From the IMG/VR virus record IMGVR_UViG_3300027857_000014, positions 1 through 64,000 of that record: a DNA stretch of 64,000 nt, one strand, 5' to 3'. Positions 1 through 64,000 of the stretch are shown here, in pieces (within the stretch, counting starts at the first letter, position 1; every line of letters begins with the position of its first letter). Position numbers and translations under genes: made by a program. This DNA is from a virus. Under the pieces are notes generated by a model. It was not told the origin of the DNA, did not search any database, and saw only the letters and a program-made list of their open reading frames with translations.

Positions 1-1714
1 TTTTTATCACTGTCTGCTGCTCGAACGGAAGTTTGGAGAGTACCACCAGCGACAGTTGCTCTCCTTGGATATCAACTCCCTCCCAGAAACTTTTCAAGCC
101 GAATAGCACAGGCGGTCTGTTCGCAGTCATATACGAGTGCATAGCAGGACCCGCACCGTTCTGACCTTGTATGATAGGATAGTACCCCTCGTCTAGTAGT
201 GGGTGAGTTAACAGTTCATACGTCTTTTCCATATCGTAACGAGATGTGAACAGTAGAAACCCTCTCCCCTTAGTTATCCGCACTAGTTCCAGCATCGTAT
301 TTGCTAGTGCCGAAAAGTAGTGGTCTGAATCTCTGTTGTCTCCAGCTAGCACAGCACTTTTCGGCACGTACATGATAGATTGACGCTCGTAGTCAAAGAC
401 ACTGTCAAGTACAGTGACGTGCTGCTTGCTATCAAATCCTAAAGCACCCTTTGAATGTGCTAGGGTCGCTGATGTTAGAAACGTAGGTATCTCTTCGTAT
501 AGATAACGTTGCAGTAGTTCTCCTACGTCTATTGGGATAGCTTCTGCACGAACGTCCTGTGCTTCCATTGTCCATACATATGCGTAGACTTCGTTAGGCT
601 CTTCAGCCTTAAAGATAAGCGCTGCTTGCGCTGAAAGTGCGTTGCAAGTATTGATGAGCTTACCTCGGTGCTTGGCTTCCTTTATCTCTTCTGGGGTAAG
701 TCCATAGTCACTCTCTCCGTATAGGCTCTGCATGTATATTTTCCACAGTTTGTTCTTGAGCGCTTCCTTCAGCAACGACAGTTCGGTTGAGAGCCTCAAA
801 CCGTAAGAATTCTCTGTAGTTTGTACGATCTGCGCCCACTGACTCTTACCAGCAGCTTTTTTGAGCTCGTACTTGATCTCTTGCCACAACTTATTGTTGG
901 CGTCTAGCACAGCTCGGTAGTACGGTTCCAAGCGGTTAGAGTCTTCTTCACGCAAGACCCTTTTTACAAAGCGTTCTACACTTGACTGTCGGAGAGTTTC
1001 AGTGAAGGCATCTCTTGTTACGTCTGGAAGCTTATGCCCCTCGTCGACAATTACCATTGATAGTAATTGTGGTAAGCCTTGTTGATGTCGCATGCTAGTC
1101 ATTAGCATCGCATGGTTTGTAATGATCAGTTGGGCTTCCTCTAACTCCTGGAACCGTCGCTTTAGGTAGCAAACACCCGGACTATCACATGCGGGGCTAT
1201 CGTGGGAGTACGCAATCCTCTCTCGCACCTGCCAGTCTAGATTGCCGGTAATCTTATCTAGGTCTCCATCCCACCCAGAACGAGCGGTTACGTACCCTTC
1301 TAGCTTCTTTAAGATCCTTAGATCCGTAACTGACCCATTCGTACTTTCCAGATCTGATATCGTAGGTGCAATCGACTCAGCACAGGCGTAATTGGACGCG
1401 CTTTTTGCAATCGCTACTTTCACACCTGGAAAGTGCTTTTGTAGTGCTTTTATATCCTTCTCAACTAGTTGACGTTGTAGGGCCTTTGTCCCTGTGCTAA
1501 CGACAATTTTGTCGAGTGGATGCTCTTGCAACCACAACATAGCAGGAACTAGATAGGCGAAACTCTTTCCTGTTCCAGTTCCGGCTTCTATAAGCGTGGG
1601 TGTCTGTGCTTCTAAGAACTCGCATACCGACTCCATCATCTTCAGTTGAGGCTCTCGTCTCTCAGGAAAGTTCGCTTCCGCAAACGCCAGTGCATCCTCT
1701 ACTATACTACTCAC
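1..1714 (-). CDS. dinG: DinG/XPD-family DNA helicase, 3' end off window
   Basis: Partial: 571 codons are visible and the reading frame runs off the left edge. The start is GTG at 1714, preceded by AAGGGAG and overlapping the stop of the upstream gene by one base (TAGTG), which suggests translational coupling. Visible motifs: Walker A EAGTGTGKS near residue 40, the DEAH-like VDEGHK box near residue 220, and the family signature SFWEGVDI followed by SKLPFEQ at the visible end. Between the Walker boxes there are three cysteines (NYAC, then C-x5-C) where DinG/XPD enzymes hold a 4Fe-4S cluster; a fourth ligand was not obvious. Known family members are 5'-3' superfamily 2 helicases in repair and replication. 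The role here in phage replication or recombination is inferred. Confidence 0.88.
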   Translation of the reverse strand, partial: MSSIVEDALAFAEANFPERREPQLKMMESVCEFLEAQTPTLIEAGTGTGKSFAYLVPAMLWLQEHPLDKIVVSTGTKALQRQLVEKDIKALQKHFPGVKVAIAKSASNYACAESIAPTISDLESTNGSVTDLRILKKLEGYVTARSGWDGDLDKITGNLDWQVRERIAYSHDSPACDSPGVCYLKRRFQELEEAQLIITNHAMLMTSMRHQQGLPQLLSMVIVDEGHKLPDVTRDAFTETLRQSSVERFVKRVLREEDSNRLEPYYRAVLDANNKLWQEIKYELKKAAGKSQWAQIVQTTENSYGLRLSTELSLLKEALKNKLWKIYMQSLYGESDYGLTPEEIKEAKHRGKLINTCNALSAQAALIFKAEEPNEVYAYVWTMEAQDVRAEAIPIDVGELLQRYLYEEIPTFLTSATLAHSKGALGFDSKQHVTVLDSVFDYERQSIMYVPKSAVLAGDNRDSDHYFSALANTMLELVRITKGRGFLLFTSRYDMEKTYELLTHPLLDEGYYPIIQGQNGAGPAMHSYMTANRPPVLFGLKSFWEGVDIQGEQLSLVVLSKLPFEQQTVIK

Positions 1715-2148
1715 TAGTACAACTCCCTTACTTCTCTAATCTCTATAGTATGCTCGACTACTTCTAGACGATACTCTTCGGGGAAATCTTGTAGCTCTCT
1801 CCATACCTCTGGTGCTAACGGTCGGTAGCAATGAAGAATAGTTTGACTACGTCTCTGCAGACGCCCTCTCCGACCTTGAGAATCTATTGGTGTAGCTTTA
1901 AAGTCTAAACGCCACACTTTCATCGGTAGACCCATCACGCGAAGTGCTTCTCTAGCTTGTAGCACTGGACACCAAGCCCGGTGAGGCTCCATCGTTCTAG
2001 TTTCAACGTTAGGCCATTCAAACGGGTCAGACCACGAACAGTGATGGCACCATACTTTACCGTACTCCTGGTTTTCACCGTGATAGTCTCCACCGAGTGC
2101 TACTAGTACCTGTACTATTGTCTCCGCTCCAATTGGCAACTCCGCCAT
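1714..2148 (-). CDS. Small protein with possible zinc-binding motif
   Basis: Predicted 144 aa; ATG start with RBS AAGGGGG. Family not recognised. A CHHC pair near residue 34 and an H-x3-C (HRAWC) near residue 56 give a C-x2-C ... H-x3-C arrangement that could bind one zinc ion. It lies directly upstream of, and overlaps by one base, the DinG-like helicase, so the two are probably co-translated. Function unknown; a role with the helicase is only an inference from position. Confidence 0.7.
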   Translation of the reverse strand: MAELPIGAETIVQVLVALGGDYHGENQEYGKVWCHHCSWSDPFEWPNVETRTMEPHRAWCPVLQAREALRVMGLPMKVWRLDFKATPIDSQGRRGRLQRRSQTILHCYRPLAPEVWRELQDFPEEYRLEVVEHTIEIREVRELY

Positions 2149-2186
2149 GAATGTACCCCCTTAGTTTTTTTTTATTTATTAATATG

Positions 2187-2216
2187 ATTATAATATAAAC
2201 ATACTACAAAAAACAA
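2187..2216 (-). promoter_or_regulatory. Predicted sigma70-type promoter for the dinG unit
   Basis: Read on the minus strand: TTGTTT (2216-2211), 18-bp spacer, TATAAT (2192-2187). It matches the promoter form found throughout the window and sits about 40 bp upstream of the gene starting at 2148. The surrounding AT-rich 2160-2247 stretch has no gene. Confidence 0.75.
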
Positions 2217-2247
2217 GAGGGTCAACATAGAAATTGACCCTCGTACC

Positions 2248-2532
2248 CTAGGCAAACGCGTGGAGCAACCGACTTGTAGCTAAGACTGGCGTCCCATGTT
2301 CGTTCAGACAGAGCGGAAACAGCCAACGTTGATTACTGTGCACCGAGTTACGAGCGACTACCTCGACGATCCACACATCGAAACCCCAACCGCTCGATGT
2401 GTCAAGTGAAATGTCAACTACGACGCATTCTGGGTTGTCACGTAGAGCGAGGCTTTCCATAGCTAGTAGCTGCTCTACAGTCGAGTGCAACTGTTTACAA
2501 AATTCGGTTAGCGTCATTGCCTCCTCGTTCAT
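2248..2532 (-). CDS. Hypothetical protein, 94 aa
   Basis: Family not recognised. The protein is acidic with a mixed alpha/beta appearance and no membrane segment. Its start overlaps the stop of the upstream gene (2529-2948) by four bases (ATGA), so the pair is probably translationally coupled. No function is proposed. Confidence 0.65.
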   Translation of the reverse strand: MNEEAMTLTEFCKQLHSTVEQLLAMESLALRDNPECVVVDISLDTSSGWGFDVWIVEVVARNSVHSNQRWLFPLCLNEHGTPVLATSRLLHAFA

Positions 2533-2948
2533 GCGTCATCGTACTCCGGACTAGTTTGGGGAGATCCACCAGGTTTCGTAAACGGCCACACTGCGTACTG
2601 CAAGTGGTTGACTAGCCAAGCCCAGTCAACTTGCCTCAATACGGTTAGCATGACGTACCCGAATACATTGGAGAAGGTCTGCTTACCCCCTACAGACAAA
2701 CCGTCAGACAAACCTTCTTTAGCACAGTAGTATCTGCTCGACAACGCTTGATCGAAACGCTCGTTGAATGTATTACTGGTCCACGCGTGTAGTAGGCGAG
2801 CAGCTTCGCCTAAGTCGGATGCGTTCTGCATATAGTGGAACGCATCCGTACAATGCTTACGATACTGCAAGTAAGCATTGAATATCTCTGCAGTCACCCA
2901 ATCGGGTGCCTCAATACCCTCGAGGTTGGTAGGTACTCCTGTCATCAA
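2529..2948 (-). CDS. Hypothetical protein, 139 aa
   Basis: Starts with two consecutive ATG codons (MMTG) preceded by GGAAGG; either could be used. Rich in aromatic residues (Y, W, F), with no recognised domain. First gene of a two-gene unit with 2248-2532. Its upstream region holds the long inverted repeat at 3006-3091, which may contain its control signals. Confidence 0.65.
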   Translation of the reverse strand: MMTGVPTNLEGIEAPDWVTAEIFNAYLQYRKHCTDAFHYMQNASDLGEAARLLHAWTSNTFNERFDQALSSRYYCAKEGLSDGLSVGGKQTFSNVFGYVMLTVLRQVDWAWLVNHLQYAVWPFTKPGGSPQTSPEYDDA

Positions 2949-3005
2949 CTGACCTTCCTTTTACTAAGTATGTTTTACAACACTTGTACAACATTATGAA
3001 ATCGT

Positions 3006-3091
3006 GCTATAGTTAGTTTTTACACGGACTGCACGTGTATATGTATGATTTATATATCCAAGATGCAAACACCGTAAAAACTAACTATAGC
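3006..3091. repeat. Inverted repeat element, copy 1 (18-bp perfect arms)
   Basis: Left arm 3006-3023 and right arm 3074-3091 are perfect inverted copies (gctatagttagtttttac). The interior contains GTATGATTTATATATC. A second copy with nearly the same arms and the same interior core lies at 13240-13324. Both lie between two minus-strand genes, downstream of one and upstream of the next. It could be a terminator/promoter cassette, a protein-binding site or a small mobile sequence. Confidence 0.85.
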
Positions 3092-3118
3092 GTTATTACT
3101 ATACATACGGGGTACAGA

Positions 3119-4849
3119 CTACAAATCCTCCAGTTGTAGGTAGTGCTCGTACACGGCCTGTAACGCTAGTATCTCGTTGGCTTGCGCTCCTTTATCCCGC
3201 TCTACTTCGTAGATAGCTTGCTCAATCGATTTACGGCAAATGAGCCTATGAAACACCGGCGGCAATTGTTGTCCAAAACGGTCTAAGCGTCCGTATAGCT
3301 GGGTCATAACTGTAGGAGTCCAGTCAGCGTCAGCTACTATACAGTGGTTGCATTCCTGCATATCAATACCCTGTCCGAATGACGCGATAGTCCCAATTAG
3401 CACAGCTACTTTGCCTTGCCTAAAGCGTTGTATCTCCGTTCGCCGCTGAGATTGAGACAAGTCACCATCAACCACGGTATGTGCAATGCCCTCTTTAGCA
3501 CAGAGCTGTGCTATATGTTTGGCGTGATCCTTAAACCAGCATGCGATCAACACTCGATCGGTTTCCAACAATAGGTCAGCTAACAGAGACATCATTAGCG
3601 AGTCCTTTGGAGTCTCAATATCCACTCCAACCATTTCTGGGGCGGAAAGTAGCATCCGCAACGTACTGATCTCACTTGCGACGCTGTCGAAGACCTTAAT
3701 GTCTCCTGAGGTCAGTTCTAACCTCATCTTCTTCTTTAGGGTACGCGTGAGTTCCCGTTGCTTAGGACTAGCGTCGTACCACCACTGTTTGTGTATGAGT
3801 AGTGGTAGATCAGGTAGGAACTCTCTTTTGTCTCTCGCTAGTACATAGGGAGTAATAGTCTCCCTAAAGGCATCTAGACGGTCTTCTCTACGTCCGACTA
3901 CCTGTTCGATGCCGTTCCACAACTTCTCGATCTTACAGTACATACGGGCGAAGTTCCAGTATGAACTAAAGCGCTTTGGTTCTAATATATGAAGCAAATT
4001 CCAAATGTCGTCAGCCATATCCCAAACCGGAGTACCAGTCGCTAGGTACAGCCTTTTCCGTTTGAGAGCTTTTACACCCTTAGATTGCAACGAGTTCCGG
4101 TCGTGTATACCGTGGGCCTCGTCTACAATCACCACATCCCACTGTGCCTGCCAGAGTTCCGGAATAGCACAGGGGGCTTGTTGTCCTGCCTTTGCATGCT
4201 TGTTGTCGTAATACCGATTTGGGTAGGTACGTAACATTTCAATATTGACGACTAAGTACCTACTATCACTACTAAGAAACGTTTGCACTTGCTTACGACG
4301 CTTAGGAGTCTCTCCTTCACATATAACCGGAGTGATGCCCAACCAACGTGTAATTTGGTCTCCCCACTGATACTTGACGTATGAAGGAGAGATCACTAAC
4401 ACACGTTTAGCTTGTATCAGTTCGCACACCGACAGTAACTGGACGGTCTTGCCCATACCAGTTGGGTCTCCCAATATTGCGCCGTCTTCATGTGAGTTCA
4501 ACCACTGAATGCCAGCTCTTTGATACGGCCTCAGCTCACTGTTATATAGTAGAGATCCGAAGTCAGTCGAGTTAGTGTGAGAACTAGCTACAATCTGACT
4601 CTGTTGCTGCAGGCTTGTTTGGTACTCGTCGTACCAATCTAGCACAGTTGCATCTAGCTCAATACCCGGGAACCTCTGTCGAACCTCTCCGATGAAGTGT
4701 GGTTCAGGACTAAAGTGAATGGTGTCGTCCTTTTGTGGTCTCGCACCGTTAAGAGCACAGACGGTATGCTTGTGGTCAACCGAACTTGGAGTGAAGACTA
4801 GCGTCTTCACTTTACCCTTTGAGTCGCACAACGCGGACAAACTACTCAT
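3119..4849 (-). CDS. SNF2/SWI2-type superfamily 2 helicase
   Basis: Predicted 576 aa. An N-terminal stretch of about 100 aa precedes the helicase core. Walker A GDPTGMGKT near residue 128 resembles the SNF2 form (D-E-M-G-L-G-K-T). The DEAH box VIVDEAHGI lies near residue 240, motif III-like TGTPVWD near 272, and the C-terminal helicase domain ends with LYGRLDRFGQ (motif VI) near residue 527. Known SNF2-like phage proteins translocate on double-stranded DNA in replication or recombination. Transcribed leftward from predicted promoters at 4883-4912 and possibly 5378-5407. Likely part of the replication module with the divergent primase. Confidence 0.9.
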   Translation of the reverse strand: MSSLSALCDSKGKVKTLVFTPSSVDHKHTVCALNGARPQKDDTIHFSPEPHFIGEVRQRFPGIELDATVLDWYDEYQTSLQQQSQIVASSHTNSTDFGSLLYNSELRPYQRAGIQWLNSHEDGAILGDPTGMGKTVQLLSVCELIQAKRVLVISPSYVKYQWGDQITRWLGITPVICEGETPKRRKQVQTFLSSDSRYLVVNIEMLRTYPNRYYDNKHAKAGQQAPCAIPELWQAQWDVVIVDEAHGIHDRNSLQSKGVKALKRKRLYLATGTPVWDMADDIWNLLHILEPKRFSSYWNFARMYCKIEKLWNGIEQVVGRREDRLDAFRETITPYVLARDKREFLPDLPLLIHKQWWYDASPKQRELTRTLKKKMRLELTSGDIKVFDSVASEISTLRMLLSAPEMVGVDIETPKDSLMMSLLADLLLETDRVLIACWFKDHAKHIAQLCAKEGIAHTVVDGDLSQSQRRTEIQRFRQGKVAVLIGTIASFGQGIDMQECNHCIVADADWTPTVMTQLYGRLDRFGQQLPPVFHRLICRKSIEQAIYEVERDKGAQANEILALQAVYEHYLQLEDL

Positions 4850-4882
4850 CGAACCTCCTCACGATGTTATTTACTTGTTTAT

Positions 4883-4912
4883 ATTATAATGAATTCTACC
4901 CACGTTTTACAA
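4883..4912 (-). promoter_or_regulatory. Predicted promoter for the SNF2-like helicase
   Basis: Minus strand: TTGTAA (4912-4907), 18-bp spacer, TATAAT (4888-4883) followed by ATAAAC. It is among the best matches to the shared phage promoter and lies about 35 bp upstream of the helicase start. Confidence 0.85.
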
Positions 4913-4969
4913 GAGGCATAGCCCGAACCTAACTCGAAATCGACAAAGCTCAGCTATACTATATGGGCG

Positions 4970-5015
4970 CTTAAGAATCATAAGTAAACTCACGCGATTG
5001 TTTATGATTCTTAAG
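4970..5015. repeat. 14-bp perfect inverted repeat in the divergent control region
   Basis: Arms 4970-4983 and 5002-5015 (cttaagaatcataa and its complement) flank an 18-nt loop. The sequence GCGATTGTTTA occurs at the right edge of the loop and again just downstream at 5026-5036. The 4850-5509 region has no gene; it holds this repeat, the one at 5140-5186, two promoters, and two GCGGGGG tracts. It may be a replication origin or a transcription switch. Confidence 0.75.
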
Positions 5016-5139
5016 TAAAACCCTGGCGATTGTTTACGAGCTACGAGAACTCGGATAATTTTTTAAGCTCCCCCCATATATATAGTCTTATAATTTTATC
5101 GCGGGGGTACTAAAAAAATAACAGAGCTATCGATCTCGA

Positions 5140-5186
5140 CTTTAAAAATCATGTGTGAATCCAGAAATCACACATGATTTTTAAAG
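5140..5186. repeat. 19-bp perfect inverted repeat with repeated loop motif
   Basis: Arms 5140-5158 and 5168-5186 are perfectly complementary and AT-rich, around a 9-nt loop. The sequence GTGAATCCAGAAATC occurs once across the loop and again directly after the right arm, so the element combines an inverted and a direct repeat. There is no T-run typical of a terminator. A protein-binding or origin function is possible. Confidence 0.75.
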
Positions 5187-5377
5187 TGAATCCAGAAATC
5201 GACCCTAATTCCGAAACCCGCCCATATAAAATGGCTGAGCTTATCCGGTTGAACGCGGGGGCATTGATTTTATATCAGTGCTATAGGTGCTCGGTTGACT
5301 AAAGGTTCGTTAGTATAGGTTTTGAGTGGTCGAGGAGAAGGGGACTACGTAGCTGTGCTAGACGACTGTATGGTATA

Positions 5378-5407
5378 AGTATAGTGGTATAGGCGACCGA
5401 AAATCAA
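5378..5407 (-). promoter_or_regulatory. Predicted leftward promoter of the divergent region
   Basis: Minus strand: TTGATT (5407-5402), 18-bp spacer, TATACT (5383-5378). Back to back with the rightward promoter at 5423-5451. Their -35 boxes form an inverted repeat (AAAATCAAG ... CTTGATTTT), so one protein could control both. Leftward transcripts would have a leader of about 500 nt containing both inverted repeats before the helicase. Confidence 0.6.
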
Positions 5408-5422
5408 GTAGGTTGAGTACCC

Positions 5423-5451
5423 TTGATTTTTGTAACGTAATTCTTTATAAT
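5423..5451 (+). promoter_or_regulatory. Predicted rightward promoter for the replication operon
   Basis: TTGATT (5423-5428), 17-bp spacer, TATAAT (5446-5451) followed by ATAAAC. Lies about 60 bp before the gene starting at 5510 and probably also feeds the primase-helicase. Confidence 0.8.
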
Positions 5452-5509
5452 ATAAACATATCAGATGCGAGTAGAACTTCTACATCGCGAACAAGAAGGA
5501 GACAACATA

Positions 5510-5851
5510 TTGACTCAACAGACGACACACAACACATTGAGTAGGGAGGTAGAGGAAAGGATTGCTCCCCTTTCACGAACGGAACTAGAAATCGCTCGTC
5601 GGATCCTGATAACTATGGAACGGAGCCTCTTCTTTACACGCTCGACTTTACAGCCTCAACTACAACTGACAGGGGCAATTTTTGGGCCTGTATTGGAGTC
5701 CTTAGTGGGGTTAGGGCTGATCCGAGTTCAGCTGTCGCTTACTAAGATGGGGGCGAATCAGTACTACCTCCCTCGCTACGAGCGAGCAGTAGAAGAGTGG
5801 CGTAAGGAACGCTTGGGGGTGGTTGATAGTGAGCTCGATATGGCATCGTGA
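5510..5851 (+). CDS. Small winged-helix-like protein, possible regulator
   Basis: Predicted 113 aa. The start is placed at TTG 5510 because AAGAAGGAG lies 7 nt upstream. An in-frame ATG at 5465 falls at the expected transcription start and lacks an RBS. The central region (about residues 25-85) looks like helix-helix-helix-strand, ending in GLGLIRVQ and a short beta hairpin, as in winged-helix DNA-binding proteins; no close family was recognised. First gene after the rightward promoter, so a transcriptional regulator of the replication operon is a reasonable guess. Confidence 0.65.
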   Translation: MTQQTTHNTLSREVEERIAPLSRTELEIARRILITMERSLFFTRSTLQPQLQLTGAIFGPVLESLVGLGLIRVQLSLTKMGANQYYLPRYERAVEEWRKERLGVVDSELDMAS

Positions 5852-5961
5852 GGTTCACAAAGGGGTAGGAGGAAGCAGTCTCTACCCCTGCGCGAACGTG
5901 TAGTAGTTGCAAGAAGTTGCACCCTCCGTGCCAGCAGAGGTGTGCTAGTCTGGTGCTACGC

Positions 5962-6031
5962 ACCTTTGATAATATTATAAGTGACCTTTGATAATATTAC
6001 AAGGGGTCCTCTAGTATTATCGAAATGAGGT
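5962..6031. promoter_or_regulatory. Operator-like direct repeats upstream of primase
   Basis: ACCTTTGATAATATTA occurs exactly at 5962-5977 and again at 5984-5999, a 22-bp spacing (two helical turns). A third, imperfect copy in opposite orientation lies at 6013-6031. The arrangement resembles multiple binding sites for a regulator in the 213-bp gap before the primase start. The embedded TATTATAA could also act as a -10 box. Confidence 0.65.
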
Positions 6032-6064
6032 CATCGTAGCATCGTTGTTAGAAGGTTACATTAG

Positions 6065-8398
6065 ATGGCAGCAGACAGTTTAGAGTTCTTCCAGGAGGTC
6101 TTTAAGCACTCACCTCCGGGCAGTGTTACGAATATAGTAGTGTTTGAACCCACGAGTGCGTACGCGACACACATTGGACATCATCGTATGCCCAACGAGA
6201 TCCCTAATCTTATAGCGGAGGTTGAGAGACTAAAGCGACGTAGTGCCCCTGACATCTACTTTCGGGCTTCAGTTATGAAGACGGAAGCGGCACCTGGAAC
6301 TAGGGGTAAAGAATCTGATACGTGGGGTGCTAGCGCACTCTATTGTGATTTAGATTTTTACAAACTGGGTAAACAGATGGGGGAAGTACTTACAGAGCTT
6401 GAAAGCTTTCCCTTTCCACCCTCCGTTGCTGTAAATAGTGGGCATGGGTTGCAAATCTTTTGGTTGTTAAGCGAGTTCATCGAAGACGTTCAAGGCCTAA
6501 AGGGTCGTATTCGGTGGCTGAATTCGCAATTAATGTACCTAGGGGCGGATGATGGTGTGGTGGATTTAGCCCGATTGATGAGGACACCGGGAACGCGAAA
6601 CTATAAGTTTGTAGACCAGCCAAAAGATGCTGGGGTTGTAAGTATATACCCCCAACGAGTCTACAACTATAGCGACTTTAGTTCGATAAGCGAGACCGAG
6701 AAGTCTTCACCGGTTGATCCGATCAATGACGAACCCCTCCCAGACGACTTTTTGGAGAGGGTGCAGCGCGAGAACGCACACGCGTATAACCTGATGTTCA
6801 GTGAGACAACAGCACGAACAGCTGGGGCGGACCTAAACAACTCCGGTCGAGTGGATAGGTCGCGTAATGATATTAGGATTGCCATTTTCTTATTGTCAAT
6901 GGGTATTCCCGCAGGACAAGTTACGTCCGTACTCAAGCATCCGACCTGGTTTAGCGGTAGTAAGTTTAGGGAGAGTAAGGATTACCGATACGTTGAGAGT
7001 ACAGTCCAACGTGCTCTCACCAGACTCGAGGGTAGTCCGGATCGGTTTTTTGATAAGAAGACATTCGTTCCGCTGTTGTTGATCGAGTCCATCCTGCATA
7101 GTACGAATGTGATCTCAGTTGGTGGAGTACTCTATCACTACTTGGACGGTAGATACGTACCGGGAGGGGAGCGTTTTCTACAGCAGGAGGCCGCTCAACG
7201 TTTAGGTCGTCAGTGGCGATCGGGTTACGGAGATGAAGTTGTAAAGTGGTTTGTACATAACGCGCCGATGATGAATACGTTGCAACCTCCTGTTAGGAGG
7301 AAGCTAGAAGAAATAGTCATCAATACCCGAACTGGTATGCTGAACGTAGCATCGGGGCAGGTACAACGGCATATACCCGAACAGCACTCGTTAGCACAGC
7401 TGCCTGTACATTACGATCCTAATGCAAACACTGCGATTGTAGACCAGTTTGTACGAGAGATACTCCCGTCAGACTGTATCGATGCTTGGTGGGAGTTTGT
7501 TGGGTATTCGCTGTTACCAGACTGTCGATACCGCAAGGCCTTGATCATTTTCGGTGAGAAGTGGTCAGGTAAGAGTACCCTACTGGACTTGGTGATTAGG
7601 TTCCTGGGCCTCAACAATACGATCTCGATGTCGCTACAAAACTTGTGCGACTCCAGGTTCGGTGCCGCTGATATGCTAGGTAGGTACGCGAACGTCTTCG
7701 CGGACTTAGAAGCAACGGAAGTGCACCAACCGGGTAAGTTCAAGCTGTACGTAGCTGGAGACCGAATCGAGGGAGAGCGTAAGTTTAAGGATGCTTTTGC
7801 GTTCTATCCGACGTGTAAGCAGTTCTTTAGCGCGAATGGACCTACGCCAGTTAGGGATCCGGATGACGCGTACTTTGATCGATGGTTGGTGATGAGAGCA
7901 GGGAATTCGTTTGAAGGGAGAGCGGACCTACGTAAGATCGAACAGATTGCCAGTCCAGCTAACCTGTCCGCGATGTTGAATCTAGCTTGCGATGGCTTGC
8001 GTAGACTGCTCTCCAACAATGCGTTCTCCGTCAGTCAGAGTATGAAAGAGGAGCATACAGCATTTCAGAGTGCGCTTGACAGTGTACACGCATTCCTCTG
8101 TGCTTGGACTCTACCTGGAGACAGTAACAACTACATCCCCAAGTCCGATCTGTTACAGGCGTTTAGGGGTTGGGTAGGTTCGGTCTCTCGCGGTAACATG
8201 GCAGACAGAACGTTCTGGAGTCGTATGAGGTCACTCATGCCAGCATTTAACATGAGCGAGAGTTCTAAATCTATCAACGGAGTACAGACCAACGTGTACA
8301 TTGGTCGCAGACTAAGAGTTACTCACGAACCTAGTTCGAGAGGAACGCTACTACATTTGGAAGACTACAAACCCCCTACTGGGACCAGCGGATTGTAG
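6065..8398 (+). CDS. Primase-helicase: AEP-like primase fused to SF3 (D5/P4) helicase
   Basis: Predicted 777 aa; ATG with AGAAGG 9 nt upstream. The N-terminal third has an archaeo-eukaryotic-type primase pattern: metal-binding YCDLDF near residue 94, VNSGHGLQIFW near 123, and LMRTPGTRNYK near 168. The C-terminal half is a superfamily 3 helicase: Walker A GEKWSGKST near residue 500, Walker B FADLEAT near 550, FFSANGPTP near 590 and arginine-finger region YFDRWLV near 607. Such fusions prime and unwind DNA at phage and plasmid origins. It lies next to the repeat-rich region at 4.9-5.5 kb, so an origin nearby is plausible. Confidence 0.9.
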   Translation: MAADSLEFFQEVFKHSPPGSVTNIVVFEPTSAYATHIGHHRMPNEIPNLIAEVERLKRRSAPDIYFRASVMKTEAAPGTRGKESDTWGASALYCDLDFYKLGKQMGEVLTELESFPFPPSVAVNSGHGLQIFWLLSEFIEDVQGLKGRIRWLNSQLMYLGADDGVVDLARLMRTPGTRNYKFVDQPKDAGVVSIYPQRVYNYSDFSSISETEKSSPVDPINDEPLPDDFLERVQRENAHAYNLMFSETTARTAGADLNNSGRVDRSRNDIRIAIFLLSMGIPAGQVTSVLKHPTWFSGSKFRESKDYRYVESTVQRALTRLEGSPDRFFDKKTFVPLLLIESILHSTNVISVGGVLYHYLDGRYVPGGERFLQQEAAQRLGRQWRSGYGDEVVKWFVHNAPMMNTLQPPVRRKLEEIVINTRTGMLNVASGQVQRHIPEQHSLAQLPVHYDPNANTAIVDQFVREILPSDCIDAWWEFVGYSLLPDCRYRKALIIFGEKWSGKSTLLDLVIRFLGLNNTISMSLQNLCDSRFGAADMLGRYANVFADLEATEVHQPGKFKLYVAGDRIEGERKFKDAFAFYPTCKQFFSANGPTPVRDPDDAYFDRWLVMRAGNSFEGRADLRKIEQIASPANLSAMLNLACDGLRRLLSNNAFSVSQSMKEEHTAFQSALDSVHAFLCAWTLPGDSNNYIPKSDLLQAFRGWVGSVSRGNMADRTFWSRMRSLMPAFNMSESSKSINGVQTNVYIGRRLRVTHEPSSRGTLLHLEDYKPPTGTSGL

Positions 8399-8442
8399 AC
8401 TAGTATCGAGTTCAGGCAACCTTATTGAAGACGGAGGTTAGT

Positions 8443-8736
8443 ATGCGTCGTCCAAGATGGGTGAGTGTACGGTTGGTGGATCATCAATTTGCCAACATCT
8501 ATCGAAAGGGAGGCGTATGGCCTATCAGTAGCGGTTCTCCGAACGAGGTGCAAGCTTGGTTGTATGAGAACCGCTATGGTTGGTGTAGTTCGAATGAAGA
8601 CACGCTCTCTGGGACGTATGAGAGGCAACCCTCTATAGAGGAGAATACTCTCTCAGCCCGTATACGCAGGTTATGGGAGAGTGTAATAGACCTGTGCTAT
8701 AACTACTTTATTGAGGAGGATTCAGAGGTAACCTAG
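8443..8736 (+). CDS. Hypothetical protein, 97 aa
   Basis: Start chosen at ATG 8443 because ACGGAGG lies 5-6 nt upstream. A TTG at 8425 is in frame but lies inside that ribosome-binding region. Basic N-terminus and acidic C-terminus, no recognised domain. It follows the primase-helicase by 44 bp in the same operon. Its last 29 bp overlap the 3' end of the convergent holin-like gene. Confidence 0.65.
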   Translation: MRRPRWVSVRLVDHQFANIYRKGGVWPISSGSPNEVQAWLYENRYGWCSSNEDTLSGTYERQPSIEENTLSARIRRLWESVIDLCYNYFIEEDSEVT

Positions 8737-9022
8737 CTCGAGCTTCAACGTCAGAGATAACTTGTTCCAACGCTTTCGTGACTAGAGTATCACCTCTAGC
8801 ACGAAAGTACTGGACAAGTGCTGTTAATAGACCGACTAGCAATGAAACTTGTGCTAAGAACAGCCAATCGATAGTTGTGTGACTTGGTAAGTCGTAAGCG
8901 ACTGCGAGTATAGTAGTAGAGAATGCAGCTATGATGACTTGCTCCACGAACTTAAGAGTAGCACGCTCCCACGGTTGTAACGGGTGCTGTTTGATCCAAC
9001 CCTTAACGAATAGGTTATCCAT
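8708..9022 (-). CDS. Holin-like membrane protein
   Basis: Predicted 104 aa. Two hydrophobic segments (about residues 30-48 and 54-70) follow an N-terminal region with PWERATLKFVEQ, a pattern typical of r1t-type holins (ERA..F.Q), and precede a charged tail. It is directly downstream of the endolysin gene, 15 bp away. Holins form lesions in the cytoplasmic membrane that release or activate the endolysin. Assignment rests on pattern, size and neighbour, not on a search. Confidence 0.7.
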   Translation of the reverse strand: MDNLFVKGWIKQHPLQPWERATLKFVEQVIIAAFSTTILAVAYDLPSHTTIDWLFLAQVSLLVGLLTALVQYFRARGDTLVTKALEQVISDVEARARLPLNPPQ

Positions 9023-9037
9023 GTTTCGCTCTTTCTA

Positions 9038-10027
9038 TTACACTTTATACGTTAACTTCGTTCCGGGATAGATAAGGCTAGCCGACACTTCTTGCCCGTG
9101 CTGATGTGCCACGACTGACAGCGTATTGAGATTCGCGACGTACAGGTCTTGCCACCAATTAGCAATGCCTAATTTAACTGCGATAGATGCTAGTGTGTCT
9201 CCAGACTGAATGGTATAGGACTTTGTAGCTGGTGTAGCAACCGTTGGCGTAGGGTGCTTTTGTTGGATGTTAACAGACTGAGCACTAGTAAGTGTTTTAC
9301 CGATAATGGCAGCACACGAGCGTACTAGGTTCGGGTTGGAACGAGCTTGACCGTACTCCCAGATCCATAACGTCTTGTGCCCTCTACTCTTAGCTAGCAC
9401 AGCATTGTCGATAGGGTTGTTCCCACCGAACTCTGACACTAGTTCTATAGCGGGTTGTATGACGTGAGCACCTAAGTTAGACAGTGTACTCTCTTGCAGT
9501 GCCAGCCAATTGGTGTACTGTTGGGGTACCCAAACGTCAACGACAGCGGACAACGCTTCCATAACTCCGGACCAACCTTGTACTAGCGGGTCAGCCCACG
9601 TAGTGACGATGAAAACACCGGAGTTATGCGACATAACCTGTGCTAAATGTTGAGCCCCTCCTACTTGGTTGTTCCACTCAACCTCGAGGTCCCCACAAAC
9701 TATACCGTCACTTACTGACATGAGCTCCTTTAGTATCGCAACTTCTCCGTCTATTTGGCTGTTGCCGAACTTAGGACCGTACATGTACGTATACGGTATG
9801 TACCCACAGCCCTGGCTTAGCACAGTGCTACGCTGCTCTCGTATCTGACTAATATCTCTGTACCACCGGTTTTCACCGTCGGCGCATTTGACCGCTAGCG
9901 AGTCTACACCCATAGCTCTCGCGGTTTGGGAGGCGACTTCATAGTCTTTCAACCCCCAGTATGCGGATTCTGTTCCTACGAATAGTACTACATTTCCAGT
10001 TTGACGTGTTGCAACTGCCTGATCCAT
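9038..10027 (-). CDS. Endolysin: TIM-barrel-like glycosidase with C-terminal LysM
   Basis: Predicted 329 aa. The N-terminal ~230 aa look like a TIM-barrel hydrolase, with acidic motif CGDLEVEW near residue 113, WVPQQYTNW near 167 and TLWIWEYGQ near 220, compatible with a peptidoglycan glycosidase. A short Thr/Pro linker follows. The C-terminal domain has the LysM signature YTIQSGDTLASIA near residue 272 and a closing YPGTKLTYKV. LysM binds N-acetylglucosamine polymers. Paired with the holin-like gene downstream, it forms the lysis cassette. The exact hydrolase family is uncertain. Confidence 0.75.
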   Translation of the reverse strand: MDQAVATRQTGNVVLFVGTESAYWGLKDYEVASQTARAMGVDSLAVKCADGENRWYRDISQIREQRSTVLSQGCGYIPYTYMYGPKFGNSQIDGEVAILKELMSVSDGIVCGDLEVEWNNQVGGAQHLAQVMSHNSGVFIVTTWADPLVQGWSGVMEALSAVVDVWVPQQYTNWLALQESTLSNLGAHVIQPAIELVSEFGGNNPIDNAVLAKSRGHKTLWIWEYGQARSNPNLVRSCAAIIGKTLTSAQSVNIQQKHPTPTVATPATKSYTIQSGDTLASIAVKLGIANWWQDLYVANLNTLSVVAHQHGQEVSASLIYPGTKLTYKV

Positions 10028-10063
10028 GTTAAAACATCCTGTCTATGTAAAAATGTCGAGAAA

Positions 10064-10093
10064 GTTAGTCTTATCTTAGCGGATAAGACTAAC
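10064..10093 (-). terminator. Hairpin between 10101-10487 gene and endolysin
   Basis: Perfect 12-bp arms (gttagtcttatc, 10064-10075, and its complement 10082-10093) with a 6-nt loop. It lies between the stop of the upstream minus-strand gene and the endolysin start. The minus-strand side continues into TTTCTCGACATTTTT, so a factor-independent terminator, possibly partial, is likely. Confidence 0.6.
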
Positions 10094-10100
10094 AAAGGTA

Positions 10101-10487
10101 CTAGTCCGGGTCGTGTAAGTGAGCTTGCTGTCCGTACTTTATAGCCCGACGGATGTCGCTCTCTCGAGTGAGTATCCACCCTAGAGAAGCTTCTTCTAGC
10201 AGAGTCTCCAAGTCGTAAAAGGAGAACACTCTTGTAAAGTACTCCCGCGTAAAGTTCTTGTTGGAGTTACCTAGAACCGTACGTTGGCACTCACGTAATA
10301 GAGTTGCGACTAGGTCGTTTTCTTGACTTTTCTGTTGGTATATGCTGACGAGTGTGTATCCCTGTATAGCTTCGTAGGCCTGTTCTAATGTATGAGTACG
10401 TAGGTAGTCTCTCATCGCACCCTTTACATGATTACTTACACGGACGACGTACGGATATGTAGTCTTCCACCAATCTGTCTCGGTCAT
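10101..10487 (-). CDS. Hypothetical protein, 128 aa
   Basis: ATG with RBS AAGGGAG. Largely alpha-helical in appearance (many K, E, L, Y), no recognised motif or membrane segment. Preceded by a predicted promoter (10528-10557) and followed by a hairpin terminator (10064-10093), so it appears to be its own transcription unit. Function unknown. Confidence 0.65.
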   Translation of the reverse strand: MTETDWWKTTYPYVVRVSNHVKGAMRDYLRTHTLEQAYEAIQGYTLVSIYQQKSQENDLVATLLRECQRTVLGNSNKNFTREYFTRVFSFYDLETLLEEASLGWILTRESDIRRAIKYGQQAHLHDPD

Positions 10488-10527
10488 AACTGTACTCCCT
10501 TTTAGTACTATTGCTTCTATATAATAT

Positions 10528-10557
10528 AGTATAAAAGGTTGTTCAGTGGGTTTTCAA
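10528..10557 (-). promoter_or_regulatory. Predicted promoter for the 10101-10487 gene
   Basis: Minus strand: TTGAAA (10557-10552), 18-bp spacer, TATACT (10533-10528). The -35 box overlaps the last codons of the small gene 10554-10727. Confidence 0.65.
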
Positions 10558-10727
10558 GGTTGTTTCTTTTGCTTTTTGGTGGGTTGGTTGAGTTGTTCCT
10601 TTTTGAGTACGGCTCCGTGCATGAGTCCTCCGACTTCTGGTTGTACGACTTCGTCGCTGTGTAGGCGTTTGCGTTTTTTGCGTTCTTTGAGTTGGAGTTG
10701 GGCTATGCCTTTGTCATGCTTCTTCAT
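10554..10727 (-). CDS. Small Lys/Gln-rich basic protein, 57 aa
   Basis: ATG at 10727 with AAAGGA 8 nt upstream; it overlaps the stop of the upstream gene (10714) by 14 bp. The product is very basic (clusters KERKKRKR and TKKQKKQ) with a short GGLMHGAV centre. A nucleic-acid-binding role is possible. No family recognised. The RBS, the overlap and the clean end before the next promoter support it being a real gene. Confidence 0.6.
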   Translation of the reverse strand: MKKHDKGIAQLQLKERKKRKRLHSDEVVQPEVGGLMHGAVLKKEQLNQPTKKQKKQP

Positions 10728-11148
10728 AGAGTAAGTCCTTTTCTGTGGTTAGGCCGTCTTGTATAAGGAGGTGCTGAATTTTGTCTCCGCTCTCCCAGAC
10801 GACTACAGCGGTGAGAGTACCCTTAAACTGTTCGAACAGTGGAAGTAGGATGTCATCGTATAGGATGCCGGAGAACTCGTCATTCCAATCGAGGTCAGTT
10901 ACTACTAGTGCGTCCGGCCGAACGTGTCCTCGCATACTCTGGTTAAGCAGTTCGAGTTCCCATGTATTGGATAGCATATCGACGTGTAGTAGTATATCGT
11001 CCTTCTCTGTTAGCCAGAGTTTGCCTGTGTTCTCAGACCCTTGGCCATCTCGATCTGGTAGGGTACGAACCCAAGCTAAGAAGTCGAAGTCTCTGGGTAA
11101 CTCGAGCCAGACTGTTTGCAGGTGAAAGCGGGAAATGTTGTAGCTCAT
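10714..11148 (-). CDS. Hypothetical acidic protein, 144 aa
   Basis: The start is placed at ATG 11148 (MSYNISRF), with GGAG 7 nt upstream. An in-frame start at 11217 would lie upstream of the promoter predicted at 11181-11209. Alternating hydrophobic and polar stretches suggest a beta-rich fold. No family recognised. Overlaps the next small gene by 14 bp. Confidence 0.65.
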   Translation of the reverse strand: MSYNISRFHLQTVWLELPRDFDFLAWVRTLPDRDGQGSENTGKLWLTEKDDILLHVDMLSNTWELELLNQSMRGHVRPDALVVTDLDWNDEFSGILYDDILLPLFEQFKGTLTAVVVWESGDKIQHLLIQDGLTTEKDLLYEEA

Positions 11149-11180
11149 ACGTGTACTCCGTCTATGAGGTGAATATAATA

Positions 11181-11209
11181 AATATAGTATACTCACTGGC
11201 AGTTTACAA
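11181..11209 (-). promoter_or_regulatory. Predicted promoter for 11148 unit
   Basis: Minus strand: TTGTAA (11209-11204), 17-bp spacer, TATATT (11186-11181). It is divergent from the plus-strand promoter at 11238-11267, with their -35 boxes 29 bp apart. Confidence 0.65.
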
Positions 11210-11237
11210 GGGGTCACTTACGGAGGGTTAAGTACTC

Positions 11238-11267
11238 TTGTAAACACACAAACGTTTATATTATAAT
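11238..11267 (+). promoter_or_regulatory. Predicted promoter for the sigma-like gene
   Basis: TTGTAA (11238-11243), 18-bp spacer, TATAAT (11262-11267). Lies 40 bp before the start of the sigma-like gene at 11307. Confidence 0.8.
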
Positions 11268-11306
11268 ATATTATATAAATACATTTTCCATAGAAAGGTT
11301 CTGTAG

Positions 11307-11966
11307 ATGTCGGACTTTAACCAAGTAGTCGGAAGTACCATCATACGAGTACGGGAATTGCGTAGTAGAGGCCTCTTTATACAGGCGAACGAACTACTAG
11401 CAACTGTGCTACCTCAGTGTATGGAAGTAGCACGCGCAAAATACAACCGACGACTGCATATGAGGAACCCACAGTGGGCTGAAGATACCAACGCAGAGGT
11501 AATGGTGCAGTTTCTGTTGGAAGTATACTCAGACAACGACTATATCGTTCGGAACCCATGGCAGGTTATTAAGAAGGACTGCTATACGCAGTATCACCGT
11601 CTTATGGTAAGAGAGGGTCTGGAGGATGACGCAGATACGTCATTACCCGATAGAGTACCTTCCAAGGTTCGTATGAGTATAGATCGTCTACTGAGAGAGT
11701 CGGATAGTGATACTAGCCCTCACCCCTACGAAGACGTAATTGAGAATAACTTACCGTACTTATATGCGGAAGAGGTGCTGGAAGCTGCTGTAAAAGACAC
11801 TCTCATGCGGGAAGTCTTCCGTTTACGCGTGTACGACAAGTACGGTTGGGATGAGATTGCTGAATTAGTAGGGTATTCAGAACGTACTTGTCGTAGAAAG
11901 TTTATCGGGGTCATTAGCTTACTTCGCGACTACGTCATGCAATACCCTGAATTGTACTTAGGATAA
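11307..11966 (+). CDS. Sigma-factor-like / HTH regulator
   Basis: Predicted 219 aa; ATG with AGAAAGG upstream. The N-terminal half (about residues 20-100) is helical and resembles sigma region 2 in layout. The C-terminal part has a convincing region-4-like helix-turn-helix near residues 180-205 (WDEIAELVGYSERTCRRKF). The acidic linker between them is typical of ECF-type sigma factors. It could direct host RNA polymerase to late promoters, but the window shows only a sigma70-like promoter type, so another DNA-binding role is possible. Expressed from its own promoter at 11238-11267. Confidence 0.6.
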   Translation: MSDFNQVVGSTIIRVRELRSRGLFIQANELLATVLPQCMEVARAKYNRRLHMRNPQWAEDTNAEVMVQFLLEVYSDNDYIVRNPWQVIKKDCYTQYHRLMVREGLEDDADTSLPDRVPSKVRMSIDRLLRESDSDTSPHPYEDVIENNLPYLYAEEVLEAAVKDTLMREVFRLRVYDKYGWDEIAELVGYSERTCRRKFIGVISLLRDYVMQYPELYLG

Positions 11967-11989
11967 GAAGGTAGAAGGTTGACAAAGTT

Positions 11990-12688
11990 ATGGTATGGAG
12001 AACGTTCGAGGTAGAACTGCCTCTCACAACGATGGCAGCGTCTATGATGAGAATGCCAGCACCCACTGCCGCTAAACCCAACTTGAAGCTGTATGTAGTG
12101 ACTCACGTCTTCAATAACACTACTAGTATGCTGTGGTGTAATGGGAGTGAGATGTATGACAAGAGTGCTATCGAGAAATTAGGGTTAGCACAGGACTTAA
12201 TGTCCGCAGTAGAGGCACCCGACTCTTACGTGTCTTTGTGGTCTTCCAATCATATGCGTATGAGTACTGTCAGCTACTGGGATAAAGGACAAAACACGTC
12301 TGTACATACACGTTGGCACCAACATACGTTTAAGTTGGTGACAGATCCAGGTCGTATAGAGGGTTCAGCACGGTTTGAGACTCATGCTTGCCTGGATAGG
12401 GCTATGTCTACCAATAGGAATGTGTTGCTAGAACCTTATGTGAGAGCGGTCTTCCACGTAGACTGTGAAGTAGCGGGTGGTAGGGAAGTAGAAGTCTACA
12501 TTAAGGGTATAGAAACCAGGCCGGTTTATGTAGATTGTAACGGTGAGTTCGCGACTACGTATGTACAGGATCTAGTTGAGGAAGGTAAACACATACACAG
12601 GCACCGAGTAGATGAGATTACCGATTTGCCAGACTACGTTAGTAAGCAACGGTACGAGGACTTATATGGTGACCGCTACGACTTTTGA
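11990..12688 (+). CDS. Hypothetical protein, 232 aa
   Basis: ATG with AGAAGG about 11 nt upstream, 23 bp after the sigma-like gene, so probably co-transcribed. Beta-rich appearance and a histidine-rich patch (KHIHRHR) near residue 203. No recognised family or membrane segment. Its last 13 bp overlap the end of the convergent HNH-like gene. Confidence 0.65.
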   Translation: MVWRTFEVELPLTTMAASMMRMPAPTAAKPNLKLYVVTHVFNNTTSMLWCNGSEMYDKSAIEKLGLAQDLMSAVEAPDSYVSLWSSNHMRMSTVSYWDKGQNTSVHTRWHQHTFKLVTDPGRIEGSARFETHACLDRAMSTNRNVLLEPYVRAVFHVDCEVAGGREVEVYIKGIETRPVYVDCNGEFATTYVQDLVEEGKHIHRHRVDEITDLPDYVSKQRYEDLYGDRYDF

Positions 12689-13203
12689 GCTTCTACACTT
12701 TGGTCTTTGGCTTCTATCGCAGCTTCATCTTTAGCAGTGGCAGTAACCTGGTAACCCGCTACTAGGTAGCGTTGTACGAAAAAGTCCTGTGCCGATAGGT
12801 GGTGGATGCCGATTTCAGGGTCTCTGTGATGCTTGTCACATAGAACTAGCATGTTATCTTCACTGTCCACCCAGTTTTGCGCTGTAGTAGCGTCCGTAAC
12901 TGCTGGGAAGTCGATGCCCAACCTAATTGGGTCGCAAGCGTCGATGAGGCTACGCTCCACTGGGAAGTGATGAGTCTCCATAGCTTTCGCACCGAACGGG
13001 TTCTTAGTTGGGTCCGAAAGTGTAGTATGAGTGACTCCACATACATAACAAGGAGTGTCTAGGTCGTACACCATGCGTTTATGTGTTGCTTCGTATATTG
13101 GCGTATCTTCTCTAGCAGGGTGTGGGGGAGTAAGCTCAACAGTAGCTACTTCGAGGGTAGTTTCATGGACATGCGAAAGTTCGTTAGATGTTGGTTGTTG
13201 CAT
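12676..13203 (-). CDS. HNH-like zinc/nuclease protein
   Basis: Predicted 175 aa. After an N-terminal extension of about 48 aa there is a C-x2-C pair (CYVCG), a METHHFPVE segment near residue 78 and LCDKHHRDPEIGIHHL near 125. This C-x2-C, H-H, C-x2-H arrangement matches zinc-stabilised HNH folds. Phage HNH proteins often assist terminase or act as homing nucleases; here it is free-standing, downstream of membrane genes. Catalysis is not proven, and a purely structural zinc fold is possible. Confidence 0.65.
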   Translation of the reverse strand: MQQPTSNELSHVHETTLEVATVELTPPHPAREDTPIYEATHKRMVYDLDTPCYVCGVTHTTLSDPTKNPFGAKAMETHHFPVERSLIDACDPIRLGIDFPAVTDATTAQNWVDSEDNMLVLCDKHHRDPEIGIHHLSAQDFFVQRYLVAGYQVTATAKDEAAIEAKDQSVEAQKS

Positions 13204-13239
13204 GAGTTTTTCTCCAGTTAAAATGTACGTGTATTTGAA

Positions 13240-13324
13240 GCTATAGTTAGTTTTTACCCGTACTATAGGAGGACTTGTATGATTTATATATCTTCATTTT
13301 TAGTACGGGTAAAAACTAACTATA
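13240..13324. repeat. Inverted repeat element, copy 2 (24-bp perfect arms)
   Basis: Arms 13242-13265 and 13301-13324 are perfect inverted copies. The outer 16-18 bp equal those of the element at 3006-3091, and the interior again holds TGTATGATTTATATATC. The context is also the same, between two minus-strand genes. Conservation of arms and core with change between them suggests a functional element, such as a regulated terminator/promoter or a recombination site. Confidence 0.85.
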
Positions 13325-13333
13325 CACTCGTTA

Positions 13334-13855
13334 CTACTTGCTGTCGTCAAGTGGCTTCTGCTGGGTAGTTGGTGCTGCACGTAAGAGTTGCAAGAGTATG
13401 CCTGTCTGTTTCAGCAGTTCCTCATCCTGTGCGTTAAGGTGCTCCAGTAGTTGTTCGGTGTCATGGTAGGTCTTTTGAGTCGTCCTGTACTGTTCATCCG
13501 CAAGTAGTTCCTGTTTGCGGCCTAGTACAGACTGACCAACCGCTAGTACAGGTAAAGCCCACAACTGTACTAGGTTGCTACAGAACAGCAGGAAGGGAAA
13601 TGGGTACTGGTCGTATCGGAAGAGCCAAAAGCCTACTCCGGCGAGGGCTATCCATAGCAACATCCAAAGTACAAGCACGTAGAACGCCCAAACAGTTCCG
13701 AACCCTTTAGTAATCCACACGGCGAACCTCTCGTTGAAGTTGGCTGTGCTAAGTTCAATGGAGTGAGCTAGATTGACGTTCTTGGGTGTGTGAGCTAGTA
13801 GTACGTGAGAGAATAACGTCTTTTTAGCCTTGATCTGAGGTGTCTGAGGGTTCAA
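13334..13855 (-). CDS. DUF1003-like inner-membrane protein
   Basis: Predicted 173 aa; TTG start with AAAGGGG 8 nt upstream. The centre fits the DUF1003 pattern: FGTVWAF before two hydrophobic segments (about residues 56-75 and 86-108), YDQYPFPFLL between them, then a charged helical tail. DUF1003 proteins are bacterial membrane proteins of unknown function and unusual in phage; a role at the host envelope (lysis timing or exclusion) is only inferred from the surrounding membrane genes. Confidence 0.75.
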   Translation of the reverse strand: MNPQTPQIKAKKTLFSHVLLAHTPKNVNLAHSIELSTANFNERFAVWITKGFGTVWAFYVLVLWMLLWIALAGVGFWLFRYDQYPFPFLLFCSNLVQLWALPVLAVGQSVLGRKQELLADEQYRTTQKTYHDTEQLLEHLNAQDEELLKQTGILLQLLRAAPTTQQKPLDDSK

Positions 13856-13870
13856 TGGCGGTACCCCTTT

Positions 13871-14050
13871 CTAGGTAAACACTAGTAGTGTCCAGGCTAT
13901 GGCAGCGAGTACACCGATGAACAACCAGAGCAACCACCAAGAGGTTTTAGCTGTCCAAGCGGGGTAGCCGTAACCGAGTATACAGACTGCGGCGATGAAC
14001 AGCATAAGTACAGCGGTTGGTTGTATGCACCTGTGTAACCACTCTATCAT
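13871..14050 (-). CDS. Small two-segment membrane protein, 59 aa
   Basis: ATG at 14050 overlaps the stop of the upstream gene (ATGA), indicating translational coupling. Two hydrophobic stretches (about residues 12-29 and 38-58) are separated by a short polar turn, GYPAWTAKTS. Size and topology fit a second holin, antiholin or other small phage membrane protein. No family recognised. Confidence 0.65.
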   Translation of the reverse strand: MIEWLHRCIQPTAVLMLFIAAVCILGYGYPAWTAKTSWWLLWLFIGVLAAIAWTLLVFT

Positions 14051-14760
14051 GTCTTGGGCTCCTCTCCGGTAATTTTGTCGACTAGTTCCAACGTATGCGC
14101 TAGAGTACGTAAGTGATCGTTAAGGTGACGAATGGCCGGAGCTGCCACGAGTCGAGCTTCTAGTACTAGTGTGAGTATCATGAGCACAAAGAGTACTATT
14201 TCGAGCACTCGTACGGATTGTACGTAGTCGTCAGCTGACTTTGCGAGGTCAGTGTAGGTAGAGATGAGCGATTGTAGGTAAGGAGACTCGTGAATGTAGA
14301 ATACGCCTACATCCGGTCGGACAAGGTCGAATGAGTTCGGCGGATTGGTTTTCTCGATGGCAAAGATGCGAGTAAGTGCGTCGTGCATAGCAATGTAGTC
14401 CGTCTTACCTTTTTGTAGTGCTGCGATTGCAGTTGCCGGGTAGTTCGAACTGTCGGAGTACATCGCACTTTGAGTCTGCTCCCACAGCGTGGCGTCGGCT
14501 GCGACAGTTTTCGTAAGGGCTGCGTAACTAGCAACACCACCTGGAGACTGTAGCAGGATGATGTTATAGAACATACGCTGTGTGCGAAGTTCCTGACCAT
14601 TAATGGTAGAGGCTATCGAACGAGTGTGCACCTCTTGTAGTAGTACGAGTTGGATAAGGACTTGTGCGCTAACCAGTAGGAATGCGACGATACTAACGGA
14701 ACTGATATACGAAATGACAAGCAGTCTTACGGACTGCTTTGTAATAGGGGAGTTTGGCAT
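14047..14760 (-). CDS. Membrane protein with sensor-like extracytoplasmic helical domain
   Basis: Predicted 237 aa; ATG with GGAGG. A transmembrane segment at about residues 16-38 and another at about 184-204 bracket a helical region starting INGQELRTQRMFYN, which resembles the helical ligand-sensing domains of PilJ-type receptors and histidine kinases. After the second segment only ~35 aa remain, so no kinase or methyl-accepting domain is present. It is coupled to the small membrane gene 13871-14050. It could modify host signalling or act at the membrane during lysis; this is inference. Confidence 0.6.
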   Translation of the reverse strand: MPNSPITKQSVRLLVISYISSVSIVAFLLVSAQVLIQLVLLQEVHTRSIASTINGQELRTQRMFYNIILLQSPGGVASYAALTKTVAADATLWEQTQSAMYSDSSNYPATAIAALQKGKTDYIAMHDALTRIFAIEKTNPPNSFDLVRPDVGVFYIHESPYLQSLISTYTDLAKSADDYVQSVRVLEIVLFVLMILTLVLEARLVAAPAIRHLNDHLRTLAHTLELVDKITGEEPKT

Positions 14761-14773
14761 AGCACCTCCATCG

Positions 14774-15085
14774 CTAGTGGAAGAAGACCTTTACGGCAAG
14801 ACCGATGACTGCACCTAAGATTGCAAGGAGAAGCGTTCCTTGTACATAAATGATGCGTTTGTAGTTCGATTCTTGTGACTCAAGAATCGCTTGCTTTGCC
14901 TCTTTCAGGTCCTGTTTGAGTTCCTTCAGCTCTTCAGACATTACACGAATTTGCTCCTGTTGGGCAGTTTGGGTAGTTTTCAAACTGTCTATTTGAGGTC
15001 TTAGAACTGCTTGTTCATCCAACGCTCGTTTGATAGAGGACTGAAGCACCTCGATAAGTCTAGACACGTCGGATTGTCCTGGCAT
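14774..15085 (-). CDS. Coiled-coil protein with C-terminal membrane anchor
   Basis: Start placed at ATG 15085 with GAAAGAG upstream; a GTG at 15094 is also in frame. About 75 residues of coiled coil (QIRVMSEELKELKQDLKE) precede a single hydrophobic segment at the C-terminus (GTLLLAILGAVIGLAVKVFF). This layout is seen in XhlA-like lysis or exclusion proteins of phages. It lies between tail genes and membrane genes. Function inferred only from topology. Confidence 0.65.
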   Translation of the reverse strand: MPGQSDVSRLIEVLQSSIKRALDEQAVLRPQIDSLKTTQTAQQEQIRVMSEELKELKQDLKEAKQAILESQESNYKRIIYVQGTLLLAILGAVIGLAVKVFFH

Positions 15086-15111
15086 ATCTAGCACTCTTTC
15101 TTCTATACTGT

Positions 15112-15435
15112 CTATGGCGCACTCAGAATCTGTAGTTGTTTCATGTCAGCGTGTACGGGAGATCCCGCGATAGTAATAGTGATGTACAAGTTCCACACTC
15201 CGGCTGTGCTGACGTCTGCGGATTGCCACGTATAGTGAGCCTTGCCGTTTACGGCATCGTCCACAGTCCACGTACCATTACATGTCTTTAAGTTTCCGTC
15301 CTGGTCTTGCATTTTCATCGTGACGGTAGCACCGCTTAAGTTAAACGTACTGCCATCCATGTGCTGAAACACAGGAGCGAACGGTATCCCAGTATCGCCT
15401 ACGTAGATAGGACTATAGTCATCTACAACTGCCAC
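15112..15435 (-). CDS. BppU-N-like baseplate/tail domain protein
   Basis: Predicted 107 aa; GTG start with AAAGGAG. The sequence follows the pattern of the N-terminal domain of phage baseplate upper proteins: GIPFAPVF, then SGATVTMKMQDQDG, NGKAHYTWQSADVSTAG and a closing beta strand. In lactococcal phages this domain attaches receptor-binding proteins to the baseplate. Here it is a stand-alone beta-sandwich next to the long Ser/Thr-rich fibre gene, which it may link to the tail. Confidence 0.7.
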   Translation of the reverse strand: MAVVDDYSPIYVGDTGIPFAPVFQHMDGSTFNLSGATVTMKMQDQDGNLKTCNGTWTVDDAVNGKAHYTWQSADVSTAGVWNLYITITIAGSPVHADMKQLQILSAP

Positions 15436-15449
15436 ATATGTCTCCTTTC

Positions 15450-18400
15450 TTATCTAGAGGTTATACTCGTAACTCCAGTACGAACTCTCGCTTTAGCAAC
15501 CCCAGTTCTGACGATAACCTTGATACTGTCGAGTCTAACCCTTACAACAGTTGTACCCTTTCGGACGCTCGCAACCGCTGTACCTAGTCTCACTTCAAAC
15601 TCTGCATTTGTAGGCGGAGATTGTATAATAGGTGCAAACTCAGCACTGTCTAGCACAGCTAACGAGTCTGTGTCATAGTACCGACTCGTTATGTTCGTGC
15701 TACTACCTACAGTATATAGTTCTGTACCCGCGAGTAATTGAGTGTATGAAGCGTACTCACTAGTAGCTAATGAGTCTGTCACCCAACTACTAGTGGAACT
15801 CACGTCTAGTAACAGTAAGGCATCGACAGCACTACTACCACTTAGGGAGAGTATACTCTCAACTACTAGTAGCGAATCCGTGAATAACGTGAGGTTGGTA
15901 GTAGGACCAGTACTGATAGAGTCGGATGGAGATAGAGTATCTACCGATAAGTAGATGGTCGTATCCGTTGACTGATCTAGAATTGGACTGCCATCCGAGC
16001 TAAAGGTACTACCAACTGCTAATAGTGAGTCGACTAGCACAGTAGCTTCAGTACCACTGACGAGTACGACGTAGGATGCGGTATCAGTGACTGAGAGCGA
16101 ATCACTTGAACTAGAGATACTCGACGCGGTCGACTGGTCAGAGACAACTATAACATCCTGTACTTGTGAGATCAAACTACAAGTAAGAGCGTCTGTAGCT
16201 GTGAGTGCGTCTACTACGACTGTATACTCACTGTGTACGTCAGATGCAGTTAGCGCATCCATAAATGAACTTGCCGTTACTGAGGAGTTGGTATCAGTAA
16301 CGACAAGAGACTCTATTAGTGAGTACGTATAGGTAGTTGTAAGCGACTCCGTTACAACTAAAGAGTCAGAAGCAAGCGATGTAGATGATGTAGACGAACT
16401 GTCGGATGCAGTGAGTGACTCTGTAAGCCAGGTATAACTATTACTGGAGTCACTCGCAGTTAGTGACTCTGTACTACTACTGGAAGTGGTAGTCAGTGTA
16501 GAAGTAGTTGTTGAGTTAACTTCTACTAGTACAGGTTGTAGTATGACTTGATATGCGTCTCCAACTACTAGCACGTCTACGAACGTATACGTCGTAGTGA
16601 CTGTTCCCGCGGGTATATCTATCCACGTACTAGAGTCGCTTATCGGAATGCTATCCGTACATGAGAAGTAACTCGTATTAAGGGTAGTATCATTCGCCAA
16701 TAGGGAGTCTGTAACGAGAGTCGGAACTGAGAGTGTAAGTGCGTCTGTAACTACTAGAGAGTCCGTACCCCAAAGCTGTAGAGACCCTACATCCACCGAG
16801 GTAAGTGCATCGAGTGCGAGGTAAGTAGTAGACCCCTGTAAGAAGTCTACCGACGGTACGCTATCGGTAGTACTAGCGCTTAGCGTTACTGATGCTACAT
16901 CTGTAACAGGCAGGGCGTCTGTTAGGAGTAGTGTGGTAATAGCGGACTCAGTGTCAGTAACAGCTATAGACTCGATAGAGAGGCTAGAGCTAGCGTAGAG
17001 TGTACTGTCTGCTATTAGGAGGCTGTCAGTTCCCCACGTTTGTTGGGCATTCGTGTCAGTGGCAGTAAGTAGGTCTGTAAGAGAGCTGATATAGTTATTG
17101 GTAACTATATCGGGAATCGTTAAGAACTCCGTGTATACAGAGTTAGTAGTTGTTAGTGTAGAGTCAACCACTACACTAGACTCGATTAGCACAGTGGACT
17201 GGCTAGCCGTAATCTGGTCAGAAACCGTCAAAGACTCAGCTAGGAGGGTTGAGTCACTTACGGATATACTTTCAGATACTACTAGTAAGTCGCTATACTG
17301 AATCGTATAAGGAGATGTAAGGGAGTCACTGGCAGCCAGGGTTTCGGTTACCAACCAACTGCATGTAGTAAGGGTCGTATCGGATGAGGTTAGGGACTCA
17401 CTAACGATAGAGGTACTAGTCTGTAGGAGAGAGTCAGCAACCGAGAGTAGGTCAACATTCCAGACTTGTGAGCCTCCGGTGTCTGATTCAGTAAGTACTT
17501 CCGATGGGGAGTAAGTATTAGATTGCAGCAGGCTGTCTGTAGTGGTAAGACTGTCAGTAACGGTATCAGAGTCTGTTACAAGCACAGCATCCGACTGGGT
17601 TAGTACATCAGTTAGGATACTCGAGTCCGTTACAAGTGTGGTGTCAGCAACTGAGCTTGTATCAACTGTGGATGCGGAGTTTGTAGTGAGTAGCGAGTCA
17701 GTAGCTGTAAGAGCGTCTATATTCCAGGTTTGTGAGGTGCCAGTGTCTGAGGCTGTGAGTAACTCTATTACAACGTTGGTGTCAGTTGCCAGTACGTTGT
17801 CAGTAGTAGATAGTGAGTCAGCGACAGTAAGCGAACCCGTAGTAAGTAGGGTGTCCGTAACTGATAGAGAGTCCGTTAGAGATGGACTGGTAGGTGAGGA
17901 GAAACTGTCTGATGTAGGTAGGATGTCTGTAACGAGTGTACTGTCGGTCGCGAGAGTGCTATCTACAGTTGATAGTGAGTCAGTTTGGAGGAGAGTACCC
18001 GTAGTTGAGAGACTGTCAGCGGTGGTAAGGGAGTCAACTATGACAGTACTGTCGGTTAACAGGACGCTGTCCACTGTGCTTAACAGGTCGAGTGGTAGTA
18101 CACTAGCAGTAACTAGAGTAGAGTCTGACAGAGTTAGAGCGTCAGTAGACGAGAAGGTAGTAGTTGAGAGAGTTACGTCTGCTGTATTTAGAAGTTCAGC
18201 TGCGAGTAAAGAGTCAGTCGAGAGTGTGACATCTGTAGGGGTGCTTGAGTCTACTCTCCATACCTGCTGGTTGCCGACGTCTGTAACTGTGAGGGCGTCG
18301 GATGCTAGATCAGTATCAGTAAATAGAGTACTTGTGGACGAACTAAGGCTATCTACGTTCCAGTTCGAACCCGCGGAGACGTCTGTAGCGGTAAGTGAGT

Positions 18401-19184
18401 CAACGTTCCAAGAACTTCCGCCTAGTACATCGGACGCTGTAAGACTGTCTACATTCCAAGTGGCTGCTCCAAGAACATCACTGGCAGTAAGAGAGTCGAC
18501 ATTCCATGACTGCATGTTTCCGACGTCAGATGCGGTAAGAGCGTCTGTGAAGGTGGACGTGTTAACAGTAGGACCCGACGAATTGAGGGCAGCGATAATC
18601 TGACCCCAAGTGTCTGCAGTCATAGTACGAGACATGGTAGTACTAGTCGATACTCCGGTTTTATCTGAACCGCCTAAGCCACTCGATGGCGCTGCACCAT
18701 AACGCGAGGTTTGCCCTGAACCTACCGCACCGTACGATGCATTGCCGAGGTTGCCTATTGCATCAACGACCAGCATAGTCGTATCTGTACTAGAGAGAGA
18801 GTTACTTGGGTTGGCCGTAGTTCCATGGAAGGTGTTAGAGGTTGCGACTGGAGTCGTCTGGTTGACGTTGTAGTATGAGACTGAGTCTCCGGTCATAAGA
18901 GCAGACCCGGAGAGAGTGACAGTTACAGTGTTGGAACCCGTTGTAGGACCGACGAGTCTCCAAAGTGACAGTTCGTCGTTAGTACCGTTGTAGAAGAAGG
19001 ATGTAACCTTTGTCATAGCGACGGAGGCATAGGTTACACCAGTTGTAGTTTTACCAGTCGAGCTGATACAGTTCACAACGACAAGGAGGCAGAGGTTAGA
19101 TTGGGTATTAGAAACAGTATGACTCCAGGTCGTCGTCGTATTCGGTGTGATATTGAAGACGGCGTCAAATGTAGGAAATGCCAC
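15450..19184 (-). CDS. Long Ser/Thr/Asp-rich repeat tail fibre or surface-binding protein
   Basis: Predicted 1244 aa; GTG start with GGAG 8 nt upstream. Residues 1-210 form a distinct beta-rich domain. From about 210 to 1190 the protein is a low-complexity array of units like LTASDVG..WNVDS and LTVTDSLST, with D-S/T-L recurring every 7-16 residues. The last ~50 residues carry short R-x-R repeats (VRVRLDS, VRTGVAKARVRTG) like those in the 975-aa tail protein at 20710-23637. Size, location and repeats suggest a tail fibre or decoration that binds host surface glycans or ions. Confidence 0.7.
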   Translation of the reverse strand: MAFPTFDAVFNITPNTTTTWSHTVSNTQSNLCLLVVVNCISSTGKTTTGVTYASVAMTKVTSFFYNGTNDELSLWRLVGPTTGSNTVTVTLSGSALMTGDSVSYYNVNQTTPVATSNTFHGTTANPSNSLSSTDTTMLVVDAIGNLGNASYGAVGSGQTSRYGAAPSSGLGGSDKTGVSTSTTMSRTMTADTWGQIIAALNSSGPTVNTSTFTDALTASDVGNMQSWNVDSLTASDVLGAATWNVDSLTASDVLGGSSWNVDSLTATDVSAGSNWNVDSLSSSTSTLFTDTDLASDALTVTDVGNQQVWRVDSSTPTDVTLSTDSLLAAELLNTADVTLSTTTFSSTDALTLSDSTLVTASVLPLDLLSTVDSVLLTDSTVIVDSLTTADSLSTTGTLLQTDSLSTVDSTLATDSTLVTDILPTSDSFSSPTSPSLTDSLSVTDTLLTTGSLTVADSLSTTDNVLATDTNVVIELLTASDTGTSQTWNIDALTATDSLLTTNSASTVDTSSVADTTLVTDSSILTDVLTQSDAVLVTDSDTVTDSLTTTDSLLQSNTYSPSEVLTESDTGGSQVWNVDLLSVADSLLQTSTSIVSESLTSSDTTLTTCSWLVTETLAASDSLTSPYTIQYSDLLVVSESISVSDSTLLAESLTVSDQITASQSTVLIESSVVVDSTLTTTNSVYTEFLTIPDIVTNNYISSLTDLLTATDTNAQQTWGTDSLLIADSTLYASSSLSIESIAVTDTESAITTLLLTDALPVTDVASVTLSASTTDSVPSVDFLQGSTTYLALDALTSVDVGSLQLWGTDSLVVTDALTLSVPTLVTDSLLANDTTLNTSYFSCTDSIPISDSSTWIDIPAGTVTTTYTFVDVLVVGDAYQVILQPVLVEVNSTTTSTLTTTSSSSTESLTASDSSNSYTWLTESLTASDSSSTSSTSLASDSLVVTESLTTTYTYSLIESLVVTDTNSSVTASSFMDALTASDVHSEYTVVVDALTATDALTCSLISQVQDVIVVSDQSTASSISSSSDSLSVTDTASYVVLVSGTEATVLVDSLLAVGSTFSSDGSPILDQSTDTTIYLSVDTLSPSDSISTGPTTNLTLFTDSLLVVESILSLSGSSAVDALLLLDVSSTSSWVTDSLATSEYASYTQLLAGTELYTVGSSTNITSRYYDTDSLAVLDSAEFAPIIQSPPTNAEFEVRLGTAVASVRKGTTVVRVRLDSIKVIVRTGVAKARVRTGVTSITSR

Positions 19185-19215
19185 CTAATACTCCACTGTC
19201 GTTGTGAACTGAAAA

Positions 19216-19407
19216 CTATTTAATCTCAACGATGCCTAGGTAACCCTCGAGATGCTGAGCTTTCTCCAGATCGTCCGGAGTAGGTTCGTGAAGGTGCCAG
19301 CACAGGAACGTAGTTTGGCCCGCAACGAGTTCGACATCCTCGACTGACTGGTGCATAGTCGCTCGGACTTCTGGAGTGTTGGTAGTGACTACAATGTAGT
19401 TGGTCAT
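19216..19407 (-). CDS. Hypothetical protein, 63 aa
   Basis: ATG preceded by AAAGGG at about 13 nt. Predicted beta-alpha composition, starting MTNYIVVTTNT, with no membrane segment. It sits between the intron-containing tail gene and the fibre gene on the same strand. No family recognised. Confidence 0.5.
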   Translation of the reverse strand: MTNYIVVTTNTPEVRATMHQSVEDVELVAGQTTFLCWHLHEPTPDDLEKAQHLEGYLGIVEIK

Positions 19408-19537
19408 GCGTGAAAGAACCCTTTCTGTTGTGTGGTACCACTTGATAAGCTCCTGTACATAACTTACAGGCGTTCTGTAGAGAGCATTCTCTACACGTAG
19501 CTTATATGTGTGAAGTTGCTACAGGCAAACGAGATAG

Positions 19538-19570
19538 CTGGAAAGGTTGGACTAGGTACGAACCTTCCAG
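19538..19570 (-). terminator. Hairpin downstream of the intron-containing tail gene
   Basis: Arms 19538-19548 and 19561-19570 (CTGGAAAGGTT / AACCTTCCAG, one unpaired base) around a 12-nt loop. Located just after the likely end of the second exon of the tail gene. No strong T-run, so termination is uncertain. The rest of 19408-19608 has no gene. Confidence 0.45.
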
Positions 19571-19608
19571 TTAAATCTTTATAGTAATACTTACAGCCTT
19601 TGATGTTA

Positions 19609-19832
19609 CTCGTACTGCAGTACGGATGAGGTCATTTCTGCCTCATTCTGTATATTCCTATACAGTTCGGACTATGGCATCATCCTGTCGACATTGACAG
19701 GAGCTTCTCACTTAGTCTCTACGGGTGCCTTAGCGTCTTTGCTATGCTTCCCACGGCGTTATCCGTTCTGGACCTTCACCGTTTCCAGAGAAGTTATTCG
19801 ACAGCAGTTACCTACTGAAGCGTCACTGTTCT
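19609..19832 (-). mobile_element. Group I intron A, ORF-less, at the 3' end of a tail gene
   Basis: Minus strand shows the same order of conserved pieces as the capsid introns: AATAACTTCTCTG near the 5' side, GTAGAGACTAAG (P7 5' strand), ATAGTCCGAAC (P7 3' strand), GGCAGAAATGACC and a final hairpin followed by G|TAAC. The 3' end is placed at 19609. The 5' end is uncertain: after AACGTT (19833, paired with GACG) the spliced gene would end in a UAA made by the junction; after CAGT (19814) it would continue for 12 codons. About 205-224 nt. Such introns self-splice from RNA. Confidence 0.75.
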
Positions 19833-20693
19833 AACGTTGTTGCTGTTGTTCACGATCATCGGAGTATTCACCTCGTGCGCCACGTAGTTGCCTACGAAGT
19901 TGCCCGTTGTAGTGTTCGCGGCGGCGGATGTCACGTTAACGAGCCACGCATCGGTGTATGTTCCGTTAGAGGTCGAGCCACCGTTGGTAGAGTTTGCGAA
20001 CGTGAACGCGATCGTGACTAGTCGGTTACCTGCACCGGTAGTCGGGGTGTACGTGAATGCTCCTGAAGAAAGGTTACCGCTATAGGTCTCAACTGGAGAC
20101 GTTGCGTTGGCTTTCAGGTTAGCGTTCGATGGATTTTCGCCAACGTTTGGTAGTGGCACGACGTTAGTACCAATCGCATAGGCAGCGTTACTGGTGTAAG
20201 ACACTGTTGTGAGTGATGTCGCTGCTTGAGAAGCTGCACCGTTCATCGAGACTGTTTGTGTCTGACCAGTTCCATACCCGACAGTGAGCTGTGTTACTGT
20301 CGATGAGATTGGAGCCGGGTAGTCCAATGGAATGGCAGCCGGTATAGCGGCTACAGCAAGGGATGTAACAGCCGTCTGGCCGTTAGTTAGAGCTGTTGTG
20401 AGTGTAGTTGAACCGCTGTTGTTGTTGATGTAAATGTTATTCCATTGGCTAGAGTTGGAAGCGCTAGCCATAGCACTCGCGAGGATGTTGACCGCACCGT
20501 GGTCAGTTACGACGTTGGTATTCCACTCTCGCTTACGTACTTCGCCCGTTTTAGGGTCGTACTGTTTGAACTCCCAAATGCCCGTAATGCGACCGTTGGT
20601 TTCTATCATGTCGCAGAACTCGGTGAAGCCTCTGGGTCGTACGGATGTCTGTTTCCAGTACTCCGGTCGATTGACAAGATGCAATTCAGTCAA
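19812..20693 (-). CDS. Tail structural protein interrupted by group I intron A
   Basis: Predicted 293 aa when read without splicing; TTG start with GGAG 8 nt upstream. N-terminal ~75 aa include WEFKQYDPKTGEVRKREWN, then VVTDHGAVNILASAM, as in tail or baseplate proteins, followed by a Gly/Ser/Thr-rich beta region. The group I intron lies at or across the stop codon. If spliced at CAGT|, the end becomes TVTLQ followed by LTSKAVSITIKI, a plausible final beta strand. Part of the tail-tip cluster. Confidence 0.7.
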   Translation of the reverse strand: MTELHLVNRPEYWKQTSVRPRGFTEFCDMIETNGRITGIWEFKQYDPKTGEVRKREWNTNVVTDHGAVNILASAMASASNSSQWNNIYINNNSGSTTLTTALTNGQTAVTSLAVAAIPAAIPLDYPAPISSTVTQLTVGYGTGQTQTVSMNGAASQAATSLTTVSYTSNAAYAIGTNVVPLPNVGENPSNANLKANATSPVETYSGNLSSGAFTYTPTTGAGNRLVTIAFTFANSTNGGSTSNGTYTDAWLVNVTSAAANTTTGNFVGNYVAHEVNTPMIVNNSNNVRTVTLQ

Positions 20694-20709
20694 TGCTATA
20701 CTCCTTTAG

Positions 20710-23637
20710 TTATTGTAGACCTAAACCACTGGCTAGTAGTTTGGCCCAAGATGCTTGCCTCGGAAGTTCCGACGCAGTTGTTTTGTACCACCATACTTGT
20801 GTGTCTCCCCTCCCTTTCATGAGCGTAATCTCAATTTGGGTGATGAAGAACTGTCCATCGAAGATGCCGTGCTCTGGTAAGAAGATGGACAGTAGCTGGC
20901 CTACTGCAAGTCCATTGCGAGTCGTATCAAAGATCAGTGTACGACCTGCAGTACCATAACGACTAATCAACTGGTTAGCTAGTGATGTTGCAGCACTTCT
21001 GTTAACTCCCTGTCCAGTTACGTCGACTACGTTCTCGACGATGCCAGTTCCACCCTCAATAGCCGCTTGCGCTGCTTGCTTAGTGAGATCATCAACTACA
21101 ATAGTCACAGGGAACTGCCCTACATAGGTTACCACCAACTTATCCGACGGTTGTAGCACAGCGAGACTTGAGTCCTGTACGATATTTGGGTCGGTTAAGT
21201 TGTAGTAGAAGGAGAATCCTGACGAACCCTTCAGACCTACTGTCTGTGTGTATCCGTTAAGAGTAACAGTCGGTGCTGAAGCTGGTATGTAACCGATTGG
21301 GAATGTACGTGTGCTTCCATCCCCAATGAGAGAGTCTACAAAGTTAGCTGTGTCGAAGGCTCCTAATATAGTCTGTCGATTACGATATAGGTCATTACCG
21401 ACGTCTAACTCCAAGTTGGTGTCTATCTCTATATCCGATACAGACGCAAGCCCGTATGGTACAGACTGTAGTATCCATGGAGAGGCAGTAGCCCCCCTAG
21501 ATCTAAAGACTAATGTACGTGTACTAGGGTCTATAAACCAGGAGTAGTTACTCTTCTTGGCTAGGTCGTCAATGTTCTTAGCAACCGTAGTTGAGGTATA
21601 CGCGACGTTCGGTAAGATAGCACCCGCTCCTATCGAGGGTGTAGTAGCCATCGTCGTCAAGTCTAGTACTTGTGGAGACACTGCAACGCTTGTAGTGGCT
21701 AACCTACACCTAGTATAGACAAAGTCTCCAGTGACAATGTCGAACTGTGGGGTACCCGTAACGTAGTCACCTAGTGGCTGCATCCATAGTTGGTAGTACC
21801 TAGAACCTACTGTTCCTCCATTGTTGTATAGACCCATTAGTCCTGCACCTAATGGAGAACCGTCCGTGTAGGTGATAAGCACATTGCCGTCAGCATAGAC
21901 TGTAATGACACCACCTAACATCGTGACCCTAAATCTGTGGTACGTACCCCTAATGAACGACGCTGTGTATCCGTTGAAGCTGTCACCAACCGTATAGGTG
22001 ATGAGTGACGTACCTAGTTGGGTTCTGACGTTGCTTGCAACTTTATATAGAGTAACGGCGTTAACTACCCCTGTGCTAGAAAGGCTGTCACTTATAAGTA
22101 GATAGTAGAAGTTGCTACCGTCTACATATCGCCATACCATTCCCCCGGCATCCGACTGATCCATATCTACAAAGAAGTCGACGTCAGACTTTGAGATAGC
22201 GGAGTATAAATATAGTGCGTTAGTACCGCTAGTCGCTGTAAGCTGACTACTTCCGGTATTATACGTCCAAGTAGCAGTAGCTCCACCAGTTCGGAAAGTA
22301 TTAGTGTAGTTAGCAGTTGAGACTATATCGAAGCCATCTACAACTGGGTCAGTTTGCGAATAGATACCCGGTAGACTACCGTTATTACCCGAAGTTACGT
22401 CCGTCCAGTTGACACCGTCTAGTGATATATCGACTCCAAGCGTCGTGCTAGCTGGCGTTATAGAGTTCCAAGAGACTAGAGTCGTTCCTACTCTGGGTGT
22501 AATAGTCGAGAGTGATAGGGAGGGGTCAGGAAATTGGGTTACTCTAAAGTGGTCAAATGACGCAGTCCCGGTACCGTTGGCCCAAAGCGTAAATCCTCCA
22601 CTCGCTAATGGAGGAGAGGTTACGTTAGCACGAATGACTATATCTTTAGTGACGGTGTTAGCAGGTTTACCCCGTAGTCCGATATCCTTATCTACGAGTA
22701 TATTGATTCGGCCTCGTAGTCTGACATCCTTTATGCCAGATGCTGCTACTATACCCCTGACACGAACGTCCTTCGTGCTGAGTATGTTTATACGACCGCG
22801 TAGTCCTACATCTTTTACGACAAGGGCACTAATCCTACCGCGTAGTCCGACGTCTTTATTGATTAGCTGTTGGATACGTGCACGAACGACGACATCTTTG
22901 GTAGCTTGCAGACCTACGTTACCGCGAAGTGCAACGTCTTTGTTAACTAGCTGCTTGAGCCGGCCTCGGATTCGAACGTCTTTGTCTACTAGTGCCTGAA
23001 TACGTGCACGAACGACAACATCTTTATCGACTTGGGTGCTTGAAATATACCCGGGAGTTACTGCATCCGCGCTAGTAGAACCCGTAGTCGCACTACTCGA
23101 CTGCTGCATACGCATGTTGCCAGTAGTCGAGTTCGTCGTGATGTTCATCAGACAGTCGATGTAGAGTTTATCGCCTGTCGCAAACGTCGCGGATGCGGAG
23201 AAGCTACCGGAAGCTGAAACAACTGTATAACTAGTGGAGATGATTGTCTGACCGGAAGCAGTTGCCTCTCCAATAAGGGTATACGTACCACCGGATGATC
23301 GCTGGTACGCTCGGAAGTGAACGTCTGCTGTGAACGTGCCTGTCGTAGTACACTCGAAGCCAAGATTGAACGTCCATGTGCCGGACGCAAAGTGAAATCC
23401 CTCAAGTGTAGTACCGTCGTCGATCCACCCTTTGCCAGATGGAGATGGTTCCGATCCGACACCTGCACCGAACGTACCACCTTGCGAAAGAATCTCGACC
23501 CAACCTGTTGTACCGGACGTCAGATTGGTATTTTTGTTAGTAAGGCTAGCACCAGTAGTAGCATTTTCGATAAGGGTATTCGAGGTTGTGACGGTCGTCG
23601 CAGCAAAGTTAGTGAGATAGACTGTGAGTGCTGTCAA
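20710..23637 (-). CDS. Large tail-tip protein with KDV-x-R repeats and hub-like C-terminus
   Basis: Predicted 975 aa; TTG start overlapping the upstream stop (TTGA). Residues 1-200 are beta-rich. About residues 205-345 form some eleven ~14-aa repeats of the type KDVGLRGRINIL. Residues ~430-620 look like a jelly-roll/LamG-type carbohydrate-binding domain. The C-terminal ~330 aa resemble phage tail hub or baseplate proteins (DVTGQGVNRS, FLPEHGIFDGQFFITQIE). Likely part of the tail tip that contacts the cell surface. Confidence 0.7.
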   Translation of the reverse strand: MTALTVYLTNFAATTVTTSNTLIENATTGASLTNKNTNLTSGTTGWVEILSQGGTFGAGVGSEPSPSGKGWIDDGTTLEGFHFASGTWTFNLGFECTTTGTFTADVHFRAYQRSSGGTYTLIGEATASGQTIISTSYTVVSASGSFSASATFATGDKLYIDCLMNITTNSTTGNMRMQQSSSATTGSTSADAVTPGYISSTQVDKDVVVRARIQALVDKDVRIRGRLKQLVNKDVALRGNVGLQATKDVVVRARIQQLINKDVGLRGRISALVVKDVGLRGRINILSTKDVRVRGIVAASGIKDVRLRGRINILVDKDIGLRGKPANTVTKDIVIRANVTSPPLASGGFTLWANGTGTASFDHFRVTQFPDPSLSLSTITPRVGTTLVSWNSITPASTTLGVDISLDGVNWTDVTSGNNGSLPGIYSQTDPVVDGFDIVSTANYTNTFRTGGATATWTYNTGSSQLTATSGTNALYLYSAISKSDVDFFVDMDQSDAGGMVWRYVDGSNFYYLLISDSLSSTGVVNAVTLYKVASNVRTQLGTSLITYTVGDSFNGYTASFIRGTYHRFRVTMLGGVITVYADGNVLITYTDGSPLGAGLMGLYNNGGTVGSRYYQLWMQPLGDYVTGTPQFDIVTGDFVYTRCRLATTSVAVSPQVLDLTTMATTPSIGAGAILPNVAYTSTTVAKNIDDLAKKSNYSWFIDPSTRTLVFRSRGATASPWILQSVPYGLASVSDIEIDTNLELDVGNDLYRNRQTILGAFDTANFVDSLIGDGSTRTFPIGYIPASAPTVTLNGYTQTVGLKGSSGFSFYYNLTDPNIVQDSSLAVLQPSDKLVVTYVGQFPVTIVVDDLTKQAAQAAIEGGTGIVENVVDVTGQGVNRSAATSLANQLISRYGTAGRTLIFDTTRNGLAVGQLLSIFLPEHGIFDGQFFITQIEITLMKGRGDTQVWWYKTTASELPRQASWAKLLASGLGLQ

Positions 23638-24218
23638 ATCCTTACCCCTACTGTACTCAGCTCTAACCTACCGAGCGGTGCTATACCCTCTCTCCACGAA
23701 TGAAAGTTGTACACGTTTGCCTTGCCAGCGTAAACAGGGTTACCATTCGAGTCTTTTCTATAACTGTTGGTAAGTGAGTCGTAAATACGTGTGGTTGGCG
23801 TAATCAGTCCTTGTTGGTAGGTATCCCAAATAAAGACTTCACAGTCGCCAGTTTCTTTATTAGTAACCTTCCCGATAATGTGCGCTTGCAGGCTCCTGAC
23901 ACTCTCGACGACTATGCTGTCCACTGTGCTAACCTTAAACTGAAAGGCTGTACCCGACTCAGTAATCTGCAGCCAAGCGGTGTTTCCAAGGGGCGAACGC
24001 TTGCTTGAAGGGCATAGGAGCCAGAGTTGAGCGATCTTGAGTACGTCTCCGCTTGCAACAAGGTCATTAGACCAGTCGAAGTACCTAACTGATCCTGTTC
24101 GTAGGTCAGTTTTGGTGTGCGCCTCGCACACCCAAGTACCTGTAGACAACTTTACAGCCCAATACGGTCTAGTGATGTCAAGGAGAGAGCAACCAAGCAG
24201 TTCTTCGACAAGCCCCAT
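23634..24218 (-). CDS. Tail-associated protein, 194 aa
   Basis: Start placed at ATG 24218 (MGLVEELLG) with AAAGGTAGGTG upstream, after the stop of the preceding gene; a longer frame from 24272 would overlap that gene. Compact protein with several Trp residues and an IWDTYQQG segment; no recognised family. Its position inside the tail-tip cluster and coupling to the 975-aa protein (4-bp overlap) suggest a tail component. Confidence 0.65.
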   Translation of the reverse strand: MGLVEELLGCSLLDITRPYWAVKLSTGTWVCEAHTKTDLRTGSVRYFDWSNDLVASGDVLKIAQLWLLCPSSKRSPLGNTAWLQITESGTAFQFKVSTVDSIVVESVRSLQAHIIGKVTNKETGDCEVFIWDTYQQGLITPTTRIYDSLTNSYRKDSNGNPVYAGKANVYNFHSWREGIAPLGRLELSTVGVRI

Positions 24219-24232
24219 ACCTTCACCTACCT

Positions 24233-24991
24233 TTAGGAGTAAGAGTACTGCAGCGTGCAAACTGGAGTCCATGTACCTGCAGTAATGTTAGCCCCAATGA
24301 AAATGACCCAAGTCATATACCAGTTGAATGCAGTCGCTGTCTGTGGAATCGCTACCCCTGTGATGTACTGCGTAAAGCCTTGGCCAGATTGCCAAGCAGC
24401 GTTGGTGTTCAACCAGTTTCCTGCGGTAGTCGTGACACTACCCGCTGTGCCAGTTGTTGCACTAGGATTCGTCCCTACGGTTCCAGCTGATGGAGTTTCT
24501 TGAGATCCTCCAGCCGTTAACCCGGAACCGTACAGATTGAACTTAATATAGCTGGTGCTAGACGTATCCGACGACTGCCCGTTCGTAAATGCATCGTTAT
24601 TTGTTCCTGGAGGTTGTGTTCCAGCAGAAGGTGCAGTGTGCGTACTATTAGCGAAGAAACCCACCTGCATAACCGTTACTGGGTTGCCTGTATTGTCAAA
24701 GTTCCATCTTAGCACACGTGCTTTTGTGTTGTCGCCAGTGTACGTTGCGACCTGAGACCCGGTTGTGTCTGCCGTGTAAGCGTACAGAGAAGTCACCGCT
24801 GATGTACCCGACGTCGGTTTTGCCATGAATGGCCAGGAAGCGGAAGCGATCGATGTTCCTCCGCCAGTAATAGCCATTCTGAACTCGTTAGCGCCAGCTG
24901 AACCAGAAAGCGCGATGGCGGTTCCAGTCCACGTTGGAGAAGCGTCAGTACCAGTATTGTATTGCATATTGATAGTAGTGTAGTCCGCCAT
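24233..24991 (-). CDS. Tail structural protein, 252 aa
   Basis: ATG with AAGGAG. Gly/Ser/Thr/Ala-rich, beta-strand pattern throughout, with a C-terminal hydrophobic stretch (FNWYMTWVIFIGANI) that may be buried strands rather than a membrane segment. No recognised motif. Lies between two large tail proteins and probably forms part of the distal tail. Confidence 0.6.
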   Translation of the reverse strand: MADYTTINMQYNTGTDASPTWTGTAIALSGSAGANEFRMAITGGGTSIASASWPFMAKPTSGTSAVTSLYAYTADTTGSQVATYTGDNTKARVLRWNFDNTGNPVTVMQVGFFANSTHTAPSAGTQPPGTNNDAFTNGQSSDTSSTSYIKFNLYGSGLTAGGSQETPSAGTVGTNPSATTGTAGSVTTTAGNWLNTNAAWQSGQGFTQYITGVAIPQTATAFNWYMTWVIFIGANITAGTWTPVCTLQYSYS

Positions 24992-25003
24992 AGAGGCTCC
25001 TTA

Positions 25004-28000
25004 TTAGTCTGTAGCTACAATAGTCCATAATGCGTCGTTCCAAAGTCCGGTCGTCGAGCTGATAGTAGGTTCGAGAGTACCGTCAAGCCAAGCGTTGCCT
25101 CTTAGCACAGGCTGGCTTGACCCTACCACTCGAAACCTCATGCGATACCAAGTACCAGTTGGGATAGTCATACCGACGCTTGCAAGCGTCGTAGATACGC
25201 CTAACTCCTTTTTAATGATGCTGACGGTCGTCGTCGTCGCTTGTAACCTGTAGAAGTTGTTAGCGTCCGTGTAACGTAGTTCGATGCCCGCGGAGATAGT
25301 TGCTGCAGACAGCTGAAACCGAACTGTGCCATCGAGGTCAGTCCAAGTGTTACTGCCTAAAACTTCGTGTACGTCACCAGTTGTGTTAGCTATCGTACCT
25401 TCGTTGCTTGTAATAGCGTCAGTACCGGTACCGACTTTGGTCCAAGTCTGGCTGTCAAAGGCTGTACCCCAGCCACTCTGGTTAGCCCGTATCATACGAT
25501 CGTTGCCCAGCGGAGCTGTAGATCTAGTACCGGACGCTCCTGGATATGCTCCACATACCCTTATGTAGAGACCCGTAATGATCGGACTAGAGAGGAGAGA
25601 GGTCGCAGAGAGGATAAGTTGGATCTTTAGAGACTTGCCAGTAACGCTAGTTCCAACTGGCAAACCAGGAATGATAGCTGTAGGAGACGCTGAACCGTTT
25701 GTGCACTGCTGCCAAGTCGTGCCACCGTCAAGTGAGGCCATAGTAAGAATGGTCGACTGTTGGTTACCTGCGGCTTCGATTTCAGACCAAGAGACTTGCG
25801 TACTACCGCACGTTCCTAAACTGTTAAGGTTGATCGAAGGTGAGGTCCAAATGCCAGCATACGTATTAGTGACTGTAAAGTTAGCTATCTTACCCGTTCC
25901 GGAATTGGTACTGTAGTGATACGTACGTAGGCCGATGTTTCCGGCGGCTGTATAGGTGTTATCTAGTACGTCGATAATGGGTGAGGAACCGTGGTTCCAA
26001 TACACCGTGTGCCTGTTCTGACCGACGACGAGCTTAACATGGTAGGCTGTATTATTGTTGATCGTCTCCGCTATCTGGACTATTGTAGTGAATGCACCCG
26101 ACGACGGACCTCCGCCAACGTTAGATGGGGGATTATTAGTACCATATCCCAATGTGACCGATGTACCCCCAGCAAGTCCTCCTGGGTTCCTCATCACTCG
26201 TATGTAGTAGGCGAAGCTATTATTCGGAGATCCCCAGTATGTCTGTCGGTAGAGAAATCCTACCTCATTTTGGATCTCGCTAGAGGAGTTGAGGGTGAAG
26301 TCAGCCTCTGCTGTAAAGTCCTGTACAGCAGCGATAAAGTTAAATCGAGACGTTGACCAAGACGCTCCTCCAGAGTACCCTGGCGAGGAGATAACGTAGG
26401 TTCCAGACGACGTGGACTGCGTTGGATTGTGTCCAGAAGTATCACTTCCTGGAGAGTAACTCATATTGTTGAGGTTTGACCAGCTATAGGAAGTCATACC
26501 TAGGACTAGATCTCCGTTACTGTTAGGAGCGGTCCCTAACTCCGTTCCGGAGTTCCAGGTTGCTGTAGTACCGAATGAGCTTACAATATCTGTAGTAGTA
26601 GCTTTAGGCGCGGAGTTGATCGTAATATTCACTTGCAGTAGTGCAGGAATAGCTGAGGGGTCTTGTCCACCGGAAAATGTCTCTAGCAAGTAGAGAGACA
26701 TTCCAGAGCAGTTTGCGCCTACAGGAAGACCTGGAAGGGCTTGACCACTTACGCAAGGCAGCCAAGTGGTAGCATCGTAACTTACGTATACGTTGGAAAT
26801 TCCTGCAACCGTAGCAGCACCCGGAGCACTCGTAATAACGGTTGGTCCAGTTACTGGTAGGGCAGCGGACCATGTAATGATTGAGTTTTGTACAAGTTTT
26901 GCAGGGTCGATGTTGTAGGCTGAAGAGGTCCTAGAACTCGTAGCGGGTGTGTATACAGTAGCGACTGAAGCGATAGTAGCTGCTGTAATATACGCTCCGA
27001 TCGAAGCATACGTTGGTGGATTGAGTGTAGTTGACGTTTGAGTGGTGCTAAAGAATGGAGAGCCGCTGTGACTTCCGAGGTAGGCATTCTTAATATAGAT
27101 ATCAAACGTACCCGCGATGTTCGCTGCGTTGAAGATGGATACTCCAATAATAGTCTTGCCTGAAAGAGATGAAAGATCGACCTGTCTAGTACACCAAGCG
27201 TCCCTAGCAAAGTTGGAGAGGTCCTGAATAGGTGATACCGACAGTTGGTTCTGGTCCCATATGCCAACGTCGAAGTTTGATTGTAGAGTACCTAGGTATT
27301 GAGTGAGTGCTGTTCCATCACTAAAGTAGAGATCCACTCCACCTTCTTCAGACGGTGACGTAGAAGCAATCCAGATGTCGTAGTTAAGAGTATCCCCACT
27401 ACCAACGGTCATACTTCCTGTCCAAATCATAGCGTCCGCACGGTTGTCAGCTACTGCTTTGTCGACTGTTACGACGTGATAGTGACTGTCGGTAACTTTC
27501 ACCTTACTCTTCGTCTTTGGCTGATAGAGTTGCGTAACACTCGCAGTCAGCGGAAACGTAGCTGAAGTACTAAATGGAAGACTAGCGAACGTCGTAAATG
27601 AATCACTGGTTGAAAGACTTGCTGAACCGGATGAACTAACACTGACAAAAAACCCACTAAATGATGCTGACTCTCCAGGAGCGCCTCCAGATATACTTAT
27701 CGTACCTGATGGTGTGAGTCCCCCACTCACGTTAATAGATCCACTTGCTGTACCAGTTGGACTGCCAGTAACTGTACCAGCCGCATTTCCACTTACGCTA
27801 CCTGACGCACTACCGCTAGCAGTCTGAAAGTTTTGTGCAAACTCAATACCATAAGCAAATGAGAGAGTTGATTGCAGGCGTACAGCACTGACAGTAGTCG
27901 GTTGAAGTGAGTTACTGGTGGCTTGCATATTGACGAGAGTACCAGTAGCAAACTGTGCTGTCGTGCCTTCGACGATAGTAACGTCTACGCCTGCGGGTAG

Positions 28001-28480
28001 TAGTTCTAGATCTCCATCTCCTACGTCGTCAGAACCTTGCGTATTGACTAGTGTACCTGTGCTCCAGTCGGTTTGCGTAATATTGTCTGCTAACGCAAAG
28101 TTTGGAGAAATACCCTCGGCTACTAGTACGTCGTCTAACATATCGACGGCAACCTTCCCAGCAAGTGTGGGGTTAGGATAGGTTCTGGTATACGTTCGCT
28201 TGTCTGCTAAGTAATGTAGGTCTATGCAGTCAATGGTGTGTAGGATAGCACCGGAAGGGTATTGAGGTACTTCCTTGTCGCTATTGATAAATCCGGTAAA
28301 GAAGACTCCTAATGCTGGGTCGGAGACTACAACCTGCTCCCCTCTCACAAAGTGTGCTGTACCGCTATAATCGATGATGTCACACTTGAACCGTTGACGC
28401 TCGTCAAGCGCGTTCGTCAAGTCATGCTGATCCTCGATCATGATATACTGTACGCCACCTATCGTGCAGAGAGCAGCCAT
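25004..28480 (-). CDS. Large tail/baseplate protein, 1158 aa
   Basis: ATG with AAGGAGG. The N-terminal ~150 aa (MIEDQHDLTNALDERQRFKC, YTRTYPNPTLAGKVAVDML) resemble distal-tail or hub proteins. A Ser/Gly-rich spacer (about 225-300) follows, then several beta-sandwich, carbohydrate-binding-like domains with WRS-type aromatic residues up to the C-terminus. It follows the tape measure gene, the usual place for Dit/Tal-type proteins. Specific domain assignment would need a profile search. Confidence 0.65.
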   Translation of the reverse strand: MAALCTIGGVQYIMIEDQHDLTNALDERQRFKCDIIDYSGTAHFVRGEQVVVSDPALGVFFTGFINSDKEVPQYPSGAILHTIDCIDLHYLADKRTYTRTYPNPTLAGKVAVDMLDDVLVAEGISPNFALADNITQTDWSTGTLVNTQGSDDVGDGDLELLPAGVDVTIVEGTTAQFATGTLVNMQATSNSLQPTTVSAVRLQSTLSFAYGIEFAQNFQTASGSASGSVSGNAAGTVTGSPTGTASGSINVSGGLTPSGTISISGGAPGESASFSGFFVSVSSSGSASLSTSDSFTTFASLPFSTSATFPLTASVTQLYQPKTKSKVKVTDSHYHVVTVDKAVADNRADAMIWTGSMTVGSGDTLNYDIWIASTSPSEEGGVDLYFSDGTALTQYLGTLQSNFDVGIWDQNQLSVSPIQDLSNFARDAWCTRQVDLSSLSGKTIIGVSIFNAANIAGTFDIYIKNAYLGSHSGSPFFSTTQTSTTLNPPTYASIGAYITAATIASVATVYTPATSSRTSSAYNIDPAKLVQNSIITWSAALPVTGPTVITSAPGAATVAGISNVYVSYDATTWLPCVSGQALPGLPVGANCSGMSLYLLETFSGGQDPSAIPALLQVNITINSAPKATTTDIVSSFGTTATWNSGTELGTAPNSNGDLVLGMTSYSWSNLNNMSYSPGSDTSGHNPTQSTSSGTYVISSPGYSGGASWSTSRFNFIAAVQDFTAEADFTLNSSSEIQNEVGFLYRQTYWGSPNNSFAYYIRVMRNPGGLAGGTSVTLGYGTNNPPSNVGGGPSSGAFTTIVQIAETINNNTAYHVKLVVGQNRHTVYWNHGSSPIIDVLDNTYTAAGNIGLRTYHYSTNSGTGKIANFTVTNTYAGIWTSPSINLNSLGTCGSTQVSWSEIEAAGNQQSTILTMASLDGGTTWQQCTNGSASPTAIIPGLPVGTSVTGKSLKIQLILSATSLLSSPIITGLYIRVCGAYPGASGTRSTAPLGNDRMIRANQSGWGTAFDSQTWTKVGTGTDAITSNEGTIANTTGDVHEVLGSNTWTDLDGTVRFQLSAATISAGIELRYTDANNFYRLQATTTTVSIIKKELGVSTTLASVGMTIPTGTWYRMRFRVVGSSQPVLRGNAWLDGTLEPTISSTTGLWNDALWTIVATD

Positions 28481-28495
28481 AGAACCTCCTTTCTG

Positions 28496-31400
28496 TTATA
28501 TACTCCGTATCCCGCCCTGTACGTGTAGTTCGCCTACCTGATACTTGGTAACGACCTTACCTATCGTTTTACCGTCTAGCGACATGTAAATAACCATAGG
28601 ACTAGCTAGCTTCGATCCTCCGGATAGAGCGAACGACGGTGAGAGTTTGCTCTGCATAATACCTGCCGCTTGATTCGCCGCCGCAGTCAGTTCCGGCATA
28701 CCAGCTCGCATACCACTCGCAATGTTTTGCATCATGTGCTTGCCCCACTGGTCATCGTCTTTGAGTGGACCTGAGGTCGGTGTACTATGACCAAGAATGG
28801 CCGCAATCTGTTGGGCGGCAGATTGCGCCATAGTGATCGCTTGGCCGATGAAGTTCTGAGATGAAGTGATGAAACCACTAAAGGAGTCACCGATGTTTTT
28901 CCCTAACTCTTTAAGAAAGTCTCCCACAGCCCTTGTTGTGGAGTCAATCCAACCGAAGATCTGCTTGTTGAGAGAGCTGTTAGGGTCAAAGAGCGACCTA
29001 AAAAAGTTATTCAGCTTAGTCTGTAGGTCGTTAGTCCAGGTTTTCATCCCGTCGCCCCACTTGGTCATAGTGTCATTGAAGTTATTCCAAGCATCACTTG
29101 CTTGCTGACCGATACTATTGAACGACTGACCCATAGTCTGTGCAGTCGTCTGGGTATTCTGAGTCATCTTTGTGTTTGAAGTACAGACGTTATTAGAGAC
29201 GTTTTGGCAACACGTATCCAAGTCTTTAGCCGCTTGCTGAGATAGCGTACTGGAGGTAGTTACAGTCCAACCGATATAGTGCCAACTATTACCAACCTGG
29301 TTACTTACGTTCGCCGAGTTCGTTCCTACACCGTTCATCGACGTGTTAATGTTGTCAGCTGACGTTTTAACTTGTGTTGTCAGCAAGTTCAGGTTCGACG
29401 TGATCTTGTTACTCGCAGTTGGGAGTGTGTTTCCAAGAGTTCCGATCTTCGTGTTGATGTTGTTGACAGACGTATTGACATTCGTCGTCAGTAGTGTAAA
29501 TTGGTTGGCGACCCCAGTAACCGCAATCGTCACTTTCGGTGTGTTAATCTTGATGCCGTTCGCAAGCATGGTCATAAAGTTAGGCATCCACTGATCTGCT
29601 GTTGAGAGCGGCCCCTGCTGTGCTGGAGAGGCAATGCCTAGAAACGACTTAATCTTAGCTGCGACTCCAGTGACTGCAGCAGTTACATTGGCTACTCCTT
29701 GTGTAATCGAGTTTGCGAATGATTTCATAAGGTTGAGACCCCACTGCACAGCGGCAGTGATAAGTCCGGCAATCCAACCGCCTAGCCACGTGGAAATACC
29801 GTTAGCAGTCTTTTGGATAATTGTTTGCACAGCCGTCCAAGCTGTCTGTACGTTAGTTTGGAACGTTTGCCACTGCTTCTGCAGCCAGTTGATGACGAAG
29901 GTGATAGCAGTCTGAACACCCGACTGTATTTGCTTGAGTACCTGCACGATACCAGTGTAGACGGCCGTCCAGTACGCGATAGTCTTATCCCTAAAAGTGA
30001 TAAATTGGTTAACTATCCAAGTCACAATGGTATTGACAATACCCTCGAGAAAGTTCCAAAGATTCTTGAACCAACTCATGATGCCATTGACAAGGTCAGG
30101 AATAATAGAGTGACCTACGAGTGCATTGTAGAGGTTTTGGAAGAACCCAATAATGGTATGGACGAAGCCATCGAAGAATCCGATGATAGCTCCTCCAACT
30201 GCCCAAATGACGCCCCAAACAAACTTCCAGAAGCCGTTCCACATGTCTTGGATACCGTGCCAAATGACATCTAGATCCTTACCCACCTTCTTCCAATTGC
30301 CCGTGAGTACGTCGTAGACTAATTGCCACCACCCTATAAAGACTTGTACGAAGCCACTGACAAACTGGATGATGCCTCCAAGTGCTATAATGACACCCTG
30401 TAGGAAGTTACCTAACCCCTTCATGATACCACCAAGCAGACCTACTACGACTCCTAGCACAGCGATGAATGCTACTCCGATGACGCCACCCACAAACTTG
30501 AATACTGGAGCGCCGGCCTTAAGTGCTTCCCACAAGTTTGTGAGGGCTGGTTTTAGGCTGTCGTTAAACGTACCGACTAGCATTGCGATAGTCGGTCCCA
30601 ATGCAGCAGATAGTGCACCGATGAGAGTGGAGACGGTTGCAATGACAACCTTAATGACTACTACTAGACCATCCCAAATAGCCTTAAGTGTACCGCTAGT
30701 CACCATCCACTTCGCAAAGGCTGCAGTACCTACTACGATAGCACCCATTAACTGCCCTAGTGCAACGACGCCGGGTTTAACAGCATCCCACAAAGACTTG
30801 AGTGAAGGGACTAACTCGGTTTGGATGACTCGCCAAATATCCTGGAGTCCGGGTGTCATAGCTTTAGCTACCTGATTCATAACCGCGGCTACTTGACTGA
30901 AAACTTGTAGCACACTCATCCAAGCATTCTTAACAGCAGTCGCCGCTGGACCTAACTGAACTGAGGCTGCCTTAACCGCGTTGGATGCTTTCGTAATAGG
31001 GTTGTCCGGCATAACGTCTTTACCGGGTATGGTCAGGTCAGGCGCTTGAGCTCCCGCTACGGGTGCAGGACCTAGTTTTGCTAGTGCCGCTTGAGTCTTT
31101 TTCGCTGCTGCTGCCTGTTGGTTGGCTAGTTGTATAGCTTGCTGTGCATAGAAGGTCGCCATTGCTGTGTTGCCTTTGGCGAACTCTGCCTTACTCTTGT
31201 TAACTAGGTCCTGTACAGCTTGAGTAGACGACGTTGAAATAGCTTTCTGCCAGTCGGTATTTAGGTTGGCAGCTTTAGCGTTTGCCGTGTCTTGAGCCTT
31301 TGCTGCAGCGGCTGCGACTGCAGCGGCATGTTTAGCGGCTGCAGCTTGAGCTGCGGGAGACTGAGCAGTTATCTTGGATGCGAGATGTGTCGTTAAGTGA

Positions 31401-33229
31401 TCTGCAGCACACTTACTGACTGCCTTAGCGTGGTCACAGACGGTAGATAGAGCTTTAGTAACTTGACTTGTAGCGGACGCTACTTTACCAGCACCACCAG
31501 CGATGGCAGTACCTACATTAGATATATGTTGACCTGCTGCAGCCGCGTGAGCGGCTGGTGTGTTAGTCTTTTGGTCAGGCATCTTATCTTGGGTTACGGT
31601 AACTTTACGAGAGTCGCCTGTAAGGGCGTCAGTAAAGTTCGTGATATTCGGTCCTCCGGCTGCTTGCATCGATGCAGGATCGCTTAACGCTTGGAATTGA
31701 CTTACGATACCAGTTACAGCATCCGTTACGAGTGGTATACTGCTAGTGATGCCATCAGCGAACCCCTGTATGAGACCTGGACCCCAACTGGCTAGTTTCG
31801 AACCAGGACCTTTCTTTGCGGGTGAAGCGAAGCCGAGATAGTTCTCAATCTCCTGCGCTATCTGTTCAACTATAGCAATGATGTCGTTAGCTACCGCTAT
31901 GATACCATTGCCGAACGACACCATAAAGTTCTTGCCCCAAACTTCTGCGGATGCGATGAGTTGGTTGAACGTAGGTTCGATCAGACTCCATAGTTGAGAT
32001 AGCACATCTACAACTTTACCTATAGCAGTTACTAACCATTCAATAACCGTTACAGCGACTTGCACGGCGTCTGCTACGAAGTGTGTCTGTTCCTCCCAGT
32101 GGGTGAAGCCTACAACAGCATTAGCGACGTTATCCATTAATTTGGTCATGATAGGTAAGAATTCCGTGCCTATCGAGATCATCATTGCATCGAAGGACGC
32201 CTTAACTCGGTCCATTTGGAAGTTGAGAGTGTCCTGAACTAGAGACCAGTTCATCACCTCACCGGTGCCGTTGCGTAGTGCTGCAGTAATGTCTGTAATG
32301 CTACCTGCGAAGTACTTCGCTTTATCACCACTCAGAGCAAGTGCTGTATTTAAGCCGGCAGCACCACCCATAATATCTTTGAGTGCGGTCTGTGCCTGTA
32401 CCGACCCAGCAGGGAACTTCTTAGAGATGTGGTCTTCGACTAGCTGTAATGCACCACTCAAGCCTTGAGTAGACAGAGCGTCCTTTAATTGCTGCGCGGT
32501 TAACCCAATGTCTTTGAGCTGAGTGACTGCAACACTACTTGGCGAGGATAGAGCACGTAGCGAGAATGCTAGGTTTTGAGAGGCGTGGAATGAAGACATA
32601 CCAGCGTTAGTCATAGTAGCGAGGGCTGCCGTTACTTGGGGTAGGGATACATGCAGTTCGGAAGCGATAGGTAGCACGTACCCAAGAGAGGTTGCAAGAT
32701 CATTCAACTTCAACTTACCGTCAGCAACAGTTTGAGTCATCGTGTTCATAGCAGCGGCAGCCTGATCGAAGGGAATGTTGTAATCGTGCATGACGGACGT
32801 TAGAGCTTTAGCGACTCCCGTAAGGTCCGCGTTCTCTGCCTTTGCTCCCTCTGCTGCGATCCTTAGTACGTCGAGTCCTTGCTGTCCGTGGTAACCTGCG
32901 GACTCGATCATGTACATACCGGACGTTAGCTGGTCCGTAGCTGTACCGGTGTCAGTAGAGATTTGTAGTATACCATCTCCCACGGCCTTTAGGTTATTTG
33001 AGGACTCGTTAGCTGAGGTTACGAGTAGCGTCAGCTGCTGCTGGAAGTCGCCGGCAGCAGTAGTAGCCTGTGCTATACCCCCAGCGACTGCGCCAGCCGC
33101 AGTACCGATAGCACCCATTACGTTACCGCTTGCGAGTTGCTGGAGTGCGTTCCCAAGGCCCATTATGACGCTGGACGCATTGTCAGTTGCGCCTATAATG
33201 ATATTGAGTGCTGTATCTCCGGCTGCCAT
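28496..33229 (-). CDS. Phage tail tape measure protein
   Basis: Predicted 1577 aa; ATG with AAGGA. The N-terminal ~330 aa match the TP901-type tape measure core (TSGMYMIESAGYHGQQGLDVL, LNDLATSLGYVLP). Then come Ala/Lys/Gln-rich helical stretches (about 560-730) and a long set of hydrophobic helices (about 900-1150) before a C-terminal region with repeated NTKIGTLGN-like units. Tape measure proteins set tail length and may pass into the host envelope. It follows the tail-assembly chaperone frameshift pair, as in many siphoviruses. Confidence 0.95.
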   Translation of the reverse strand: MAAGDTALNIIIGATDNASSVIMGLGNALQQLASGNVMGAIGTAAGAVAGGIAQATTAAGDFQQQLTLLVTSANESSNNLKAVGDGILQISTDTGTATDQLTSGMYMIESAGYHGQQGLDVLRIAAEGAKAENADLTGVAKALTSVMHDYNIPFDQAAAAMNTMTQTVADGKLKLNDLATSLGYVLPIASELHVSLPQVTAALATMTNAGMSSFHASQNLAFSLRALSSPSSVAVTQLKDIGLTAQQLKDALSTQGLSGALQLVEDHISKKFPAGSVQAQTALKDIMGGAAGLNTALALSGDKAKYFAGSITDITAALRNGTGEVMNWSLVQDTLNFQMDRVKASFDAMMISIGTEFLPIMTKLMDNVANAVVGFTHWEEQTHFVADAVQVAVTVIEWLVTAIGKVVDVLSQLWSLIEPTFNQLIASAEVWGKNFMVSFGNGIIAVANDIIAIVEQIAQEIENYLGFASPAKKGPGSKLASWGPGLIQGFADGITSSIPLVTDAVTGIVSQFQALSDPASMQAAGGPNITNFTDALTGDSRKVTVTQDKMPDQKTNTPAAHAAAAGQHISNVGTAIAGGAGKVASATSQVTKALSTVCDHAKAVSKCAADHLTTHLASKITAQSPAAQAAAAKHAAAVAAAAAKAQDTANAKAANLNTDWQKAISTSSTQAVQDLVNKSKAEFAKGNTAMATFYAQQAIQLANQQAAAAKKTQAALAKLGPAPVAGAQAPDLTIPGKDVMPDNPITKASNAVKAASVQLGPAATAVKNAWMSVLQVFSQVAAVMNQVAKAMTPGLQDIWRVIQTELVPSLKSLWDAVKPGVVALGQLMGAIVVGTAAFAKWMVTSGTLKAIWDGLVVVIKVVIATVSTLIGALSAALGPTIAMLVGTFNDSLKPALTNLWEALKAGAPVFKFVGGVIGVAFIAVLGVVVGLLGGIMKGLGNFLQGVIIALGGIIQFVSGFVQVFIGWWQLVYDVLTGNWKKVGKDLDVIWHGIQDMWNGFWKFVWGVIWAVGGAIIGFFDGFVHTIIGFFQNLYNALVGHSIIPDLVNGIMSWFKNLWNFLEGIVNTIVTWIVNQFITFRDKTIAYWTAVYTGIVQVLKQIQSGVQTAITFVINWLQKQWQTFQTNVQTAWTAVQTIIQKTANGISTWLGGWIAGLITAAVQWGLNLMKSFANSITQGVANVTAAVTGVAAKIKSFLGIASPAQQGPLSTADQWMPNFMTMLANGIKINTPKVTIAVTGVANQFTLLTTNVNTSVNNINTKIGTLGNTLPTASNKITSNLNLLTTQVKTSADNINTSMNGVGTNSANVSNQVGNSWHYIGWTVTTSSTLSQQAAKDLDTCCQNVSNNVCTSNTKMTQNTQTTAQTMGQSFNSIGQQASDAWNNFNDTMTKWGDGMKTWTNDLQTKLNNFFRSLFDPNSSLNKQIFGWIDSTTRAVGDFLKELGKNIGDSFSGFITSSQNFIGQAITMAQSAAQQIAAILGHSTPTSGPLKDDDQWGKHMMQNIASGMRAGMPELTAAANQAAGIMQSKLSPSFALSGGSKLASPMVIYMSLDGKTIGKVVTKYQVGELHVQGGIRSI

Positions 33230-33239
33230 ACGCTAGTCC

Positions 33240-33856
33240 TTAACCTAGTAGCTGTTGTCGGCGGTACTCACGCTCCTGGTCTTCTTGCTGCTCTTGTGTA
33301 ACCTGCATCTTCGCGGCGTGTCTTAATTGGTGTCGCATAACTTTGATGACAGGTGCAGCTTCATATTCGTGGTAGCCGCCGAATAACGGGTACATTACTT
33401 CTTCTAGGATCTCTGGAGGGACGATGTCATCCTCTCGGAGCTGTCCACTATATACCCGTTTGCAGAGGGCAAAAAATCGTCTTGTTCTTCCTCCGTCATT
33501 CCGGCAGCTAATTTGTCGATCTCCTCCAAAATGGGGTTAGCGTAGTTAGCTGGCAGTCGCCGAATGTTGACTTTGCTGACTGGCACCCTATGTCCATCTT
33601 GTAACAGAGTCCAGTCTTGAATCATGCGGTCAAGTAGTGCGTACCTTCCAGTACCTGCTTGCAGCTCGAACTCTCCTCGTTTACTAGACTTAGCTGTAAG
33701 GTTGGTGACGTACTCTTGATCAGCTACGTCGATAGTACCCTTGATGAGTACTTGTTCATGCGGATCCCAACCCCACTTCTTACGGAAGGTGGTAGCACTT
33801 TCCGGATCGCTAGGGTCCGGTATGGTAATCGGTGGCTTTACGTCGAAAGCTCCCAT
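33240..33856 (-). CDS. Tail assembly chaperone, -1 frameshift product (gpGT-like)
   Basis: The sequence T TTT TTG at 33476-33470 lies in the correct frame of the 33404-33856 gene for a canonical X XXY YYZ slip. After a -1 shift the frame continues as FALCKRVYSG, LREDDIVPPEILEEVMYPLF and ends at TAA 33242-33240, 10 nt before the tape measure start. A DDIVPPE-like segment is common in actinophage and related chaperones. Known gpG/gpGT-type pairs guide tape measure folding. The shift itself is predicted from sequence only. Confidence 0.75.
33404..33856 (-). CDS. Tail assembly chaperone, short form (gpG-like)
   Basis: Predicted 150 aa without frameshifting; ATG with AAAGAGA upstream. Pattern IPDPSDPESATTFRKKWGWDP and a helical second half ending EEEQDDFL. 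It lies between the tail tube and tape measure genes and contains the slippery site, so it is probably the abundant chaperone form. Confidence 0.8.
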   Translation of the reverse strand: MGAFDVKPPITIPDPSDPESATTFRKKWGWDPHEQVLIKGTIDVADQEYVTNLTAKSSKRGEFELQAGTGRYALLDRMIQDWTLLQDGHRVPVSKVNIRRLPANYANPILEEIDKLAAGMTEEEQDDFLPSANGYIVDSSERMTSSLQRS

Positions 33857-33875
33857 TGAGATATGTCTCTTTCTA

Positions 33876-35483
33876 TTAGTTAGGGTAGGTCGGCGGCATC
33901 TGAGTAACTACGACTAATTTGTAACTTCCACCGATACCACTGTCGTACTCGCATCTCCACATCGCCTTAGCAGTGACAATAGCCTTAGCTGGGTCACTTG
34001 TGATGTCGAAGTCTCCATCAGATCGGATCGGTAAAGTCCAAGTCCACGACTTGTAGTACGGTGTAGTACCGTCGTTACCAATATACTGGCCTAAGAACTG
34101 AAAGGCTAGATACTGTTTCAGGTTCTGCCTAAACTGTTCCCACTGCAGGAAGTCAATAAAGTTGAGTGTACAGTCAGCTACACACTCTCGCTTACCTAAG
34201 TACGCCCTATTAAAGTTTTGAGAGTTCGTAAAAGTGTAGTGGTGCTCATTCGGCGTCTTAAGACTAACCTTCAACTCTTGCACGTCGATATAGACAGTCG
34301 TAAGTGGAGTACCAGTGATGGCATCCATGTATACTACTGTTTGCCAACCTACAATAGGTAGATCCGAAAGGCTGGACCCGATTGAGGATATGCGATTTGT
34401 ACCACTCAACGGCGTCACGGTTCGGTCGCCGATAGGATATTTATCCTGTGCTACTCCCTTAGCGGTAATAGTAGCTTCAGTCAAGACCTTAATATCGAAG
34501 TCACCTTCAGTAAAGAACGAAAATGGGTGAACCCAAGAACCTGCACCGTCATACCACTCGATAGCTGCCGTGTATTGGTTGGCACTAGAAAGGAAAGTAA
34601 GCGACCAGCCGAACACACCAGTAACCGCCAGTGAAGCAGCAGTAGTAACGTTGGTAATGGTAGTTACACTCGTGTACACATTCGAACTGTAGTAAGTACC
34701 AGCAGCAGTAACGTTAATAGTCTCTGATACTGAGGCAGTCGAACCAAACGCTACCCCGTTGATAGTAAGCGTCCCGGCAAGCGTGAACGAAGTAATAGTG
34801 AGTATCAACTTCATACCGGGGGCACTCGGTTGGGTCGTAAGCGTCATCGAAGAAGTAATAGCTGCAGAAGACTTCAACGACGTTGGCGTAGCTGGTACAG
34901 TCGCTGTAGCAGTAGGAGCTCCCATCATCATGTAAGGCCACCAGAGTGAGAGGTCTGCGTATACGTCTTGCTTCAACTCGTCGATAGTGGTCTCGTTGAT
35001 GAGTTGCAGGAGTTTCTTATCTCGCTCGATAAACGTATTGTGTTCGTTCGGGCTGTACACTTTAGGCTTGCGCTTTGACTTCAAGATCGAGGGAACCTGA
35101 AACTTACCTGCGTATATCCCCCAGACCGTAATGAGACCGTTAGCCATACCTGTAGTAGTAATATTGGTAACAGCACTGTACGCATTCAGAGACACGATGT
35201 CGAAGCTAGCCATCTGTGCTGATTGTGTCTGCTGTGCAGTAGGTGCAGCGACGGTAAACGTTTCTGTGTTACCCGGAATACCCGTACCGTTAATGGTGAG
35301 TGTCCCAGATGTCGTCCAGTTGGTAACTCTTACGTGGAATCTCATACCGGTACTGCCAGTTGGAGCGGTAATACCAGTAATAGTAGCAGCAACAGCAGTG
35401 GTGGACAGTAGAAGCTGTTCGCCGTTTGCTGCCTCCAACATGATGTTGACTACACCTTTTGCCGCTGTTGCGGAGATTGGCAT
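33876..35483 (-). CDS. Major tail (tube) protein with internal Ig-like insert
   Basis: Predicted 535 aa; ATG with AGGGGATG. The N-terminal ~115 aa and residues ~205-310 are similar Ala/Thr-rich Ig-like repeats (SGTLTINGTGI, AGTLTINGVAF). The remainder has tail-tube features: VGWQTVVYMDA and many beta strands, ending RCEYDSGIGGSYKLVV. It is the first gene after small connector genes and before the chaperones, which is where tube genes usually lie. Fused Ig-like domains decorate the tail surface in many phages. Confidence 0.7.
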   Translation of the reverse strand: MPISATAAKGVVNIMLEAANGEQLLLSTTAVAATITGITAPTGSTGMRFHVRVTNWTTSGTLTINGTGIPGNTETFTVAAPTAQQTQSAQMASFDIVSLNAYSAVTNITTTGMANGLITVWGIYAGKFQVPSILKSKRKPKVYSPNEHNTFIERDKKLLQLINETTIDELKQDVYADLSLWWPYMMMGAPTATATVPATPTSLKSSAAITSSMTLTTQPSAPGMKLILTITSFTLAGTLTINGVAFGSTASVSETINVTAAGTYYSSNVYTSVTTITNVTTAASLAVTGVFGWSLTFLSSANQYTAAIEWYDGAGSWVHPFSFFTEGDFDIKVLTEATITAKGVAQDKYPIGDRTVTPLSGTNRISSIGSSLSDLPIVGWQTVVYMDAITGTPLTTVYIDVQELKVSLKTPNEHHYTFTNSQNFNRAYLGKRECVADCTLNFIDFLQWEQFRQNLKQYLAFQFLGQYIGNDGTTPYYKSWTWTLPIRSDGDFDITSDPAKAIVTAKAMWRCEYDSGIGGSYKLVVVTQMPPTYPN

Positions 35484-35506
35484 AAACTACATCCCCTTTT
35501 TATACG

Positions 35507-35806
35507 TTATTGAGACGATAGAAACTTGTCTTGGAGCACAGTGTCAGTGGTAACATCTACCACTTCCTCTTGACCAATGTCTATAACTTGATTTGCGACG
35601 TCCGGGACGACACCGGCTTCTCCATAGTCAATGTACGTAGCGTCTACATCACTCCCGGTAATAGGCATTGCAACAGGTAGGAAACCTTGTCCGACGACTT
35701 GCATGGTCGTAGTGTCGATCGTTACGTATGTGTTAGCGCTAAACTGACCCACAACTCCCGGAATGACCCCTCCCGCACCGTAGAAGACGTATGTTTGCGT
35801 ACTCAT
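35507..35806 (-). CDS. Small tail/connector protein, 99 aa
   Basis: Start set at ATG 35806 (MSTQTYVF), which overlaps the upstream stop (ATGA) and has GGGAG 7 nt upstream. The protein is beta-rich, with GAGGVIPGVVGQF near the start and an acidic C-terminus. No recognised family; position between tail terminator-like and tail tube genes suggests a tail or connector role. Confidence 0.65.
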   Translation of the reverse strand: MSTQTYVFYGAGGVIPGVVGQFSANTYVTIDTTTMQVVGQGFLPVAMPITGSDVDATYIDYGEAGVVPDVANQVIDIGQEEVVDVTTDTVLQDKFLSSQ

Positions 35807-36285
35807 GAGATAACTCCCGGTGGTGTTGGAACAAACCACTCTTGTCTAGTCATAATGTGTACTCGATATCCACGTAGCCATTGGTTGTTACGTAAGACGT
35901 CTAAATACGCTCCAGTCCCAGGTTTAATTTGAGCATGATACACAGTTCCGGCATTACCTAGCGTTGCGTGTGTCTGGAAGGGGACGATTAAAGCGTCCCG
36001 AATAGTATAGATTTGTTGGGCATAAGCTGGAGTATCCTTACTGACAAGCGCCATTAAGATAAACGATTGCTCATCCCGCACTTTACCCCCAAACGTGAAG
36101 TGCTGACTATCGTCGGAAGCTCCGTAGATTTCTAGGCACGCTGACCCCTGTGCTACAGACTCCGTGACGTCTTTAATTTCCTCAATCTGTACTTGAGCGA
36201 AACTCTGGTTGATACCCCACGTAAGGGAGGTCATATAACCCTGAATGGCGGTCATGATAGCTATAGTATTTGGTGAGTTACTCAT
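35803..36285 (-). CDS. Tail terminator/completion-like protein, 160 aa
   Basis: Starts with ATG overlapping the upstream stop (ATGA). Pattern typical of neck or tail-terminator proteins: N-terminal helix IMTAIQGYM, a central beta region with GGKVRDEQSF, an IYTIRDAL helix and a C-terminal beta hairpin. Part of the overlapping connector gene chain at 35.5-38 kb, co-translated with its neighbours. Family named by position and pattern only. Confidence 0.6.
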   Translation of the reverse strand: MSNSPNTIAIMTAIQGYMTSLTWGINQSFAQVQIEEIKDVTESVAQGSACLEIYGASDDSQHFTFGGKVRDEQSFILMALVSKDTPAYAQQIYTIRDALIVPFQTHATLGNAGTVYHAQIKPGTGAYLDVLRNNQWLRGYRVHIMTRQEWFVPTPPGVIS

Positions 36286-36710
36286 ATAGCTAGCCCCATG
36301 TTAGCTAGTCCTCTAGCAACGGCGGCGTTAATTAAAGCATTAATTTGATCTACATTGTCGTCTAACGCGGGTTGCATATAAGGCTTCGCCGGATCGTTGT
36401 AGGGTCCTCTACCTAGCGAGTCAGTCATACCCATAAAGCCATACTCTCGACGCAGTCCATACGGACTGTCAGTACCAATAGTCACTTCGTACGGTCCACT
36501 TAGTACAGCTTTTATCGTGTCCGCTAGTGTACCAGTTGGTTCGTCGAAGACCGCCCACGTGTTAGCAACGGCAGCAGCTACTATGATATCTCCAATTTGC
36601 TGCATAGTTGACGATAGTTCAGGCGCGAGGAAGCTATGCACCTTTAGCATATTCCCCAAACGTTTCAACGACGTTGGTTCGTACGCTATGCTGATGGACA
36701 GTTCTCCCAT
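36282..36710 (-). CDS. HK97 gp10-like tail-completion protein, 142 aa
   Basis: Start set at ATG 36710 (MGELSISI) with GAGAGG 8 nt upstream; a longer frame from 36758 would overlap the previous gene. Contains LKRLGNMLK and, near the C-terminus, GRGPYNDPAKPYMQPALDDN, which resembles gp10/HK97-type neck proteins that carry a PYMRPA-like motif. Lies in the expected position between head-closure and tail-terminator genes. Confidence 0.7.
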   Translation of the reverse strand: MGELSISIAYEPTSLKRLGNMLKVHSFLAPELSSTMQQIGDIIVAAAVANTWAVFDEPTGTLADTIKAVLSGPYEVTIGTDSPYGLRREYGFMGMTDSLGRGPYNDPAKPYMQPALDDNVDQINALINAAVARGLANMGLAI

Positions 36711-36711
36711 A

Positions 36712-37038
36712 TTATTTGCCTCTCTGTCTAGTACAGATCCACTCCCAGTGACCAGCAAAGATGTGCATTTGGGGGTCGCTTATAATGAGATACTTACGTA
36801 GGCTACCAGTAACTGCGTCTACTACTACCTGATCGATCATATGATCCCTATAGAGTATGAGTTGCGAGTTATTCAACGGTAGCATAACTGTAATAGCCCT
36901 ATACGTGAAGTGAGGATCCGCACCTTGAAACGTGACGATCTCGTGTGCACCTAACTTGTCTAGTTGCACAGGTATATTAGTCACTATCGGATTATCTACA
37001 CCCGCTCTCGTGATGTTTACACGGATATCCTCAGACAT
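36712..37038 (-). CDS. Head closure-like protein, 108 aa
   Basis: ATG with AAAGGGAG. Small beta-barrel-like protein with central VTFQGADPHFTYRAITVML and a final IFAGHWEWICTRQR. Size and gene order fit head-closure (stopper) proteins of siphoviruses. No sequence family was recognised with certainty. Confidence 0.55.
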   Translation of the reverse strand: MSEDIRVNITRAGVDNPIVTNIPVQLDKLGAHEIVTFQGADPHFTYRAITVMLPLNNSQLILYRDHMIDQVVVDAVTGSLRKYLIISDPQMHIFAGHWEWICTRQRGK

Positions 37039-37048
37039 AAGTCTCCCT

Positions 37049-37972
37049 TTAGAATGACACGTTGGTGTAGTGGCTTAGCAGTCGTAACGCACGTTTGTAG
37101 AGCAAACTCTCACCCGCAAGGTCGGTACGGATTACGGGTGAGAGTCGCCTTGCACCAGAACTAATGTCCGCTGCGCCACTAGGATTCAACCGCTTCGATA
37201 AATAGTCACTCGCTAATAGCACAGCAGCCTGACGTATCGCTCCTGGCATAGTCGATACTGAGTAGCCGGCATCGTAAGTGACAGTCAGAAACAGCTTCGT
37301 AGTGCGCAGAACGGTTGGCAGCAAACTGTAGTATGTTTCGCCGTAAGCAAAGCCAGCGATGAGCCACGGTACATAGATGATCTGCTTACGTATATCATAA
37401 ATAACTTGAGTGGGATCAAAAATGACCGGTAGCACGTTATAAATAGCTGACAGTGTGCTGTACGCCTTCACAGAGATGGCTGAAACTGAGTTTACAGGCT
37501 GCCAGTTAGGTATAATAACTAGTCTTTGCTCCTCGTCAATAGATGCGCGCATAGAAGGCATACGAATGGTTTCGCTATGAGTCGCTTCCCATAGCGACTG
37601 CTGGATAATGTTCTCGAGTTCTGCTGAGCCGTCGATGATGCAATCCGCAAGAGACCCCATTATACCGTCGGAGCACCAAGCTGTACCGGAAGAGTGTGGG
37701 TTTTGTAGACCGGACTGCAGTGGGATGCTGGAAGAACCGACTTGCACTGTGCTAGCGACTACTACACTCTCGCTCAGTGCACCGTCGAAGATGGTGATGT
37801 CGTCGTAGGCTTCGAGTTGTACGGTGGTGCTAGGTGCTACCGTAAGGGAAGTAGCACCTAGTATGTGACTGCCCGATAGCCTAGCAACGTTTCCCACTAG
37901 AGAGTTGACTTCCAATCCTAACGGACCCGCAGACTTACCGTAGAAGTCGAACACGCTAGCATACAAATTCAT
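37049..37972 (-). CDS. Head-tail connector/adaptor-like protein, 307 aa
   Basis: ATG with GGATGG upstream. N-terminal beta-rich part and a C-terminal helical part with MPGAIRQAAVLLASDYLSKR followed by a short LSPVIRTDL segment, typical of gp6-like adaptor proteins that bind the portal. At 307 aa it is longer than most adaptors, with an extra N-terminal domain. It opens the connector chain, directly after two structural genes and a terminator-like hairpin. Confidence 0.65.
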   Translation of the reverse strand: MNLYASVFDFYGKSAGPLGLEVNSLVGNVARLSGSHILGATSLTVAPSTTVQLEAYDDITIFDGALSESVVVASTVQVGSSSIPLQSGLQNPHSSGTAWCSDGIMGSLADCIIDGSAELENIIQQSLWEATHSETIRMPSMRASIDEEQRLVIIPNWQPVNSVSAISVKAYSTLSAIYNVLPVIFDPTQVIYDIRKQIIYVPWLIAGFAYGETYYSLLPTVLRTTKLFLTVTYDAGYSVSTMPGAIRQAAVLLASDYLSKRLNPSGAADISSGARRLSPVIRTDLAGESLLYKRALRLLSHYTNVSF

Positions 37973-38076
37973 GCGACACCATCCGTTTGGGTACCCTTGT
38001 TTCTACATATCAAACTACCTTATAATATACATGTAGAAACCTTTTGCAGTGGAATCCTGAAGGGTCTATTACGATA

Positions 38077-38110
38077 CAGACCACTATCGCTTGAGACCGT
38101 TAGTGGTCTG
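38077..38110 (-). terminator. Inverted repeat between structural genes
   Basis: Perfect 10-bp arms CAGACCACTA (38077-38086) and TAGTGGTCTG (38101-38110) with a 14-nt loop, in the 143-bp gap between 37972 and 38116. The T-run is on the plus-strand side, so it may be a weak terminator or a regulatory hairpin. The same gap also has a TATAAG-like -10 near 38020. Confidence 0.45.
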
Positions 38111-38115
38111 TCTCT

Positions 38116-38646
38116 TTATACACTGTGATCTAAATACATTAACGTGTAGTCACCCGCTGTGCCTGTAAGGGTGTAGAATAGTCCTTTGTCGAGTGTGCAG
38201 TTAAATGTATACGTTCCTGCAGTTGGCGTAATGACAGCAAAGGCTGTACCCGCACTTGGTAAGGTATTAGGTGACCCGTTGTAGAGTGTAATCGCAACTC
38301 CAGTACCTGCGGCTCCTACTACGATGCTCCCCAGAAACGTACCGCTAAGGGACGTAATGTTGTAAGAACCGCTATGTCCGTTTACGAAGTTAGCCGTAAA
38401 CGTCGTCGCAGTGGTCGAAAGCACAGTAACGTTCTCCGCAGTGCCAGTACCGTTGGCAAAGTTAAGCGACATGCCAACGGTAATGTTCGACATCGATGCG
38501 GGTGTCACAGTTACCCCACTACCTGACAGGACAGCGGATGCAGTAGTGTTCACAGTCTTACCGACTGGTACGAGAGTACCAGTCGCTGTTATATGGAGTG
38601 GTTGATACTCTCCAATTGGAGAGTATCTTACGTGTCTAGTCGCCAT
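38116..38646 (-). CDS. Structural protein with Ig-like repeat, 176 aa
   Basis: ATG with AGGTAGG. Contains one copy of a ~50-aa beta domain beginning VTPASMSNITVG and ending NGHSGSYNI, which is also repeated in the neighbouring 305-aa protein. N-terminal part YSPIGEYQPLHITATG. Likely capsid or decoration component; no catalytic motif. Confidence 0.65.
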   Translation of the reverse strand: MATRHVRYSPIGEYQPLHITATGTLVPVGKTVNTTASAVLSGSGVTVTPASMSNITVGMSLNFANGTGTAENVTVLSTTATTFTANFVNGHSGSYNITSLSGTFLGSIVVGAAGTGVAITLYNGSPNTLPSAGTAFAVITPTAGTYTFNCTLDKGLFYTLTGTAGDYTLMYLDHSV

Positions 38647-38661
38647 ATGTAGCTACCTACC

Positions 38662-39579
38662 TTATCTGATTGGTACCCACTCCGCAATTGCTGTCGTAGC
38701 CGGAGTAGCAAGTCCAGTAGCGTTAGACGACACTCTTTGCAGCGTAAGTACGTCCCCAGCGATCAGGGGAGACGTACCTAGAGGTACGATCAAGCTAAGC
38801 TGCGTTGGTAGCAAAGATGTAGCTACGACAGTAGCTGCACTGAATACGATTGACCCAATTGGAGAACTAGTAATAGTATACGCACCGGAGTGACCGTTAG
38901 CGAACGTTGCTGTGAACGTTGTCGCAGTTACCGCATTTACAATAACGTCTTCAGTAGCACCAGTACCTCCACTGAAACGTAGTGTGGTGCCAATAGCGAT
39001 ATTAGACATACTTAGTGGTGTAACCGCCATCGTACCTGCAGTCACAGTCGTGGCAGAAGACGTTGTTACTGGGAATGACGCTAGGTTACCGTTTACGATC
39101 GGAAATGGTCCCGTGTGAGCATTGGAGAAGGTAGCTGTGAACGTTGTCGCTGTAACGGCGGAGACTGTCACAGTTTCTTGTACACCGCTTGCGACTGTAT
39201 CGATGACTAGTACGGAGTTAAGATTGATATTATTCATACTAGCTGGGGTGATCGTACGTGAACCAGAGGCGATAGTCGATGGACCAGTCGTGTTGACCGC
39301 TAGGTTACGTCTTTGCAGGAAGTTAAACGTGAAGAAGTTTGTAGCCTGCCCGGTAATCGTCGTGTCAGGTATGATGTACATCATACGAACTGCAACAGAG
39401 TTGATGGGTACATCACCAGCAGTACCGGAAACTGCTGGGTTAACCTTCGTAAGATCCGGAACGGTAAAGATACACTTTTCATAGTCAGTAGCAGATCCGG
39501 CTGCCACGCTAGAGACGTTAATAGACTCTACTTGGGGCCAATCGCGTCTTCGTCCAAGTGAGGGGGCTAAACGTGCCAT
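38662..39579 (-). CDS. Structural protein with tandem Ig-like repeats, 305 aa
   Basis: Start set at ATG 39579 (MARLAPSLGRRR) with GGAAAGAGAG upstream; a longer in-frame start at 39615 lacks an RBS. Contains at least two copies of the repeat ending ATTFTATF..NGHSGAYTI, shared with the 176-aa neighbour. Probably head decoration or fibre protein. The repeats suggest domain duplication and possible recombination between the two genes. Confidence 0.65.
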   Translation of the reverse strand: MARLAPSLGRRRDWPQVESINVSSVAAGSATDYEKCIFTVPDLTKVNPAVSGTAGDVPINSVAVRMMYIIPDTTITGQATNFFTFNFLQRRNLAVNTTGPSTIASGSRTITPASMNNINLNSVLVIDTVASGVQETVTVSAVTATTFTATFSNAHTGPFPIVNGNLASFPVTTSSATTVTAGTMAVTPLSMSNIAIGTTLRFSGGTGATEDVIVNAVTATTFTATFANGHSGAYTITSSPIGSIVFSAATVVATSLLPTQLSLIVPLGTSPLIAGDVLTLQRVSSNATGLATPATTAIAEWVPIR

Positions 39580-39660
39580 TATGCATACTCTCTTTCCGTT
39601 GTGGTAGCACCACAACCGACAAGGAGGAATATTCCTCCTAGCTGTTTCATGCGGGCGGGT

Positions 39661-40080
39661 TTATAGTTGAGCTTTAGCGAGTTTGCTAAGTTCTTGAGAC
39701 AGTTCTAGCATACGTTGGGGTCCTAACGACTTCAGTAGCTCCTGCTTGTCAGTCGCCAGTATCATAGCGGCCAGTTCATTAGTCTTCATAGGCTGAATGC
39801 CAGTAGCTCTAGCAAACTCGACTTCGTTAGCGTCGTTAGGTAGCAGATGCACCTTCACACGACCAATAGCGGGTTTGCCATCAGGTCTAGTACCGGCTTT
39901 CCAGTGCTTAGCGATTGTATACGGAACGTTCCTCGCGACTCCACCTTCAAAGAGGATATTGTCAATGTAATGTCTGTCATTGTGCCTTACGACACCCCAA
40001 CCATGTAGCACAGTGACTACATCTTCATCGCTAAATGCTTGGGTCTCTTTTGTGGTTGAGACTGTTGTAGCGGTTGCCAT
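39661..40080 (-). CDS. Hypothetical structural/head-region protein, 139 aa
   Basis: ATG with GAAAGAAG upstream. N-terminal Thr-rich stretch, then VVTVLHGWGVVRHNDRHY and a helical C-terminus LELSQELSKLAKAQL. First gene of the long structural unit transcribed from the promoter at 40214-40242. No recognised family. Confidence 0.6.
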   Translation of the reverse strand: MATATTVSTTKETQAFSDEDVVTVLHGWGVVRHNDRHYIDNILFEGGVARNVPYTIAKHWKAGTRPDGKPAIGRVKVHLLPNDANEVEFARATGIQPMKTNELAAMILATDKQELLKSLGPQRMLELSQELSKLAKAQL

Positions 40081-40112
40081 TAGGGAAACTTCTTTCTATA
40101 TCGACCATCAAA

Positions 40113-40142
40113 AAAGACTCTGGTTAGTAAACCAGAGTCTTT
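40113..40142 (-). terminator. Strong hairpin in the leader of the structural operon
   Basis: Perfect 13-bp arms (40113-40125 and 40130-40142) with a 4-nt loop; the minus-strand side ends in TTTTTT, giving a factor-independent terminator. It lies downstream of the promoter at 40214-40242 and upstream of the first gene (start 40080), so it could attenuate the structural operon. Two near-identical copies of GTCAGCAnGTTCTGT lie between promoter and hairpin. Confidence 0.75.
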
Positions 40143-40213
40143 CGAGGGGCAGTCAGCAGTTCTGTATTGTACGGGATATGACCTATTCGTCAGCAAGTTC
40201 TGTCACTATATAG

Positions 40214-40242
40214 ATTATATGTGACATTGACCTTAAAATCAA
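40214..40242 (-). promoter_or_regulatory. Predicted promoter for the tail/connector operon
   Basis: Minus strand: TTGATT (40242-40237), 17-bp spacer, TATAAT (40219-40214). The transcript would first meet the hairpin at 40113-40142 before the first gene. Confidence 0.75.
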
Positions 40243-40263
40243 GTGGGTAGGACTTACTAAAGT

Positions 40264-40740
40264 CTAGATCGGCGTAACCTCAAACGATAGTACGGGTTGA
40301 GCTCGAAAGTCGTAGTCGGCATCCTCTACGGAGATATCTTCCAGCATTACCCAGTCAGCCTTGTCATTGGCAGTAAAGTACAGTTCACCGAATAGAGCTA
40401 TCACATCCCCACCGGTAAACGTAGCTGTACCCCAAGTATAGGTTGAGTATCCGTCTTCACCTGTAAGTGTACGCATAACCGTGTACACTTCAGACAGCTG
40501 ATAGAAAGGTAGCGTAGTATCCGGATACAGCTCGGTATCCTCTTCATCACGTACGATTAGGTTGTCTATACTGTAAACTAATCCACCTTCGTCGTCAGAC
40601 TCTCCGTGTACGTCGAAGTGTACTGTTACAGCTTTGTCTCCGTACATCTGGTAGATGAAGTCTCTAGCGACGGTCCAGTTGTAGAGTCGAACAGATTCTA
40701 CAGATAGCTGCTCCAGTTGGGTTCTAGTTAGTGTGTTCAA
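40264..40740 (-). CDS. Hypothetical acidic protein, 158 aa
   Basis: TTG start with AAGGGGGAAG upstream; overlaps the upstream gene by 17 bp. Acidic and aromatic-rich, alternating strands and turns, no recognised motif. Last gene of the 41.1 kb unit, ending before the 40214-40242 promoter. Confidence 0.6.
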   Translation of the reverse strand: MNTLTRTQLEQLSVESVRLYNWTVARDFIYQMYGDKAVTVHFDVHGESDDEGGLVYSIDNLIVRDEEDTELYPDTTLPFYQLSEVYTVMRTLTGEDGYSTYTWGTATFTGGDVIALFGELYFTANDKADWVMLEDISVEDADYDFRAQPVLSFEVTPI

Positions 40741-41095
40741 GGTACTCTTCCCCCTTAGTACTCAACTGTTCGGCATTCTTATACATCCAAGGCTTTAGCG
40801 ACACCTGGGATAAGCACTGTTCGAGTGTCGGGATGCGACCTAAGTCCTCTAACACATGACGTTCTAGCACAGTGCGAGTAGGGACTTCCTTACCGTCTGA
40901 AGCTCTCACTAACACTTTACCAAGTACCTGTTCGGCTAGAAAAATACCCCAGGAGTTATGTAGTAAGAGTCTGTGTCTAGCGTCTGCGAAGTGTGCTTTA
41001 GTATGATCTAACCATTCATGCAGAGCCATGTAGTCTTCTGGCTCGCCACCGAAACGCTTAGCGGAGGATTTTGCGTGGTATAAGGCGTGGGACAT
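40724..41095 (-). CDS. DUF6915-like protein
   Basis: Predicted 123 aa; start at ATG 41095 with AAAGGAG 5 nt upstream. N-terminus SHALYHAKSSAKRFGG, then YMALHEWLDHTKAHFADARHRLLLH and DLGRIPTLEQCL, matching a protein family found in bacteria and phages (DUF6915) whose function is unknown. Several conserved His residues (HEWLDHTKAHF) suggest metal binding. Transcribed from the promoter at 41121-41150. Confidence 0.75.
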   Translation of the reverse strand: MSHALYHAKSSAKRFGGEPEDYMALHEWLDHTKAHFADARHRLLLHNSWGIFLAEQVLGKVLVRASDGKEVPTRTVLERHVLEDLGRIPTLEQCLSQVSLKPWMYKNAEQLSTKGEEYLEHTN

Positions 41096-41120
41096 TGACA
41101 CTCCTTTATCAGTTTCAATA

Positions 41121-41150
41121 ATTATAAGAGTGTCAGTATGAGAAAATCAA
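41121..41150 (-). promoter_or_regulatory. Predicted promoter for the DUF6915 unit
   Basis: Minus strand: TTGATT (41150-41145), 18-bp spacer, TATAAT (41126-41121), then AAAGGAG before the gene. Confidence 0.75.
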
Positions 41151-41157
41151 GAGCGGA

Positions 41158-41973
41158 CTATTCTATAATACCGAGTCGCACCAACGCTCTGTATACTCCG
41201 GAGGGTTCTCCACCTACTTTATCTGCAATCCACTCTAAAGTTCTGCGTTCGGTCACGTACCAGTACCTAAGAGTATCTGCGTGTACCGTACTTCCTCCCC
41301 TAGGCCGATACGTATCTTGCGTATTCCGAGGTACACCTAGTAACTTCATATGTCTACTAACTGTAGATACTGCTATGCCAAACTTACTAGCCAGTTCTCG
41401 AGGGGAGAAACCGTGTACGTGCACCCACTTGTATAAGAGATCGTAAGTAGCAACCTCTCTAAACTCTTGCACGGCTTTTCTCCGCTGATCCAGACTACGT
41501 ATACCTAGTCTGCGCCACTGTCTGTACAGGTAGTCCGCGGTTACCCCGAACTGTCTGCATATTTCCGAAACAGTCATGTCACTTTCAGCTGCTGCGATCC
41601 ACTCGTCGTCACTGACTTGAAGTAGCACTTGCCTTCTTCTCCGAGGTATGTTAAAGAGTTGTAACCAGTTATACATCTCTTGGGGGTCACGAAGTCCTAA
41701 CTCGGATATGACATCCTCTATACGCCACAAATCTTCCGAGTAGATTTGTCGTAGCCGTACACCGTCTACTCGAGTGAATTCACTCCTAGTACGTTGGCGT
41801 TGTCGTCCGTACTGCAGACCGTGATACCAGACAAGTAAACAAGCCGCTTCGTGTGACCACTCTAATATAGACGACAGCTCCTTTAGACGTACTCCTCTTC
41901 GAATGAACACTTCGTATGTCCACTCATACGAAGGAGCTCCTGTAGACTCGTAGGTAATTAGGGGTATCTGCAC
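41158..41973 (-). CDS. Multi helix-turn-helix protein (array type 1)
   Basis: Predicted 271 aa; GTG start with TGGAGGT. It carries an N-terminal segment similar to the 45145-45978 protein, then about four HTH-like units: SDMTVSEICRQFGVTADYL, GFSPRELASKFGIAVSTVS, RTLEWIADKVGGEPSGVYR and an earlier imperfect one. No nuclease motif (HNH, GIY-YIG) was seen. Such arrays occur in intron-encoded endonucleases and in regulators; its free-standing location and own promoter favour a DNA-binding regulator or a decayed homing enzyme. Confidence 0.65.
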   Translation of the reverse strand: MQIPLITYESTGAPSYEWTYEVFIRRGVRLKELSSILEWSHEAACLLVWYHGLQYGRQRQRTRSEFTRVDGVRLRQIYSEDLWRIEDVISELGLRDPQEMYNWLQLFNIPRRRRQVLLQVSDDEWIAAAESDMTVSEICRQFGVTADYLYRQWRRLGIRSLDQRRKAVQEFREVATYDLLYKWVHVHGFSPRELASKFGIAVSTVSRHMKLLGVPRNTQDTYRPRGGSTVHADTLRYWYVTERRTLEWIADKVGGEPSGVYRALVRLGIIE

Positions 41974-42008
41974 GCTAGACCTCCATTATAATACGATTAT
42001 ATAATTAT

Positions 42009-42038
42009 ATTATAATGGAATCACATACGGCTTATCAA
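42009..42038 (-). promoter_or_regulatory. Predicted promoter for the 41973 HTH-array gene
   Basis: Minus strand: TTGATA (42038-42033), 18-bp spacer, TATAAT (42014-42009). It overlaps the last codons of the DpdA-like gene (stop at 42010). Confidence 0.75.
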
Positions 42039-43173
42039 GAGGTCCGTACAGTTGAGGCTCCCTTTCCCTAAAGTTCGCCAGGTAGTTCCGTGTTAGTTGC
42101 ACATGTCTACAACGTTCTAACCCTCTGCAGCCCCCGTGTATAGCACAGGTGGGGGCTTTCCTCCCGGTACTATCTACCACCCTGCAAGTATCTAGTACAG
42201 GCGGTATGGTATAGTAGGGATCATACCATGAGCCGTATCCCCAAGTACCATGAGCCGCTGGCTCTACATGAGGTCCTGCACTATCTGTCGATAGGGACAT
42301 ACCGTAGGAGTCACACAGGTACAGTAGGTAACCTAGTAGTGCAGGTAGTATGACACCGAACACATGTACTCGTGTAACCCCTCCTGTACTGAGTACCCTG
42401 AATGTATGGGGTAGTATCTCAGACGCAGCATGCAGCATACTGCTGCGCATCTTACCTGAGATACACCAGCCTCCTAGACCGAAGATGTCACCCTGCTCCA
42501 TCAGCGGTACAATCCCTTGAGTGCAGCGTACGTACTGGTGGGCATCTACACCCTGCGCAGGTAAGCACAGAGGTACGTGGTGACCGAACACTCTGTCTAT
42601 ACGTCTACGCTGCCGAACTAGATACTCTGCTGCTTCAATGGTTTCACGTACAGCATACTCGGCAGCTTCAGACGACCATCTCAGTTTATGCCTCTCGCCA
42701 TCGGTCCAGGTCTCGTCGATAAGCAGGTCGTAGCTGACGATAGTCTCTACCTGCCTCCAGTAGTGGTACTTAAAAGCATGTGCTATTTGTCTATCCAACG
42801 CATGAGGAAACGACAACCTACCATCCCGAACGATCTCACCCTGTGCTATCTCGATGCTGTCACAGAATGCTCCACTGTCTAGTAGTATGTGGGTGACCTT
42901 GGACGTATCTACGTACAGGTTAGTCTCCCGACCGCTCTTAACTCCGCCTCTCGTCCGAACGTTGACAGGCGATATGCATACATGAGTACCAGTTTCGGCG
43001 CTGTGATGGTTCCAGTCCCTTTCGCTGAGTCCACAGTACAACTGGATATCAGGATGTTGTGAGATGCCGTGTATACGTCTTCGGTATGCCTTCTGCTTAC
43101 ATGCGTTAGAGCAGAACTTACCCGAACTACGTACGACACTATCGCAACCAGTTAACGCACACGTCACTCTCAT
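42010..43173 (-). CDS. dpdA-like: DpdA/TGT-like base-exchange enzyme (7-deazaguanine DNA or tRNA modification)
   Basis: Predicted 387 aa; ATG with GGGTAG upstream. An N-terminal zinc-finger-like region (C-x4-C ... C-x3-C in the first 25 aa) precedes a TGT-type fold pattern: THILLDSGAFCDS near residue 95, LPAQG near 210, GDIFGLGGWCISGKM near 235, and VHVFGV ... SLSTDSAG near 270-300, where TGT/DpdA enzymes have their nucleophile Asp. DpdA enzymes insert preQ0-derived bases into phage DNA; TGT does the same in tRNA. No preQ0 genes are in this window, so precursors would come from the host or elsewhere in the genome. Confidence 0.7.
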   Translation of the reverse strand: MRVTCALTGCDSVVRSSGKFCSNACKQKAYRRRIHGISQHPDIQLYCGLSERDWNHHSAETGTHVCISPVNVRTRGGVKSGRETNLYVDTSKVTHILLDSGAFCDSIEIAQGEIVRDGRLSFPHALDRQIAHAFKYHYWRQVETIVSYDLLIDETWTDGERHKLRWSSEAAEYAVRETIEAAEYLVRQRRRIDRVFGHHVPLCLPAQGVDAHQYVRCTQGIVPLMEQGDIFGLGGWCISGKMRSSMLHAASEILPHTFRVLSTGGVTRVHVFGVILPALLGYLLYLCDSYGMSLSTDSAGPHVEPAAHGTWGYGSWYDPYYTIPPVLDTCRVVDSTGRKAPTCAIHGGCRGLERCRHVQLTRNYLANFREREPQLYGPLDKPYVIPL

Positions 43174-43176
43174 ACA

Positions 43177-43929
43177 CTACCCATAGATCCAACTCTGTAC
43201 ACCACCATGGTGTGAACATGCACCAGACCCAGTAGCAGTGGACCTAGTACCATCCCTACATATAGCACCTATCCTTACCCCTGCTGGTGTAGGTGTGGGT
43301 ATCACCACTACTGTAGGTACAGGTGTAGGTACAGGTGTAGGTACAGGTGTAGGTACAGGTGTAGGTACAGGTGTAGCAGTGGGTACTATAGGCATGGGTG
43401 TAGCTGTAGGAGTGATGCCAGGTGTAGCTGTAGGGACTACTACAGACGTGGGTGTAGACGTGACTGGTACTGGTGTTGGCTTCGGAGTAGTGGGTGTAGC
43501 TGTAGGTAGTACTACTGGGATAGGCTGTGGTGTAGGAGTTGGGTACACTACAGAGCGTTGCGTGGGAGCTGCGGTAGGAACGATCGGCTGTGCAGCGACT
43601 GGTACAGGTGTGGATGTTACGATAGCGACCACAGGTATCGGAGTTGCTGTGGGGGTTGTACCGGGGACTGTGTTTGGTTTGTCCCTAGCAGTTTTGCCTT
43701 GTTCGTTAGGTAGAGCTGTATGTACTACTGCAACCGTAGGGGTAGAGCTAGAAGTTGCGGCTGAAGTAGTCGGTGTAAGCTTCGCTATCATGAAGCCGAT
43801 GCTAATAGCAATGATACATATGGATACTGCAGCTCCAATAGCGTCTCGTAGCGTACGCTGCCTATTACGCTTTCGCACTGCTTTACTAGGCTTGGTTGGT
43901 TGTTGGTTGAAATCGTCAATCGTGTTCAT
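43177..43929 (-). CDS. Pro/Thr-rich membrane protein with C-terminal DUF3761-like domain
   Basis: Start placed at ATG 43929 (MNTIDDF); a longer frame from 43968 would start inside the terminator of the upstream RNA gene. A basic N-terminus and one membrane segment (about residues 28-48) lead to ~150 aa of Pro/Thr/Val linker with PVPTPVPTP repeats. The last ~30 aa, GAICRDGTRS ... CSHHGGVQSWIYG, match the DUF3761 pattern (C, DGT, C, HGGV). Probably a cell-surface or secreted protein expressed by the phage or prophage; function unknown. Confidence 0.7.
   Translation of the reverse strand: MNTIDDFNQQPTKPSKAVRKRNRQRTLRDAIGAAVSICIIAISIGFMIAKLTPTTSAATSSSTPTVAVVHTALPNEQGKTARDKPNTVPGTTPTATPIPVVAIVTSTPVPVAAQPIVPTAAPTQRSVVYPTPTPQPIPVVLPTATPTTPKPTPVPVTSTPTSVVVPTATPGITPTATPMPIVPTATPVPTPVPTPVPTPVPTPVPTVVVIPTPTPAGVRIGAICRDGTRSTATGSGACSHHGGVQSWIYG
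43313..43375. repeat. 12-bp tandem repeat encoding PVPT units
   Basis: GTAGGTACAGGT is repeated head to tail about five times in the linker of the DUF3761 gene. Such repeats expand and shrink by slippage, changing linker length. Confidence 0.85.
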
Positions 43930-43947
43930 AGTTCGTTGCCCATACAT

Positions 43948-44270
43948 AAAAAGTGGGACTAGGAACAATACCCTAAGTTCCTAGTCCCGTTCTGATCGTC
44001 CATTTGCGCACACCAACGGCGTTTAAGCTGGGAGTTCAGTCGTTACACTCGCGCGTTCTACTCTTAAACTATCCGCCGATGAATTGGACGGCGGAGCAGG
44101 AGCTGCACCTGCATACGTGAGTTTAGTCTCCTAGCATTCGATTTGGCGTTCGACGAAAATGCTTAAGTTAGGGGTAATAACCTAAGCCTTACCAGTCGAG
44201 GTACTGCCTCTACCAAGTTGGGCTATCGCGTCACGAAACGCGAGTGGGACTTGAACCCACACTTGATACC
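43948..44270 (-). ncRNA. ~320-nt RNA with circularly permuted tRNA-like domain, own promoter and terminator
   Basis: Read on the minus strand: TATAAT at 44281-44276, predicted start ~44269, then GGTAT, T-arm GTGGG-TTCAAGT-CCCAC (44260-44244), acceptor 3' strand TCGCGTT, linker TCGT, acceptor 5' strand GACGCGA (7 pairs, one G-U), TA, D-arm GCC...TTGG...GGC, then GTACC which can pair with GGTAT. So the 3' half of a tRNA lies before the 5' half. Next come a 10-bp stem (GCTTAGGTTA/TAACTTAAGC), an ORF of 29 codons (44112-44023, ends LPA, TAA), a likely pseudoknot and a perfect terminator hairpin (43992-43948) ending in T5. This order equals that of permuted tmRNA genes, but the alanine G3-U70 pair is missing (C3-G70). 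Confidence 0.7.
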
Positions 44271-44275
44271 TCTTC

Positions 44276-44281
44276 ATTATA
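44276..44281 (-). promoter_or_regulatory. -10 box of the permuted RNA gene
   Basis: TATAAT on the minus strand. The -35 region is weak (TTCTAC-like), so strength is uncertain. Its position puts the transcript start at the GGTAT strand, excluding the upstream TGAAGA that could otherwise form an anticodon loop. Confidence 0.5.
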
Positions 44282-44329
44282 CATGAGTATAAGTTTGAGT
44301 GTAGAACCCCAAATTATATATACCGGATA

Positions 44330-45058
44330 CTATCCGAATACATATCGCAAAACAGCGTCGCCGACTTTGTGTTCCTCGATCTCGAGGTTGTTAGCCTCTT
44401 CTCGAGCAACCTTTACGGCTTCTTGCAACTTCACTACCCTAGCAGACAGTTCCCTTACTCTAGAAGCCGGCACCATACCAGAGAACCTTACTGTACGCCA
44501 AGTACCTACAGAGACGTCCTCGTAGTACACTTCCACCTGTGCTGGGTGCTTCTCTGTAGCCTCGGCCTTCACATGGTTGCGTGGAACCTTCTTAGTCCGT
44601 ACAGTCTGTGCTGGCTCCGTCGCCCAACAGTCAACTGTCGCATCCCAGAGCCAAGTCTCCGCTGGATCTAGCACAGGTAGCTTGCCTATAAGCGTGTGCA
44701 GATCGATGAGTTGTTTCTCGAGAAACAACAGGTACGTTGCAGGTACTCCAGTAAGTAGTACCTTACCGTCTACGACGACATCAGCTCTTGCCCTACAGTT
44801 AGCCCAATCCTTTGACGCTACAACGTCAAACAACTTCACGAGCGTCCCTGACGTAGACCGAATGATGTCATCTACGTTCATCTGCACCTTAGTGTGCTCT
44901 GGAGGAAGAGTCTCCCCCTCTTCATCTTTAGGTCGGTACGTACGGCTGATTCCAGTAAACAGAGGGGGTTTCTGTAAGATATGGTATGCGGCTGTAACCT
45001 CCTGCAGAGCGCTCGACTTTACGCCTTTCTCTACGGCGATTACCTGATTCAATCTCAT
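44330..45058 (-). CDS. DUF7873-like protein
   Basis: Predicted 242 aa; start at ATG 45058 (MRLNQVIAVEK) with AGGTGG 5 nt upstream. Strong pattern match to a conserved protein of actinobacteria and Chloroflexota: GISRTYRPKDEEGETLPPE, CRARADVVVDG, TYLLFLEKQLIDLHTLI, LDPAETW and RTKKVPRNHVKAEATEKHPA. Function not known. Highly conserved motifs suggest a host-derived gene or a widespread phage gene. Transcribed from the promoter at 45109-45137. Confidence 0.85.
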   Translation of the reverse strand: MRLNQVIAVEKGVKSSALQEVTAAYHILQKPPLFTGISRTYRPKDEEGETLPPEHTKVQMNVDDIIRSTSGTLVKLFDVVASKDWANCRARADVVVDGKVLLTGVPATYLLFLEKQLIDLHTLIGKLPVLDPAETWLWDATVDCWATEPAQTVRTKKVPRNHVKAEATEKHPAQVEVYYEDVSVGTWRTVRFSGMVPASRVRELSARVVKLQEAVKVAREEANNLEIEEHKVGDAVLRYVFG

Positions 45059-45080
45059 GCTGACCACCTACGATATTTTT

Positions 45081-45104
45081 AGGACAGTGAGACTTCACTG
45101 TCCT
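45081..45104. promoter_or_regulatory. Palindrome at the transcription start of the DUF7873 gene
   Basis: Perfect 10-bp arms AGGACAGTGA/TCACTGTCCT with a 4-nt spacer, placed directly at the predicted start site. Could be an operator or a 5' stabilising hairpin. Confidence 0.6.
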
Positions 45105-45108
45105 AAGT

Positions 45109-45137
45109 ATTATAAGGTATTATGTAACGTAAATCAA
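45109..45137 (-). promoter_or_regulatory. Predicted promoter for the DUF7873 gene
   Basis: Minus strand: TTGATT (45137-45132), 17-bp spacer, TATAAT (45114-45109). Confidence 0.75.
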
Positions 45138-45144
45138 TAGGAGG

Positions 45145-45978
45145 TTACCCACAGTCCTCATCGACTATATCCTCATCTTTGGGGATTGATAGTCCCCAAC
45201 GCCTAACTGTCTTACTTATGGTAGAAATACTCTTACCATAAGCGGATGCAATGTCAGTAAGTGAACGTTTGCTGTCTAGCATTGCCTGTAGTTCGCTCGG
45301 AGTGGTTACTTTGCGTAACCATCCGGTTTTCACACCTCTATAACACTTTGCGTAGGGTATGCCGAACTCTTGTAGCATCTTCTCCACAGTTATTATCGAC
45401 CCTCCGACTTCATCGCGGATACTGCTAACGGTTGCACCCGGTCGAGAGGCTGCGTTCCTCAACTCGGCCTCTGCCGTAGGACGTTTGCGTAACCAACGTC
45501 TACTAGGAGGAGCATACCCGACGGTAGCTAGAGCGGCCCTTATCGTAGAGGGAGACGTGTGGTAACTAGCACTAATAGCAGTCATAGTCTCTCCATCGTC
45601 TATGAGGTTGACGATGTCTTCTATGTCAGTATCAGTCAGTAAGTGGCGGTATCTGTAGGGGATACCGTACGCATAACACCAAGCGGACAGTTCCACGTGA
45701 GAATGTAGGTCTAGTAATGCTAGAGCATCTCCTAAGGGGATACTTAGGTCAGTGTACACATATTCGACGTCTTCTTTACTCGGTTGACGTGCCTTAACTC
45801 GACGAGGTATACGCATCGGTAGGTTGTACGCTCGTATCAAAGCGTACATATATGGTGAGGATAACTCAAGTATCTCATATAAGACAGCTATACGAACCCT
45901 CTTCACGACATAGGCATCGTATAGCCACTCGTACGTCGGTCTTCCGCACTCGTCGTACTCTACGGGGTCAAGAAACAT
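45145..45978 (-). CDS. Multi helix-turn-helix protein (array type 2), paralogue of 41158-41973
   Basis: Predicted 277 aa; start set at ATG 45978 with GCGAG upstream (a TTG at 46002 is also in frame). The N-terminus (PTYEWLYDAYVVKRVRIAVL) aligns with PSYEWTYEVFIRRGVRLKEL of the other array protein. Later HTH-like units include GETMTAISASYHTSPSTIR and RSLTDIASAYGKSISTISK. No nuclease motif seen. The pair probably arose by duplication. DNA binding is likely, the target unknown. Confidence 0.65.
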   Translation of the reverse strand: MFLDPVEYDECGRPTYEWLYDAYVVKRVRIAVLYEILELSSPYMYALIRAYNLPMRIPRRVKARQPSKEDVEYVYTDLSIPLGDALALLDLHSHVELSAWCYAYGIPYRYRHLLTDTDIEDIVNLIDDGETMTAISASYHTSPSTIRAALATVGYAPPSRRWLRKRPTAEAELRNAASRPGATVSSIRDEVGGSIITVEKMLQEFGIPYAKCYRGVKTGWLRKVTTPSELQAMLDSKRSLTDIASAYGKSISTISKTVRRWGLSIPKDEDIVDEDCG

Positions 45979-46019
45979 AGTACACTCGCTTTCGTATCGC
46001 AATATACTTTATATAATAT

Positions 46020-46049
46020 ATTATAATATAAAAAGTGAGGCATAAACAA
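46020..46049 (-). promoter_or_regulatory. Predicted promoter for the 45978 HTH-array gene
   Basis: Minus strand: TTGTTT (46049-46044), 18-bp spacer, TATAAT (46025-46020). The -35 box overlaps the palindrome at 46046-46079. Confidence 0.75.
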
Positions 46050-46079
46050 GTAGGTCATATACGTATATGACCTACTTGT
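46046..46079 (-). terminator. Perfect 34-bp palindrome, likely terminator
   Basis: ACAAGTAGGTCATATAC followed by its exact complement (17 bp arms, no loop). Lies after the 46098-46850 gene and before the next promoter, so it probably ends that transcript; its edge overlaps the next -35 box, which could link the two. Confidence 0.6.
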
Positions 46080-46097
46080 ACTAGTACCCTTTAGAGT

Positions 46098-46850
46098 CTA
46101 GGCGAATCCGCATCCGCCACGGTCGATGTCTTTCTCGTCCCAGTACAACCAACGGTCTCCAATCTCGACTGGGTACGCACGCTGTATCCCTTGATGCATC
46201 GCTTGCAAAAACCGATAGTGACGCTTACTGACAATGCTCTCAATCCAGAACCCACAGGTAAACTCCTCGAACGTACCATACTCGTAAGTTTCGTGTAAGG
46301 CAAGTCGCTCTTCAGCCGTCAGACTGTCAAAACCAACTTTATAGTTCGTAATAAATTGCCGAACGAGAGCTTCGAACGCTTTAATGAACTCCACTTCCAA
46401 CTCAAAAGCTATATCCCCACTATAGGATAGTTGGTGGACGTCCACCAACTCGTTCGCCTCCGCGATTTGAGCTTCAGTAGCACTAGCCCACTTACGGTTG
46501 TCTAGTACGTGACATCTATCATTCAGCTCGCACAAACCCAGCTCAAACTTCGTTTCCATAAGAGGCTGATTTGACGGTGTATGCCAATTCGCTCTTAAGT
46601 CTCTCTCCCAAGACTCTGTATCATAATCGGGCGTTGAAGCAGACGCGACCATATTAATCCAACGGTCGTGGTAGTTAAACCCGTCCATAACAGTAAAGAG
46701 ATGCTTCTCGAACCACCAACGAGCAAGTTCGGTGCTCGTGTCAAGTCGGTAACATTCCGCGTAGTCTTGTAAGTGAGCGTCGTGGAACTCATGAATGAAC
46801 TCGATAGTACGCTGTACGATCTCTTCCTCAGCGATCTTTGGGTTAAACAT
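46098..46850 (-). CDS. Hypothetical acidic protein, 250 aa
   Basis: ATG with AAAGG upstream and a strong promoter at 46892-46921. Very rich in Glu, Trp, Phe and His, largely helical, with HEFHDAH and ALHETYEYGTF segments. No recognised family. Own promoter and terminator palindrome show an independent accessory gene. Confidence 0.65.
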   Translation of the reverse strand: MFNPKIAEEEIVQRTIEFIHEFHDAHLQDYAECYRLDTSTELARWWFEKHLFTVMDGFNYHDRWINMVASASTPDYDTESWERDLRANWHTPSNQPLMETKFELGLCELNDRCHVLDNRKWASATEAQIAEANELVDVHQLSYSGDIAFELEVEFIKAFEALVRQFITNYKVGFDSLTAEERLALHETYEYGTFEEFTCGFWIESIVSKRHYRFLQAMHQGIQRAYPVEIGDRWLYWDEKDIDRGGCGFA

Positions 46851-46891
46851 GCAGGTAACCTTTCGTTTATATTACAACTTTATATAAATAT

Positions 46892-46921
46892 ATTATAATA
46901 TAAACGATTGGCTGTTTACAA
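46892..46921 (-). promoter_or_regulatory. Predicted promoter for the 46850 gene
   Basis: Minus strand: TTGTAA (46921-46916), 18-bp spacer, TATAAT (46897-46892) followed by ATATT. Exact match to the best promoter form. Confidence 0.85.
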
Positions 46922-46940
46922 GAGGTTCAAAAGCCCAAAA

Positions 46941-46976
46941 ATACAAGGGGAGCATTCCGGAATGCTCCCCTTGTAT
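46941..46976 (-). terminator. Terminator of the major capsid gene
   Basis: A 36-bp perfect palindrome (18-bp arms, atacaaggggagcattcc) whose minus-strand end continues TATTTTT. It lies 56 bp after the last capsid exon, a classic factor-independent terminator. Confidence 0.85.
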
Positions 46977-47031
46977 AACTCATGGTTGAATTCGCGAGCT
47001 CTCACACATCACGAACCTTTACCTCGACTAG

Positions 47032-49838
47032 CTAGCCAATCTTCGGACCTTGCCACAGAAGATAGGCCCGGCTAATTCTAAGCCCCACCGGTATGTTACC
47101 CCGTAGGTAACTCATTACCTACGTGAGGTAGTCATTTCTGCTACCTTCTCGCTATTCCTAGCGAGTCCGGACTGTCGCTTCATCCGAGAGTTCGAACTCT
47201 CGGAGCTTCTCACTCAGTCTCTACGGCTGCACAGTAGTTTGCTACTTGCTTGCCTCGGGATTGTCCACTTATCTCAGTTGGGAGTTTCCCCGATGTCAGA
47301 GAAGTTTAGTCGACCAGCTTACGCTGGAAGGCGACGTGTATGTCCATCGCAAAGACGATGTAGCGTTCGCTGAGGATTCCGTCTACTCCCGACGGAATTT
47401 GGAGGACCGTAAAGTTTGGAGAGAATAGCCAGCGTAAAGTTGCGGTACTCTCGTCCAAGATGTACATGTCCTCGACTAGAGCGTTGTCGCTCGTACGGTT
47501 GTACGTCCCTATCATGTTGCCAGGCACAGGAATGATGGCTAATTGACCGTTCGCCCACTGTACGCTGTTAACCTTGACTCCGGGTATAATTTCGTTGAAG
47601 TCGTTGTTATAACGTTGGTTGGTCTGCTGCTCAGTATCGAGAGCTTGTTTGGAGTTCATCGACATGTAGACAGCACTCGGCATACCACCGGCATTAGCTA
47701 GCTTCGCTGCAACGAACTGGAGACTCTCGAGTATGTTCAGCGAGCTAATATCTGCCTGTGTCGCAGAGTTTGCAGAGAACGAACCGACACTTCCTAGCAC
47801 ACCTCGGAAGCCATCGAAGGCGTTCGCATTGTACAGACCCGCTTCTTGAGTCGCAGTCCCGGAAGAATTAGTCGCATTCCCCTGCATTATGGTGTACTGC
47901 AGGTCCGTAGCCAGTTTGACCATTCCGTTAGCTAATTCGGTCTTCTGAGGGTCATCACGTGTGTTACTCGACCTTTCGGTCGGAGTAGGTCATTTCTGCC
48001 TACTTCTTTACATTTCTGTAAAGGTCAGACTATAGCATCATCTAATACTCTTGCACTACACTCAGAAAGTACTCGACCCACTCATCTTCCACTCCGCGAA
48101 TGGCTCGATGGCAATCTTCGCAGAGAGTAATACCGTTCTCAGAGTCGTTTGTACCTCCTCGGTACAGTGGTAGGATATGGTGTACTTGAAGCTTCCATTT
48201 CTCGGAACAGTCACAGTTAGGCATCTGACACACCCAACTGTCTCGAGATAGTATAACTAGTTTCGTAGTATCGTCAAAACCGTACGTCGTATAAGTTGAG
48301 TCCTCTAGAGTACGCTTTACTTGTGGAGTGTATCTGCCGTTAGAGTGGACCTCAAAACCGAATGCTCTAACCCAACGCTCCACTGCCTGATCTCCTACTC
48401 CTAGTAGTTGTCCTATAGAAGTAAAGCCCATACCTTCGACTATATACATATACCACAACTCATCTCGAGTTACGGGACACTCTATCGGACGATTAACAAG
48501 CGCTCGTCCGGGATCTAGTCCGTACTCTTTTATCAGACCCGAAATCGTTGTTTGGTTGCACCCAAGCGCAGACGCTATCTTTACAGCGGTAAGCCCTTCA
48601 ACTACGTGCCACTGGTACAGTTGCTCTCGAGTTGCTACCGACCTCACAGCGTTATTCGGCGTTACAGTACGTTTGGGGATACTATACTTATTAAGCCAGT
48701 AGCGTATAGATTCCGATGCTGTATAGCCAAACTTTCTTGCTATTTGTATCGGTGTCAAACCTTCAACGACGTACATCTGATATAACTGTTCCTTTGACGG
48801 TCTCTCATTACTCACAGTTCTTATCCCCTTTATATTAACTACTATTTTAATTATAGTATATAAAGAGGTATAAAAACAAGTGAACACCATATGCATTAGA
48901 GCTCTCTCGCTTAGTCGTTACGGGCGTCGACTACATAGCCGACTTCCCTCGGTATTACCTTTCTTCTAAAGACTAGAGAAGTGAAGGCCTCCACCGATAT
49001 CAGAGAGAGTTATTCGACAGCAATCACTTGCTGAAGCCGCTATGCTGCTAACGGAGCTCCACCCTGGGCTACAGCGGCCATCTCCTTGAAACTCACGCCT
49101 CTACCAACGCCAAAGACGGCGATCGGGAACGTAGCCCTTACGTAGGTCGAGGCGGTATAGCTGACGGTACCAAGCTCAGTAATGATGGTCGAACCGAGAG
49201 AGTTACTGTCGGGAGTTGTAATTTGATTCAGTCTGTTACCTACGCCGAAGCGTCGGACAAGTCATTTCTGCTTGTCTCCCTAGTTTCATTCGAACTAGTT
49301 ATAGCTAGGGTTCAGAACATGTCATCCCTTTCGGGGAGCGCGTATGTTCGTTACGGACTCTCTGACAAAGGTCAGGTTGCCTCGGCGTTACGCACTGCTG
49401 CGCTTTCACCGATACAGCGCTCTTTGCTTACGAAGCAGTATCCTACTTCGCAGGGCCAACAGCTTACGCTCCAGCCGCATGGACGAGACCATTAGCTGGT
49501 CCCTTAGCGAGCCGCTCAAATGCAGGGAACACCTTCACAAACAGCGCATAGAGGGTAGGTTCCAGGTCTTGCCGGATTAATACGTTGCCTGTAGTTCCTG
49601 ACGTTGAGTCTAGGATACCTTTGACAGCGTCTGGTGCGAAGGGGGCGTTACGCATTTCGCGTAGCAGTTCCTTTGTCATGCCACTGTCGTCTTTAGGAGG
49701 TGCCTGACGCATCATGTACTGCAGTTGACGATCCAGCTGGACTGGATTCATCTTTAGCAGCTCTCCTACCATCTTGTCACGTTTGATCTGGTAAGTCGCA
49801 TCGTTCGGATGCTGAAATTCTGTAAATGTATCTGCCAC
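47032..49838 (-). CDS. Major capsid protein, split into four exons by three group I introns
   Basis: Predicted exons (minus strand): 49838-49483, 49240-49050, 47966-47346, 47098-47032. Starts at GTG 49838 with AAAGGATG. Joined product is about 410 aa. Exon 1 gives KMNPVQLDRQLQYMM and LDSTSGTTGNVLIRQDLEP; exon 2 ELGTVSYTASTYVRATF and VSFKEMAAVAQGG; exon 3 TELANGMVKLATDLQY; exon 4 closes as VFAI-NIPVGLRISRAYLL. This is the pattern of HK97-fold capsid proteins of the SU10/DUF5309-like type. Total coding length is a multiple of three only if one CT pair is removed from a (CT)n run in exon 2. Splice points are +/-1-3 nt. Confidence 0.8.
47099..47345 (-). mobile_element. Group I intron C, ORF-less
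   Basis: About 247 nt. Exon ...GCGAT pairs with GTCGC downstream (5 pairs, closing U-G at the splice site), the classic P1. P7-like GAGACTGAG and CAGTCCGGAC, then GTAGCAGAAATGACTAC and a long hairpin before G|TAAC. Splicing here changes the end of the capsid from HVAFQRKLVD to NIPVGLRISRAYLL, which looks more capsid-like. Confidence 0.8.
48042..48815 (-). CDS. Intron-encoded HNH homing endonuclease with HTH repeats
   Basis: Predicted 257 aa. Start placed at GTG 48815 with AAGGGG, downstream of the promoter at 48850-48879; a longer frame from 48896 would span that promoter. Three similar HTH-like units (MYVVEGLTPIQIARKFG, WHVVEGLTAVKIASALG, MYIVEGMGFTSIGQLLG) precede a C-terminal HNH domain: C-x4-C, LQVHHILPLYRGGTNDSENG and CEDCHRAI. 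Such enzymes cut intronless alleles and spread the intron. Repeated units resemble the free-standing array proteins at 41158 and 45145. Confidence 0.88.
   Translation of the reverse strand: MSNERPSKEQLYQMYVVEGLTPIQIARKFGYTASESIRYWLNKYSIPKRTVTPNNAVRSVATREQLYQWHVVEGLTAVKIASALGCNQTTISGLIKEYGLDPGRALVNRPIECPVTRDELWYMYIVEGMGFTSIGQLLGVGDQAVERWVRAFGFEVHSNGRYTPQVKRTLEDSTYTTYGFDDTTKLVILSRDSWVCQMPNCDCSEKWKLQVHHILPLYRGGTNDSENGITLCEDCHRAIRGVEDEWVEYFLSVVQEY
48850..48879 (-). promoter_or_regulatory. Predicted promoter for the intron endonuclease
   Basis: Minus strand: TTGTTT (48879-48874), 18-bp spacer, TATAAT (48855-48850). The endonuclease thus appears to be made from its own phage-type promoter inside the capsid transcript. 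Confidence 0.75.
49241..49482 (-). mobile_element. Group I intron D, ORF-less
   Basis: About 242 nt. A variant member of the set: GTAACGAACAT and ATGTTCTGAACC replace the usual P7 sequence with a compensatory pair (GAACAT/ATGTTC), then CAAGCAGAAATGACTTG and a UUCG-capped hairpin before G|TAAC. Exon 1 is placed to end ...CTCGT (49483), pairing with GCGG. The join reads NGLV-NRLNQITTPDSN. Compensatory change in P7 supports a functional intron. Confidence 0.7.
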
Positions 49839-49942
49839 TGTTCGGGCATCCTTTCATGTGTTTGATGCTCGTGCCGTGGCTCGCTATATTGTATCCGTCT
49901 GAGCAGTTAGCTGCCGCAGACTCGCACTAAGCGTGCTGCGCA

Positions 49943-50287
49943 CTACTTCTTGTTTGTATCGCTGTCTACTACGTTATGCAACACGTTAGAAGCACTCGTA
50001 GTAGATGACCAATAGTTGTAGGGTATACCATTGACGGAAGTCAAGGTTAGATTCGGTGACGTCTCCATATGCCAACTCACAACGGGTTCGAATACCACGT
50101 CTGTCTTACCTCCGTGACAGTGTATCGCTTTCAGCTCCTCCATTGAGTCGTACACCCCAATGGATTTATACTCAGTCAACCAAGCAAGTGTGCACTTCCC
50201 ACTCTCGTACTGAGTGCCTTCAGCGATAACACCCGTCCCGGAAATTCCAGTCACGTCTTCGTGACGAACCAATTTGAACGTCCTCAC
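49943..50287 (-). CDS. Hypothetical protein, 114 aa
   Basis: GTG start just after the stop of the prohead protease gene (2-bp gap). N-terminus RTFKLVRHEDVTGISGTGVIAEG, a pattern that recurs in bacterial and phage small proteins of unknown function, then SIGVYDSMEELKAIHCHGG. Between protease and capsid; could be a head-related or host-takeover protein. The 104 bp to the capsid start hold no gene. Confidence 0.65.
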   Translation of the reverse strand: MRTFKLVRHEDVTGISGTGVIAEGTQYESGKCTLAWLTEYKSIGVYDSMEELKAIHCHGGKTDVVFEPVVSWHMETSPNLTLTSVNGIPYNYWSSTTSASNVLHNVVDSDTNKK

Positions 50288-50289
50288 AC

Positions 50290-53200
50290 TTACACTTCAC
50301 TTTCGATGATAGGCACGAAAGCTTCTCCACCTTCGCGATACGCTAGTATCTGGTAGGGATGCATAAGTGACATCTGATCAGACGTTAGCACAGGTCGTGG
50401 TGTGACATCCCCAGCTAACCAGTGTTTGCACTGACCAACTCCAGGAATATGTACCACCCTAGCTGTGCTAGTCGTTGATGTTTCTGTCACTTGTACGGAT
50501 TCTGGATGTGTATTACGCGACGTGAAGTTAGTCGGCCGACCTAGCCCCGTGTGCTTAATACTATCCATGCGAGTCTGAAGTTCAGCGACCTCTAACTGTA
50601 TACTCGCTAGAGTCTGTTGAGCTTCTTGCACGCTACTCTGCAACCCTTTTACGTTGATACCATCTAAAGCTCTCGTCAGTTTATCGATAGAAGGCGATAG
50701 ACTCACGTTACTAAGGCCTAGCACAGCTGCTAGTGACTTTGTATCCACTGGAGCACTCGCCGAAGCGTTGGGATAACCACCAACGGGTTCTGTACTATTG
50801 TAAGTGCCTCCACTTACGCCAGAACCCATATCCGGTTGAGTAGGCTCCATATTGGATACAGTAGGGCTACCTACACTGCACACTTTGCCACCAGTCATAT
50901 GCTGTAACGCATGATGTATGACGTGAGCTAGAGGCATATGAGTCTCTGGTATTGGATTCGCGTCCGAACCTGGAATACCGCCAACTGCACATGTCTTACC
51001 ACCCGACATAAACGACAGGCACTTGTGCATAACGTGTGCCATTGCCATATGTGACGCATCCGGCAGTTCTGGCAACGACCTAGTAATAGCACCGTCTGTA
51101 GAAGAAGCCAACTCTCTCTGTAACCGACGTCTAGCAACAGATCGAATTAGTTCCCCGCTATCTCCGTCATCATCGTCACCGTTATCATAGTCTGGAATAC
51201 CTAGTACGGCCATTAACGAGTCTATAGCACCATCAGCTGCATCGATGTGGGCGTCGATCGTGGTAATAGCAGTCGCAAGTGCTGACCAATCCATATCCTT
51301 CGTAGCAATAGCTTTAGTAGCATCAACGGCACTAAAGCCAAGAGCGGCACCGAGTTGGTTATAGGTTGCAAGCATAGCATCGTGCGCTACTTGTAGACTC
51401 TTATCTCCGCTATGGCTGTGCTTATGTCCGGCATCGTCATCGTGTGAGTGAGTGTGTGTATGCGTCTCATCTTCACCTTGAGACCCAAACGCCTTATGTA
51501 TATGAGTATGAGTCCCACTCATTACCGCGTGAGTACCGTCTCTCGAAACCTCCACCTTACCCTTGGTCACTTCTGCCTGCGTACTTGCACTTACTGGTTG
51601 ACTTTGCATAGCTGAAGCACCGTCTGGATCGGCACCAACGTCTGTTGGACCCGGAGGATTATAAGTAGGTCCAGTCTGTCCACTGTCAGAAGGAGTCTTT
51701 GCTGGTGTAGGAGAGTAACCTGGCGTAACTGCTGGCGTAGCTGGACCGGCAGGTCCTGTTTGAGCTCCTCCAGTCGGAGCTATCTGCGGCGAGGGGGCTT
51801 TACCATCCTCCGGATTGGTAGGAAAGTCTACGTGCGGATGAGCGTGATTGAAGTCGTTGTCGTGCTCATGCTCGTGAGCGTGTAGGTCTGAATCTATACT
51901 CTTCTGACCGAAAGACGGATGAGCGTGCGTATGAGAACCCTTAAATGGTTCGTGCGAGCCATCTGAGTCAATCGACATACCGCGGTTATCAGTCTTGATA
52001 AGGTCAGGATCGATGTGCGTTGTCTGTAGCACGTCGGGTTGTACCTCCTTACCACCTTCCCATGGTGGTGTAATATCAGGGTCATTGAATGCTGAAGACA
52101 TTCGGTGGTAGTAGGCAGCAATCCTAGATCTGACAGCACCTACATCCCCACTAGGTATACTCACACCACCACGTGCTCCCTGTACTGCGGCGGCTGCAGC
52201 AAAGATACCCTTCGGTATCGCCTTCACGCTGCCACCTACCACGTCACAGAAAGGTAGCTTATACGAACCAATGTTATCGGGAGTAGAAGCATCGTACCAG
52301 AAGAAGCACTGTTTCATCTTAGCTGACGACATGCTGTCTTTACCACCGGCCCACTCGACTAGTCTATGTCTAGCGCCACTTCCATCCCAACCTGCCCCTC
52401 TATCTGCTAGAGGCCAACTCGTCTTGCCACTAGCAGCCTTAGCCTCATCCGGAAACAGTTCGGACTCGATAAGGGCATCGACTTCCTCTTCAGACTGTAC
52501 TAGTTCTAGTGTCTTAAAGAACGCTCTACCCTTTTCCGTAACCTCGAACCTAGTCGTCGGTGTAATAATTACATCACCTGCAAGCTCCTTAGACACCATA
52601 GCAGCGATTGACTCACCGTCCAACACCACTTTAACATCTGGTGAGTACTTCTTAGTCTCAGTCGCAAGCACAGTAGGTACTTGAGCGGGAGTAATCTCCT
52701 CCAATTTACCGTTGTGAGACAGTACAAACATCTTTTTAGTTGGAGACCATAACACGCGCTTATTAGAAGGGCGAGCTTTAATACTGTTAAAGTGCTTCCT
52801 TAAGTCACCGTCTGTAAAGGTACGTCCAATTGCACTCTCGTAGTCTCTAGGAAACAAGCCCCGCATAACAGGAGCTAGTTTCTCAGCGTCACTAAGTACG
52901 CCTTCTCTTAATGAGCGAGAGAATATACCCTTAATCGCGTTCTCAACCCAACACCGCTGGTTAGCAGGGATACCGACGACTGAGAACTCGACGACCTCCA
53001 CGTGTAAGATATTAATCGGTCCGCCGTAATCGTCGTCGTCGGCAGCTTCCCAATCCTTTACCATACAACCTACGCTACAACCGAACTGTCTCCCGTTTCG
53101 AATGTACTTGTAGGTCCTAGCAGCGTTTGGGTTGTCCATCTCTACACCAACATTGAGATGTAGGTCAGCTATACCATTCGCTGTAAACAGCTCCGGTCTA

Positions 53201-53484
53201 TCTACTAAACTACCAAACAGCGAATCCGGAAGAGCGTAGTCGTGATTCAGCCAAATCGACAACTTAGGACGCACTTGCATCATGTCAGCTAGTGCTGACA
53301 TCTGCATAGAGTCCTCTTCTAGGTCTCGTACTGTACTCGAGCCTACCATATGTACTATAGGCTCTATACCTCCATGGACAGCATCCTGCGTAAGCAGGGG
53401 TTCCATCGAAGCAGTATAGATGACGAAGTCTGGAGACAGACCACCGACCTTGCTGTCCATTTGTGCAGGCTCGATCGTTGTCAT
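50290..53484 (-). CDS. Prohead protease fused to long scaffold-like, His-rich region
   Basis: Predicted 1064 aa; ATG with AGAGGA. N-terminal ~180 aa match HK97-type prohead serine proteases: catalytic His in SIWLNHDY near residue 78 and Ser in QFGCSVGCM near 134, with VVEFSVVGIPANQ following. Then a WDGSGARHR ... GSYKLPFCDVVGG region known as an accessory domain in capsid proteases. The centre has repeated HTHxH-type segments (THTHIHKAFG, DDDAGHKHSHSG). The C-terminal half is helical and scaffold-like, ending in an INPG-type tail (RVVHIPGVG). Confidence 0.85.
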   Translation of the reverse strand: MTTIEPAQMDSKVGGLSPDFVIYTASMEPLLTQDAVHGGIEPIVHMVGSSTVRDLEEDSMQMSALADMMQVRPKLSIWLNHDYALPDSLFGSLVDRPELFTANGIADLHLNVGVEMDNPNAARTYKYIRNGRQFGCSVGCMVKDWEAADDDDYGGPINILHVEVVEFSVVGIPANQRCWVENAIKGIFSRSLREGVLSDAEKLAPVMRGLFPRDYESAIGRTFTDGDLRKHFNSIKARPSNKRVLWSPTKKMFVLSHNGKLEEITPAQVPTVLATETKKYSPDVKVVLDGESIAAMVSKELAGDVIITPTTRFEVTEKGRAFFKTLELVQSEEEVDALIESELFPDEAKAASGKTSWPLADRGAGWDGSGARHRLVEWAGGKDSMSSAKMKQCFFWYDASTPDNIGSYKLPFCDVVGGSVKAIPKGIFAAAAAVQGARGGVSIPSGDVGAVRSRIAAYYHRMSSAFNDPDITPPWEGGKEVQPDVLQTTHIDPDLIKTDNRGMSIDSDGSHEPFKGSHTHAHPSFGQKSIDSDLHAHEHEHDNDFNHAHPHVDFPTNPEDGKAPSPQIAPTGGAQTGPAGPATPAVTPGYSPTPAKTPSDSGQTGPTYNPPGPTDVGADPDGASAMQSQPVSASTQAEVTKGKVEVSRDGTHAVMSGTHTHIHKAFGSQGEDETHTHTHSHDDDAGHKHSHSGDKSLQVAHDAMLATYNQLGAALGFSAVDATKAIATKDMDWSALATAITTIDAHIDAADGAIDSLMAVLGIPDYDNGDDDDGDSGELIRSVARRRLQRELASSTDGAITRSLPELPDASHMAMAHVMHKCLSFMSGGKTCAVGGIPGSDANPIPETHMPLAHVIHHALQHMTGGKVCSVGSPTVSNMEPTQPDMGSGVSGGTYNSTEPVGGYPNASASAPVDTKSLAAVLGLSNVSLSPSIDKLTRALDGINVKGLQSSVQEAQQTLASIQLEVAELQTRMDSIKHTGLGRPTNFTSRNTHPESVQVTETSTTSTARVVHIPGVGQCKHWLAGDVTPRPVLTSDQMSLMHPYQILAYREGGEAFVPIIESEV

Positions 53485-53492
53485 ACATTCCT

Positions 53493-53762
53493 CTACTTAG
53501 TGCTACTCGCGGGCTTCTGAACGATAGTTGGCTTTGGCACAGTCGGTTTAACTGCAGTCGTCGCAGTCACATGATGATACTGATGGGTGACGCCATCAGT
53601 ATTATGCACACGTGTCATTTGCGAATAGTCCTTACCCGGGACTAGAGTCGCTGTAATCTGTGCTGTAACTGTCCCATCTTCTGCTGTCTGTAACTCGACA
53701 GCTTTCACTTCGTAAATGTCATTACCCAGCTCGAGAACCGAATGGTCTCCGTTGTGATACAT
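53493..53762 (-). CDS. Small protein between portal and protease, 89 aa
   Basis: ATG with AAGGAG. Beta-rich N-terminal part (VLELGNDIYEVKAVELQ, TAQITATLVPG) and a Pro/Lys-rich C-terminal tail (PKPTIVQKP). Located between portal and protease; possibly a head or decoration component. No family recognised. Confidence 0.6.
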   Translation of the reverse strand: MYHNGDHSVLELGNDIYEVKAVELQTAEDGTVTAQITATLVPGKDYSQMTRVHNTDGVTHQYHHVTATTAVKPTVPKPTIVQKPASSTK

Positions 53763-53777
53763 ATTGTATTACTCCTT

Positions 53778-55490
53778 TTAATCTGTATATCTACTAGTCC
53801 AGCGCTTACCTGGCGGCCGACTACGTGTATAAGCAAATGACTTACTGCCGACTTGTACCGACTCAACCGGTTGACCTAACTCGCCTAACACTGGTGGGGG
53901 TCCAGAAGAAGTCGGATCATCGTCGGCAGGTGTAGTAGAAGGTGAGTCAGCGTCCTCACTAGTTCCACTAGCAGGATCTTGAGCACCGATAACACCAGAG
54001 CCTGAACGTGGACCATAGTCTCCACCTAGATAACCCGTTCCGTATGACAGCCACTTTAGTGGTCCAGCAGTCGTATTGACGTAGAATGCGTCTCCTCCAG
54101 CTACGGGTTCCTCACCACGCATCGCCAGTACCTGATTCAGGGTCATAGAAGGCAGACCCGCCATACCCTTCGCAGCTAGGTTTACAGCACGTTCAGCGTG
54201 TAACTGTCGAGCGGCTTCACTTACTTCTGGATACACGATACGAAGGTTAAGAGCTGCTAAATTAGAACGGTCGTTCGGCAGTTGCTGTGCATAGTCTGCT
54301 AGTAACTCTCGATTGAGGAACTCTTCGAGCAGTAATAATAGGGGAATTAAACCGGTATCCTCAAAAATCTCCTGCTGAACCTCAGCGTTTGCCTTGTTAA
54401 TATCGAATGTCACTCCTAACTGCTGAGGTGAGAGTTGAAAGACTGCGGACATTTTACGGACAATATACACCTGCCACTCGAGCCACTGATTGTCTTTAGC
54501 GGAGAATATCAGCGGAAAGTGATTCGCAGGGTTATTACCACCGAACCAGAACACTTCCTTACGGCCAGCAATCTCAGTGTCGTACATCATCCGCAAGCGA
54601 GTGATCTGTGCTTCCGTAGCACCGGGTACTTGCACAGCGTGAGGTGGTGGTTTCATATCTACCATGTGCATAGCCGCTGTAGACGCTTTCAAGTCCGCTT
54701 GAATGGTCTCATACAACACTTGCACCGGCGACAATCCGTATCGGTACGACGCGGGGTTGGCCATTATGACGATGCACTCGTCATTACGGAGGGGTTTCTT
54801 CACTCTACCAACGTCGTCTTCATACAAATATCTAGGTTCGTTCGGGTCTCCTGACCATTGTGGGTAGATCTTAATCGTAGCTCCGTCCTCGTAGTACAAA
54901 CCGACTGGCTGGCGCATAATCGTCATGTTCTTGGTAATAACACCACGGTCCAACACGAGCACGTCTTCTAGCACAGGCTCAATGAGTGACCGGTAACTGT
55001 CCCTATACTCATTCGGCTGATCTAAGAGGTGCTGTACCTTCTTCATAACAGTACGACTATAGGGTTTACGCTCGTTCAGTGGTACTACGGCTATATCCGC
55101 TCGACCAATCTGCTGTCTACGTACGGTAATAGCTGCTCTAACCCATGGGTCGGTATCTGCTAACTGACGTAGTACCCTAGCGTTACTAACTCCGATAGGA
55201 TAGTTCCTAGCACCAGTCCAAGCAGCTGGAAATCCTGACTCACCACCTCTCGGAAAGTCCTGAGTCGGGGATGCTAACGCTATATCTGGTCTAGTCAACG
55301 CTTCCTGTCTTGCTAACTCTCGATTCCTTACACCGTCCAGTACCTTTAGCAGCACCGGGTTCGATACTAACAGTTGCTGCACTCGTTGCACATCGAGTTC
55401 GGGAGCCTCTACTAGTTGAACTAGCTGTCTATAAGCTTTCTCGGACCCTCTAGGAACGGGAGTAAGCTGTTTGCGACGTTTCTTCGTCAT
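53778..55490 (-). CDS. Portal protein
   Basis: Predicted 570 aa; start set at ATG 55490 with AGAGGG. Features of HK97-type portals: DPWVRAAITVRRQQIG near residue 105, VVIM-like NDECIVIMANPASYRYGLSPVQ near 235, QWLEWQVYIVRKMSAVFQLSPQQLGV near 330 and a Pro/Ser-rich C-terminal tail. Portals form the 12-mer DNA channel at one capsid vertex. It lies between large terminase and protease, the usual order. Confidence 0.9.
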   Translation of the reverse strand: MTKKRRKQLTPVPRGSEKAYRQLVQLVEAPELDVQRVQQLLVSNPVLLKVLDGVRNRELARQEALTRPDIALASPTQDFPRGGESGFPAAWTGARNYPIGVSNARVLRQLADTDPWVRAAITVRRQQIGRADIAVVPLNERKPYSRTVMKKVQHLLDQPNEYRDSYRSLIEPVLEDVLVLDRGVITKNMTIMRQPVGLYYEDGATIKIYPQWSGDPNEPRYLYEDDVGRVKKPLRNDECIVIMANPASYRYGLSPVQVLYETIQADLKASTAAMHMVDMKPPPHAVQVPGATEAQITRLRMMYDTEIAGRKEVFWFGGNNPANHFPLIFSAKDNQWLEWQVYIVRKMSAVFQLSPQQLGVTFDINKANAEVQQEIFEDTGLIPLLLLLEEFLNRELLADYAQQLPNDRSNLAALNLRIVYPEVSEAARQLHAERAVNLAAKGMAGLPSMTLNQVLAMRGEEPVAGGDAFYVNTTAGPLKWLSYGTGYLGGDYGPRSGSGVIGAQDPASGTSEDADSPSTTPADDDPTSSGPPPVLGELGQPVESVQVGSKSFAYTRSRPPGKRWTSRYTD

Positions 55491-55498
55491 ACACCCTC

Positions 55499-55528
55499 TT
55501 GATTTCAACCGAGAGTTTATATTATAAT
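55499..55528 (+). promoter_or_regulatory. Predicted plus-strand promoter, divergent from portal
   Basis: TTGATT (55499-55504), 18-bp spacer, TATAAT (55523-55528). Its -35 box lies in the 5' end of the portal gene. The same AT-rich region also offers a minus-strand -10 for the portal. Confidence 0.8.
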
Positions 55529-55566
55529 ATAATTAGTAAATACTTTTACCAGGAAAGGATACGCTC

Positions 55567-56460
55567 GTGCCGGATACCTCAACCTCATTAGCAGACAGAG
55601 TACGTAGAGGATTTGCTGCCTCTAAGGCCTTAAAGCTCCGCCTTGGCAACGTTCCATGGGCTCAAGCATGTGCTAACAAGTACATCGAGCTAGATTCTCA
55701 AGTACATCAGGGAGAACACTACCGTATTAAGCTTGAGACAGCTGCACTTAATATCGCTAGACACGGCGGTAGAAGAATAGAGTCTCTACACGGAGACTAC
55801 GACCACTTTCGAACGCTGGTACCTAAAGAAGTCGCTCTTTGGTGGGTTACTCAGATCCAGGACGATGAGGAAGCGCTTGAGAACGAACTAGAACGATACT
55901 CACAAGCGCGCCGAGACGCTATGGCGAGAGAAGCCGAAGAGCGTCGAGACGCATACGAACGACGTTACAAAGCTGAAGCTGAAGTCGTCGAGCGAGCTGA
56001 AAACACGCTACGTTCACACCTTACGGAAGCACAGTGGCAGTGCTACGTACAACTAGGTTGTGTTCCCGTCCGTAGCGTTAATGTACCTAGTAGAGTCTAC
56101 GTCTTCACTGGAGTAACTAGTCAATACTACTACCCTACCTGGAGAGGCCCAGAATCGGACCCACTCACGGCGGATAGAGAGTTTGCTATGAACACAACTG
56201 CACTACAAGTCGCAGTAAACGCAGTGAGATCCCGCAAGGACCACCACATCAACACGTACATTTACGAACGTGACATACAGGTAGACCAAGTCTGTATCCA
56301 AACGTCGGGCAAGGTAACTGAACTCCCTATCGCTGACCAGATTCTCTCACTGATACTACTACTATGGGCTGACGAAGCTACATTCTTAAGTACAGGCAAT
56401 AGATACTACCATACGGACTACTTACAGCGTAGAGCCCTGCAACTACTTAGAGAGGAATAG
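55567..56460 (+). CDS. Hypothetical coiled-coil protein, 297 aa
   Basis: GTG start with AGGAAAGG 8 nt upstream. N-terminal helical basic part, then a Glu/Arg-rich coiled coil (about residues 95-150; YSQARRDAMAREAEE) and a C-terminal part with PTWRGPESDPLTADRE and several Tyr-rich segments. No family recognised. Divergent from the portal and not part of the structural operon, so probably an early or accessory gene. Confidence 0.65.
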   Translation: MPDTSTSLADRVRRGFAASKALKLRLGNVPWAQACANKYIELDSQVHQGEHYRIKLETAALNIARHGGRRIESLHGDYDHFRTLVPKEVALWWVTQIQDDEEALENELERYSQARRDAMAREAEERRDAYERRYKAEAEVVERAENTLRSHLTEAQWQCYVQLGCVPVRSVNVPSRVYVFTGVTSQYYYPTWRGPESDPLTADREFAMNTTALQVAVNAVRSRKDHHINTYIYERDIQVDQVCIQTSGKVTELPIADQILSLILLLWADEATFLSTGNRYYHTDYLQRRALQLLREE

Positions 56461-56465
56461 CCCTC

Positions 56466-56495
56466 TTGTAAAACGATATGTAAATACTTTATAAT
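56466..56495 (+). promoter_or_regulatory. Predicted promoter for the 56545 gene
   Basis: TTGTAA (56466-56471), 18-bp spacer, TATAAT (56490-56495) followed by ATAAATA. Confidence 0.85.
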
Positions 56496-56544
56496 ATAAA
56501 TAGAGGAAGAAATACTTTCTCTACAACGAAAGGAAGGTACCCAA

Positions 56545-56793
56545 GTGGGTAAACTCAGAATCCTTGACCGTACAGGCGATACAACCTACGACTACCCGAC
56601 AGTCTCGGAGGCTGCTACGCTTGTCGAAGATCAAATCGCAGCAGTCCAGGAAGCAGTACGCATCTTCGCTGAGAAGCAGCAGACGACACAGTACTTAGCT
56701 ATCGCCACTTACGGCGACCAGCGTAAAGTCATCAAGCACTTCGATCGGACTGCTGACCACATCACAATGATCCCACGTATCGTAGGGGGTTAG
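56545..56793 (+). CDS. Small hypothetical protein, 82 aa
   Basis: GTG start with AAAGGAAGG. Mixed alpha/beta: KLRILDRTGDTTYDY, a central helix (AAVQEAVRIFAEKQ) and a last strand. No recognised family. Separately promoted from 56466-56495 and convergent to the large terminase, 25 bp away. Confidence 0.6.
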   Translation: MGKLRILDRTGDTTYDYPTVSEAATLVEDQIAAVQEAVRIFAEKQQTTQYLAIATYGDQRKVIKHFDRTADHITMIPRIVGG

Positions 56794-56817
56794 CACTCAA
56801 GTACAGCGTCAGTTGGT

Positions 56818-58176
56818 CTACATCAACTGACGCTGTACATTCGTAAACACTTCTCTCAGAAATCTACTCGCCTGCAACTGTCTCCGGTTTACTTCCTCGT
56901 CGTCAGTCTCTACCACACTCGGAATACTTCTCACTACAACTGGTACAGGCACACTATACGACACGGCGAGAGGTATGGTCTGCACGCTCGTCACTAATCT
57001 CCAAGCGGCTAATGCCAGTGACATCACACAGTCGTCTGTCATACCTTCAGGAGCACTGTATTGCAAATATCGAGAGGGCGTATAGCGGTGTTCAAACGAC
57101 TTTAGTTCGTTAATGAGTATAGGAATGTCCGGGAACGTTATTTGCGCCTTCTCGAGCTTCACAATCAGGTTCTCCACCAACTGTGACTTACTAGTCGACG
57201 TAAACAGAAAGCCCTCAACCTGCAGATTACGTTCTCGAACCTGTTCTAGTAGAGGATCACCTACTCCGGTACAGTCCATTACGACGAACGCACCGTTATA
57301 TCGATACGCTAGATCAACCAGTCGGTCTAGCTGTGCTCTGTATTCCACACCATTCGAACGATCAAACGCTACGACCTTCTGCTCCTCGACGTCGACTACT
57401 GTCATAACAGAGAAGTCTGCATACTTCGCTGGATCCCAACCGAGTATATACGAGTGACCGAACTTGGGTTCCTCCAACTCACCTTGCACACAGTCATCGA
57501 CGTTACGGAAGACACCCGCAGACTCTTCTAGGAACTCCGCTAAGTACTCTTGCCGGAATACATCCTGTGGAAGCGCAAGTCTAGCCTCTTCAATGTCGTC
57601 CTTCCGTACATAGGGGTTAGCAGAGGTTGGGAATGTAAACGACCTATACTGATCCTGACTCGAGTCTTGCCCTCGTAAGAACATTCGATAGAACCAATTC
57701 CGACCTAACGGGGTGCTAATAAAGATAGCCCTCCCGTTAGTGTCAGAAAGGGCTGGACGTAAGGCGGCTTCCCAAGCTTCCTGTGCTACTCTAGCAGCTT
57801 CGTCAATCACCAGAAAGTGTATACCCTCACCGCGTAAATGGTCAAACCGCTCGGTAGACCTAAACTCAACTGTGCTACCGTTAATAAGCTCCAGTCTCAA
57901 CTCAGTCTTGTTCGGGTCTGCAGCTAATACTTGCTTGAGCGCCTTCGACATCAAGCGAAAGGCGATTTGAGTCTGTCTATACACGGGAGCAACCCACATA
58001 GACAGCGTGTCACTGTGCTCTAACGCAAACTTAGCAACCTCATTCGTACACGCCATCGTCTTACCGAAACGTCTACCACAACTCATAACCCGGAAACGTG
58101 AAGCACAGTTGTGTAGGAGCTTTTGACCTTCGTGAGGGGTATACAGTTCTACTGTCAGTGACTTAGTCGGAGCCAT
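56818..58176 (-). CDS. terL: Terminase large subunit (ATPase-nuclease)
   Basis: Predicted 452 aa; ATG 58176 (a TTG one codon earlier is also in frame). Walker A-like CGRRFGKT near residue 35, Walker B FLVIDEAA near 125, coupling motif ISTP near 155, and RNase H-type nuclease residues GWDPAKYADFSV near 245, VVMDCTGVGDP near 300 and TDDCVMSLALA near 395. It packages DNA into proheads through the portal and makes the end cuts. The small subunit candidate lies far away at 63194-63664, beyond the tRNA array. Confidence 0.95.
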   Translation of the reverse strand: MAPTKSLTVELYTPHEGQKLLHNCASRFRVMSCGRRFGKTMACTNEVAKFALEHSDTLSMWVAPVYRQTQIAFRLMSKALKQVLAADPNKTELRLELINGSTVEFRSTERFDHLRGEGIHFLVIDEAARVAQEAWEAALRPALSDTNGRAIFISTPLGRNWFYRMFLRGQDSSQDQYRSFTFPTSANPYVRKDDIEEARLALPQDVFRQEYLAEFLEESAGVFRNVDDCVQGELEEPKFGHSYILGWDPAKYADFSVMTVVDVEEQKVVAFDRSNGVEYRAQLDRLVDLAYRYNGAFVVMDCTGVGDPLLEQVRERNLQVEGFLFTSTSKSQLVENLIVKLEKAQITFPDIPILINELKSFEHRYTPSRYLQYSAPEGMTDDCVMSLALAAWRLVTSVQTIPLAVSYSVPVPVVVRSIPSVVETDDEEVNRRQLQASRFLREVFTNVQRQLM

Positions 58177-58263
58177 CAAACACCCTAAACATGTAAAATG
58201 GACACTAACGTGTCCCTAAGTCGTCGCTATCAGTGGGCGAACATACTCATCTGTCTGTTAATA

Positions 58264-58292
58264 AGTATAATGGACATCGACAGAAAAATCAA
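58264..58292 (-). promoter_or_regulatory. Predicted promoter for the large terminase
   Basis: Minus strand: TTGATT (58292-58287), 17-bp spacer, TATACT (58269-58264), about 85 bp before the gene. Divergent from the promoter at 58316-58345. Confidence 0.75.
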
Positions 58293-58315
58293 GTGGGGGA
58301 ATGCGTACAGTCCTC

Positions 58316-58345
58316 TTGATTTCAACCGCACGTTTATATTATAAT
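58316..58345 (+). promoter_or_regulatory. Predicted promoter for the 58392 gene
   Basis: TTGATT (58316-58321), 18-bp spacer, TATAAT (58340-58345) followed by ATATTATATA. Confidence 0.8.
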
Positions 58346-58391
58346 ATATTATATAAAGTTAGTATAGTCTCACCAGCCGAAGGAGAAAACC

Positions 58392-59102
58392 TTGACAGAA
58401 CAATTTGTTGAAGACTTCCGGGCACCAGTCCACCCAAACTACCCAAGTTACCCAGCAACTATGCGTGATTGGTCAGACAACTCAGATAGTGTGAGTGACA
58501 CGTACGCTACTCACAAGCAGACGTTCTGTAACTTCCTATCGGGTACGTTTCGTACAGCACTCTTCGATGACTATGGATCTATCCATATTCTTGTACCGAG
58601 TGCTCACGACCCTCACACAGAAAGTGACTTTCCAGGGGGCTACGAATACTCGTTCAGCAGTAGCTTTCCAGACACGCCTGTAGAAGGCTCTCTTATGAGA
58701 CTCATGTATAGGTGCATGAAACTCATAGACCTCGTACCTATTGAACTAGTTACTCCGTTAAGTGTGCGTCGTCTTATACAACTTCCTCCACTTGCGAACG
58801 AAGCGACCGTAAGAAGTACATACAACAATGTACTTGCTATACAGAGGTACGGAGAGTACGTCTCGAAAGCTTACATCATGCAATACAGCAACGGTAGCTA
58901 CGCCATTTGGGACGAAAGTCCAGTACACTACCCAAATAAACACGGCCGATGGCCAGGAATGCCTGTTGGGCATCCGACGCCATATCGAACAGACATCACC
59001 ATATTCCAAAAAGACCACAACGCTGCTGAATACGACTTGCAGGAAGCTATCCTCTTTATGAAAGAGGGTCTTCGCTACGCTAAACACGTTTGGGAAGACT
59101 AA
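58392..59102 (+). CDS. Hypothetical protein, 236 aa
   Basis: TTG start with AAGGAG 7 nt upstream. Aromatic and Pro-rich N-terminus (FRAPVHPNYPSYPAT), a central region with IHILVPSAHDPH, and a C-terminus with WDESPVHYPNKHGRWPG. No recognised family. Own promoter and bidirectional terminator (59106-59155): an independent accessory gene. Confidence 0.65.
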   Translation: MTEQFVEDFRAPVHPNYPSYPATMRDWSDNSDSVSDTYATHKQTFCNFLSGTFRTALFDDYGSIHILVPSAHDPHTESDFPGGYEYSFSSSFPDTPVEGSLMRLMYRCMKLIDLVPIELVTPLSVRRLIQLPPLANEATVRSTYNNVLAIQRYGEYVSKAYIMQYSNGSYAIWDESPVHYPNKHGRWPGMPVGHPTPYRTDITIFQKDHNAAEYDLQEAILFMKEGLRYAKHVWED

Positions 59103-59105
59103 ATT

Positions 59106-59155
59106 AACAGCAAAAACGCCTGAGTTCTTAACTGAACTCAGGCGTTTTTGCTGTT
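59106..59155. terminator. Bidirectional terminator
   Basis: Perfect 22-bp arms (AACAGCAAAAACGCCTGAGT...) with a 6-nt loop; T-runs on both sides serve the plus-strand gene 58392 and the minus-strand gene 59155. Confidence 0.85.
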
Positions 59156-59397
59156 TAGGCTACCAAAGACTCGAGGTAGATCCGTTTCATGTACATACCT
59201 AGACAAAACGTTAGGTATGTAAGTTTAGGTAAGCTGTTGAGGTATTCGAGATCTTGTACCATAATACGGGCTTGTGTGTGTTCGCAAGTCTTACGTCGGT
59301 AGTTTGCACCTTCTCGATACTTCTTCTGCATGTACACTGGAGCTTTACAGATACTACAACTGCCGATAGGAGAGAATGTCTCTGAGAGTCTTAGCAT
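59155..59397 (-). CDS. Small protein with zinc-finger-like cysteines, 80 aa
   Basis: ATG with AAAGG upstream. C-x2-C (CSICKAP) near residue 14 and a C-x-H (CEHTQ) near 38 could form a zinc ribbon; the rest is helical. Its stop overlaps the shared terminator. Unknown function, possibly a small regulator. Confidence 0.6.
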   Translation of the reverse strand: MLRLSETFSPIGSCSICKAPVYMQKKYREGANYRRKTCEHTQARIMVQDLEYLNSLPKLTYLTFCLGMYMKRIYLESLVA

Positions 59398-59420
59398 TGG
59401 GAGACCTTTCGAGGGAAATA

Positions 59421-59452
59421 CTTAACCGTAGAGTTCGAACTCTACGGTTAAG
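59421..59452. repeat. Perfect 32-bp palindrome
   Basis: CTTAACCGTAGAGTTC followed by its exact complement, between the genes at 59155 and 59474. The minus-strand side is followed by TATTTCC. Likely terminator of the 59474-59983 gene. Confidence 0.7.
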
Positions 59453-59473
59453 GCCGGTTATGAAAACGATCTA

Positions 59474-59983
59474 CTAGGGATTTGCTACAGGTCGTTGATA
59501 TGTCACTGACATTCGATTACCCAAACTAGGATTAGCATCATCACTAGAGTACCAAATGGCGCTTACTGAAAGCCAATCTCCTATAGGGAAGCAGTTGTAC
59601 TCATGTCCACCAAGGAATGGGTACGCTTGTAACGCTACGCCTCCTGGATTCGCTGCAGTTGTCTCAGTACAACTAACAACGTTCCCCGTATTGAATCCTC
59701 CACCGGGAGTAATCACTAGTACGTACTGGTTGCTACCACAATATTGTAAATCGGAAGTCATAGTTGGGTCGTTACTATGCTTCGCTGAGATACAGGCACT
59801 TTGAGGACTAGGTCTCACGTCGGATGGAAAAAGACTACTACCTGACTGTGCAGTAGGTCGCAAGTTCGATTGCGTTGCTGCTTCAGTCGGCTTCAAAAGG
59901 TTAGGTATACCGATCAGCAACAACCATGCTACGACGACAATAACTGCGGCCTTCATCAACAGTGACGGTGACAACGATTTCAT
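59474..59983 (-). CDS. Membrane-anchored or secreted protein, 169 aa
   Basis: N-terminal hydrophobic segment (about residues 10-28, AAVIVVVAWLLLIGI) acts as an anchor or signal. The outer part has cysteines C-63/C-82/C-104/C-131 (approximate) in beta-rich sequence, which could form disulfides, with PGGGFNTGNVVSC and GGHEYNCFPIGDW. An exported phage protein, possibly altering the cell surface. No recognised family. Confidence 0.65.
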   Translation of the reverse strand: MKSLSPSLLMKAAVIVVVAWLLLIGIPNLLKPTEAATQSNLRPTAQSGSSLFPSDVRPSPQSACISAKHSNDPTMTSDLQYCGSNQYVLVITPGGGFNTGNVVSCTETTAANPGGVALQAYPFLGGHEYNCFPIGDWLSVSAIWYSSDDANPSLGNRMSVTYQRPVANP

Positions 59984-60069
59984 GGGGTCTCCTTCTGCTA
60001 AGTACTTTTCTGTAGGTCTCTTCCGGTTAGCTAGACCGGTTTAGCACAGCTGCTAATGCCTACAGTCAA

Positions 60070-60142
60070 TGTTGCCTACTGGACTCGAACCAGTGACACC
60101 CACATTTTCAGTGTGGCGCTCTACCTACTGAGCTAAGACAAC
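60070..60142 (-). tRNA. tRNA-Phe (GAA)
   Basis: Canonical cloverleaf on the minus strand: acceptor GTTGTCT/AGGCAAC, D-arm AGCTCAGTAGGTAGAGC, anticodon loop CTGAAAA, T-arm ACTGG-TTCGAGT-CCAGT, discriminator A. CCA is not encoded. Its 5' end overlaps the stop of the gene 60133-60438 by 10 nt. Confidence 0.92.
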
Positions 60143-60438
60143 TCATATTCATCCTCACACGGATCGGGCTCCCGAGACCTACGAAGTTCTTCTAGTCGGT
60201 CTCCAATCTCGCTTCCTTCCCAATCGAAGTTCATTCGAAAGCGAACTCCCAACCCTAATAGAATAAATTCCGCTTCTACACCTGGAACGCAGATATCCCA
60301 CATTAGGTATGCCTGCCATAGATGGAAGTCGAACCAATTACACTTAATAAAGAATTGACTCCACTCCTCAATAGTGTGGAAGAATGTACTGTCGTTGATA
60401 GCGAGAAACAACTTACCGTCTTCACAATAGATACGCAC
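60133..60438 (-). CDS. Hypothetical protein within the tRNA array, 101 aa
   Basis: Start set at GTG 60438 with GGAGAG 7 nt upstream, because a longer frame would run into the tRNA-Ile. Acidic, with aromatic-rich middle (FHTIEEWSQFFIKCNW) and Glu-rich end. It lies between tRNA-Ile and tRNA-Phe and its stop is inside tRNA-Phe. No family recognised. Confidence 0.6.
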   Translation of the reverse strand: MRIYCEDGKLFLAINDSTFFHTIEEWSQFFIKCNWFDFHLWQAYLMWDICVPGVEAEFILLGLGVRFRMNFDWEGSEIGDRLEELRRSREPDPCEDEYELS

Positions 60439-60462
60439 TACTAACTCTCCTCTGTTTGTTTT

Positions 60463-60538
60463 TGGTAGTCTCGAGTGGAGTTGAACCACTATCTTCGACT
60501 TATAAGGTCGGTGCTCTCTACCGTTGAGCTACAAGACC
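60463..60538 (-). tRNA. tRNA-Ile (TAT)
   Basis: Acceptor GGTCTTG/CGAGACT with two G-U pairs, D-arm TAGCTCAACGGTAGAGAGC, loop CTTATAA (anticodon TAT), T-arm AGTGG-TTCAACT-CCACT, discriminator A and encoded CCA. Reads AUA. Anticodon stem has one weak outer pair. Confidence 0.85.
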
Positions 60539-60653
60539 GAAAAGTGAAGGACGTAAAACATCTTTACGTCCTCGTGTAGCTAGTAAGTCACCGCGAAAGG
60601 ATCGATGACCTTTATAGTGTAGGTTAGAAGGAAAGAAGCTAACCCTACACTAA

Positions 60654-60727
60654 CGCCCGACGAAGGACTCGAACCCTCATCTGCTTCATTTGGAGTGAAG
60701 CGCTCTTCCTTGTTAAGCTAGTCGGAC
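60654..60727 (-). tRNA. tRNA-Trp (CCA)
   Basis: Acceptor GTCCGAC/GTCGGGC, loop CTCCAAA (anticodon CCA), T-arm GAGGG-TTCGAGT-CCTTC, discriminator G. CCA not encoded. A 13-bp hairpin (TAGTGTAGGGTTAG...) follows directly at its 3' end. Confidence 0.88.
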
Positions 60728-60813
60728 GAAGTAGTGTCGTTATTGAGACCGGATACGACACTACCCCTAGAAAGTCGTCACTAAGGTCGACAGGCAACTC
60801 ATCCCTTAGTGAT

Positions 60814-60895
60814 GGAAGTTGGTGAGATTCGAACTCACTTCTCCGCGTGACCGCATACCCTACTACGCAGTCTCCGTTGAGTCTGCTATAGTCTT
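60814..60895 (-). tRNA. tRNA-like gene, identity unclear
   Basis: Good T-arm (GTGAG-TTCGAAT-CTCAC) and D-arm-like hairpin (GCAG...CTGC), a possible variable arm (GCGGTCACGC) but no matching 5' acceptor strand and a 6-nt or 8-nt anticodon loop (GTAGGG). May be a degraded class II tRNA. Followed directly by a hairpin (CACTAAGG/CCTTAGTG). Confidence 0.4.
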
Positions 60896-61130
60896 TCGGT
60901 ACATCCTTTCCGCAAGCAAGCAACAACCCAATGGACCAACTTGCTTTGGTGGCGTCAGGAGTCACCTACGAACTACAGTGTCCTCTCCTGGAGCCGACAG
61001 AATGTTCTTGCTCATTCCCGGTACTCAGAACGGTGTCCTCTCCCTACGGACCGCAACTCCCGTGAGAAAGACCAACCACAATTCATTCCGACACACTACA
61101 CTCCCGAAATTGAATGTAGTCAGCCTCTCA

Positions 61131-61199
61131 TTGCGAAAGTAGGATTCGAACCTACATCAACCTGTCCTAAGCTGGTACTACCGGTTGTACGACTTCACA
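61131..61199 (-). tRNA. tRNA-like gene with shortened anticodon arm
   Basis: Acceptor TGTGAAG/TTTCGCA, D-arm GTAC-AACCGGTA-GTAC and T-arm GTAGG-TTCGAAT-CCTAC are fine, but only 18 nt lie between D- and T-arms instead of 22. A loop CTTAGGA (TAG) is possible if pairing is relaxed. Possibly degenerate. 60900-61130 upstream holds no gene. Confidence 0.5.
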
Positions 61200-61268
61200 G
61201 ACCTTATTCAGTTGTAAAGCACTGAAGCGGAAGATTTCCTTTGAAGGCGCGGAGTTCCTCAAAGGAAT

Positions 61269-61341
61269 GCCAGTGAAGGGAATCGAACCCTTAATGCTAT
61301 GGGCCTAAACCATAGGTGTCTGCCGTTGCACCACACTGGCA
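61269..61341 (-). tRNA. tRNA-Leu-like (TAG), short variable loop
   Basis: Acceptor GCCAGTG/CACTGGC, D-arm with CAACGGCAGA loop, anticodon stem TATGG/CCATA, loop TTTAGGC (TAG), T-arm AAGGG-TTCGATT-CCCTT. The variable loop is only 5 nt, whereas bacterial tRNA-Leu has a long arm, so charging is uncertain. Hairpin TTCCTTTGA/TCAAAGGAA follows its 3' end. Confidence 0.8.
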
Positions 61342-61420
61342 AGCGAGAGGATCTATGCTTGCGCGTTGATCCCCATATTCCCCAAGTCAGAAAGTCGCAA
61401 GAGATGGACTCCGCTACTCC

Positions 61421-61505
61421 TGGTGGAAGCGTGCAGATTCGAACTGCACCCTACGAGCGCTTGCAACCTGGAAACAAACGTTATCATAGTGCTACCCTCA
61501 CTCCC
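61421..61505 (-). tRNA. tRNA-like gene with enlarged anticodon region
   Basis: Acceptor GGGAGTG/CGCTTCC (with G3-U70), T-arm TGCAG-TTCGAAT-CTGCA, discriminator A and encoded CCA. The middle is unusual: no clear D-arm GG, and a CGTTTG/CAAGCG stem closing an 11-nt loop (TTTCCAGGTTG). 85 nt including CCA. Could be aberrant or degenerate. Confidence 0.5.
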
Positions 61506-61678
61506 TAGTGGGACTAGTTATAGCTCCATCATGCTTAAGAGAGACTCATCCAGTTCAGTATGACCAAGTGTAAACTAGTCCCGACTTTGATTAGCTTCTC
61601 ACACTAATCAAAGTCGTAGATCGCGTCATTATCCTGGAACGGACTCGTCGGCGTGCCTAGTGCCGACGCGATCTACGA
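61506..61678 (-). other. Structured spacer inside the tRNA array
   Basis: No gene. Three nested perfect stems occur in a row: GGGACTAGTT/AACTAGTCCC (10 bp), GACTTTGATTAG/complement (12 bp), and TCGTAGATCGCGTC/complement (14 bp) that starts directly at the 3' end of the next tRNA-like gene and encloses a smaller hairpin (CGTCGGC/GCCGACG). Role unknown; RNA processing or an independent RNA are possible. Confidence 0.7.
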
Positions 61679-61759
61679 TAGAGCCTTGTGGAATCGAACC
61701 ACATCCTTACTCAGACACCCCCGTTCGAGTAGTGCTTTACCTTTTAAGCTAAAGACTCT
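61679..61759 (-). tRNA. tRNA-like gene with 14-nt anticodon loop
   Basis: Acceptor AGAGTCT/AGGCTCT, D-arm GCTT-AAAAGGTA-AAGC and T-arm TGTGG-TTCGATT-CCACA are good. The anticodon stem TACTC/GAGTA closes a 14-nt loop (GAACGGGGGTGTCT), so the anticodon is unclear. Either a small insertion or a non-standard tRNA. Confidence 0.55.
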
Positions 61760-61835
61760 GCAAAGTGCGTGAGAGCTCCGTATACTCTCACGCACTTTCG
61801 CGACACTGTCACGGTACCTCATCTCCTAAGTACCG

Positions 61836-61911
61836 TGGAGCTAGAGAAGGGACTTGAACCCTCAACCGCTTGTTTGGAAAACAAGCACTCTACCAATTGA
61901 GTTACTCTAGC
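61836..61911 (-). tRNA. tRNA-Gly (TCC)
   Basis: Perfect acceptor GCTAGAG/CTCTAGC, D-arm ACTCAATTGGTAGAGT, stem CTTGT/ACAAG with loop TTTCCAA, T-arm GAGGG-TTCAAGT-CCCTT, encoded CCA. A hairpin CACGGTAC/GTACCGTG overlaps the CCA end. Confidence 0.92.
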
Positions 61912-61941
61912 GTATTTCGCTGTACGAGTTGTAAGAGCTAA

Positions 61942-62013
61942 GGTAAACTACTGGACTTGAACCAGTAACCCATTGCACCGAAAGCAATTGCTCTACCAGT
62001 GAGCTAAGTTTGT
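61942..62013 (-). tRNA. tRNA-Arg (TCG), imperfect acceptor stem
   Basis: D-arm GCTC-ACTGGTA-GAGC, anticodon stem ATTGC/GCAAT, loop TTTCGGT (TCG), T-arm ACTGG-TTCAAGT-CCAGT are canonical. Acceptor strands (ACAAACT and AGTTTAC) mismatch at the two terminal pairs. Probably functional or slightly decayed. Confidence 0.8.
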
Positions 62014-62047
62014 ACGCTCGTACGGTTAGGGTACAACGAAATAGTCT

Positions 62048-62420
62048 CGGGAGTCAGCAGTGGATGGCGACCTTTACTTGAGGTCGAAGCAAAGTAAAGA
62101 ACGCTACTGCTGACTTCTGCAACCCGCACAACTTTGTAGCACTGATGCAACGGGTTCTACAAAGCCTAGACGTGACGGGACCGAATACTTATGTGAGTCG
62201 ACTGTTCAGAGGTCCAGCTGAGTACTTGTCGATACCAGGGAGACGCCAGTCGACTCACATAAGACTTGATACAACTCGCTCAGTAGGTACTACCAATACC
62301 GTTGCGTCCGGCGAGAAGCAACGCTTATTAGTAGGGCTTCACAGGGCAAAGTGTATCAAGTACTCTATGGAAGCAACTCCTCTTCCATAGAGTATCGCAA
62401 GACCTTCCCGAGAGGTCTTG
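62048..62420 (-). other. Highly structured non-coding block in the tRNA array
   Basis: No ORF and no tRNA. Six successive structures: AGTCAGCAGT/ACTGCTGACT enclosing CGACC/GGTCG and CTTTACTT/AAGTAAAG in pseudoknot order; AACCCG/CGGGTT interleaved with CTTTGTAG/CTACAAAG (second pseudoknot); a 17-bp perfect stem 62188-62204/62247-62263 with a 42-nt loop; a three-tier stem 62264-62272/62353-62361; a 12-bp hairpin 62362-62393; and CAAGACCT/AGGTCTTG at the tRNA-Thr 3' end. Probably an RNA element; identity unknown. Confidence 0.65.
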
Positions 62421-62494
62421 GAGCTAGCAGAGAGACTCGAACTCTCAACAGGCGCTTTACAGGAGCGCTACTCTACCAATTGAGTTATACTAGC
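62419..62494 (-). tRNA. tRNA-Thr (TGT)
   Basis: Acceptor GCTAGTA/TGCTAGC, D-arm ACTCAATTGGTAGAGT, stem GCGCT/AGCGC with loop CCTGTAA (anticodon TGT; position 33 is C instead of T), T-arm GAGAG-TTCGAGT-CTCTC, encoded CCA overlapping a hairpin. Confidence 0.85.
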
Positions 62495-62598
62495 CAACTT
62501 CGTGACTGAATGAAATAGAGAAGTGCTCTATCCTCTAAGTTACCCCCTCACAGGTAAATTTGAGTTTAAGTGATGTGCAATCACTAGAGCCTTCTCGG

Positions 62599-62670
62599 TC
62601 CGAATGGTTGGATTCGAACCAACGACTTCTCGCTCCCAGGGCGAGTGTGCAACCCCTGCACTTCATTCGG
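62599..62670 (-). tRNA. tRNA-Pro (TGG)
   Basis: Acceptor CCGAATG/CATTCGG, D-arm GTGC-AGGGGTT-GCAC, stem CTCGC/GCGAG with loop CCTGGGA (TGG; again C at position 33), T-arm GTTGG-TTCGAAT-CCAAC, discriminator A, no CCA. Confidence 0.87.
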
Positions 62671-62751
62671 AAGCGTTATGTAAATAATTGAGGCTTTCTC
62701 CACAAAGAAAGGTATGGACACATACACTCATTTACATAACTCCTTGTATTA

Positions 62752-62780
62752 ATTATATAATACTAAACTCTTAAAATCAA
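62752..62780 (-). promoter_or_regulatory. Predicted internal promoter of the tRNA array
   Basis: Minus strand: TTGATT (62780-62775), 17-bp spacer, TATAAT (62757-62752). Lies between tRNA-Met and tRNA-Pro and would transcribe the array from tRNA-Pro leftward. Confidence 0.75.
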
Positions 62781-62792
62781 GGGTCTCCATAA

Positions 62793-62862
62793 TGGCGAGG
62801 GCTAGGGTTGAACTAGCCAAGGGAGGCTTATGAGACCTCCCGGAGCACCGGCTCTCCTCGCT
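62793..62862 (-). tRNA. tRNA-Met (CAT)
   Basis: Anticodon stem GAGGT/GCCTC with loop CTCATAA (CAT), T-arm GCTAG-TTCAACC-CTAGC, acceptor AGCGAGG/CCTCGCC with an A1-C72 mismatch. The D-arm is reduced (short loop CCGGT). 62863-63031 upstream holds no gene apart from small hairpins. Confidence 0.8.
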
Positions 62863-63031
62863 ACGCTTCCGCTAAGTAATACCTGCTCTCATACACTGCC
62901 ATACAGTAAAAGGTTGTGGAGCACGTGTACTTAGTAGAAGGTCAACAAATGCTTCGCCGCAGACGGAGATTCCACAAGACCACTGCGACTGGCATCTACT
63001 GAATCGTAGCAGGTCGCTACCCCACTACGGA

Positions 63032-63099
63032 TCACGCGTCCCGACTCGAACGGGAAACACCTAGTTAGCCTGAGTGTGTTACCACAACACCACCGCGTG
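63032..63099 (-). tRNA. tRNA-like gene, anticodon unclear
   Basis: Acceptor CACGCG/CGCGTG, D-arm GTGT-TGTGGTA-ACAC and T-arm TCCCG-TTCGAGT-CGGGA are good. Only 19 nt lie between D- and T-arms (CTCAGGCTAACT...), so no standard anticodon stem forms. First member of the array, transcribed from 63169-63197. Confidence 0.5.
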
Positions 63100-63168
63100 A
63101 ATAGATTCCGGGTGGTAACAAGGGAGATGTAGTACCACCTGAACTAACGAGAGAATGCTCTCGATATT

Positions 63169-63197
63169 ATTATATAATATACTCCCCACGAAATCAA
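63169..63197 (-). promoter_or_regulatory. Predicted promoter of the tRNA array
   Basis: Minus strand: TTGATT (63197-63192), 17-bp spacer, TATAAT (63174-63169). Its -35 box overlaps the end of the small terminase gene. Confidence 0.75.
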
Positions 63198-63664
63198 GTA
63201 AGCGAGCTACGTTCATCAATCGCTAGCACAGGTGGTTGTGAGTCTACTACAGTCGCTTGCTTGGTTTCGCCGCTAGGTTGCTCTAGTTGACCGCCTCCCC
63301 ACTGAGTCTGTATCCTTACTTCAACCGTTTGGGTCCCTGTGACCTCCATAGACCTTGACCAACCTTCACTATTAGGTTTAGATTTACCCGGTCCGTACAT
63401 CAGCCACGCAAGAGCGTTCTCCTTATACACTCGCGCTTCCGCTTTAGCACGTGCGCCTGCTCGGGCACTCATCACTTCCATGTAGAAGTCGTGGTAGGGG
63501 TCTCCTTCTGGCGAGTTCTTGCCACGTGCTATCCAACCTTCTAGGGTGCTGTCTCCTACACCGGCAGCTTCTGCGGCTACATGTAAGAACGCACCTTCCT
63601 CGAGGTACGCAATAATAGTGTTAGTAACCTCTGAGTTAAACTTTGGCGTTAGGACTCTAGCCAT
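63194..63664 (-). CDS. terS: Terminase small subunit-like protein
   Basis: Predicted 156 aa; ATG overlapping the upstream gene by 16 bp. N-terminal HTH/homeodomain-like part (LEEGAFLHVAAEAAGVGDSTLEGWIARGK) followed by YHDFYMEVMSARAGARAKAE and a WLMYGPGKSKPNSEGW segment, a pattern common in phage small terminases and similar DNA-binding proteins. It binds pac/cos sites in known systems. Its distance of ~5 kb from terL is unusual. Confidence 0.75.
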   Translation of the reverse strand: MARVLTPKFNSEVTNTIIAYLEEGAFLHVAAEAAGVGDSTLEGWIARGKNSPEGDPYHDFYMEVMSARAGARAKAEARVYKENALAWLMYGPGKSKPNSEGWSRSMEVTGTQTVEVRIQTQWGGGQLEQPSGETKQATVVDSQPPVLAIDERSSLT

Positions 63665-64000
63665 GTAGCCTCCATCTCTTCTAGCACAGTGTCATTGGGT
63701 ATCGTTTGGGATTTCAATACCTCGTACCGTAGCAATACGTCTTCAGGCAGCATATCGTGGTGCTTACCTCGCCATAGTTGTACGAGTACTACCTTGTCCT
63801 TATTCTGACACGCTAAGTACAGTGCTAAGCACGCTCTCACAATCGTAGCTAACTGTACTACGTGATCTTTACACAATACATTGATGACTATACGTTCAAC
63901 TGGGGAGTTGACTCTCCAGCCGCCACTTACGAATGGCGTGTCTGACGGAGGACGTGTATATTGTGAGCTATAAGCGTCACTCTCAATATCGTGAAGTTCT
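63649..64000 (-). CDS. Partial hypothetical protein, start off window
   Basis: Open reading frame enters from the right edge; at least 116 residues are visible (...TRPPSDTPFVSGGWRVNSP, then LYLACQNKDKVVLVQLWRGKH). No family recognised. Overlaps the small terminase start by 16 bp, so probably co-translated with it. Confidence 0.65.
   Translation of the reverse strand, partial: ELHDIESDAYSSQYTRPPSDTPFVSGGWRVNSPVERIVINVLCKDHVVQLATIVRACLALYLACQNKDKVVLVQLWRGKHHDMLPEDVLLRYEVLKSQTIPNDTVLEEMEATWLES

What the first reader, a model, noticed from the sequence alone, without database searches (positions are those of the whole stretch)
43948..44281. RNA gene with a circularly permuted tRNA-like domain, possible permuted tmRNA
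Sequence shows, on the minus strand, a canonical T-arm and acceptor 3' strand placed before the acceptor 5' strand and a D-arm, joined by only 4 nt, with 7 acceptor pairs and a GGUAU/GUACC stem closing the missing anticodon side. The transcript (own -10 box, perfect terminator) is about 320 nt, has a 10-bp stem, a 29-codon frame ending in LPA-stop, and interleaved stems (GUUUAAG/CUUAAAC with GCGC...UAACG) typical of a pseudoknot. Permuted tmRNA genes are known in alphaproteobacteria and cyanobacteria with this order of parts. Against it: no G3-U70 alanine pair, a real D-stem, and a very short linker. It could instead be a permuted tRNA or a new tRNA-mimic RNA.
Basis: partly seen in the sequence, partly recalled or inferred. 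Interest (0 to 1): 0.9.

Follow-up and report, generated by a model that had tools for sequence, protein, structure and literature searches.

The report
Double tRNA-mimic RNA with partner protein
The phage carries a member of an apparently undescribed family of ~350-base RNAs that imitate two transfer RNAs in one molecule and occur only together with one conserved protein of unknown function (DUF7873), in phages and in about half of the Streptomyces genomes sampled.

Summary
The permuted tRNA-like domain is real, but the RNA is not a tmRNA. Window 43955-44310 (minus strand) is one member of a conserved ~350-nt RNA family that has no Rfam entry; only fragments resemble YrlA (RF02553). It contains two permuted tRNA-like modules (T-arm, acceptor 3' strand, short cap, acceptor 5' strand, D-arm).

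In an unbiased scan of 48 non-redundant homologues, the 27 strongest covarying column pairs are all Watson-Crick pairs of the modules, the core helices and a loop-loop contact. They include the tRNA tertiary pair 15-48. The contact is N-C-Y at the module-2 acceptor tip against GGN' in the 3' hairpin loop, with N:N' covarying as in T-box riboswitches.

The neighbouring gene (44330-45067) is DUF7873. In 150 Streptomyces genomes 70 have DUF7873 and exactly the same 70 have the RNA. In 201 Chloroflexota the two sets are again identical (14 each), although in several the genes are unlinked. Ro60 does not track the RNA, and YrlA-like hits beside Ro60 in the same genomes are separate loci.

Identity as a DUF7873-partnered RNA family is very likely (~0.95). 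The function, probably a ribonucleoprotein that presents tRNA-like surfaces to tRNA-binding factors, is inferred (~0.35).

The parts
44330..45067 (-). DUF7873 (PF25283) protein gene, 245 aa; obligate partner of the RNA
   Evidence: Pfam E=1e-110; identical genome sets with the RNA in 150 Streptomyces and 201 Chloroflexota genomes; AlphaFold2 pLDDT 92, no PDB match with E<=1e-3
44313..44318 (-). TATAAT, candidate -10 element just upstream of the conserved RNA 5' end
   Evidence: sequence; inference only
43955..44310 (-). the RNA gene, ~356 nt, member of a conserved family with no Rfam entry
   Evidence: nhmmer E=6e-68 (the window was one of the eleven seeds), alignment of 71 homologues, covariation
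44171..44310 (-). P1: 5'-terminal GGGGU (44310-44306) pairs with ACCCC (44175-44171) in the loop of the central hairpin (44186-44163), a pseudoknot
   Evidence: columns 4-9/136-141 with 24 covarying cells; coordinates
44198..44272 (-). stem S1 below module 1: GAGGUAU (44272-44266) / GUACCUC (44204-44198)
   Evidence: cognate versus non-cognate duplex energy p=2e-8 over 48 homologues
44206..44260 (-). tRNA-like module 1: T-arm 44260-44244, acceptor 3' strand 44243-44237, cap UCGU, acceptor 5' strand 44232-44226, D-arm 44223-44206
   Evidence: RF02553 32.3 bits; T-stem 98-100% and acceptor 94-100% paired with compensatory changes
43995..44157 (-). core helices P4 (44157-44152/44000-43995), P5 (44148-44143/44016-44011), P3 (44135-44127/44035-44027), S2 (44122-44116/44053-44047)
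   Evidence: 38 of 43 pairs of the core and module 2 have changes on both sides, 95.1% of cells paired, 0/500 shuffles; coordinates
44055..44112 (-). tRNA-like module 2: T-arm 44112-44096, acceptor 3' strand 44095-44089, tip UCCA 44088-44085, acceptor 5' strand 44078-44072, D-arm 44069-44055
   Evidence: RF02553 15.7 bits; helices 98-100% paired and columns matching tRNA tertiary pairs 15-48, 18-55, 9-23 covary
43955..43988 (-). 3' hairpin with U-run; loop GGG (43973-43971) pairs with UCC (44088-44086) at the tip of acceptor 2
   Evidence: columns 226-228/335-337: 97-100% paired, N:N' varies G-C/U-A/A-U/U-G; rule holds in 79 of 88 loci

Best explanation
The feature is a phage copy of a widespread structured RNA that works as the RNA half of a ribonucleoprotein with the protein encoded next to it (DUF7873). 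Shown by comparative evidence: (a) The RNA folds into a core of long-range helices plus a 5' pseudoknot, from which two tRNA-like modules project. Each module keeps the T-arm, D-arm and acceptor stem of a tRNA, closes the acceptor with a short cap, and uses the place of the anticodon arm as the attachment stem. (b) Module 2 keeps covarying tRNA tertiary contacts, so it should form a real tRNA elbow. (c) The NCC/NCU at the tip of acceptor 2 pairs with GGN' in the 3' hairpin loop, so the RNA holds its own 'CCA end' the way a T-box or RNase P RNA holds that of a tRNA. (d) RNA and DUF7873 are present or absent together. Inferred: DUF7873 binds the RNA, and the exposed elbows of the modules are docking sites for tRNA-binding factors (processing or modifying enzymes, nucleases or the ribosome), much as the tRNA-like module of YrlA does in Ro60 particles. 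Phages with tRNA arrays may use it to protect or manage tRNAs during infection. Confidence by part: identity as a DUF7873-partnered RNA family ~0.95; direct RNA-protein complex ~0.8; elbow-docking mechanism ~0.35.
For: Second YrlA-like match in the same RNA. RNA downstream of DUF7873 in 74 of 80 bacterial loci and in Gordonia, Arthrobacter, Rhodococcus, Pseudanabaena, Vibrio, Rhizobium and Klebsiella phages. Top 27 covarying pairs all Watson-Crick; Levitt 15-48 pair U-A 40 / C-G 8. Core and module 2: 38/43 pairs doubly substituted, 95.1% paired, 0/500 shuffles, slid controls 38-47%. Loop contact in 79/88 loci, with related Vibrio phages GCCA/UGGC and ACCA/UGGU. Set identity 70/70 of 150 and 14/14 of 201 genomes; unlinked in Herpetosiphon and others. 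An RNA-only DNA pattern recovered a viral contig with DUF7873 beside the RNA (L071). Streptomyces copies without module 1 cap S1 with a plain hairpin, showing that modules are separable domains. YrlA precedent: PMC8394870, PMC7790460.
Against: No transcript, binding or phenotype data. DUF7873 has no fold or sequence match with known RNA-binding function, so binding is inferred from co-occurrence. No conserved third gene hints at a pathway. Module 1 is missing in some Streptomyces and Vibrio copies appear to have one module, so two modules are not strictly required. In the window copy module 2 has a non-canonical T-loop (UGCAGCU) and D-loop (no GG), so its elbow may be weak. The identical-set probabilities ignore shared ancestry.
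Confidence: 0.6

Rival explanations
1. It is a permuted two-piece tmRNA that is cut into coding and acceptor pieces and tags stalled proteins.
For: Order of parts resembles permuted tmRNA genes; some homologues encode ACCA after the acceptor strand.
Against: tmRNA models match only the T-arm here (9.8 bits); weak partial tmRNA hits elsewhere stay far below threshold. Two modules instead of one; no conserved tag frame (17/47 open); a true tmRNA lies near it in Phendrix.
Confidence: 0.01
2. It is the Y RNA (YrlA) partner of a Ro60 (TROVE) protein.
For: RF02553 is the only Rfam family matched repeatedly; the modules have the YrlA layout.
Against: All scores are far below the curated threshold (at most 40.3 against 69). 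No TROVE gene in the phage record or in the 177-kb record that is identical over the shared 2,991 bases. In Chloroflexota 9 of 14 RNA-positive genomes lack TROVE; in Streptomyces only 42 of 70 have TROVE (38 expected by chance), against 70 of 70 for DUF7873. YrlA-like module hits lie ~1.2-1.4 kb from TROVE as separate loci in the same genomes (for example G227, G232, G244, G352).
Confidence: 0.03
3. It is a precursor of permuted tRNAs or of a multi-piece RNA: RNase P and 3' processing cut each acceptor cap, giving two or three pieces with CCA ends.
For: Many homologues have NCCA directly after the acceptor 3' strand and a 3-9 nt linker before the acceptor 5' strand.
Against: No anticodon arm; the NCC of module 2 is paired with the 3' hairpin loop; caps vary from 4 to about 45 nt; the window's module 1 has no CCA. 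Cutting is not excluded by sequence alone.
Confidence: 0.1
4. It is a decoy: the particle titrates a tRNA-targeting nuclease or toxin and so protects tRNAs, used by phages as counter-defence.
For: Frequent in phages with large tRNA arrays; patchy spread among bacteria and, for the window phage, nesting in a Ktedonobacteria clade; competitive inhibition of an anticodon nuclease has been suggested for YrlA (PMC7790460).
Against: No anticodon arms, so anticodon nucleases would need to bind elbows only; a conserved single copy in about half of sampled Streptomyces looks more like a host function than counter-defence.
Confidence: 0.2
5. The match is an artefact of tandem ordinary tRNA genes, whose 3' half followed by 5' half looks like a permuted tRNA.
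For: Partial model hits (positions 48-109) occur in genomes without DUF7873, and RF02553 weakly rings in most control genomes.
Against: ARAGORN finds no tRNA at the site; full-length core hits form a separate class (>=63 bits in Streptomyces, next <=45.5); acceptor halves covary with each other across homologues.
Confidence: 0.01

Closest known systems
YrlA / bacterial Y RNA (RF02553) with Ro60 (Rsr)
   Same: A tRNA-like module with T-arm, capped acceptor and D-arm in permuted order, hung on a stem in place of the anticodon arm; a stand-alone RNA paired with one protein.
   Different: Partner is DUF7873, not TROVE; ~350 nt instead of 90-150; usually two modules; extra core helices, 5' pseudoknot and acceptor-tip/hairpin-loop contact; scores at most 40 bits against a threshold of 69.
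T-box riboswitch (UGGN bulge recognising tRNA NCCA) and RNase P RNA loop L15
   Same: GG plus a base that covaries with the discriminator position pairs with N-C-C of an acceptor end (comparison from general knowledge).
   Different: Here both halves are in the same RNA and the 'tRNA' is an internal mimic; the GGN' sits in a hairpin loop, not an antiterminator bulge. No common descent tested or claimed.
Permuted (two-piece) tmRNA of alphaproteobacteria and cyanobacteria
   Same: Acceptor 3' strand precedes acceptor 5' strand in the gene.
   Different: No conserved tag frame, D-stem present, two modules, no significant match to tmRNA models; coexists with a true tmRNA.
GOLLD, ROOL and HEARO RNAs (large phage or mobile-element RNAs)
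   Same: Large structured RNAs in phages, some near tRNA arrays.
   Different: No Rfam match to any of them at this locus; different architecture.

Membership tests
YrlA (RF02553) | Score above curated gathering threshold (69 bits) | tested here: not met
   32.3 and 15.7 bits in the window; at most 40.3 bits in relatives
YrlA (RF02553) | tRNA-like T-arm / capped acceptor / D-arm module | tested here: met
   both modules, covarying helices
YrlA (RF02553) | Gene linked to or co-occurring with Ro60 (TROVE) | tested here: not met
YrlA (RF02553) | Ro60-binding stem formed by the 5' and 3' ends of the RNA | tested here: not met
   the 5' end pairs with the central hairpin loop and the 3' end is a hairpin; three of six outer-stem pairs are non-standard in the cmscan alignment
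tmRNA (RF00023, RF01849-RF01851) | Match to a tmRNA covariance model | tested here: not met
   T-arm only, 9.8 bits
tmRNA (RF00023, RF01849-RF01851) | Conserved tag reading frame | tested here: not met
   17 of 47 homologues stop-free in the cited frame; other frames not tested
tmRNA (RF00023, RF01849-RF01851) | G3-U70 alanine identity pair | tested here: not met
   window acceptor 1 has C3-G70; most listed homologues lack it too, though Phendrix module 1 has G3-U70
tmRNA (RF00023, RF01849-RF01851) | Charging with alanine and tagging of stalled proteins | not testable with these tools
   needs an experiment
tRNA (permuted) | Anticodon arm | tested here: not met
   replaced by stems S1 and S2 that lead into the rest of the RNA; ARAGORN finds no tRNA
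DUF7873-associated RNA (this family) | Full-length core covariance match and DUF7873 in the same genome | tested here: met
   the window sequence is itself among those the models were built from
Ribonucleoprotein with DUF7873 | Physical binding of protein and RNA | not testable with these tools
   needs co-purification or a structure

The most novel reading that the evidence does not exclude
A previously undescribed class of ribonucleoprotein spread over Actinomycetota, Chloroflexota, several other phyla and many phages: an RNA that carries two internal tRNA mimics, reads the acceptor tip of one of them with a T-box-like GGN' loop, and is found only with DUF7873, a protein with no significant fold match in the PDB.
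Probability: 0.85. Interest if true: 0.92.

Novelty: categorically new. Interest (0 to 1): 0.88.

Why it matters
An RNA family with no entry in the current Rfam, present in 70 of 150 sampled Streptomyces species and traceable into jumbo Klebsiella phages, sits beside a domain of unknown function that Pfam already catalogues. It gives that protein family a partner and a testable activity. It offers a second case of bacterial tRNA mimicry of the YrlA/Ro60 kind with a different protein, and an intramolecular version of the T-box/tRNA-end handshake. Several phages carry it inside tRNA arrays, so it may bear on how phages guard or use tRNAs during infection.

Tried and rejected
DNA similarity search in the phage collection found nothing for the RNA alone, so relatives were reached through the neighbouring protein. 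The YrlA/Ro60 reading was taken seriously after and dropped. Permuted tmRNA was dropped. A tandem-tRNA artefact was tested with ARAGORN and with the score gap. Broad T-arm/D-arm pattern search of viral contigs mostly returned other loci, probably tandem tRNAs, but also L071, a true family member. Conserved gene neighbourhoods were sought and not found beyond single lineages. Fold searches of the DUF7873 model gave no match with E<=1e-3; one crAss-like phage protein (A0A7M1RW91, probability 1.00, E=0.025, TM 0.46/0.61) is a lead only. The full text of Chen et al. 2014 on YrlA was not held. Searches for literature on DUF7873 or a similar RNA returned nothing relevant, but subscription papers and bioRxiv preprints are largely missing from the library.

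Full report
Checking the observation. The minus-strand sequence at 44260-44206 is indeed a T-arm, an acceptor 3' strand, a 4-nt cap, an acceptor 5' strand and a D-arm, with the GAGGUAU/GUACCUC stem outside it. With default thresholds Rfam reports nothing here, only ordinary tRNAs far away, and ARAGORN finds no tRNA or tmRNA at the site. With open thresholds the best family is YrlA (RF02553): 32.3 bits end to end at 44284-44185, and a second, weaker module hit (15.7 bits) at 44113-44055 in the same RNA. tmRNA matches only the T-arm with 9.8 bits.

From one RNA to a family. The RNA itself has no DNA match in 50,697 phage records. The gene just upstream (44330-45067) is DUF7873 (Pfam PF25283, E=1e-110). 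Its relatives in viral contigs and phage records led to an unannotated gap of a few hundred bases downstream of DUF7873 in Gordonia, Arthrobacter, Rhodococcus, Pseudanabaena and other phages. That gap holds the same kind of RNA, and YrlA hits fall there again and again. A scan of bacterial genomes found 538 DUF7873 loci, of which 80 were kept. A profile built from eleven of the RNAs finds the RNA beside DUF7873 in 74 of the 80. The exceptions are four Herpetosiphon loci, L152 and L168. In the four of these genomes that were searched, a core hit lies elsewhere in the genome (weak, 54.8 bits, in the genome of L168). A DNA pattern built only on the T-arm/D-arm order found viral contig L071; the profile shows the RNA there and the adjacent ORF is DUF7873 with E=7.5e-109. 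Rhizobium and Klebsiella phage proteins only about 30% identical to the window's still have RNA modules downstream.

Structure. On 48 non-redundant sequences a G-test with average-product correction, without any assumed structure, ranks Watson-Crick pairs in all of its first 27 places. They fall into T-arm 1, acceptor 1, T-arm 2, acceptor 2, D-arm 2, the stem below module 2 (S2), core helices P3, P4 and P5, the 226/337 contact and the 201/248 tertiary pair. A scan of all possible helices returns the same helices first, plus the 3' hairpin and P1, the pairing of the RNA's 5' end with the loop of a central hairpin. For the core and module 2, 38 of 43 pairs show changes on both sides, 95.1% of cells are paired, no shuffle reaches these values, and sliding the partners drops pairing to 38-47%. 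The stem below module 1 is stronger between cognate halves than between halves of different sequences, p=2e-8.

Two further results matter. First, module 2 keeps tRNA tertiary covariation. The column before T-stem 2 pairs with the second D-loop column as U-A in 40 and C-G in 8 sequences, which corresponds to the Levitt pair 15-48 of tRNA. Columns corresponding to 18-55 and 9-23 also covary. That argues for a real tRNA elbow, not just three hairpins. Second, the three bases after acceptor 2 (N-C-C or N-C-U) pair with GGN' in the loop of the 3' hairpin, and N:N' changes in step (G-C, U-A, A-U, U-G). A separate automatic search of 88 loci finds the rule obeyed in 79, with GCCA/UGGC and ACCA/UGGU in two related Vibrio phages. 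In the window it is UCC (44088-44086) with GGG (43973-43971). T-box riboswitches and RNase P RNA recognise real tRNA ends in this way (general knowledge); here the RNA does it to its own mimic.

Protein partner. DUF7873 is 65-74% identical between the window and bacteria of several phyla. AlphaFold2 gives a confident model (pLDDT 92) with no PDB or viral structure match at E<=1e-3, and no PDB sequence relative. The RNA and the protein occur together without exception in the samples taken. Of 150 Streptomyces genomes 70 have DUF7873 and the same 70 have a full-length core RNA hit of at least 63 bits, while the next-best hits stop at 45.5 bits (set identity checked). Of 201 Chloroflexota genomes 14 have DUF7873, and the full-length RNA hits fall in the same 14 (the weakest, G027, has 41 bits). 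The naive chances of identical sets are 1.5e-44 and 8e-22, which ignore shared ancestry. In Herpetosiphon and other Chloroflexota the two genes are far apart or on other contigs, so linkage alone does not explain co-occurrence. No other gene is conserved beside them across lineages.

Is it a Y RNA? By design of the module, yes in kind; by membership, no. Ro60 (TROVE) is absent from the phage record and from the longer record that is identical over the shared 2,991 bases. TROVE is found in 81 of 150 Streptomyces; by comparing the two lists, 42 of the 70 RNA-positive genomes have it, where chance gives 38. In Chloroflexota 9 of 14 RNA-positive genomes lack it. In several Streptomyces genomes the best partial module hits lie 1.2-1.4 kb from TROVE genes, which is where Y RNAs belong, and these genomes carry the DUF7873 RNA elsewhere when they have it. 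Published YrlA RNAs are 90-150 nt with a terminal stem that binds the Ro60 ring and a tRNA-like domain modified by DusA and TruB (PMC8394870).

How it may work. Shown: a compact RNA with one or two tRNA-like elbows, an internally bound acceptor tip, and an obligate genetic partner. Inferred: DUF7873 binds the RNA; the elbows attract proteins or the ribosome that normally bind tRNA; the particle sequesters, delivers or regulates such a factor. Streptomyces copies without module 1 close the same stem with a plain hairpin, so module 1 behaves as an accessory domain, while module 2 and its contact with the 3' hairpin form the conserved heart. The window phage's DUF7873 sits inside a Ktedonobacteria-dominated clade (97/97 support) and phage L071's in another Ktedonobacterales group, whereas most phage versions branch outside the bacterial ones. 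Phages have therefore probably taken up the pair more than once, and the window phage probably infects a Chloroflexota host (inference).

Limits. There is no expression or binding evidence. Promoter and ends are inferred from conservation. The alignment for the 5' leader is weaker than for the rest. Some phyla are represented only by metagenome-assembled genomes. The literature search covered open-access papers only, so an unheld report of this RNA cannot be excluded.

Noticed in passing
L256 3413-3492 (Klebsiella phage vB_KpM_FBKp24): A feature annotated as tRNA-Sup(TTA) lies in the region downstream of DUF7873 occupied by this RNA and is probably a misannotation; a promoter is annotated just upstream of the RNA.
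   Followed up: partly
L148 3941-4150 (Microcoleus phage My-WqHQDG): A HEARO RNA (129 bits) lies directly downstream of DUF7873; parts of the DUF7873 RNA profile score further on at 5548-5901, suggesting a mobile element inserted between the two genes.
   Followed up: partly
Streptomyces genomes such as G227, G232, G244, G352: YrlA-like module hits 1.2-1.4 kb from TROVE genes: likely Streptomyces Y RNAs, separate from the DUF7873 RNA.
   Followed up: partly
model of DUF7873 (mc8464f89f11a): Foldseek hit to uncharacterised crAss-like phage protein A0A7M1RW91 (probability 1.00, E=0.025, TM 0.46/0.61); it may mark a distant relative with its own RNA.
   Followed up: no
window 41158-41973 and 45145-46002: Two proteins built of repeated helix-turn-helix units, like the DNA-binding parts of HNH endonucleases; an HNH-bearing version is at 48042-48896.
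   Followed up: no
window 43177-43968: Gene downstream of the RNA encodes a probably membrane-anchored protein with long Pro/Thr-rich repeats; its listed TTG start lies inside the RNA's 3' hairpin, so a later ATG is more likely the true start.
   Followed up: no
L158 and L165: Two bacterial copies of the RNA are split in the profile search; in L158 about 150 nt of extra sequence sits in the cap of module 2.
   Followed up: no
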